A stretch of 32,350 nt of DNA from the NCBI GenBank assembly GCA_903866825.1, contig CAIPPE010000146.1, forward strand, positions 1-32,350, given 5' to 3'. This document shows, in pieces, positions 1-32,350 of this stretch; within the stretch, counting starts at the first letter, position 1; each line of letters opens with the position of its first letter. A program made the position numbers and the translations under genes. The DNA comes from an uncultured Methylococcaceae bacterium. Lineage in GTDB: Bacteria > Pseudomonadota > Gammaproteobacteria > Methylococcales > Methylomonadaceae. A model generated the notes under the pieces. It saw only the letters and a program-made list of their open reading frames with translations, was not told the origin of the DNA and did not search any database.

Positions 1-1350
1 ATCTTTTATAGTACCGTGAAAAATATAAGCATTCTGTCCGACCCAAGCGATCAGCTTTGCTGCATTTTCTTGAGTGACTTCAACGCCATTGAGTAAAACC
101 AGTCCCTCTGAAGGACTTTCAAAGCCTAACAATAAATTAAGTAATGTGGTTTTTCCAGCACCGGATTCACCTATTAAAGCGATTTTCTCGCCTTGAGTAA
201 TCGCTAAATTAATAGACGTTAACACCGTTCTTTGTTCATAACTTTTAGTGACATTTTTAAATGCAATGCATTGCTTATTAACAAGGTGTAAAGTTACTTT
301 TTTCTTAACTGCTAAACTCGGCTTCTGCTCAAGAAGGGCGAGAATGGCATCCGTTGCACCTAAAGCAGCCGCCCGATCATGATAGTTAATGGCTAATTGT
401 TTAAGTGGCATAAAAAATTCAGGGGCCAGTAACAACACAAACAAAGCATTTCTTAAAGTAATATGTTTTGCTGGACCAAAATGTATTTCACCTAATAAAC
501 CCAAGCCAACATACACGGCAACCAGAGCAACAGCAATCGCACTAAAGAATTCCAGAACTGCAGAGGATAGAAAAGCAATTCTTAAGACCGCCATAGTTTT
601 TTCCCGGAAGTGTTCGGCCATACGGTTAATGTTATTTAATTCTGCTGTCGCTTGACCGAATAACTTGAGTGTCGCTAAACCTTGGAGGCGATCCAGGAAG
701 TAACCGCTCATTCTTTTCATGGCTAAAAACTGGTTACGGTTTGCAGACGCTGCACCCATACCCACTAAAGCCATAAAGATAGGGACTAAAGGGCCGGTTA
801 ATAAAAAGATTAAGCCAACCACCCAATTAACAGGCATAACGACTATTATCATAATGATGGGCAGTATGCCGACAATCATTTGCTGGGGTAAATAACGCGA
901 GAAATAATTTTCCAGAGCGTCTACCTGTTCCAAGGTAACAGAGGCCAGCTCACCACTTTGATGTTGTTTGATTTCGGAGGGGCCCAGGATTAAAAACGTA
1001 TCCAGTAATTGTTGCCTGACAGATGATTTGACTTGGGCGCCTGCCTCAAAACCAAAAACCTGATACGCATAAAGACAGGCTCCACGTATAAGGAAGACAC
1101 CAACTAAAGCAGCAAGCCAAGACATGATAGAAGCCAAAGTCACTTTATCTATAATGACAGCGTGTAATATAAACGCCAATAAAGCCGCTTGTACAATAAC
1201 CAATAAGCCGTTAAAAATACCGGCGCCAGCCGTCAATAACAGGGGTTTTCGAACCGCTTTACTTTGCTGCTTTAACCACGCGGCACATTCTTTTTCCCTG
1301 ATTTTGTTCTTATCAAAATAGACTTGATTTTCAGAATTAGTAGACTGCAC
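1..1350 (-). CDS. cydD: Thiol reductant ABC exporter subunit CydD (3' end missing)
   Basis: Half of the CydDC heterodimeric ABC exporter, which moves cysteine/glutathione to the periplasm and is needed for cytochrome bd assembly. The frame is open from a GTG at 1350, preceded directly by an in-frame stop, to the left window edge: 450 codons of a family usually near 580. The N-terminal permease region carries stretches typical of CydD such as PLVPIFMALVGMGAASANRN, FLDRLQGLATLKLFGQA and VLEFFSAIAIALVAVY. The nucleotide-binding domain then starts, with Walker A GESGAGKTT at about 151-171 of the window; the signature and Walker B motifs lie outside. Shine-Dalgarno support for the GTG is weak, so the start is less sure than the identity. 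It diverges from the sulfide operon across a 375-nt gap. Confidence 0.93.
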   Translation of the reverse strand, partial: MQSTNSENQVYFDKNKIREKECAAWLKQQSKAVRKPLLLTAGAGIFNGLLVIVQAALLAFILHAVIIDKVTLASIMSWLAALVGVFLIRGACLYAYQVFGFEAGAQVKSSVRQQLLDTFLILGPSEIKQHQSGELASVTLEQVDALENYFSRYLPQQMIVGILPIIMIIVVMPVNWVVGLIFLLTGPLVPIFMALVGMGAASANRNQFLAMKRMSGYFLDRLQGLATLKLFGQATAELNNINRMAEHFREKTMAVLRIAFLSSAVLEFFSAIAVALVAVYVGLGLLGEIHFGPAKHITLRNALFVLLLAPEFFMPLKQLAINYHDRAAALGATDAILALLEQKPSLAVKKKVTLHLVNKQCIAFKNVTKSYEQRTVLTSINLAITQGEKIALIGESGAGKTTLLNLLLGFESPSEGLVLLNGVEVTQENAAKLIAWVGQNAYIFHGTIKD

Positions 1351-1533
1351 TCAATTTGCCACTAGATTAAAGGGATAAAGTAAAAAACATATCATCATCA
1401 ATTAACAATTGAATTTAGTAATGGTTTGATAAAACAATCTAGCATGTATACTAAATTTTATCGATCATATTCATCAAAATAAACAATGAAGTTGAAAGTG
1501 AAAAGATCCTGACTAAAGAAAAAGCTCTGTTTT

Positions 1534-1592
1534 TTGTTTCATTAAATCACGTTGAAACAGATAAATGTTTCAATGAAACGAATTATGAAACA
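1534..1592. promoter_or_regulatory. Cluster of TGTTTCA half-sites (candidate activator binding region)
   Basis: A perfect inverted repeat, TTGAAACA, six bases, TGTTTCAA, lies at 1552-1573. Three more half-sites flank it: TGTTTCA at 1535-1541, TGAAACG at 1574-1580 and TGAAACA at 1586-1592. Five half-sites in 58 bp, centred about 130 bp upstream of the predicted sigma-54 start point, is where an enhancer-binding activator would be expected. The identity of the binding protein is inference. Confidence 0.55.
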
Positions 1593-1667
1593 ATACACTA
1601 GCGACAGGCATCTATTTAAAACAAAGGACAAGCTATAACCTATGGATTTATCTTGTTTTGTTTTATT

Positions 1668-1683
1668 TGGCATGACCATTGCT
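1668..1683 (+). promoter_or_regulatory. Sigma-54 (-24/-12) promoter of the sulfide operon
   Basis: TGGCATG, ACCA, TTGCT matches the RpoN consensus TGGCACG-N4-TTGCW at all but one defined position. The GG (1669-1670) and GC (1681-1682) are separated by exactly 10 bases, as the family requires. Transcription would start near 1694, leaving a leader of about 30 nt before the ATG at 1726. Known precedent: FisR-type sigma-54 activators switch on pdo/sqr genes in response to sulfane sulfur in Cupriavidus. No fisR-like gene lies in this window. Confidence 0.65.
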
Positions 1684-1725
1684 TTATATAAACAAACAAC
1701 CTCGCAAAACACCTGGAGAGACCAC

Positions 1726-2811
1726 ATGATATTCAAACAATTATTCGATACAGAGACCTGGACTTATACCTATTTAATTGCAGATCCTGTTAGCAAAGAA
1801 GCTTTATTTATTGACCCCGTCAACACCCATATTGATCACTATATTGCTTTACTGGAAGCACAGGGCTTGCAACTTAAATATTCACTTGAAACCCATGTTC
1901 ATGCCGACCACATAACTGCAAGCGGCTTGTTACGTCAACGCTTGGGCGCACAAACAGCGGTTAGTGAACTATGCGGCGCAGCGACTGCGGATGTACAAAT
2001 TCAGGATGGGGATATCTTTAAGTTAGGCACCAGTGAAGAAGTTAAAGTGATTGCGACCCCGGGTCATACGCGAGGCAGTATTTCTTTTTTATGGCGTGAT
2101 CGTGTTTTCACTGGCGACTCTTTATTAATCGGTGGTTGTGGACGTACTGATTTTCAGGGCGGTGACCCCGGTGCGCTTTATGACTGCATTACCCAACGTT
2201 TGTTTACCTTGAAGGATGAAACACTGGTTTATCCAGGACATGATTATCAGGAACGATGGGTGAGCAGTATCGCGCAAGAACGCACGACCAATCCACGTTT
2301 AGCAGGAAAAACACGTGAGCAGTTCATCGAAATCATGAACCATTTGAACCTTCCTAAACCACGCTTAATTGATGAAGCCGTACCTGCTAATCGTTATTGT
2401 GGCTTAGATGAAAATGAACGTCAGGATGCCGTTGCTGTGAGAGAATCCGCACGTCCGGTTCGCATTGAAATTACGCCTCAGGATATGGTGGCCGAAGCCA
2501 AACAACACATTACCGAAGTTAATATAGCGACTGCAAAACAACTGTTGGCAGAGGGTAATATTGTACTGGTTGATACCCGTGAAGAGAGTGAATATGCAGC
2601 CGGTCATATTGATAATGCCCTGCTACTGCCTCGTGGAATTCTGGAATTTAAAATCGGTAATAGTCCAGAACTAGCAGACAAATCCAAAGCTGTGTTAATT
2701 TATTGCCGTACAGGTGGTCGTTCTGCAATGGCGGCACAAACCATGCAACAGTTAGGTTATAAGAATGTCTTGTCCCTGGCGGGTGGTTTTGAAGCCTGGC
2801 AAAAAGCGTAA
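1726..2811 (+). CDS. Persulfide dioxygenase-rhodanese fusion (ETHE1-like)
   Basis: Predicted to oxidise glutathione persulfide to sulfite, with the rhodanese domain exchanging sulfane sulfur between GSSH, sulfite and thiosulfate. The 361-residue protein starts with a metallo-beta-lactamase fold: THVHADH gives H57, H59, D61 and H62, followed by H114 (TPGHTRG), D131 (TGDSL) and H172 (PGHDY). H57, H114 and D131 match the 2-His-1-Asp iron site of ETHE1. The C-terminal rhodanese domain, about residues 260-360, has active-site loop CRTGGRS with C327. The size and order resemble the PDO-rhodanese fusion (PRF) of Burkholderia rather than the longer CstB. I chose the ATG at 1726 because GGAGAG lies 5 nt upstream and the sigma-54 promoter lies between it and the ATG at 1642. 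It is first in a run with the SQR gene 37 nt downstream. Confidence 0.93.
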   Translation: MIFKQLFDTETWTYTYLIADPVSKEALFIDPVNTHIDHYIALLEAQGLQLKYSLETHVHADHITASGLLRQRLGAQTAVSELCGAATADVQIQDGDIFKLGTSEEVKVIATPGHTRGSISFLWRDRVFTGDSLLIGGCGRTDFQGGDPGALYDCITQRLFTLKDETLVYPGHDYQERWVSSIAQERTTNPRLAGKTREQFIEIMNHLNLPKPRLIDEAVPANRYCGLDENERQDAVAVRESARPVRIEITPQDMVAEAKQHITEVNIATAKQLLAEGNIVLVDTREESEYAAGHIDNALLLPRGILEFKIGNSPELADKSKAVLIYCRTGGRSAMAAQTMQQLGYKNVLSLAGGFEAWQKA

Positions 2812-2848
2812 ATTTTAGAACAATAATTATAAAAAAAAGAGGAATAAC

Positions 2849-4108
2849 ATGTCATTACACCCTACTATTTTAATAATCGGTGGCGGCGCAGCAGGTGTTG
2901 CTGTTGCGAATACTTATCGTCGTCAAGACAAAGAAATTGATATTGCTATTATCGAGCCAGCAGAGAAGCATTATTACCAACCAGGCTTTACGGTCATTGG
3001 TGGTGGTGCTTACACGATGAAAGAAACTACTAAAAATGAAGCCGATTTAATCCACCCCTCGGTTACATGGATTAAAGAGTATGCTGAGAGTTTTCAACCA
3101 GAAGCCAATACAGTGACGTTGCGTTCGGGTGAAGTGGTCAGTTATGACTATTTGGTCGTCTGCCCTGGCTTACAATTGGATTGGCATAAGGTCGAAGGCT
3201 TGCAAGAAACCATCGGTAAAAATAATGTTTGTAGTAACTATTCACCTGACACAGTGGAATATACCTGGCAATCCATTAAAGAAATGATCGCTAAAGGTTC
3301 AGGTACTGCGTTATTTACGCAACCTCCTATGCCGATTAAATGCGCGGGAGCACCACAAAAAATCATGTATTTAGCGGCAGATAGATTCCGTAAAAAAGGC
3401 ATACTAGAGAAGTTTAATATTGAATTTTGTACCGCAGGCCCTGCCATATTTGGTATTCCTTTTTTTGCTAAAGTATTAGCCAAAGTCGCGGCTGGTTATG
3501 GTATTAAGTCTAATTTTAATACTAATTTAGTAGCCATTGATGGCGAGAATAAAACAGCTACCTTTGAGGTCACCGACAGCGAGGGTAACAAAACCCGCAT
3601 TGATAAGTCTTTTGACATAATTCATGTGACGCCACCACAATCTGCGCCCGATTTTATTAAGAATAGTCCGTTAGCTAATGCCACAGGTTGGGTTGATGTT
3701 CATGATAAAACCCTGCAACACACAAAATATCCCAATGTATTTGGCTTGGGCGATGTTATCTCAACCAGTAATGCAAAAACGGCTGCTGCTATACGTAAAC
3801 AAGTCCCCGTTTTGGTTGATAACCTGACGAATGTGATTAAACAAGCCGGGCTACGCGAAGGGTATGATGGTTATGGCTCCTGTCCATTAACGACATCATT
3901 AAGTGGAGTCATATTGGCAGAGTTTTCTTATGGTGGAAAAATTACCCCTTCTTTTCCCTTTGTCGATCCAAGAAAAAGTCGCTGGATTTGGTGGCTAGGC
4001 AAAACCTCAATTTTTCCCTGGATGTACTGGCATTTAATGCTGAAAGGTTATCGTTTTGATATTCCGCATGTATCCAGATACGCGGAAAAGTTTGTTAACG
4101 AAGACTAA
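2849..4108 (+). CDS. sqr: Sulfide:quinone oxidoreductase, type II (SQOR-like)
   Basis: A membrane-associated flavoprotein that oxidises sulfide, passes electrons to quinone and hands sulfane sulfur to a thiol acceptor such as glutathione, the substrate source for the preceding dioxygenase. The 419 residues begin with the FAD-binding Rossmann motif IIGGGAAG (9-16). The redox cysteines are visible as C165 in MPIKCAGAPQKIMYLA and C345 in GYGSCPLTTS, the two contexts seen in human SQOR. A further C128 occurs in NNVCSNYS. The C-terminus (RKSRWIWWLGKTSIFPWMYW) is aromatic and amphipathic, as expected for the monotopic membrane anchor. RBS AGAGGAA precedes the ATG. Order dioxygenase-SQR on one strand with a short gap supports a single transcript that detoxifies or respires sulfide. 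Confidence 0.94.
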   Translation: MSLHPTILIIGGGAAGVAVANTYRRQDKEIDIAIIEPAEKHYYQPGFTVIGGGAYTMKETTKNEADLIHPSVTWIKEYAESFQPEANTVTLRSGEVVSYDYLVVCPGLQLDWHKVEGLQETIGKNNVCSNYSPDTVEYTWQSIKEMIAKGSGTALFTQPPMPIKCAGAPQKIMYLAADRFRKKGILEKFNIEFCTAGPAIFGIPFFAKVLAKVAAGYGIKSNFNTNLVAIDGENKTATFEVTDSEGNKTRIDKSFDIIHVTPPQSAPDFIKNSPLANATGWVDVHDKTLQHTKYPNVFGLGDVISTSNAKTAAAIRKQVPVLVDNLTNVIKQAGLREGYDGYGSCPLTTSLSGVILAEFSYGGKITPSFPFVDPRKSRWIWWLGKTSIFPWMYWHLMLKGYRFDIPHVSRYAEKFVNED

Positions 4109-4166
4109 AATTTTGTTCGCTTGAAGAATTATCTAAGTCGAGTTTTATAAAAATAGGGGAAATCTA

Positions 4167-4805
4167 ATGCCTTGCGATCTTATCGCCTTTACTATCAGTT
4201 GTCTATTGTTAGTGATTTACTATTTCTATTTAAGCAGACGGACTCGTAGAATACCTGATTCAAGCGTACAGGCAGTCAATGCGACGATCAGGAATCGTTG
4301 GGTAAAGAAGATAATGAGTAATTGCAATATGGATATTCTTGCCATTCAAACGTTGCGAAACTCAGTTATGGCAGCCAGCTTCATGGCCACAACAGCCATT
4401 TTGCTGGTAATCGGCGTGTTAAACTTGAGTGAAAAGATTGGGGAATGGTCTCATAATTTGTCTCCTTTCCTTTCACTTTGTATTTCATCAAGTGAGCTAT
4501 GGCAAATTAAAATGGGGTTGTTGCTGTTGAGTTTTACTATTGCTTTTTACAATTTTGCAATGGCAATACGCTTTTTTAACCATGTTGGATACATGATTAA
4601 TCTATCCAATGAAACTTTGTTTGACAAAGATTTATATAAACAATCCTGTACTTATTTAAATAAGGCCGGCAGCTATTATTCGTTTGGCACACGAACCTTC
4701 TTTTTTAGTTTACCCATCATTTTATGGTTTTTTGGCCCCAGTTTTTTGATACTGGGGACGCTAGTTTTAATGATTAGTCTCACCATAATAGATAAAGCAC
4801 CTTGA
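4167..4805 (+). CDS. DUF599-like membrane protein
   Basis: A 212-residue inner-membrane protein with about four hydrophobic segments (near residues 5-24, 66-88, 105-135 and 178-205). The stretch AVNATIRNRWVKKIMSNCNM followed by NSVMAASFMATTAILLVIG resembles the conserved N-terminal part of the DUF599 family, whose function is not known. An AGGGGAA ribosome binding site precedes the ATG. It lies 58 nt after the SQR stop and 28 nt before the P450 start, so it probably shares the sulfide-operon transcript. A role in sulfur-compound or quinone-linked membrane chemistry would be guesswork; only the context suggests it. Confidence 0.75.
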   Translation: MPCDLIAFTISCLLLVIYYFYLSRRTRRIPDSSVQAVNATIRNRWVKKIMSNCNMDILAIQTLRNSVMAASFMATTAILLVIGVLNLSEKIGEWSHNLSPFLSLCISSSELWQIKMGLLLLSFTIAFYNFAMAIRFFNHVGYMINLSNETLFDKDLYKQSCTYLNKAGSYYSFGTRTFFFSLPIILWFFGPSFLILGTLVLMISLTIIDKAP

Positions 4806-4833
4806 AAACCAGTAGACCAGATTGGAGTTAATT

Positions 4834-6180
4834 ATGTTGCATAACAAAACTGTTCCAAAGGCCAAAGGCGATTTTTTATTAGGCAATTTAAGTCAAATTA
4901 TCGCTAATCCGTTTAAGGCTCTTTGTAGCTGGCACCAAAGCGATGGAGATTTAGTTAGCTTTAGATTAGCGACTCGCCACTTTTATTTATTTAGCCATCC
5001 CAAGCTTATTGAACAGGCCTTAATCAAACAGAGCGATGTCTTTAATAAAATCTATAACCCTGATAAACCAACAGGTTTGGCATTGGTTTTAGGTGAGGGT
5101 TTGGTTACAAGTAAGGGTGATATCTGGCAAAGACAGCGACGGTTAATGCAGCCCGTTTTTCAAAGAAGTAATATCGTAACACTATTACCACAAATTGTTA
5201 TTGCTGGTAATAATATGCTGGATAGATGGCAACGGTTAGGAGAAGGCGCTGAAATTAATGTGTCGAAAGAAATGATGCAACTGACCCTGGAAGTCATTAC
5301 ACAAACCATGTTTAGCACCAGTGTTCTGGATAAGGTCGAACAGATTTCCCCAGCTTTAGATGCTTTACTTAAATATGCGACTAAAACTATCATAAATCCA
5401 TTTACAGCCCCATTATTTATTCCCACTTCGGCTAATAAGAAGTTTAAGCGATCATTAGACATCATCGATGATGTTATTTACGATATTATTGAGCAAAGGC
5501 GTTCCTCATCATCACTACACAATGACTTGTTGGATATGTTATTACAAGCCCGGGATGAAAAGACTGGGGAGAGAATGACGAACAAACAGATTCGTGATGA
5601 AGTTATTACCATTTTTAGTGCAGGCCATGAAACCACCTCGAATTTATTGAGCTGGACTTTATATTTGCTAGCTCGACATCCAGACGTGCTAGCTAAACTT
5701 CGTCAAGAACTCGACAGCGTACTTCAGGGAAAAACGCCCAGCCTTGAAGATATTCAGGAGCTTCATTATACGAAAGCCATACTCAATGAGTCGATGCGCT
5801 TCCGTCCACCGGTAGGGCTTATGTTGCGCAAAATTAACAGGGATACTGTGGTTGATGGCTATCCTTTAAAGGCGGGGAGGCTTGCAATATTCAGCATTTA
5901 TAATATTCATCACCATCCAGAATTTTGGGAGCAACCCGAGCAGTTTGATCCTGATCGTTTTTTAACGCCTGAAAATAGGCGATTTTCGTTTATGCCATTT
6001 GGAACTGGAGAGCGTGTTTGTATTGGTAACCATTTTGCGTTAATAGAAAGTCAGCTTCTATTAACCATGATTGTTCAGCGTTATGATTTAGAGTTGCTTA
6101 ACACTGATGAAATTGAGATTGAAATGGCGGTATCCTTAAGGCCTAAAGGTGGTGTGCCTGTCCGATTAAAGAGGCGATAA
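4834..6180 (+). CDS. Cytochrome P450
   Basis: A soluble-type bacterial P450 of 448 residues with all core motifs: I-helix oxygen-activation motif AGHETT (263-268), K-helix ExxR as E319-S-M-R322, the FDPDRF meander, and heme-binding loop FGTGERVCIG with proximal ligand C396. There is no fused reductase, and no ferredoxin or reductase gene in the window, so the electron donor is unknown. The start is the ATG at 4834, which has GGAG 6 nt upstream; an upstream in-frame TTG at 4822 is less likely. Substrate cannot be read from the sequence. Its position directly behind sulfide-oxidation genes and a DUF599 protein is unusual and may reflect co-transcription or simply adjacency. Confidence 0.94.
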   Translation: MLHNKTVPKAKGDFLLGNLSQIIANPFKALCSWHQSDGDLVSFRLATRHFYLFSHPKLIEQALIKQSDVFNKIYNPDKPTGLALVLGEGLVTSKGDIWQRQRRLMQPVFQRSNIVTLLPQIVIAGNNMLDRWQRLGEGAEINVSKEMMQLTLEVITQTMFSTSVLDKVEQISPALDALLKYATKTIINPFTAPLFIPTSANKKFKRSLDIIDDVIYDIIEQRRSSSSLHNDLLDMLLQARDEKTGERMTNKQIRDEVITIFSAGHETTSNLLSWTLYLLARHPDVLAKLRQELDSVLQGKTPSLEDIQELHYTKAILNESMRFRPPVGLMLRKINRDTVVDGYPLKAGRLAIFSIYNIHHHPEFWEQPEQFDPDRFLTPENRRFSFMPFGTGERVCIGNHFALIESQLLLTMIVQRYDLELLNTDEIEIEMAVSLRPKGGVPVRLKRR

Positions 6181-6231
6181 AATCAACTTCAGATTTAATA
6201 GGCAGATTGTATAGCATAATAAGGTTAAGCT

Positions 6232-6744
6232 TTACAGGCAGTCACCATATTCAATAATTAGAAGTCTACAATCAAATAAGGTGCTGGGATATTGAGTGCT
6301 GATAATGAAGCGTAGGATATAGTCAAGGAATAAGTATATTGTCAGGGTACGCGCAGCTACGCCAAAGAGTTTATACTGAGTATGCTGAGAGCATCGCCAG
6401 ACAGAGTTGGTCCACCAGACAATGGGTAAAAGTAACATGCCGTGAACAGTTTTCCAGCTTGCAATGGTGTAGGTAACGTTCATAACCCGGTAATCGATAT
6501 AATAAAGAACGATATTAACCAGCAAGAAGAAGGGCCAAAAAGCTTGCCATAAAAAGGCATGACCCAGCCATGCAGAGCGCAAGGCTTTATAAATATTTTT
6601 ATCGGGCTTTTTACTCCAGTTTTTAGTCACCCCCGGTGTATAGTAATAAACAAGGCAAAATACAGCCGTTAAAAATATACTCGTTTCAAGTAATGAGAAA
6701 AGGTGGGTGTAGGCAAATATGATCGGTAAGGTAGTAATAAACAT
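6232..6744 (-). CDS. Hypothetical multi-pass membrane protein
   Basis: A 170-residue reading frame rich in aromatic and aliphatic residues with about four hydrophobic segments (near 5-33, 62-85, 100-112 and 130-147). I recognise no family. It is a free-standing minus-strand gene: the P450 converges on it from the left, and it diverges from the phosphorylase-like gene on the right with 81 nt between starts. No clear Shine-Dalgarno precedes the ATG, so the exact start is uncertain. The composition and length favour a real protein over a chance frame. Confidence 0.6.
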   Translation of the reverse strand: MFITTLPIIFAYTHLFSLLETSIFLTAVFCLVYYYTPGVTKNWSKKPDKNIYKALRSAWLGHAFLWQAFWPFFLLVNIVLYYIDYRVMNVTYTIASWKTVHGMLLLPIVWWTNSVWRCSQHTQYKLFGVAARTLTIYLFLDYILRFIISTQYPSTLFDCRLLIIEYGDCL

Positions 6745-6825
6745 GCTATTGATTTTTTATAGTTGGCTAAACATCAAAATAAATAACCTGTGCGGTTCTA
6801 AGATAAGCCTTTATACATCTAAATA

Positions 6826-7647
6826 ATGTACTTAAACACTCATAAACTTTTTATCTATGTCGCTTTGCCTTGTGAAGCCAAGTCGATTGTGGAGCATTTT
6901 AACTTAAAAAAAGAACTGACAGTTCAACCCTTTTCAGTTTACCTGAACAAAGATATTTGTCTAACGGTTACTGGAGTTGGTAAAAGTGCAATGGCCGCTG
7001 GTGTTGCCTACACGCAAGCCTTATTTTCATCTGGAGAGTATTGTTTTATGCTTAATCTGGGTGTTGCAGGTCATAAAGAGTATGCTTTAGGAGAGCTATT
7101 TTTAATGGATAAAATTACTGACTTTGATAGTCAGCGTAGTTATTATCCTTCTCAGGCTTTTTCCTTATCCTGTCAGGCGGGTAGTATCCAAACGGTATCA
7201 AAACCCCAGCTTGAATATGATTCACTGGATTTTTTTGATATGGAGGCATCGGCTTTTTATGAAACCGCAGTGCGATTTTGTTCTAGTGAATTTGTATTTT
7301 GCTTGAAAATTGTTTCAGATAATCAGTGTTCATCAGTTGAAAATATTCAGCCAAAACAGGTTTCCCAATGGATTGCAAGGCATGTTGAAGTGTTGGACTT
7401 ATTGTTGTCACGAGTAGAGGCTCAGGCAGCGTTGGTCAGTCAATTTGAGCCTCAACTATTCGAATATTGTATACAGCGATATCATTTCACCGTTAATGAA
7501 CGTCAGCAGTTAAAGAGTTTCTTAAACCAATGGAATGTATTGACGGGTCATCAAGGCATTGAAATCGATATTTCGTCTTTGAAATCTGCTAAAGAAATAT
7601 TACGCTGGTTAAATTTAAAGATTCAGGACATTGAATTTTATTTGTGA
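6826..7647 (+). CDS. Nucleoside phosphorylase / MTA-SAH nucleosidase-like protein with C-terminal extension
   Basis: Residues 1-190 resemble a compact member of the PNP/UDP phosphorylase superfamily. VALPCEAKSI supplies the early acidic residue (E17), TGVGKSAMAAG and NLGVAGHKEYALGEL are typical core strands, DMEASAF (138-144) matches the MEA/MEG sugar-binding motif, and KIVSDNQ (161-167) carries the catalytic aspartate D165. The core is shorter than usual, with a contraction around residues 100-130. Residues about 190-273 form an extension of no recognised domain, rich in predicted helix. This suggests a divergent subfamily, and the substrate cannot be assigned. The ATG lacks a good ribosome binding site. 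Convergent with the SirB2 gene, leaving only 11 nt between stops. Confidence 0.72.
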   Translation: MYLNTHKLFIYVALPCEAKSIVEHFNLKKELTVQPFSVYLNKDICLTVTGVGKSAMAAGVAYTQALFSSGEYCFMLNLGVAGHKEYALGELFLMDKITDFDSQRSYYPSQAFSLSCQAGSIQTVSKPQLEYDSLDFFDMEASAFYETAVRFCSSEFVFCLKIVSDNQCSSVENIQPKQVSQWIARHVEVLDLLLSRVEAQAALVSQFEPQLFEYCIQRYHFTVNERQQLKSFLNQWNVLTGHQGIEIDISSLKSAKEILRWLNLKIQDIEFYL

Positions 7648-7658
7648 ATCTCTTGCTA

Positions 7659-8021
7659 TTACAAAAAGAAAAATGCGTTTTTGGTAACGGCAACTATGCC
7701 AATGTAAACTAAACAGGCCATTGCTCCTGCAAATGCAAACCAGCGATTTGTTCCACGAAGACGGAGAGTAATAATACCTAGTCCTATATAAATCAATAAG
7801 GCGATGATTTTGGCAATAATCCATCCATAACTGATAGATAACCATCCGCCTTGAAAAATTAATGCAATACCAGTGACTATTAATAAAGAGTTTATGATGT
7901 GGGGTGCGATATTAACGATTTTTTTCTTGAGTATTGACGGAAATGTTTCAGACAAGATAACTCTGCCTACAAAACTGATAATAGAAAGTAGGATAAAGAA
8001 GAGGTGAAAAGTTTTAATCAT
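7659..8021 (-). CDS. SirB2-family membrane protein
   Basis: A 120-residue protein with four hydrophobic helices and the typical SirB2 layout: an initial FHLFFILLSIISFVGR helix, an APHIINSLLIVTGIAL segment, then GWIIAKIIALLIYIGLGIITLRLRG and a final AMACLVYIGIVAVT helix. The family is widespread in Gammaproteobacteria. Despite the name (from a Salmonella invasion-gene regulator locus), its molecular function is not established. I placed the start at the ATG at 8021, where the family-typical sequence begins with a weak TGAGAA upstream, rather than at 8057, which would add twelve non-conserved polar residues. Confidence 0.82.
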   Translation of the reverse strand: MIKTFHLFFILLSIISFVGRVILSETFPSILKKKIVNIAPHIINSLLIVTGIALIFQGGWLSISYGWIIAKIIALLIYIGLGIITLRLRGTNRWFAFAGAMACLVYIGIVAVTKNAFFFL

Positions 8022-8339
8022 GATGTTCTCAGGCTGTTTAGTTTTTTGGTAACACATTATAACGATGCTATCAGTAAATGCTAACGGATCATGATAGATA
8101 AACTTAGAAAATAATTAAGTTAATGGCTAAATTGTTTTGTAGTGTGGCATAATACGCGAAAGTTGTTGTAATTCGACTACGCTATCGTTTGATTAATCTG
8201 TATGTTGTAAAGTTTGTTGAAGCTGTATTTTATTTTTACCTGATTGTTCGTATTATTTACGTTCGAGTTTCAAAGCAGTCAGTTTAAAAATTTTATGAAG
8301 ATGTAGTGTTTTATTTGAAGTTATATTTAGGAGAACAAT
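8022..8339. other. Intergenic region upstream of the ompA-like gene
   Basis: A 318-nt AT-rich gap serving as promoter region for the SirB2 and OmpA-family genes. TGGCATAAT at 8145-8153 is a reasonable extended -10 element for the plus strand but sits about 187 nt before the ATG, implying a long leader if used. A strong AGGAG (8329-8333) precedes the ATG at 8340. No other gene is apparent. Confidence 0.4.
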
Positions 8340-9398
8340 ATGTTTAGAAAATTATTACTGACCGTTGTGGCATTGTCAGGCGTTGGTTTTTTACCCACTG
8401 CTCACGCTGATAAAGTGGTAGATAACAGATGGTATGTTTCACCTTTTGGTTCATTTGTTCAGCCCGGTGGAGATCGCCAATCCGACAATGGATGGGGCGG
8501 TGGTCTAGGGTTTGGCAAAATACTAAATGAGCATTTTAATGTTGAGTTGAGAGGTTTTTATCAAAACTTGAGTGGCGGTAAATACGGTGGATCAGATATT
8601 ACCGGGGGTACAGCCGATATACAATATTATATTTCGCGTGGCACTTTCTCACCTTACACTGTGATTGGCCTGGGTGGTATTAATACCAGCCACAATGGTA
8701 AAAGCAGTGCCGGGTTTATAGGTGAAGCGGGTGCCGGTCTGGCTTATGAAGTGACTGATAACTTCTTGGTCCGTAGTGACGTGCGTTATCGTTACAACAA
8801 CAATGGTAATGGAAACTTACAGCCTGGTACGAATGAATTTAACGATTTGGTTGTTAATCTGGGTTTTGTAATACCTTTTGGACCCAAGCCTAAAGAAGTT
8901 GTCGCAGAGGTCACACCGGTTGCTCCAGCACCTGTAGCAGTTGTAAAGGCAGATTGTTCAGCGCTAGATTCTGATCATGATGGTGTTAATGATTGTAACG
9001 ATCAATGCCCGAATACCTTATCTGGCGTTCATGTCAGTGTTTTAGGATGCTGGATTGTAGATGTTAAATTTGATAATGATAAAGACATTATTAAACCACA
9101 ATATTTTGCTAATCTTGATGATACCGCTGCCCGTATTAAAGAACATCCTGAACTGGTTATTGAGATACAAGGACATACCAGTAAAACAGGTGGCTTTAAG
9201 CATAATATGAATTTGTCTGAACGTAGAGCACTTGCTGTTAAAAAGTATCTGGTTGATGGTAGTAAATCACCTAATTTAACAACTCGCGGCTATGGTTGGA
9301 CACGTCCTATTAGCTCTAATGATACTGAAGAAGGGCGTGCAAATAACCGTAGAGTGCAGTTAGAAGTTAATGGCCAATCTCAAAAACCTTTAAATTAA
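8340..9398 (+). CDS. OmpA-family outer membrane protein
   Basis: A 352-residue outer-membrane protein that anchors the envelope to peptidoglycan. It has a 23-residue signal peptide ending AHA, an N-terminal beta-barrel rich in Gly/aromatic alternation (about 24-180), and a proline/valine-rich linker. A thrombospondin type-3-like calcium motif follows (DSDHDGVNDCNDQCP, about 212-226), and then a C-terminal OmpA/MotB domain with GHTSKTGG, LSERRALAVKKYLV and ANNRRVQLE, the last containing the Arg that contacts diaminopimelate. A strong ribosome binding site lies upstream and a clear intrinsic terminator 60 nt downstream, so it is probably monocistronic. The TSP3 hinge makes it closer to OprF-like proteins than to enteric OmpA. 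Confidence 0.93.
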   Translation: MFRKLLLTVVALSGVGFLPTAHADKVVDNRWYVSPFGSFVQPGGDRQSDNGWGGGLGFGKILNEHFNVELRGFYQNLSGGKYGGSDITGGTADIQYYISRGTFSPYTVIGLGGINTSHNGKSSAGFIGEAGAGLAYEVTDNFLVRSDVRYRYNNNGNGNLQPGTNEFNDLVVNLGFVIPFGPKPKEVVAEVTPVAPAPVAVVKADCSALDSDHDGVNDCNDQCPNTLSGVHVSVLGCWIVDVKFDNDKDIIKPQYFANLDDTAARIKEHPELVIEIQGHTSKTGGFKHNMNLSERRALAVKKYLVDGSKSPNLTTRGYGWTRPISSNDTEEGRANNRRVQLEVNGQSQKPLN

Positions 9399-9458
9399 AA
9401 ATTGAGTCTTTGTTGTTGAAGATTAAGTTCTTTATTGTTATTTAAAGGCTTGAATTAA

Positions 9459-9488
9459 AAAACCCGTTTTGAAAACGGGTTTTTTTTT
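9459..9488 (+). terminator. Rho-independent terminator of the ompA-like gene
   Basis: AAAACCCGTTTT and AAAACGGGTTTT form a palindrome around a single G, with core stem CCCG/CGGG, and run directly into an uninterrupted T tract ending at 9488. It begins 60 nt after the OmpA-family stop. The A tract on the left could allow use on the minus strand, but no minus-strand gene ends here. Confidence 0.92.
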
Positions 9489-9645
9489 ACCCGATGTTTA
9501 GCGCTTTTGGCAAGTCGTTCAGCGCACTAAAAAAACTGTGTTTAGCCGTGTTTTATAGTGTTGAACAAATTAAGTTGCAAAATCGGTGACTGAGATACTC
9601 ATTTAATGTAATGTTATAGTATCTAAAAAAATGAGGGGATTGACG

Positions 9646-10953
9646 ATGACTAATGAAAACGTTGAAAAGCATAAAATTGTTATTGTAGGTGGTGGTGCTG
9701 CAGGGCTCGAATTAGCAACCAGTTTAGGGCGTCAGTTAGGCAAACCTGGCTTAGCCGAAGTCACTCTGATTGATGTTGCATCGACACATATTTGGAAGCC
9801 GTTGTTACATGAAGTAGCTGCAGGGACATTGGATGAGTCTGAACAGGTTGAGTATTTACCCCAAGGTCATCGTAATCATTTCTATTTTAGATTGGGAAGA
9901 ATGGAAGGCCTGGATAGAAAGAAAAAGCAGATTGTCGTCAGTCCGACGCTCAGTGATAGCGGCGAAGAGTTGATACCCGGTCGTACTTTTAGTTATGACA
10001 CATTGGTGATGTCGGTGGGCAGTGTGAGTAATACGTTTAATATAAAAGGTGTTGCGGAACATTGTTTGTTTCTGGATACCACATCACAAGCTTTTAAGTT
10101 TCAGAAGCAACTGTTTGAGTCCTATTTAAAAAGCTATATTGGTAAAGATAGTGCCAGTATTAAGCCTTTATCGATTGCTATTGTTGGAGCAGGGGCCACC
10201 GGTGTTGAGTTAGCTGCGCAATTGCACGAAGTGACCAATGTGCTGGCGATTTATGGCCTAAATGAGAAGAGCACGGTCAAGCTGACCATTATTGAGGCAG
10301 CAACGCAATTATTACCCGCATTGCCCATTAAGTTAGCAACGGCTACCCAGCAACAATTGGTATCATTGGGTGTTGTTCTTAAAATGGGTAGACGTGTTGT
10401 CGAGATTACAAAAGAGGGGATTACCACTCATGATGGTGAGTTTATTGAAGCTGATCTTAAGGTCTGGGCGGCTGGGATTAAAGCACCTGACTGGATGAAA
10501 GGCTTAGATGGCTTGGAAACTAATCATATTAATCAGTTAGTAGTTGATAGTACGTTAAAAACCAGTGATGATGATATTTTTGCAATGGGAGATTGTGCGG
10601 CTTGTCTATGGCAAGGTCACACAGGCAATGTTCCGCCACGGGCGCAGGCTGCTCATCAGCAGGCATCCGCTTTATGCAAATCAATCATTAATCGGTTAAA
10701 GGGGCGTGGCTTGGTTGAGTTTGTTTATTATGATTATGGTTCTTTGGTGTCTTTGGGAAAATACACCACAGTCGGTAATTTGATGGGTAATTTAATGGGT
10801 ACAGTAAGCGTCGGTGGCTTTATTGCTAAAGTGGTTTATTTGTCGCTCTATAAAATGCACCAGGTAGCTATTCATGGCTATTTTAGAACCGCTATGTTGA
10901 CGCTATCAAATGCCTTTAGGCGTAGCGTTTATAGAAAAATAAAAATGCACTAG
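9646..10953 (+). CDS. ndh: Type II NADH:quinone oxidoreductase (NDH-2)
   Basis: A single-subunit, non-proton-pumping NADH dehydrogenase of 435 residues at the inner membrane. The FAD Rossmann motif IVIVGGGAAGLELA begins near residue 11, the NADH Rossmann motif IAIVGAGATGVELAAQL lies near 178, and the quinone-associated contexts DDIFAMGDCAA and PPRAQAAHQQA are present. The C-terminus (KVVYLSLYKMHQVAIHGYFR) matches the membrane-binding region of NDH-2. I chose the ATG at 9646, which has GAGGGG seven nt upstream, over the in-frame ATG at 9631, since that ribosome binding site lies inside the longer frame. A YcxB-like gene follows 28 nt downstream. Confidence 0.93.
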   Translation: MTNENVEKHKIVIVGGGAAGLELATSLGRQLGKPGLAEVTLIDVASTHIWKPLLHEVAAGTLDESEQVEYLPQGHRNHFYFRLGRMEGLDRKKKQIVVSPTLSDSGEELIPGRTFSYDTLVMSVGSVSNTFNIKGVAEHCLFLDTTSQAFKFQKQLFESYLKSYIGKDSASIKPLSIAIVGAGATGVELAAQLHEVTNVLAIYGLNEKSTVKLTIIEAATQLLPALPIKLATATQQQLVSLGVVLKMGRRVVEITKEGITTHDGEFIEADLKVWAAGIKAPDWMKGLDGLETNHINQLVVDSTLKTSDDDIFAMGDCAACLWQGHTGNVPPRAQAAHQQASALCKSIINRLKGRGLVEFVYYDYGSLVSLGKYTTVGNLMGNLMGTVSVGGFIAKVVYLSLYKMHQVAIHGYFRTAMLTLSNAFRRSVYRKIKMH

Positions 10954-10981
10954 AATTTTAAACTTAAAGAATATTGAGATT

Positions 10982-11512
10982 ATGTTTGAAGTAGAATACG
11001 AGTTTGGTGAAGAAGATTTAATTCATTTTAATGAAATACAGTTCATGCGGAATGATGAGATACAGCACAATATTAAGAAAAATCGATGGATAGTCCCCGG
11101 GGTGATGGGAATCATTGGTGGTTTTTATTATTTCTATTATGGTGATATGAAGTCATCGGGTTATATTATTCTTATGGCTGCTCTTTGGGCGATTTTGTCC
11201 CCAAAAATAATGATGCTGGATTTACGTCGGCAAATTCTTAAGAACTATACTGCAAAAGAAAAAAGCAATATGTTCGGGCTTTATACCTTAAGTATAGATC
11301 CTGCGAATCCTAACTATTTATTAGAAAAGTCGCCTAGCGGTAAAAATAAAATGGCCTGGTCAGATTTGGTTAGGGTGGAATATGGTAAACGTTATGTATA
11401 TATTTACATTAACTTGAGTACCGCATTGGTTATTCCTGTCGATAAGGTAAAGAAAGGCAATCTCGAGCAATTTGCAGAACAGGCAGAAAAGATGATTGAA
11501 CGATTTTCTTAA
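10982..11512 (+). CDS. YcxB-like membrane protein
   Basis: A 176-residue protein with a short acidic N-terminus (VEYEFGEEDLIHFNEIQ), two adjacent hydrophobic segments (about 37-53 and 58-75) and a C-terminal beta-rich soluble part including NKMAWSDLVRVEYGKRYVYIYI and ALVIPVDKV. This order fits the YcxB-like family, of unknown function. It is 28 nt behind ndh and 48 nt ahead of the MgtC/DUF4010 gene, so the three may form one transcript. Family recognition is by overall pattern only. Confidence 0.7.
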   Translation: MFEVEYEFGEEDLIHFNEIQFMRNDEIQHNIKKNRWIVPGVMGIIGGFYYFYYGDMKSSGYIILMAALWAILSPKIMMLDLRRQILKNYTAKEKSNMFGLYTLSIDPANPNYLLEKSPSGKNKMAWSDLVRVEYGKRYVYIYINLSTALVIPVDKVKKGNLEQFAEQAEKMIERFS

Positions 11513-11560
11513 TTTAGATTATTTTGTAACAACACTTAAAAGTGATTAGGCCATCCTATA

Positions 11561-12817
11561 ATGGAGTTTTATAACGCTATTCCCCCACTGTTAGTTCAAT
11601 TTATTATGACGGTGGCCTTTTCTTTCGTGGTAGGTCTTGAGTTTCGTAGTTATTATCAGGCTAATGAATATAAACTGAATTTTGGCAGTACTCGAACCTT
11701 CGTATTGATTGGGGTTTTAGGTTTTATCCTTTACACCTTAGATACAAGTAAGCAATTATTTGCAGTTGGGTTGTTTTTACTGGGGAGTTTTTTATTGTTG
11801 TTTTACTGGAGACTGTCTGCTAATAGTCAGTTTTCAATGTTTAGCACGATTTTCGCTCTTTTAATCTATCTGATAGGGCCTATCGCTAGCGTTTTTCCTA
11901 GCTGGTTTTTAGTTTTATTTGCAGTGGTTTTGATCTTGATTCTAAGTGAAAAAACCTTGATTCATCGTTTTTCTGATCAACTCGCTAACGAGGAAATTGC
12001 GACTTTAGCAAAGTTCTTAATTATTTCCGGCGTTATTCTGCCATTACTTCCTGATCAACCGATTGCTGCTTTGTTGCCTGTAACTTATTACCGTGTTTGG
12101 CTGGCAGTTTTAATAGTGTCTGGTTTTTCTTATCTGAGTTATCTGGTTAATACCTATTTCTTTAAAAGTCGCAGTTTGATTATCACCGGGTTTTTAGGTG
12201 GGCTTTATTCCAGTACTGCTGCGACGGTTGTAATTTCGCGACAAGCAAGCCGCTTGGACAGTGCTTCAGGGAGAAAAGTGTCATCAGCACTGATCATGGC
12301 GACAACGATGATGTATATCAGGTTGTTAGGGATAATTTTTGTGTTTGATCGAAGTTTGGCTATACAGTTACTAGCGCCGTTTTTAATTATTATCGTTTTA
12401 TCACTGATTACAATAAGTGGTTTATTAACCTTTAAAAATCAAACGACAGAATTGCATGAAGTTAGCGAGGTTAAGCATCCTTTAGAGTTAACAACGGCTA
12501 TTTTGTTCGCTACGTTTTTTATGGTTTTTGCTTTTCTGACAAGCTATGTGACGAATCAATACGGCAGTCATGGTCTTAAGTTCCTGGCAATCATTGCTGG
12601 TTTTACAGATATAGATCCTTTTATATTATCTTTATTAAGTGGAAAATTTATTTTAACTGATTCATCAATTGTCTCGGCAATCATGTTGGCGAGTGGTAGC
12701 AATAATTTGTTGAAAGCCGCTTATGCAATTGTATTGGCAAGAAATAAGTCAATCTTATTAGCTGTTGTTTGGTTAGGTATTTTATTTGTAGCTTCGTTTT
12801 TATACGTTTATTACTAA
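11561..12817 (+). CDS. MgtC/SapB-like protein with DUF4010
   Basis: A 418-residue inner-membrane protein with about a dozen hydrophobic segments. The N-terminal part (VGLEFRSYY, STRTFVLIGVLGFILY) resembles the MgtC/SapB domain, and the remainder, including ITGFLGGLYSSTAATVVISRQAS, fits DUF4010. Proteins of this architecture are common in bacteria but their transported or sensed substrate is unknown; magnesium is often guessed from the MgtC name and is not supported here. It converges with the YgjP-type gene with only 19 nt between stops and no visible terminator. Confidence 0.82.
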   Translation: MEFYNAIPPLLVQFIMTVAFSFVVGLEFRSYYQANEYKLNFGSTRTFVLIGVLGFILYTLDTSKQLFAVGLFLLGSFLLLFYWRLSANSQFSMFSTIFALLIYLIGPIASVFPSWFLVLFAVVLILILSEKTLIHRFSDQLANEEIATLAKFLIISGVILPLLPDQPIAALLPVTYYRVWLAVLIVSGFSYLSYLVNTYFFKSRSLIITGFLGGLYSSTAATVVISRQASRLDSASGRKVSSALIMATTMMYIRLLGIIFVFDRSLAIQLLAPFLIIIVLSLITISGLLTFKNQTTELHEVSEVKHPLELTTAILFATFFMVFAFLTSYVTNQYGSHGLKFLAIIAGFTDIDPFILSLLSGKFILTDSSIVSAIMLASGSNNLLKAAYAIVLARNKSILLAVVWLGILFVASFLYVYY

Positions 12818-12836
12818 TTTATATTAGTGAACAATG

Positions 12837-13538
12837 TTAAATTTCCAATTTCGCTCCATTGAGTTTTAGCCATGCGCCTTGTTCTTTGTAGTTAGGGCAA
12901 TATTTCCCTACTGATTTCCAAAAGGTAGGAGAATGGTTATGATGCAGGATATGACATAACTCATGAACCACTAAATAATCAATAATAGGTTCAGGTGCCA
13001 TAATAATCTTCCAGTTATATTGAATGACGCTTTTAATGCTGCAACTTCCCCAGCGTGATTTAAAGGCTTTAATGACCACAGACGATGGACTCACTCCGAT
13101 TATTTTTGCATAGTGCTGAGATTTTTCTACCAAAACTTGTTGTGCTTGTTGCTTGTACCATTTAATCAGCAACTGTTTAATTATTTTAGCATTATCAACG
13201 CGTGTGTCCCGGACTGAAACGATCAGTTCGTCTTCATGACGGGTTAGAGCAGGGTAAAATCCTGATACAATTTTTAAAACATGATTTTTCCCTAAATAAG
13301 AAAAGACTTCACCAGCCATAAATTCTTTGGGTTTAACTGCAAATATTTCTTGTTGGAGGGCTAGTTTTTCTTTAATCCAGCGGCTTTTTTTAGCAACCAG
13401 CAATTCAATAGTTGCTCTGTTTAAGTTTTCAGGCACCATGACAAATACCTGCCCTTTACTGATTTTAATTGCAATGGAAGTGCGTTTGGAAGATCGAATA
13501 ATTTCGGCAGTAAAGCCATTTCCCAGAATAGCAGTCAT
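12837..13538 (-). CDS. YgjP-type (SprT-like) zinc metallopeptidase
   Basis: A 233-residue predicted cytoplasmic metallopeptidase of the M48-like YgjP/DUF45 family. The zinc motif is HELCH (H192, E193, H196) with a third ligand at H202 in HHNHSPTFW. The family signature SRWGSCS (161-167) and KIIMAPEPIIDYLVVHEL precede it. The N-terminal part (residues 1-100) is the beta-rich domain usual for the family. Physiological substrate is unknown. It diverges from the carbonic-anhydrase-like gene across 121 nt. Confidence 0.87.
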   Translation of the reverse strand: MTAILGNGFTAEIIRSSKRTSIAIKISKGQVFVMVPENLNRATIELLVAKKSRWIKEKLALQQEIFAVKPKEFMAGEVFSYLGKNHVLKIVSGFYPALTRHEDELIVSVRDTRVDNAKIIKQLLIKWYKQQAQQVLVEKSQHYAKIIGVSPSSVVIKAFKSRWGSCSIKSVIQYNWKIIMAPEPIIDYLVVHELCHILHHNHSPTFWKSVGKYCPNYKEQGAWLKLNGAKLEI

Positions 13539-13659
13539 GTTTGTAATTAGGAATTAAGCGTGTATGGGGTATGTAAGTCATTATATAATGGGAGTCAACC
13601 CTGGTTGAAATTCTGTTAGTCACATTTTTGCCGTTATCTAATAATTAAGGAAGTAAACG

Positions 13660-14196
13660 ATGCCAATTAGACAATTTGATGATAAAAAACCTGTTATTGG
13701 GAATTCAGTTTATATTGATGAGAGTGCTGTTGTCATTGGTGATGTAACTTTAGGTGATGATGTGTCAGTATGGCCTACTACCGTTATTCGGGGGGACGTG
13801 GAAAGCATAAAAATTGGCGCGGGGACCAATGTTCAGGATGGCGCGGTATTACATGTTTCGCATGCAGGGCCTTTTTCTCCAGAATCGCAACCCTTAACGA
13901 TTGGCAAAGGAGTTACTATTGGGCATAGGGCTGTTGTTCATGCCTGTACGGTTGGTGATTATTGTCTGGTGGGTATAGGTGCTATTATTTTGGATGGCGC
14001 TATTCTTGAAGATTATGTGATGTTGGGTGCTGGAGCTCTAGTGTCTTCTGGAAAACGACTGGAAAGTGGTTTTTTATATGTGGGATCACCCGCTAAACAG
14101 GCTCGACCTTTGAAAGAGTCTGAAAAAGCATTTTTAGAATATTCGGCCGAGCATTATGTGCATTTGAAGAATGAGCATTTAGCAAAAACGCGATAA
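13660..14196 (+). CDS. Gamma-carbonic anhydrase family protein (YrdA/PaaY-like)
   Basis: A 178-residue left-handed beta-helix trimer subunit with hexapeptide periodicity (IGDVTLGDDVSVWPTTVIRG and onward). Probable metal ligands are H65 (VLHVSH), H89 (IGHR) and H94 (VVHACTVGD), with the five-residue spacing of the last pair as in the archaeal Cam enzyme. Bacterial YrdA-like homologues bind metal, but carbonic anhydrase activity is not shown for all. An AAGGAAG ribosome binding site precedes the ATG. It converges on aroE with a REP-like hairpin between them. Confidence 0.9.
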   Translation: MPIRQFDDKKPVIGNSVYIDESAVVIGDVTLGDDVSVWPTTVIRGDVESIKIGAGTNVQDGAVLHVSHAGPFSPESQPLTIGKGVTIGHRAVVHACTVGDYCLVGIGAIILDGAILEDYVMLGAGALVSSGKRLESGFLYVGSPAKQARPLKESEKAFLEYSAEHYVHLKNEHLAKTR

Positions 14197-14209
14197 TAGC
14201 GCTCCTATT

Positions 14210-14249
14210 TTATAGGATGTGCTTCACTATCGCTCAACACATCCTATAA
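14210..14249. repeat. REP-like palindrome between convergent genes
   Basis: TTATAGGATGTG at 14210-14221 is exactly complementary to CACATCCTATAA at 14238-14249, around a 16-nt loop containing CGCTCAA. It sits in the 73-nt gap between two convergent genes and has no T tract, so it looks like a repetitive extragenic palindrome that could also serve as a bidirectional transcript end. A similar element lies at 19776-19811. Confidence 0.65.
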
Positions 14250-14269
14250 GGGTATTATATTTTTTCGAT

Positions 14270-16155
<1,886 letters not shown>

Positions 16156-16262
16156 TTAGGCTTGGTTGATTAATCGGATAGTCATTTATTGTATCAGGGA
16201 TTGGCTGTACTGATATTTGTAAAATTTAGCACGTAACCATGAGTTTAATTTTAGAGGATTAT

Positions 16263-16898
16263 ATGAACGTTAAGCGTTACACCTTGTTCAGTTTTTTTGC
16301 GGTATTAATGATTTTAATGTCTAACACTCAGGTAATGGCTGATGATTTGTTACCACCGCAGCTTGCAATTGAAACGGCATCAAATAAATTGCAGGAAAAG
16401 ATGAAGGATAAAACTTTTATCAAGGATTTTGCAAAGGTTAATCAGTTTGTTAATGAAGCTATTTTACCCAGCACTGATTTTGAAAAAATATCTTCTCTGG
16501 TTTTAGGTAAGTTATGGAAAACAGCAACGCCTGACGAGCGCGAGCGTTTTAAGAAAGAATTTCAAACTCTTTTGGTAAGAACTTATTCACGTGCATTCGT
16601 TGAATTTAAAGATTGGTCGATCCGTTATTTACCCATTGAGATGGAAGCTGATGCAACGAAAGTCATTGTAAAAACAGAAGTATTGCAGCCGGGTTTAAAG
16701 CCGGTTGCGGTTGATTATCGTATGTTGCAGGCTGATGGTGATTGGAAGGCTTACGATATTCTGATCGAAGGTGTGAGTCTGGTAACCAATTACCGTACAA
16801 CTTTTTCTACCGAAGTTCAAACCAAAGGCTCGTTGAACGCAGTGATTGATAGTCTTGCAAAACGAAATGTAGAAGCACTGGCTGCAAAAAACTCCTAA
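16263..16898 (+). CDS. MlaC/Ttg2D-family phospholipid-binding protein (possibly HpnM)
   Basis: A 211-residue periplasmic lipid shuttle. A signal peptide ends near VMA (26), and the mature part shows the family pattern FAKVNQFVNEAILPSTDFEKIS, FKKEFQTLLVRTYSRAF, VDYRMLQADGDWKAYDILIEGVSLVTNYRTTF. In the Mla pathway such proteins carry phospholipids between the outer-membrane MlaA complex and the MlaFEDB transporter. Here no mla gene lies nearby, so an orphan paralogue is likely; the related hopanoid-locus protein HpnM is an alternative. I chose the ATG at 16263 because AGAGGA (16253-16258) precedes it and the signal peptide then starts directly; an in-frame ATG at 16239 adds eight residues. Confidence 0.87.
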   Translation: MNVKRYTLFSFFAVLMILMSNTQVMADDLLPPQLAIETASNKLQEKMKDKTFIKDFAKVNQFVNEAILPSTDFEKISSLVLGKLWKTATPDERERFKKEFQTLLVRTYSRAFVEFKDWSIRYLPIEMEADATKVIVKTEVLQPGLKPVAVDYRMLQADGDWKAYDILIEGVSLVTNYRTTFSTEVQTKGSLNAVIDSLAKRNVEALAAKNS

Positions 16899-16954
16899 TT
16901 GATCATCTAAGTTTCCACCGATAGGGTTTGAGTGGCTTTAGCAGCGTAAATATT

Positions 16955-17010
16955 CACCCCCCCCTTTGAAAAGGGGGGGTGAGGGGGATTTATCTAATAA
17001 TATCTCCCCC
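16955..17010. repeat. C/G-tract palindromic element
   Basis: A run of eight C residues (16957-16964), TTTGAAAA, then seven G residues (16973-16979) forms one hairpin. AGGGGGAT at 16982-16989 can pair with TCTCCCCC at 17003-17010 to form a second. No T tract of terminator type follows on either strand. It lies between the MlaC-like gene and cmoB. The sequence resembles short intergenic repeats that occur in many copies in some bacterial genomes, but I see only one copy here. Confidence 0.55.
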
Positions 17011-17039
17011 TAACTTCTCTTTAAATAATTTTACTTTAA

Positions 17040-18014
17040 ATGATTGATTATCAACCGCTCTATGATGCTCTGCTCGATGTAAAAGCAGAGGCATGGGTCG
17101 ATCTTCTTCCGCAACAAATTTCTAATGCCTTCGATCTAGACACACATGGTACGTTGTCTGAATGGCTTGCTATTATAGAAAGTTTACCTTTGCCAATAAC
17201 CTCACACCGTTCGTTAATAACCGATGCCGTTGAAATCGGTCAGGTGGGTGATTTATTAGACGCTGATCGAATACTACTTGAGAAGCAACTTAAAGGGTTA
17301 CATCCCTGGAGAAAAGGGCCTTATGATTTATTTGGCATTAAAATAAATACGGAATGGCGGTCGGATTGGAAATGGGATCGTTTAAAAGATCATATTGCAT
17401 CCTTGAAAAATCGCTTGGTCCTGGATGTAGGCTGTGGCAATGGTTATCATTGTTGGCGTATGTTGGGTGCAAACGCTAAAATGGTGGTTGGTATAGATCC
17501 CATGATCCTGAATGTTTTACAGTTTCAAGTGATTAGAAAGCTATACGGAGCGGCCCCTGTGTATGTGCTGCCTTTAGGCATAGAAGAGTTGCCCTATGGT
17601 TTAAAGGCGTTTGATACGGTTTTTTCAATGGGTGTGCTTTATCATCGTCGCTCACCGATTGATCATTTAATGGAATTGCGTGATTGTTTACAGTCTGGTG
17701 GTGAGTTGGTATTAGAAACTTTGGTGATTGATGGTGGATTAGGTGAGGTGTTAGTGCCAGAAGGGCGCTATGCCAAGATGCGTAATGTTTGGTTTTTGCC
17801 AACTTGCGATACCTTAATAAGCTGGATGACGCGTTGTGGTTTTAGAAATATCCGTTTGGTCGATGTGACGACGACAAGTATCGAGGAACAACGCAGTACG
17901 GAATGGATGCAGTTTCATTCACTGACAGACTTTCTGGATGAAGAAAATCCATTAATAACCTGTGAAGGACTTCCTGCCCCTAAGCGTGCAATATTTATTG
18001 CAAATGTGGCTTGA
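17040..18014 (+). CDS. cmoB: tRNA U34 carboxymethyltransferase
   Basis: Transfers the carboxymethyl group of carboxy-SAM to 5-hydroxyuridine at the wobble position of tRNA, giving cmo5U. The 324 residues match the family's usual 323. The cofactor-binding segment LKGLHPWRKGPYDLFG (84-99), TEWRSDWKWDR and the Rossmann motif LDVGCGNGYH (128-137) followed by VVGIDP are present, and FSMGVLYHRRSP is the usual CmoB active-site region. cmoA, which makes carboxy-SAM and often sits just upstream, is absent here and must lie elsewhere. The stop is 4 nt from that of the convergent DUF535 gene, leaving no room for a terminator. Confidence 0.95.
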   Translation: MIDYQPLYDALLDVKAEAWVDLLPQQISNAFDLDTHGTLSEWLAIIESLPLPITSHRSLITDAVEIGQVGDLLDADRILLEKQLKGLHPWRKGPYDLFGIKINTEWRSDWKWDRLKDHIASLKNRLVLDVGCGNGYHCWRMLGANAKMVVGIDPMILNVLQFQVIRKLYGAAPVYVLPLGIEELPYGLKAFDTVFSMGVLYHRRSPIDHLMELRDCLQSGGELVLETLVIDGGLGEVLVPEGRYAKMRNVWFLPTCDTLISWMTRCGFRNIRLVDVTTTSIEEQRSTEWMQFHSLTDFLDEENPLITCEGLPAPKRAIFIANVA

Positions 18015-18018
18015 AATT

Positions 18019-19041
18019 TCAAGGCAATGCTTTTGTTTCGGTTTTTAAAGAGTTTAAGACTCCCTCATATACGCTATCCAGTATGGAATGTTGGTGCTGA
18101 TACTTGGCTCTTCGCTTACTCGGCGTGTCTTCCCGCCTTTTTCGATTGATAAACAGGGGTAAAAGATAATCCAGATTGTCGTTCTGTTTACCACCTAAAC
18201 TTTCACAAAAGTTATCGTAACTGAAGTGTTTATTATGTTTATTTTTGAAAACCTGATTTTTGTCCGATACAAATTCAATTTGTTTGATGTTTAAAAATCG
18301 GGCAAAAGCCAAGCAGGACTCAATAACTATCCTGTTTGGGGTTAAACCATATAAAGACTTGCAAGCATCATGAACCATTTTTTTACTTTGAACGCCTTTC
18401 GGTCCCTGGATCGCTGAAATAAATAATTTAACCTCGCCATTGTTAGAGAGCAGGCTAAATCTGGCTATCGATAAATAGGCTTCATTGGGTTTATGAAAAC
18501 TGATGGCTAATTCACCTTCCTTACACTCATCTTCCGAGATAGATAATGTCAATTCGTAAGCTTCCCCAGAGCTAGTTTCAATTCTTCCAATGTTGATACC
18601 GTTTTCGAATAGAGCCTGATGAATAAAAAGAGGGTCAAAACAATAGGTAAAAATGGCATAGTGGTCTAATATGTTTTTAAGTCTATCTTTTGCCGAAGAA
18701 CCGAGACGAAGATAACGTTTAAAGGGTTTATCGATAAGTCCTTTATGGCTGAAGACCAGACTCGATAATAACGGAGAACATGAAATTTGCCTGTACCATT
18801 CAACTGTCTCTCTATACCAGATTAAATTTCGTATTAGCAGTTTCGTTCTTTGTTTTAAGTTGTTCGGGTAGCGATAATAAGCAATTTCAACTATTAATTT
18901 TAAAAAATCAGCTTCCAATCGAAAGTCTGTATTTTCTAACAATTGAGAGTTGAGAAAAGGGTTGGTTTGACTAAACTTTTTAAAGTTGCAAGAGTAGTAG
19001 TCAAATAACTGATCCGAAATAGCTGTTGTTATTGCATTCAA
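18019..19041 (-). CDS. VirK/YbjX (DUF535) family protein
   Basis: A 340-residue soluble protein. The central and C-terminal parts fit DUF535: a HYAIFTYCFDP segment, FISAIQGPKG (about 209-218), a KSLYGLTPNRIVIESC region and the terminal SKRRAKYQHQHSILDSVY. Members of the family are linked to envelope stress or virulence in enterics, but their biochemical role is unclear. The upstream region contains four CACAA units at 11-bp spacing, 72-112 nt from the start codon, which may control this gene or the divergent ComEA gene. Confidence 0.85.
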   Translation of the reverse strand: MNAITTAISDQLFDYYSCNFKKFSQTNPFLNSQLLENTDFRLEADFLKLIVEIAYYRYPNNLKQRTKLLIRNLIWYRETVEWYRQISCSPLLSSLVFSHKGLIDKPFKRYLRLGSSAKDRLKNILDHYAIFTYCFDPLFIHQALFENGINIGRIETSSGEAYELTLSISEDECKEGELAISFHKPNEAYLSIARFSLLSNNGEVKLFISAIQGPKGVQSKKMVHDACKSLYGLTPNRIVIESCLAFARFLNIKQIEFVSDKNQVFKNKHNKHFSYDNFCESLGGKQNDNLDYLLPLFINRKRREDTPSKRRAKYQHQHSILDSVYEGVLNSLKTETKALP

Positions 19042-19352
19042 GGGAAACTTTCCATTTATTGATGATTACTTGCTTTCGAAAAACCAGACATTAAGCCTAA
19101 TTACGCGTCTTACACAAATTTTTCACAATTCTTGCACAATTTTTACACAATTCAAAATATTATTAATGATTATAGGTATCGAAAATGATCATACATGCGT
19201 TAATATTCATGGATTATTCGAAAAATGTATAAATAATGTGGATATATCTTGTATTTTCTACATAGAGGGCTAGACTCATGTATAAGCAATGTCGTTATTT
19301 AACGTTCGATAACCCTATTGTTTTGGAAGTTTAATTAACCTTAGGAAAAATT
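19042..19352. other. Divergent intergenic region between DUF535 and comEA-like genes
   Basis: A 311-nt gap with about 70% A+T. It contains the phased CACAA repeat block (19113-19153). A frame of 67 codons from 19070 has no recognisable features and spans the repeat block, so I do not call it a gene. AGGAAAA precedes the ComEA-like ATG. Confidence 0.5.
19113..19153. promoter_or_regulatory. Four CACAA direct repeats at exact 11-bp spacing
   Basis: CACAA units begin at 19113, 19124, 19135 and 19146, each separated by exactly 11 bp, with an AATT core in three units (CACAATT at 19124, 19135 and 19146; CACAAATT at 19113) and T-rich spacers. Direct repeats at one helical turn are the usual layout for dimers or tandems of OmpR/PhoB-family response regulators. 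The block lies in the divergent region between the DUF535 and ComEA-like genes. No regulator gene is adjacent, and which gene it serves is not clear. Confidence 0.5.
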
Positions 19353-19700
19353 ATGAAAAATATAATGCTATTAATGCTGTTACTATTTGTTTCTAATGTA
19401 ATGGCAACACCGGTTAATATTAACTCTGCAAATGCCAAATCTATTGCTGATGCCTTAACAGGTATTGGTATCAAAAAGGCAGATGCAATTGTTAAATATA
19501 GAACAGAGAAAGGTGCATTCAATGCTGTTGAAGATTTGACCAATGTAAAAGGGATTGGTCAAAAGACATTGGATAAAAACAGAAATGACATTCTGCTGAA
19601 TGATTCGCCTGTTACAGAACCTGCAGCGGTTGTTGAACCCAAAGCCGCAGGAGAAGTAAAAGTTGTTACAGAACCCGCTAAAGTAAAGAAATTAAAGTGA
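19353..19700 (+). CDS. ComEA-like helix-hairpin-helix protein
   Basis: A 115-residue exported protein. A signal peptide of about 18 residues (ending VMA) is followed by the ComEA pattern VNINSANAKSIADALTGIG, then KKADAIVKYRTEKGAF and NVKGIGQKTLDKNR, giving two helix-hairpin-helix motifs that bind DNA backbone without sequence preference. The tail (residues about 85-115) is rich in Val, Glu, Ala and Lys and probably unstructured. In naturally competent proteobacteria ComEA pulls incoming DNA into the periplasm. A role in uptake is likely but no other competence gene is in the window. AGGA lies upstream of the ATG. Confidence 0.88.
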   Translation: MKNIMLLMLLLFVSNVMATPVNINSANAKSIADALTGIGIKKADAIVKYRTEKGAFNAVEDLTNVKGIGQKTLDKNRNDILLNDSPVTEPAAVVEPKAAGEVKVVTEPAKVKKLK

Positions 19701-19775
19701 AAGATCAAAACTTAGCATGAGATCTAATTCCTTGCTAATAGGGTCATTGTTTTAATTTTGGCGGCTTAGAATATT

Positions 19776-19811
19776 TGTAGGGTAGAGGTTTAATGCTCAT
19801 TCTACTCTACA
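19776..19811. repeat. Second REP-like palindrome between convergent genes
   Basis: TGTAGGGTAGA at 19776-19786 pairs with TCTACTCTACA at 19801-19811 with one mismatch, around a 14-nt loop containing TGCTCATT. It lies between the convergent ComEA-like and ubiH genes. Its TAGGRT left arm and GCTCA before the right arm resemble the palindrome at 14210-14249, which suggests one diverged family. Confidence 0.5.
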
Positions 19812-19836
19812 GGTATTTAAATTGAGATAGTACACA

Positions 19837-21045
19837 TTATTTGCTTTCTATCTGTTTAGTCAGATCTGCAAACCCCATCGCATGACGCGTTAAAACAGAT
19901 TTTACCTGGGGGATATGGTCCAGTAAAGTCAGGCCAATGTTTCTGGCTGCAGCCATCACTAACCATTCATTAGAGAAAATTTTTACGACAGTATCAGTAA
20001 ATCCAATAGTACTATCATGATCTTTTTTACGGGAGCGGGCGTACTGATTCAAAAATTCACTTGAACCAATATCTTTGTGCTGTTCGATTTGCACTAATAG
20101 CTGTTCAGCCAGATGTATTACGTCACGTAACCCCAGGTTAAAGCCTTGTCCGGCAACCGGATGCAATTGATGAGCGGCATTACCAATAATAACGGCACGA
20201 CCAGAGACCATTTTATCTGCGCGAATCAGGGATAGTGGAAAAGCGCGTCTGGGTGCTGTTAAACTCAAGGCGCCTAATTTAAAACCAAAGCAGTCTTGTA
20301 ATTCGGCTATAAAGCTGGCTTCACTGCCCAGCATCAATGCTTCTGCATCTTCAGTGGACCTTGTCCAGACTACGGCGCATTGATTTTTTTCAATAGGTAA
20401 AAGCGCTAAGGGGCCTGAGGAGGTAAAGCGCTCAAAGGCAGTGTTTTTATGGGGAAGGGATGACTTGACTGTCGTCACTAACGCAGTTTGACCATAGTCA
20501 GTGATGTGTTGAGGTATATCAAGTAATTCCCGAACCGAAGAAAAACCACCATCTGCACCTACCAGTAATTTGGCCGTTGAATTGATGGATTCATTCCCCT
20601 GTTTTAAATTAACAAAAACTTCTTTATCACTGGATATTAAGCCAACGACTCTGGCGGGAGAAATAACCGTTATGCCAGCTTCAGTCACCAGACTTGCAAG
20701 ATACGTTTCTATGTCACGGGCTGTGATCACATAACCGAGAGCGTCAACCTGTTCTTTTTCTGCTGATAAGCGGGTTTTTCCAAAATGCCCCTGGTCAGAA
20801 ATATGAATCTGCTTTATTGCTGTTGCGGCGTGACTGATTCCTTGCCAACTGTTTAATTTATCCAGCATCATGACCGTGCCAGAGGCTAAAGCTAAGGCTC
20901 TATCGCCTGCATGAGCAGTCTTTAGTTGTTCACGCGTGTTAGCTTCTATGATGGCTATGTTTAAGCCACTGTCTTTAAGAGAGAGGGCCAGACAATTACC
21001 CGCTAGACCGCCACCGACAATGATTAAGTCGTAATTTTTTTGCAT
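19837..21045 (-). CDS. ubiH: Ubiquinone-biosynthesis FAD monooxygenase UbiH
   Basis: A flavin hydroxylase of the UbiH/UbiF/VisC/Coq6 family, 402 residues, that adds a ring hydroxyl in ubiquinone synthesis. It shows the FAD Rossmann motif DLIIVGGGLAGNCLA (6-20), the conserved GDRALALASGT stretch, GADGGFSSVREL, and the second FAD motif GNAAHQLHPVAGQGFNLGLRD. It is the third gene of ygfB-pepP-ubiH, the enterobacterial order, and its start codon abuts the pepP stop (shared base 21045). The partner gene ubiI, which follows in E. coli, is not present here, so the precise ring position relies on synteny. Confidence 0.93.
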   Translation of the reverse strand: MQKNYDLIIVGGGLAGNCLALSLKDSGLNIAIIEANTREQLKTAHAGDRALALASGTVMMLDKLNSWQGISHAATAIKQIHISDQGHFGKTRLSAEKEQVDALGYVITARDIETYLASLVTEAGITVISPARVVGLISSDKEVFVNLKQGNESINSTAKLLVGADGGFSSVRELLDIPQHITDYGQTALVTTVKSSLPHKNTAFERFTSSGPLALLPIEKNQCAVVWTRSTEDAEALMLGSEASFIAELQDCFGFKLGALSLTAPRRAFPLSLIRADKMVSGRAVIIGNAAHQLHPVAGQGFNLGLRDVIHLAEQLLVQIEQHKDIGSSEFLNQYARSRKKDHDSTIGFTDTVVKIFSNEWLVMAAARNIGLTLLDHIPQVKSVLTRHAMGFADLTKQIESK

Positions 21046-22355
21046 TATACCGCCTGCATTAATGCTTCAATTTCTGTTATGGATTTAGGTACGCCACTGG
21101 TAATAACTTCATGGCCTTGGGATGTTACCAGCACATCATCTTCAATACGTATACCTATCCCACGCCATTTCTCATCAACGTTTTTGCAGTCAGCAGGAAT
21201 ATATAACCCCGGCTCAACCGTTAACACCATCCCAGCTTCTAGCAACCGCCATTCCTGATTAACTTTATAATCACCCACATCATGTACATCCATACCTAGC
21301 CAATGCCCAATGCGATGCATATAAAACTGTTTGTATTTCTCATCTTTAATGAGCTTCTTTACTTTGCCTTTTAACAGACCTAGCTCAACTAACCCTTTAG
21401 TGAGCACTTCAACAGAAGCGTCGTGGGCCTGGTTCCAGTGTAACCCGGGTTTGATTTGTTCTAGCGCAGCGGTTTGAGCATCCAGAACCAGTTGGTATAG
21501 CTGTTTTTGCGGGTCGGTAAAGCTGCCTGAAATAGGGAATGTTCGGGTGATGTCGGCCGCATAGTGATCACATTCAGCACCTGCGTCAATTAACAATAAA
21601 TCCCCATTTTTTAATTTGGATTTATTTTCAGTGTAATGTAACGTACAGGCGTTTTTTCCACCGGCTACAATCGATGGGTAAGCAACAGCTCGCAGGCCAT
21701 TCTGAATAAAATGATGGACCAGTTCTGCTTCTATTTGATACTCAAAGAGTCCAGCCTTACAGGCTTGCATCGCTTTAACATGAGCCGCTGCAGAAACTTC
21801 TGCGGCACGACGCATTAATTTAAGTTCACCCGGGCTTTTTAGTAAACGCATTTCGTGCAAAATAACATCGAGTGAGGATAATTCGCTGGGAGCGGTAATC
21901 CCTGTTCTTGATTGACTTCTAATATGGTTAATCCATTCAAGTAGGTTGTGGTCAAGTTCTGAATTTCGTCCCATGGGATAAAACACCTTGGCTTTATTTT
22001 CCAGAAGTCCCGGTAAAATATCAGCCAGATCATCAATTGGAAACGCATCATTTGCATCATAATGAGCTGTTGCCCCTTCTAGACCGGCATGTGTGCCTTC
22101 CCATAAGGCTTTTTTTTCATCGAATTCACGGCAAAACAAAATATATTCACCTTGTTCTCGTTCAGGAATAAACACCGCTAAAGCATCAGGTTCATTAAAG
22201 CCGGTTAAGTAATAAAAATCACTATCCTGTCGGAACGGGAAATCGACATCTCTATTACGTGTCTGTATGGACGCGCTGCCAATAAGAGCAATATTCCCTT
22301 TTCCAATGCGTTGCAGGAGTTTTTTACGGCGTTTTTTAAATTCACTTTGCTTCAT
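21045..22355 (-). CDS. pepP: Xaa-Pro aminopeptidase P
   Basis: Cleaves the N-terminal residue ahead of proline. The 436-residue protein has the N-terminal aminopeptidase P domain (DVDFPFRQDSDFYYLTGFNEPD) and the M24 pita-bread fold with dinuclear metal ligands in LLIDAGAECDHYAADITRTFP (two Asp), HRIGHWLGMDVHDVG (His), TVEPGLYIP (Glu) and GIRIEDDVLV (Glu). I placed the start at 22355 because GGAAAG lies just upstream and the conserved sequence begins there; a start at 22373 would overlap the ygfB stop. It lies 10 nt after ygfB and directly before ubiH. Confidence 0.95.
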   Translation of the reverse strand: MKQSEFKKRRKKLLQRIGKGNIALIGSASIQTRNRDVDFPFRQDSDFYYLTGFNEPDALAVFIPEREQGEYILFCREFDEKKALWEGTHAGLEGATAHYDANDAFPIDDLADILPGLLENKAKVFYPMGRNSELDHNLLEWINHIRSQSRTGITAPSELSSLDVILHEMRLLKSPGELKLMRRAAEVSAAAHVKAMQACKAGLFEYQIEAELVHHFIQNGLRAVAYPSIVAGGKNACTLHYTENKSKLKNGDLLLIDAGAECDHYAADITRTFPISGSFTDPQKQLYQLVLDAQTAALEQIKPGLHWNQAHDASVEVLTKGLVELGLLKGKVKKLIKDEKYKQFYMHRIGHWLGMDVHDVGDYKVNQEWRLLEAGMVLTVEPGLYIPADCKNVDEKWRGIGIRIEDDVLVTSQGHEVITSGVPKSITEIEALMQAV

Positions 22356-22365
22356 TTTCTTTCCA

Positions 22366-22887
22366 TTATGCACTAATGTCTTTTCCAGTCTGGGTTAATT
22401 CGTCTCGCAATAATAATACAGCAGGTCTCAGATATTCAGTGATTTCAACAAAATCATTCTCATCATTTTCATCCTCAACGTCCGTATCCAGTTTTGTAAA
22501 TTCTGCAATATCTCTCAGGATTTCCATAGCATCTCTTGAATAGTTTGCCGCAGAAGCTACCGAACCAACACCCAACAGGAAGCCTCTGCACCAGAATTTT
22601 AATGCTTGCACTCGAAGGTCTAAAGCAGTGTCAACTTCTGGAAGAAATAAGTCAAATTCAAATTCATCACTAAATAATAAGCGTCGGGTTTCTTCTAACA
22701 ATCTTATCAGGATATAGGTGTTTTCAGCGCTTAAACTGTCATTATTACCTAAGAGTTCGGTTAACCATATTTCGCATTCAACTTGTTCATTGGTACACAG
22801 CATTCCTGTTGCCATGCCATGTGCTTCAGCCGCAGAAAGGTCAGCATCGGCGTTTATAATTATTGTGTTACATGTGTTATATGTCAT
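22366..22887 (-). CDS. ygfB: YgfB / UPF0149 family protein
   Basis: A 173-residue acidic alpha-helical protein. LSAAEAHGMATGMLC near the N-terminus, ALKFWCRGFLLGVG in the middle and the acidic DVEDENDENDFVEITEYLRPAVLLLRDEL at the C-terminus (quoted only to show the pattern D/E-rich then ITEYLR) match UPF0149. YgfB-type proteins are dimers; in Pseudomonas one dampens expression of a beta-lactamase regulator path. First gene of the ygfB-pepP-ubiH unit, divergent from the zapB-like gene across 161 nt. No clear ribosome binding site, so the start may differ by a few codons. Confidence 0.9.
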   Translation of the reverse strand: MTYNTCNTIIINADADLSAAEAHGMATGMLCTNEQVECEIWLTELLGNNDSLSAENTYILIRLLEETRRLLFSDEFEFDLFLPEVDTALDLRVQALKFWCRGFLLGVGSVASAANYSRDAMEILRDIAEFTKLDTDVEDENDENDFVEITEYLRPAVLLLRDELTQTGKDISA

Positions 22888-23048
22888 GATAATATCATTA
22901 AAATAAAAATGCCTCTTATGCTACCATTGATCTTAAAAGTGTTGAATATTTGTTCTCTTTAACTTGTAGAGCGTTCTGCGCTACTGAGTAAAAGTTTATC
23001 ATTACTGACAAAATACCGGATTACTTGCAATAACCTCAGTGGCTAACT

Positions 23049-23270
23049 ATGACAGAAATTCATTTACCCCTAGAATTAAAAAATTTTGAGAATAAATTGG
23101 ATGAGTTGATTGAACATTATCAATATTTGAAAAATGAGAATAAGGATTTAAAGGTTAAATTAGAACATTTAACACAGGAAAAGGTCGAATTACTCGAAAA
23201 AGCATCTTTAGCTAAGGCTAGGGTAGATACAATGATTACAAGACTAAAAGTGATGGAGTCTGGCTCGTGA
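23049..23270 (+). CDS. TIGR02449 family coiled-coil protein (ZapB-like)
   Basis: A 73-residue, heavily charged protein whose whole length (residues about 8-68) shows the heptad pattern of a coiled coil: FENKLDELIEHYQYLKNENK onward. Short coiled-coil proteins of this family sit just upstream of zapA in many Gammaproteobacteria and are thought to act in cell division by analogy with ZapB. Its TGA overlaps the GTG start of zapA (GTGA), implying coupled translation. Confidence 0.85.
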   Translation: MTEIHLPLELKNFENKLDELIEHYQYLKNENKDLKVKLEHLTQEKVELLEKASLAKARVDTMITRLKVMESGS

Positions 23271-23566
23271 ATATAAAACCGCAACAAGTTTCGCTAATGA
23301 TAATGGGGAAAGAATATAGAATAGCCTGTGATCTTGAAGATCAGGATGAGCTGATTTATTCTGCGCAGCAACTTGATTTACAAATGAAAAGAATGCGTGA
23401 TTCAGGTAAAGTGGCGGGGCCTGATAGAATAGCCGTCATGGCGGCTCTTAATCTGGCTCATGAGCTGCAAATATTGAAAACTGAAAATGCCCGTTTAAAT
23501 AAGAAGTTAATTGATTGTTTTGATAAGTTATCTTTAAAGCTAGAAAACGTTTTAGAAAAGAACTAA
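23267..23566 (+). CDS. zapA: Cell division protein ZapA
   Basis: A 99-residue FtsZ-ring stabiliser. The N-terminal domain (VSLMIMGKEYRIACDLEDQDEL) and the following helices including ARVMAALNLAHELQ-type sequence here read DRIAVMAALNLAHELQILK match ZapA, which forms tetramers bridging FtsZ filaments. The start is a GTG overlapping the upstream stop. The 6S RNA gene follows within 20 nt, the same order as in E. coli. Confidence 0.93.
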   Translation: MNIKPQQVSLMIMGKEYRIACDLEDQDELIYSAQQLDLQMKRMRDSGKVAGPDRIAVMAALNLAHELQILKTENARLNKKLIDCFDKLSLKLENVLEKN

Positions 23567-23572
23567 ACACGC

Positions 23573-23578
23573 TACAAT
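23573..23578 (+). promoter_or_regulatory. Candidate -10 element of the 6S RNA gene
   Basis: TACAAT sits 8 nt before the predicted 5' end of 6S RNA, the right distance for a sigma-70 start near 23585. The matching -35 position (about 23550-23555, TTTTAG) is poor, so the promoter is probably weak or helped by other factors. It overlaps the region just past the zapA stop. Confidence 0.5.
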
Positions 23579-23585
23579 AAACACC

Positions 23586-23768
23586 CGTATCTCCTGTAGC
23601 GTTCGAGAGTGTGCTGGGTGTTTCCTGAACCTGTATTTACCCCGGGAACGAAATCCTAAACTGGTGCGCAAGCCCATTTTATATGGGAAGCCTGATGTGA
23701 TGGTTACGTTCCCACTTGAACCTCCGGTTCAAGGACGAAGGCACATAGCGGCGTAGGCGGGAGATACG
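23586..23768 (+). ncRNA. ssrS: 6S RNA
   Basis: Mimics an open promoter and binds sigma-70 RNA polymerase holoenzyme in stationary phase. The ends pair as CGTATCTCC (23586-23594) with GGAGATACG (23760-23768), giving a 183-nt RNA, close to the 184 nt of E. coli. The 3' region has CTTGAACC-tcc-GGTTCAAG (23715-23733), nearly identical to the conserved E. coli hairpin. The location directly after zapA is the classic one. Ends are predicted from pairing and may be off by a few bases. The ygfA gene that usually follows is missing. Confidence 0.93.
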
Positions 23769-23779
23769 CTTTATTTTAT

Positions 23780-25225
23780 TTATAGTTCAAAATGTACTCT
23801 GGCATTATAAATATTAACAGGACCCCGATCCGCATTAAAAGCTGGATTGGCTAGATATTGATAGTCAAAAGTCAGCCAGGCAGATTTTACAACATGCCAT
23901 TGATAGTAAATATCAACCACTTGTTCAGGCTTATAATTGATTTTGCCGTCACCGATAAAGCCATCAACTCCCCCCATGTTTAAATAGGTAACGTGGTCTT
24001 TTGAAAGCCAGCTTTGTGCATAACCAAGACCTACGGAATCTTTCTCTCGTCCCCAACGTAAACCCTTTATAGCACTTCCAAAAGATAATGATCGATCAGA
24101 GGATGTGTAGGAATAAACTTCTGTTCTACCATCTGAATACATGCCTCGAAAAAACACGCCGATATCTTGGGTAATGCTTTGTTCCAAATTAATACCTATA
24201 CCCATCTTAATATTCGATTTTCTGGCCCAGCAAAGATCAGGGGCATTGGCATTACTAGAGTTATAATTGTAGCCGGTACACGTTGTCGCATTCTTTAACG
24301 GATCAGCCTTGAATGCAGTAATAGCATCCGTATAACTGCCCGAGTTTTCCTGATTTCTATAACCCAGAATTCTTATAGCTCCCGGCTGGTCTTTGATAAC
24401 ATGTTTATGTTCAAGCTCTATTTGCTCACCATAGTTGCTTAACATCTGAAAGTTCACTTGTAGATCATTAGGATTTTTAGGACCGGCAATGTGCCCAAAT
24501 CTGAATGCCCAGTCATCAAAATAAAATTCGCCTACCAAGCCTGTTGTATAGCCCCGTGCATCGGCAGCAAAATCGTAAGCTGCATTGGTTAAAAAGGCCA
24601 TGTTTACAAATTGACGGCGGAGATCACCCGCATAGGTATTTTTATCAAATATGTCGAGTATACTAAAAGTACCTGCAGTAAAAACAAAGCGGCGGCTGTC
24701 GACAGTCCCTGCTAATTGCATGGCTCCAGAGCTAACACTATTTTGTTTTCCACCGAATGAGAGTGTTTGTCTGTAAATGGCTCTTGACGGATACCAGGTG
24801 GAATGTACGGAACCATTTTTTTGTAGTTCAAAGTTTTGTATACTTCCACCGATTCCTTTTAGTCCCGAAAGTGGTCGCTCAGAAATCATTTCTGGCGCTA
24901 CATAGAGTTCCGCACCTTTCCAGGCTTTAACCCCAACGTAGAAGGTCGTGGTTGCCGTAAAGCCTCGTTCTGCTCCAGGTAGTAATGAATTAGGCGAACC
25001 ATTTAAGTTCGTGTAAGCTGCAGGGAAAGCCTGTTTCCAGCTCGAAATATAAGTTGCCTGTGAATAGAAGTTCCACCGTTCATCCTGAATATTGTGTAAG
25101 CCATGGTCAGCCAATGCTCCCATGAGTGAAAACTCACCGTCATCATTTAAATCCGGATAGTTTTCTGCTTGCGCTGTCATTGCCAAAAATAGGCCGCAGA
25201 TGATTAAGGCTTTTAGAATTTTCAT
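23780..25225 (-). CDS. OprB-type carbohydrate-selective porin
   Basis: A 481-residue outer-membrane protein with a 20-residue signal peptide ending AQA. The early sequence DERWNFYSQATYISSWKQAF, the FTAGTFSILDIFDKNTYAGD region, GLVGEFYFDDWAFRFGHIAGP and the C-terminus FNADRGPVNIYNARVHFEL fit the OprB family, with alternating beta-strand pattern and a terminal strand suitable for BAM recognition. It follows the PII-like gene on the same strand after 154 nt and so may belong to the efflux transcript or have its own promoter. The solute is unknown; the context does not point to a sugar. Confidence 0.83.
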   Translation of the reverse strand: MKILKALIICGLFLAMTAQAENYPDLNDDGEFSLMGALADHGLHNIQDERWNFYSQATYISSWKQAFPAAYTNLNGSPNSLLPGAERGFTATTTFYVGVKAWKGAELYVAPEMISERPLSGLKGIGGSIQNFELQKNGSVHSTWYPSRAIYRQTLSFGGKQNSVSSGAMQLAGTVDSRRFVFTAGTFSILDIFDKNTYAGDLRRQFVNMAFLTNAAYDFAADARGYTTGLVGEFYFDDWAFRFGHIAGPKNPNDLQVNFQMLSNYGEQIELEHKHVIKDQPGAIRILGYRNQENSGSYTDAITAFKADPLKNATTCTGYNYNSSNANAPDLCWARKSNIKMGIGINLEQSITQDIGVFFRGMYSDGRTEVYSYTSSDRSLSFGSAIKGLRWGREKDSVGLGYAQSWLSKDHVTYLNMGGVDGFIGDGKINYKPEQVVDIYYQWHVVKSAWLTFDYQYLANPAFNADRGPVNIYNARVHFEL

Positions 25226-25379
25226 CCAGTTAATTTTTTTGGGGTCAGGGATTCAGGTGTGTTGATCCAGACGCTATTGATTGCCCCTTCGATATTTAGA
25301 ACCCAAGGGGTAAATAGGGGGTGTTCAGATTTTTAATGAGTAAATCTTATCAAGCTTTAATGACAGGATTATTAAAGTA
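25226..25379. other. Gap between the PII-like and porin genes
   Basis: Contains two inverted repeats: CTTTAAT/ATTAAAG (25355-25377, 9-nt loop) and CCCCTT/AAGGGG around 25287-25312. Neither is followed by a T tract on the minus strand, so termination after the PII-like gene is possible but not shown. Confidence 0.35.
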
Positions 25380-25706
25380 TTAACCCAGATCATAATGTCT
25401 CTCATGCGTACTGATTCGTCCACCCTCTACAACATTCAGTATATAAACCTTACCATCTCCATGCTGGCCACTAAAAGCCGCCTTCATAATGGTTTCAAAG
25501 ATAATATCGACTAAATGATCTGGAGCAAAAATCTCAATCCGCTTTTTAGGTAAAAACGGTTTATAGTCCTGAATGTGTTGAGTTCGTTCACGCCCAAAGC
25601 CATCACAATCAATGATCGTCATACCCGGGAATCCTTGTATTTCTAAAAGGGCCATCGTTACACTACTCAGTTTATGTGGCTGGATAAAGGCGCGAATTTC
25701 TTTCAT
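25380..25706 (-). CDS. PII-like signalling protein of the metal-efflux-associated group
   Basis: A 108-residue PII-superfamily protein. The ferredoxin-like core (MKEIRAFIQPHKLSSVTMAL), FLPKKRIEIFAPD after the T-loop and SGQHGDGKVYILNVVEGGRIST (with K86 of the GDGK ATP-binding motif) are present. Its T-loop (about 37-50, GFGRERTQHIQDYKP) differs from GlnB/GlnK, and the uridylylated Tyr51 is not conserved in register: Tyr48 sits one position away. Sequences of this kind, sometimes called PII-NG, are known next to heavy-metal RND pumps. It starts 8 nt after the pump gene and is probably cotranslated. It likely adjusts the pump or reports its state, an inference from context. Confidence 0.82.
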   Translation of the reverse strand: MKEIRAFIQPHKLSSVTMALLEIQGFPGMTIIDCDGFGRERTQHIQDYKPFLPKKRIEIFAPDHLVDIIFETIMKAAFSGQHGDGKVYILNVVEGGRISTHERHYDLG

Positions 25707-25714
25707 AAGTATTT

Positions 25715-28700
25715 TTATGGCTCATCAGATTCTGAAAAATAACGATACAACGCGGGTAGCAGTGTCATCGTCAAAAAAGTGGAAGTCATTAATCCTCCAA
25801 TAATAACTACAGCAAACGGTTTTGCGGTCTCAGACCCAACACCTGTAGATAACGCTGCCGGGAGCAATCCTAACATGGCCATTGACGCAGTCATAACAAC
25901 GGGTCTAAGACGACTGACTGAGCCGATGACAATCGCATCATGTACCGAATGTCCTTCCTTACGCAATTTGTTTAAGTGAGAAACTAAAATTACTCCGTTT
26001 TGAACAGCTACACCAAAAAGAGCAATAAATCCCACTGCGGCCGAAATACTCAAATTAATACCAGTTATTAAAAGAATTAATAATCCACCAATTAACGCAA
26101 AAGGTACGTTCATAACGATTAATAGTGCATTTTTAACCGACATGAACGCCCAGAATAATAACACAAAAATGAGTCCCAGGCTGATGGGTACGATAACCAT
26201 TAAACGTTTCATGGCTCGTTGCTGATTTTCAAACTGCCCACTCCAGAAAATATGATACCCGGGTGGTAAATCAACCTGCGCAGCCACTTTTTTCTGGGCT
26301 TCTGCGACAAAGCTACCCTGGTCTCGATCTATCAGGTTACATTTAATCGCAATTCGACGCATATTATCTTCACGGCTTACTTTTGAGAAGCCTTGATTAA
26401 CTTTGATAGTTGCCAATTCTGACAATGGAATGCGCTGACCTTCTGGGGTTTTAACGGTCAGGCTTTCTAAGCCTGCCACTGAGTTTCGTGCATTCTCCTC
26501 ATAGCGTAAAGTAATGTCAAAACGTCTTTCACCTTCAAGAAATTGTGATGCGGCTTTACCCGCCATACCGATATCGATTACGTTTTCGACATCAGCTACA
26601 TTAATTCCGTACCTGGATACCTTGGTTCGATCAATATCAACAATTACTTGTGCCAGCCCAGCCTGCTGCTCAGCGGCAACATCGGTTGCCCCCCGAGTCG
26701 ATGCCAGGATGTGGGTAATCTGGTCTGCTTTCTCTTGAAGAGTTTTAAGATCACTGCCAAATATTTTTATGGCAATTTCACCTTTTACACCGGAGATGGC
26801 TTCTTCTACGTTATCCTGGATAACCTGAGAAAAATTAGTCAATATACCGGGGAAAATGGATAATTCTTTATCAATAGCCTGTATCAGTTGATCTTTTTTC
26901 TTATACCGCCAGGTTTGGGGTGGATTGAGATCTATAAATTTATTATTACAGTTGAAACAAAAGGATTCATTTTTGGGTTTTAGGTCAATCAGTATTTCAA
27001 GATTGTTAAAGCCTTTGGGATCGGTGCCATCTTCTGGACGTCCAAGTTGAGATACCACCATTTTAACTTCGGAAAATGCTTCCAGTTTAGAGCGGACTTT
27101 TCGTTCAAAGTCTTTAGCTGTTGTTAACGATACGGGCGTAGGTAAGGTGATGGTTAGCCAAATATTTCCTTCATCCAGTTTTGGCATAAACTCAGTGCCG
27201 ATAAACTTTAAAGACATTAAACTCAGTAATAAAACAGTCACTACCGTTATAAACATGGTGCGGACATGCTGAAGCACCCATTCCAATAAACGTCTGTAAT
27301 GCTGTTGCATGCCATGGACGAGTGGGTTATGACTTTCAGCCAGTTTTGGGCCCAACAGATAAGTTAAAACCGAGGGTACAAATGTTAGACTGAACACCAT
27401 CGATGATACAAAGGCAAAGCTAAGCGTAAACGCCATGGGTGAAAATATTTTTGCCTCGACTCGTTGAAAAGTAAATATCGGTAAAAAGGCGCAAATAATA
27501 ATGGCTTGAGAAAACAAAATAGGACGGCCCATATCTGTCGCAGTTGTAAGCAATGATTGTCGCATATTGCGAATATCAGTGTTACGTTGGATATCAAGAG
27601 TGACTTGCACCATGACGGCTTCGACCATCACCACAGCAGCATCGACAATAATACCGAAATCAATGGCGCCGAGTGAAATCAGATTCGCTGAGATGGCTCC
27701 GAAATCAAGCAAGATAAATGCGGTAAGCAGTGACATAGGAATACTTAAAGTCACTAATAAAGCCGGCAGAAAACGACGCAAAAAGATCATCAGAATAATC
27801 AAAATGAGCGTTGCACCCTCAAGCATGTTGTGTTCAACTGTATGTACAGTATGACGAACCAGCTCGGTACGATCGTAAATGGGTTTAATTTGTACGCCCG
27901 GGGGTAAACCAAAATCGTTAAGTTCCTGAATTTTTTCTTTAACACCATCCAACACCTGGACGGCATCACGACCTTTGATCATTAAGACGGTACCTTCTAC
28001 CACATCATCTCGTTCGTTCATCCCTACAACGCCTAAACGCGGTTGTGGACCGACACTGACATCGGCAACATCTTTAACTCTGATGGGGACGCCGTCATTA
28101 GTATCTACAACAATTTCGCCGATTTCTTCGGCTGTCTTTAATAGACCGATACCTCTAACCACTAAGGCTTCGTCACCATGTTCGATATAGCCGCCGCCAA
28201 TATTGTTATTATTAGCCGCAACCGCATCGAATACCTGTTGGAGATCAATGTGATAGTTTTTTAGTCGATCCGGTTTGGTAGCAACTTTATATTCTTTGAT
28301 GCCGCCCCCGAAATTAACCACATCAGCAACACCTTGCACGGTTCTTATTTTGGGTTCAATTACCCAATCTTCTAAAGCGCGTTGCTCTATCAATGGCAAA
28401 TGTTTGGCCTCAATAACAAAGCGTAATATTTCACCAATCCCCGTAGATAATGGGCCAAGTTGAGGATCTGTATCGCTAGGAATATCCGCATTACGTAAAC
28501 GCTCTAAGACCTGTTGTCGAGAGAAATAATCTTCAGCATTATCGTCAAAGGTTAAGGTGAGAACAGAGAGTCCAAAAATGGAAACTGAACGCATGTTGAT
28601 TAAATGCGGTAAACCATTCATTGACCTTTCCAGCGGTAAAGAAATCATTTTTTCAACTTCTTCAGGAGCTTGGCCAGGGTATTGTGTAACAACCTGTACA

Positions 28701-28837
28701 AAAACGTTTTGTACATCAGGAAAAGCTTGGACGGGTAATTTCTCGAAAGCAATGACTCCAGAGATGGCGATGGCTAAGGTAATGCCTATAACCATCAATC
28801 TTTGCTGCAAGCAAAATGCAATAATACGCTCGATCAT
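25715..28837 (-). CDS. HME-family RND heavy-metal efflux pump (CzcA-like)
   Basis: A 1040-residue inner-membrane proton antiporter that exports metal ions across the periplasm through the adaptor and the TolC-type channel. It has twelve expected TM segments, two large periplasmic loops and the family's opening MIERIIAFCLQQRL. TM4 reads GAIDFGIIVDAAVVMVE, with D393, D399 and E406, the D-F-G-x-x-V-D form seen in divalent-cation (Co/Zn/Cd/Ni) pumps and not the A-x-G-x-M-V-D-A form of CusA. A second-half loop has an extra segment with CFNC (C627, C630). The start ATG lies 10 nt after the adaptor stop. Metal specificity is inferred from the motif only. Confidence 0.92.
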   Translation of the reverse strand: MIERIIAFCLQQRLMVIGITLAIAISGVIAFEKLPVQAFPDVQNVFVQVVTQYPGQAPEEVEKMISLPLERSMNGLPHLINMRSVSIFGLSVLTLTFDDNAEDYFSRQQVLERLRNADIPSDTDPQLGPLSTGIGEILRFVIEAKHLPLIEQRALEDWVIEPKIRTVQGVADVVNFGGGIKEYKVATKPDRLKNYHIDLQQVFDAVAANNNNIGGGYIEHGDEALVVRGIGLLKTAEEIGEIVVDTNDGVPIRVKDVADVSVGPQPRLGVVGMNERDDVVEGTVLMIKGRDAVQVLDGVKEKIQELNDFGLPPGVQIKPIYDRTELVRHTVHTVEHNMLEGATLILIILMIFLRRFLPALLVTLSIPMSLLTAFILLDFGAISANLISLGAIDFGIIVDAAVVMVEAVMVQVTLDIQRNTDIRNMRQSLLTTATDMGRPILFSQAIIICAFLPIFTFQRVEAKIFSPMAFTLSFAFVSSMVFSLTFVPSVLTYLLGPKLAESHNPLVHGMQQHYRRLLEWVLQHVRTMFITVVTVLLLSLMSLKFIGTEFMPKLDEGNIWLTITLPTPVSLTTAKDFERKVRSKLEAFSEVKMVVSQLGRPEDGTDPKGFNNLEILIDLKPKNESFCFNCNNKFIDLNPPQTWRYKKKDQLIQAIDKELSIFPGILTNFSQVIQDNVEEAISGVKGEIAIKIFGSDLKTLQEKADQITHILASTRGATDVAAEQQAGLAQVIVDIDRTKVSRYGINVADVENVIDIGMAGKAASQFLEGERRFDITLRYEENARNSVAGLESLTVKTPEGQRIPLSELATIKVNQGFSKVSREDNMRRIAIKCNLIDRDQGSFVAEAQKKVAAQVDLPPGYHIFWSGQFENQQRAMKRLMVIVPISLGLIFVLLFWAFMSVKNALLIVMNVPFALIGGLLILLITGINLSISAAVGFIALFGVAVQNGVILVSHLNKLRKEGHSVHDAIVIGSVSRLRPVVMTASMAMLGLLPAALSTGVGSETAKPFAVVIIGGLMTSTFLTMTLLPALYRYFSESDEP

Positions 28838-28847
28838 CTCAGTATTC

Positions 28848-30014
28848 TCATTCTGGCTTTTTACTGTCGGATTCGACTTCTTCTTCGGTGCGTAACATTA
28901 AGGCGCCTTCAGTTACGAGTTGTTCGTTAGCTTGCAAGCCACTTTTGACCACCGCTTCATTTTTTAAACGTAAGCCTATTTCGACGGGGATTTGCTTATA
29001 ATGATCTTTTTCAAGGCTAATAAACACAAAGTCAGAATCACCTTCAGTAAAGACAGCCGTCAGGGGAATAACGATAGCCTGGTCTTTAGGGTCACTGTTT
29101 ATGGTAATGGTGGCATACATGCCGGGTAATAAGCGTCCCTCTTTATTGGGTAAATCACAGCGTACCTGGATAGTACGGGTTTTCTCATCCAGGACTTGGG
29201 AGATATATTCAACAGTGGCAGGAAAAACTTCATTCGGATAAGCAGGGACTACCACGGATAGCTTTTGACCGATTTTTATCTTACCAATATTGACCTCAAA
29301 AACTTCCATTAGCAAAGTCAGTTTTTTAATATCGGAAACGACATAGAGCGGGGCATCTAAGTCAGGTCTTACTTCCAGACCAGGATTAACATTACGTTCC
29401 ACGACTATGCCTGGGACGGGCGAGCGTAATGAGAAATGACCATCGGTTTGCTGTGAATTGATATGCAGGTTTTTTAGTCGATCCTGGGCGCGTTGTTTTT
29501 CGCTACGGGCGTCGTTAAAGTCATCTTGAGCCTGTTCCAGATCTTTTTGAGAAACGGCTTTGCCAGCAAAAAGTTCTTGTTGGCGATTGAGGGCTTTTTG
29601 TGCGAGCGTCAGATCGGCCAGGCCTTTGGCATAATCTGCTTCAGCGGCAGCAACATCAGGACTGTCCAGTTCTAATAAGGTCGACCCCGCTTGCACTTGT
29701 GTTCCCAACGCAATCGGGTTGGAAATGACCCGGCCGGCAACTGGAGAGTTAATTCGCGAGGTGACTTTTTCGTTATAGGTTATTTTTCCTGCTAGTGGCT
29801 CTAGTAAAGGATGTTGACTTAACGAAAGGTTCGCTGTTTTTACGTAGGCTTTTTTGGGAGAATTGGCTGAAAGAAAAACTTCGCCAGGCACCTTGGGTGG
29901 TTGTTTTACAGTCGGATCTTTTTCAACGGGTTCTGAGCAGGCTGTTAATAGAGCGGCTATTAGAATTCCGGATAAAAGGTGGTTTTTTCTTTGATGATGT
30001 ATTTTTTTAATCAT
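28848..30014 (-). CDS. RND efflux periplasmic adaptor lipoprotein
   Basis: The membrane-fusion subunit linking the pump to the outer-membrane channel. A signal sequence ends in lipobox LTAC (C26). Then come the paired lipoyl-like half-motifs (SRINSPVAGRVI and GIVVERNVNPG) flanking an alpha-helical hairpin (about 110-180, DYAKGLADLTLAQKALNRQQ), and beta-barrel sequence (IPLTAVFTEGDSDFVFI). I chose the ATG at 30014; an in-frame GTG at 30029 would add five residues. It lies between the TolC-type gene (79 nt upstream) and the pump gene (10 nt downstream). No His/Met-rich metal-binding tail is evident. Confidence 0.9.
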   Translation of the reverse strand: MIKKIHHQRKNHLLSGILIAALLTACSEPVEKDPTVKQPPKVPGEVFLSANSPKKAYVKTANLSLSQHPLLEPLAGKITYNEKVTSRINSPVAGRVISNPIALGTQVQAGSTLLELDSPDVAAAEADYAKGLADLTLAQKALNRQQELFAGKAVSQKDLEQAQDDFNDARSEKQRAQDRLKNLHINSQQTDGHFSLRSPVPGIVVERNVNPGLEVRPDLDAPLYVVSDIKKLTLLMEVFEVNIGKIKIGQKLSVVVPAYPNEVFPATVEYISQVLDEKTRTIQVRCDLPNKEGRLLPGMYATITINSDPKDQAIVIPLTAVFTEGDSDFVFISLEKDHYKQIPVEIGLRLKNEAVVKSGLQANEQLVTEGALMLRTEEEVESDSKKPE

Positions 30015-30092
30015 TTTAATTAGTTGCACAGTGCTTATAGCTTGGTTTCAACGAGTCTGATGCCGTACGATTTAATGCTAATTATGGATAAC

Positions 30093-31427
30093 TTACCTGG
30101 TTTGGCTGGTTCTTTTGCTAAGCGTTTTGTCTGAATTTGATTCAATGCCTAATGACTTTTCCAAATCATAATAAGCATTAGCCCGGTTAATTTCTGCTGC
30201 GTAATAATCATGCATGACATTTTTGTAACTGCGTTCTGCTTCGATAAGGTCCAGTACACTGGTGGCTCCTTTATTATAGGCGAGTTCTGAACTATTTCTG
30301 ACCGCTAAGGCATCATCAAGCAAGCCTTCTTTAAAGCGGCTTACAATTTTATCGGCACTTTTCCAGGTAGCTAGTGCGCTAACGACATCATTTCTGATAC
30401 CCAATTCGGTTTGTTGAGCAGCGAGACGGCTTTGACTTAGATTGACATTCGCTTTGTCGGCCTCCCCCTGGTATTGATAAAACAAAGGTAAAGGGATACT
30501 AAAGCCAACAAAGCCAGAGTTAAGTGCGTTATTACTGGGGTCTCTTGCATATCCAGCTGAAACTGTTACATCCGGGTACTTGAGTCGTTTAGCGAGTTCT
30601 AGCTGTTTATCGGCTTGTTCAGCACGTAACTTGTCTGCCTGCAAATCGGGGCGTTGTTGCAGCGCTTTGTTAATTAAATCATCTTGTGAAAGCTGTTGAC
30701 CAATGTCTTTTACTAGCGGCCATTCTTCTTTTGCTTCAAATTGCAGGCTTTTTTCTGGCCAGCGTAAAATAACAGCTAAATCTGCTTGGGCCATGGTAAC
30801 TGCAGTTTGAGCATTGTCAAGGTCAGATTCAGCGCGCAGGGCTTCCATTTTAACTCTCAAGAAGTCAGACTCGGAAATATCACCGCTTTTCATCCGTAGA
30901 TTATTGGCTTTGGTCACTGTTTGGTAATGATCGACAATTTCCTGAGCTAACCATAGATTTTTTTGCGTTTGTAGTAATTGATAATAGGCATCTCTAACCA
31001 TGTTGGAGAAAATACGTATAGCATCTCGAAAATCACTTTCAGCTGCCTGCGTTGCAAAGCCGCTACTTTGTATGCGCAATCCTCGTTTACCAGCAACCTC
31101 AATTAATTGGCTAAAAGAATAATATTGTGCTGGTCCGCATGAGGTGTTTGCTGGACAGCCAGTCGCTGAAGAATTGTTATTTAGATTACGACTAAGTTCT
31201 AGCAACTGAAATCCGATTGTTGGGTTAGGGATTGCTGAGGCAATAATTGCATCAGCAACAGACTGATCAATGTTATATTGAGCGGCAATCAGATCAAGGT
31301 TGCGTTGATAAAATAAAGCTAACACTTCGTCAACAGAGAGCGCCTGATTTTGCGCTTGAACATCAAAGCTAATAAGAAAACTAAACAGCAATATATAGGC
31401 TGTTGACCTGATTGATTTTTTTGTCAT
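30093..31427 (-). CDS. TolC-family outer-membrane efflux protein (CzcC-like)
   Basis: The outer-membrane channel of the tripartite efflux system, 444 residues. A signal peptide ends DVQA (25), and two repeats of the outer-membrane-factor domain follow, rich in coiled-coil helix (SDFLRVKMEALRAESDLDNA and LQADKLRAEQADKQLELAKR) with beta-strand stretches (VTVSAGYA, GFVGFSIPLPLFYQYQGEA). Two cysteines in CPANTSCG (about 90-97) may form a loop disulfide. I chose the ATG at 31427 where the signal peptide starts; a longer frame from 31514 adds 29 residues with no signal-peptide character. First gene of the efflux block. Confidence 0.9.
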   Translation of the reverse strand: MTKKSIRSTAYILLFSFLISFDVQAQNQALSVDEVLALFYQRNLDLIAAQYNIDQSVADAIIASAIPNPTIGFQLLELSRNLNNNSSATGCPANTSCGPAQYYSFSQLIEVAGKRGLRIQSSGFATQAAESDFRDAIRIFSNMVRDAYYQLLQTQKNLWLAQEIVDHYQTVTKANNLRMKSGDISESDFLRVKMEALRAESDLDNAQTAVTMAQADLAVILRWPEKSLQFEAKEEWPLVKDIGQQLSQDDLINKALQQRPDLQADKLRAEQADKQLELAKRLKYPDVTVSAGYARDPSNNALNSGFVGFSIPLPLFYQYQGEADKANVNLSQSRLAAQQTELGIRNDVVSALATWKSADKIVSRFKEGLLDDALAVRNSSELAYNKGATSVLDLIEAERSYKNVMHDYYAAEINRANAYYDLEKSLGIESNSDKTLSKRTSQTR

Positions 31428-31505
31428 AAAGTCTAAGCGATATCTAAAGTAAATTGTGTGTGGTACTTTGATGAAGTTTTTTGTTATTGGGTCGTGCTCG
31501 GTATA

Positions 31506-31531
31506 GGAACACATTATGAATGAATGGTTCC
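31506..31531. promoter_or_regulatory. Imperfect inverted repeat upstream of the TolC-type gene
   Basis: GGAAC (31506-31510) and GTTCC (31527-31531) flank CATT/AATG inner matches with one bulge. It is about 80-105 nt before the ATG at 31427, a plausible operator distance for a metal-responsive regulator. No regulator gene is nearby, so this is weak. Confidence 0.3.
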
Positions 31532-31780
31532 CTAATCTTTAAAAAGATAAGATAAAGCATTGTATCGAACACTGCTGGTATCCCGATTATTATAAGTCTT
31601 TTATAAGTATTTATTTTATCAGGATAAATAGTATTATGACCCTAATTATATTAGTTAATTCCTGACTCAGAATTATAGGCTCGGTATTGTTACAGGTTTA
31701 AGTTACATAATAAAGTAAAGATAGTAATATGTTGCTAGCTATTTTTATGCCACTAATAAAAAACCAATAGTTTTAATGTG

Positions 31781-31798
31781 TTATGTCAAAAAACATAA
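31781..31798. promoter_or_regulatory. Short perfect inverted repeat TTATGT/ACATAA
   Basis: Six-base arms separated by CAAAAA. It lies about 350 nt upstream of the TolC-type gene and 180 nt left of the 21-bp array. It may be an operator or chance in AT-rich DNA. Confidence 0.25.
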
Positions 31799-31955
31799 GG
31801 TATGAGCTGTTTACGTTAATTTATAGGGTTAAAACAACCTGTTTGTCGGGCCTTTTAAACCGATATGCAACGTTTATTTAAAGTTAGAGTGGGTTGTTGG
31901 CGTGGTTTTGACTGTTTTAGCTAAATTTAGGGGATGGTGAGTTGATAAATCAGAT

Positions 31956-31981
31956 TGACGTCAGGTGTCAACCTGAAGTCA
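31956..31981. repeat. 26-bp imperfect inverted repeat abutting the 21-bp array
   Basis: TGAC-g-TCAGGT, GTCA, ACCTGA-a-GTCA: two arms of eleven bases with one mismatched pair around GTCA. It ends within the first unit of the tandem array. Its position suggests one functional unit with the array, for example the boundary of a mobile element. Confidence 0.55.
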
Positions 31982-32084
31982 TGATAAAAATACCGGTATT
32001 CATGGCGAAATTACCGGTATACGTGACGAGATTACCGGTATACATGACAAAATTATCGGTTTACGTGGCTTGAAAACCGGTGAT
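31980..32084. repeat. Five tandem 21-bp repeats with ACCGGT core
   Basis: Units start at 31980, 32001, 32022, 32043 and 32064, each exactly 21 bp with no spacer. The shared pattern is CRTGRC-like at the start, then ATTACCGGTAT, with ACCGGT intact in units 1, 2, 3 and 5 and ATCGGT in unit 4. The core is palindromic (TACCGGTA in units 1-3). The ends are more diverged than the middle. The period equals two helical turns, as in plasmid iterons, Tn7-type TnsB sites or the multiple end repeats of IS21-family elements. No spacers are present, so it is not a CRISPR array. Confidence 0.8.
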
Positions 32085-32220
32085 TTTCTCGTGGTAACCC
32101 AATTCAGTTCTATACTTAGGTGCCATCAAGAGCCTTCACAATTAGAAACAGCCTGATTAATTTACGCCATAATGCTTTCTAATGAGATAAATAGGTCTGT
32201 TTTTAGTTTCGGCTTCCAAT

Positions 32221-32350
32221 TTAAGCCGGGACAGTTTTCAAAAACAATGGGTTACGAATAGCGTGTTCTCTGCCTTTTCTTGGCAGCGGAAGTGCGCCCA
32301 TTTCATCAGCCAACCATGAAAACAGATCAGGGAAATCCCTGCCAAACAAG
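32221..32350 (-). CDS. C-terminal end of an unidentified protein (cut by window edge)
   Basis: On the minus strand a frame is open from the window edge to a TAA at 32221-32223, coding for 42 residues such as RDFPDLFSWLADEMGALPLP and REHAIRNPLFLKTVPA. I do not recognise the family. The sequence looks protein-like. It ends about 137 nt from the 21-bp repeat array, so it may belong to the same element. Confidence 0.4.
   Translation of the reverse strand, partial: LFGRDFPDLFSWLADEMGALPLPRKGREHAIRNPLFLKTVPA

Follow-up and report, generated by a model that had tools for sequence, protein, structure and literature searches.

In Acinetobacter baumannii, the operon A1S_1707-1711 (pdo1-sqr-tauE-hsd) is reported to lie behind a predicted sigma-54 promoter, with fisR transcribed divergently, and deletion of fisR is reported to abolish its induction by sulfide (PMC7315123). 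The FisR of Cupriavidus pinatubonensis JMP134 is presented in reviews as a sigma-54 activator of sulfide-oxidising genes, in which three cysteines sense sulfane sulfur by becoming cross-linked (PMC9774590, PMC12170894); one account counts FisR among the repressors in its text and shows it as an activator in a figure legend (PMC8148161). Aerobic methanotrophs, for their part, are described as often meeting toxic sulfide (PMC10205796).

The DNA analysed here comes from a probable methanotroph. Its source is taken to be one of the Methylococcales, since the regulator of the same-genus genome G028 (L105) opens with the residues that also open the regulator of L157, a contig named as that of an uncultured Methylococcaceae bacterium. 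The window, by which we mean the whole stretch under analysis, is the entire contig C146 (32,350 bases) of a 345-contig, 4.28-Mb assembly (genome G000). It carries a pdo-sqr operon whose promoter, in our assessment, is likely to combine a FisR-type enhancer with a sigma-54 promoter and to be inducible by sulfide.

Organization of the pdo-sqr locus and its promoter

The first gene of the operon, pdo (1726..2811, forward strand, with its ATG at 1726), encodes a 361-aa persulfide dioxygenase-rhodanese fusion, as judged from domain and structure matches. MBL and rhodanese domains are present in one chain, and the match to BpPRF (PDB 5ve3) spans residues 1-358 of the 360-residue query, a likeness that makes BpPRF a relative of the enzyme only and is silent on control. 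Downstream lie sqr (2849..4108, forward strand), whose 419-aa product matches the mitochondrial sulfide:quinone oxidoreductase 6mp5 (E 2e-100) and scores 215 bits against the NCBIfam type III SQR model, under its cut-off of 525, and a gene for a DUF599 membrane protein (4167..4805, forward strand, domain match), likely the third of the operon, which follows pdo-sqr in four further loci as well (L139, L140, L141, L146). Both pdo and sqr belong to the target genes of FisR promoters. A cytochrome P450 gene (4822-6180, Pfam) follows the DUF599 gene on the same strand in the window and is not there in L139, L140, or L146. On the other side, the divergent cydD (1..1350, reverse strand, named by eye) is cut by the contig edge; complete cydD and cydC genes adjoin pdo in G012, and in G032 one gene lies between. 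Genes of the cydDC-like kind and genes for cytochrome bd oxidase subunits (Pfam) are found near pdo-sqr in the window (1-1350), in L141 (G032) and in L146 (G017), making bd oxidase and sulfide oxidation genes neighbours.

Upstream of pdo, the candidate sigma-54 (-24/-12) box TTGGCATGACCATTGCT (1667..1683, forward strand) agrees at 13 of the 13 scored positions with the sigma-54 consensus. Its GG (1669-1670) and GC (1681-1682) are separated by N10, the A of the pdo ATG comes 43 nt after its last base, and the position, exact spacing and distance to the start codon that the preliminary description had given for this candidate were all verified. A search of the window with TTGGCAYRNNNNTTGCW returned nine matches, of which TTGGCATGACCATTGCT alone has fewer than two mismatches and the other eight have two, and none of 300 shuffles of the 400 bp before pdo yielded as good a box. 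Sigma-54 promoters begin transcription some 12 nt downstream of the -12 GC, a geometry that predicts a start at 1693..1694 (forward strand), and a likely ribosome-binding site, GGAG, can be read at 1715..1718 (forward strand). The assembly also encodes rpoN (C67:25735-26205).

Five TGTTTCA/TGAAAC half-sites, which had been described together with an inverted repeat, were all located by sequence scan where expected, between 1535 and 1592. Two are forward-strand TGTTTCA (1535..1541 and 1566..1572) and three lie on the reverse strand, reading TGAAACA (1553..1559 and 1586..1592) or TGAAAC (1574..1579) on the forward one. TGTTTCA shows no enrichment in the window at large (nine found against 7.7 expected), yet four of the nine fall within 58 bp, and the 400 bp before pdo hold four exact TGTTTC/GAAACA words against 0.64 in shuffles, none of the 300 reaching that count. 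The cluster contains both the spaced inverted repeat TTGAAACA-N6-TGTTTCAA (1552..1573), offered earlier as a binding motif, and the palindrome TGTTTCA-A-TGAAACG (1566..1580), which is one mismatch from TGTTTCAnTGAAACA and shows an arrangement common in relatives. The perfect spaced repeat occurs a single time in the 4.28-Mb assembly; with up to three mismatches it has 47 sites assembly-wide against 34 for the reversed control, so that its weaker matches hardly exceed chance. A search of this genome for a second GTTTCAnTGAAAC gave none.

Conservation and phasing of the promoter elements

Orthologues of pdo (E 1e-80) occur in 31 of 61 genomes, this one included; 30 loci were fetched (33 matches listed) and one was set aside (L043 of G004, where only 38 bp precede pdo), leaving 29 upstream regions. 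A sigma-54 box scoring 12 or 13 of 13 is present in 25 of them (each p <=0.007, 300 dinucleotide shuffles) and absent before pdo in L042, L046, L066, and L067. At least two exact TGTTTC/GAAACA words lie within 400 bp in 22 of the 25 box-bearing regions, where 0.2-0.64 are expected, and the conservation of box and half-sites in relatives is thereby confirmed. The arrangement varies: L044 and L050 have three half-sites each farther up, beside a box at -369, the four of L049 lie more than 220 bp above its box, and L059 has one only.

The candidate binding motif held up in a different form. Only four of the 29 regions have the spaced repeat TTGAAACA-N6-TGTTTCAA in exact form, those of the window and of its closest relatives, three sister genomes (L039-L041), whereas GTTTCAnTGAAAC (GTTTCA-n-TGAAAC) is exact in 16 and found with at most one mismatch in 20, the reversed control coming no closer than two. 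Since L059-L064 and the order-level relatives keep half-sites and do not have the GTTTCA-n-TGAAAC palindrome, the single TGTTTCA half-site is the most general element and the conserved unit. Exact TGTTTCAnTGAAACA is found once each in 15 of the 61 genomes (reversed control, 2 of 61): nine times before pdo, once before fisR, twice before a soxB-like gene, twice in clusters close to genes that are fisR neighbours in other genomes, and once inside an ORF.

The half-sites keep a 10.5-bp phase with respect to the box (R 0.54, p 0.0004, with clusters shifted at random as wholes), a period that fitted best among the 11 examined; the test used a non-redundant set of 18 promoters sharing under 75% identity, 17 of which contributed the 67 sites. 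Site centres tend to lie near -65, -77, -88, -98, -110, -118, -129, and -139 from the box. Phasing of this kind is a requirement of an enhancer acting by looping. There is also a hint of an IHF-like site between enhancer and box: over 18 promoters the mean best mismatch is 1.56 against 2.00 in single-letter shuffles (p 0.01), with no individual locus significant, and AAACAAT-like words resembling the IHF consensus lie at -27 to -30 above the box in several promoters, the window not being one of them.

FisR-like regulators in related genomes

A gene for a FisR-like protein (PAS, AAA+ sigma-54-activator and Fis-type HTH_8 domains) is present at E 1e-110 in 31 of the 61 genomes and in 23 of the 34 belonging to the same genus. 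It adjoins pdo in G018, G034, and G026 (same genus) and in G045, G039, G046, G051, and G054 (same order); most genomes that carry it have it away from pdo. Eighteen aligned FisR-like proteins share the C-terminal helix SRAT[FL]WR[KI]RK, and a tree built from 60 activators unites the FisR-like proteins with the Acinetobacter rows, L161 and L238 in a clade of 23 (support 100/99), which places the relatives' proteins in the same clade as an Acinetobacter FisR. The regulator gene of L161 adjoins a pdo-like gene, and in G017 and G019 a FisR relative stands beside an FAD oxidoreductase that is SQR-like in look and far under the NCBIfam cut-off. Upstream of the FisR-like genes themselves, at least two half-sites within 300 bp were found in only 12 of 30 cases. 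The best box of the order-level fisR|pdo regions has GA or GT for the -12 GC in four of five (G039, G046, G051, G054), as has that of the Methylomonas locus L156, and the half-sites of G054 lie 200-256 bp above its best box.

Across genomes, a box precedes pdo in all 21 that have fisR and in four of the seven that do not (present in G000, G012, G032, and G002, absent in G013, G036, and G020), an association that is suggestive only (Fisher p 0.011, or 0.043 without G020, relatedness not being allowed for). G045 stands outside this count, having fisR together with one pdo copy without a box (L067) and another beside fisR with a box of 11/13. The pdo promoter of G020 may lie elsewhere, because pdo follows a soxB-like gene there.

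That gene recurs in other contexts. In L070 (1454-1711, G034) and in L071 (G018) the half-site cluster is found at a second place, ahead of a soxB-like gene and accompanied by a 12/13 box, the gene's product scoring 122 bits against a SoxB model with a cut-off of 550, and in L046 (G020) an ORF of soxB-like kind, as judged by eye, directly precedes pdo. The presence of cluster and box in two genomes and the position before pdo in a third suggest a wider FisR regulon that would include the soxB-like gene. Operator clusters are also seen beside genes that adjoin fisR elsewhere in L078 (1491-1550, G004) and L076 (202-260, G022), fisR not being found there. Thiopurine S-methyltransferase genes recur near fisR or its targets (L070, 643-1350, by Pfam and NCBIfam; L138, 5980-6642, and L147, 4365-5057, by eye).

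With up to four candidates scored per genome, class-wide searches of 369 genomes matched one with alignment A2 at a cut-off of 1e-130 and 26 with a protein query at 1e-82. Among 28 loci from the latter search (the G039 locus left out), 23 had a recognisable activator, and none of these 23 had at least two half-sites from -350 to +60. With the exception of L238, these candidates fell outside the FisR clade where they entered the tree. A tblastn search of plasmids with pdo gave 135 records, all below 60% identity, with no sigma-54 activator in the two neighbourhoods inspected, and one with a FisR-like protein at E 1e-90 gave none.

Comparison with the Acinetobacter system and sulfide sensing

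Among the collection matches listed, a locus of Acinetobacter seifertii (L168) and one of a Moraxellaceae MAG (L169) have a like layout. The order in L168, a fisR-like activator divergent from pdo - sqr - tauE - homoserine dehydrogenase, is that reported for A. baumannii A1S_1707-1711 (PMC7315123). Its divergent region holds three exact TGTTTC/GAAACA half-sites, GTTTCATTGAAAC, and TTGGCATTGTATTTGCA, and the same half-sites are found in the divergent regions of both loci, with boxes of 12/13 in L168 and 11/13 in L169. Enhancer sites are hence common to the window and to a fisR locus with a characterised A. baumannii counterpart, and the window promoter may, by inference from this likeness, work as the Acinetobacter one does. 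As far as sequence comparison can establish it, the link to characterised FisR systems runs through Acinetobacter and not through Cupriavidus, the genus first invoked for this promoter. The window departs from the A. baumannii operon in that its rhodanese is fused to pdo, its operon has no tauE, its divergent gene is cydD, and no fisR was found in the assembly.

Whereas three sensing cysteines are described for the Cupriavidus FisR, the protein of A. baumannii is noted as being without them (PMC7315123), and among the FisR-like proteins that we examined no cysteine position ahead of the ATPase is invariant, the best being 11 of 18 sequences in alignment A1 and 6 of 13 in A2. The L169 protein has no cysteine in that region and some other members have three or more; a conserved set of three sensory cysteines was not found, the Cupriavidus FisR being compared by its published description. 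The published three-cysteine sensing therefore does not simply carry over. Of the proteins scanned for a PAS domain, the five from Methylococcales (L079, L116, L117, L123, L156) have one, and in the two of Acinetobacter type none was recognised at E 0.05. We tentatively entertain the idea that one enhancer code, of TGTTTCA half-sites and a sigma-54 box, and one regulator clade could operate in methanotrophs and in Acinetobacter, and that these regulators need no conserved thiol switch to perceive sulfide, those of the methanotrophs perhaps using a ligand bound to the PAS domain. If true, the three-cysteine mechanism would be one variant and not the rule.

Discussion

The interpretation of the pdo-sqr promoter as a sigma-54 promoter under FisR-type control, as originally proposed, is upheld by the box, the half-site cluster, its phasing, the sharing of sites with Acinetobacter, and the presence of rpoN, and had to be amended with regard to the repeat as first written and to fisR in this assembly. 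In the model that we favour, an activator of the FisR clade, with a PAS-like sensor, an AAA+ ATPase and a Fis-type HTH, would bind the TGTTTCA half-sites some 75-130 bp upstream of the box, occupying them on one face of the helix. Upon a rise in sulfide or sulfane sulfur, the activator would reach, through a loop in the DNA, the sigma-54 polymerase waiting at 1667-1683, and this contact would open the promoter for transcription of pdo, sqr, and the DUF599 gene. The SQR would then make persulfide, the dioxygenase-rhodanese would oxidise it, and the signal would fall. The activator doing this job here would presumably be a FisR missing from the assembly.

The genome as assembled encodes ten strong sigma-54 activators (Pfam), beside which there are four weak matches (E 5e-6 to 3e-4, in ORFs of 633-911 aa). 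The FisR-like gene that the preliminary description led one to look for is not among the ten, though such a gene is present in 23 of the 34 genomes of the genus. Neither protein nor DNA searches of G000 turned up a fisR orthologue: as a protein query, the fisR of the close relative G033 retrieved nothing but AAA+ matches of 38-48%, and as a DNA query it retrieved no gene fragment. Contig C33, which overlaps C146 within cydD, runs through cydC and covers the region after it without fisR, and fisR is likewise absent at E <= 1e-110 from G012 and G032, close relatives whose genomes are each 99% complete. All of this speaks for a promoter built for FisR in a lineage that has lost fisR, in which another of the ten sigma-54 activators, or residual transcription, would drive pdo-sqr. 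We regard such a loss as unlikely, if well within the range of serious alternatives: G033, whose pdo is 97% identical and whose promoter is near-identical, carries fisR after cydC, and in G012 the contig matching this stretch breaks off in a repeat some 130 bp after the matching part, before reaching the place of fisR, so that a gap in the assembly is plausible for that genome. Moreover, none of the genome's own activators falls in the FisR clade (0 of 9 in the tree, L009 left out) or has the SRATFWRKRK helix (0 of 10). Separately, contigs C132 and C192 of this assembly (L017, L019) carry near-identical pairs of genes, each for a 320-aa sensorless sigma-54 activator and a 242-aa membrane protein, which may reflect either a duplication or mixed strains in the assembly.

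The remaining alternatives concern the DNA elements and are much less probable than loss of fisR. A sigma-70 promoter for pdo, with the box a relic or a fortuitous match, could be argued from the four of 29 regions in which the box is missing or poor; its conservation in the other 25, and a simple consensus scan that found no sigma-70-like site in 1340-1760 where 2.5 were expected, make this very improbable. We consider it equally improbable that the half-sites form a repressor operator, recognised for instance by SqrR, BigR or another ArsR-type sensor of persulfide, or that they serve the divergent cydDC. BigR, an ArsR-type repressor, is indeed reported to control a second pdo operon of A. 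baumannii (PMC7315123), and cydD is divergent in the window, but the half-sites are located above the box and in phase with it, stay with pdo in relatives when the neighbouring gene differs, and recur at the fisR|pdo loci of other lineages.

A FisR-type enhancer acting on a sigma-54 promoter is a kind of system already known; what is new, as far as the open literature shows so far, is its methanotroph branch, its operator, and the spread of the clade. The TGTTTCA half-site would give the FisR clade an explicit operator, of which we met none in the open-access literature searched. Sulfide sensing by a FisR without the three cysteines, a question raised for A. baumannii (PMC7315123), can now be compared across natural variants. 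For the methanotrophs, the promoter described here would represent a specific, testable switch for sulfide defence.
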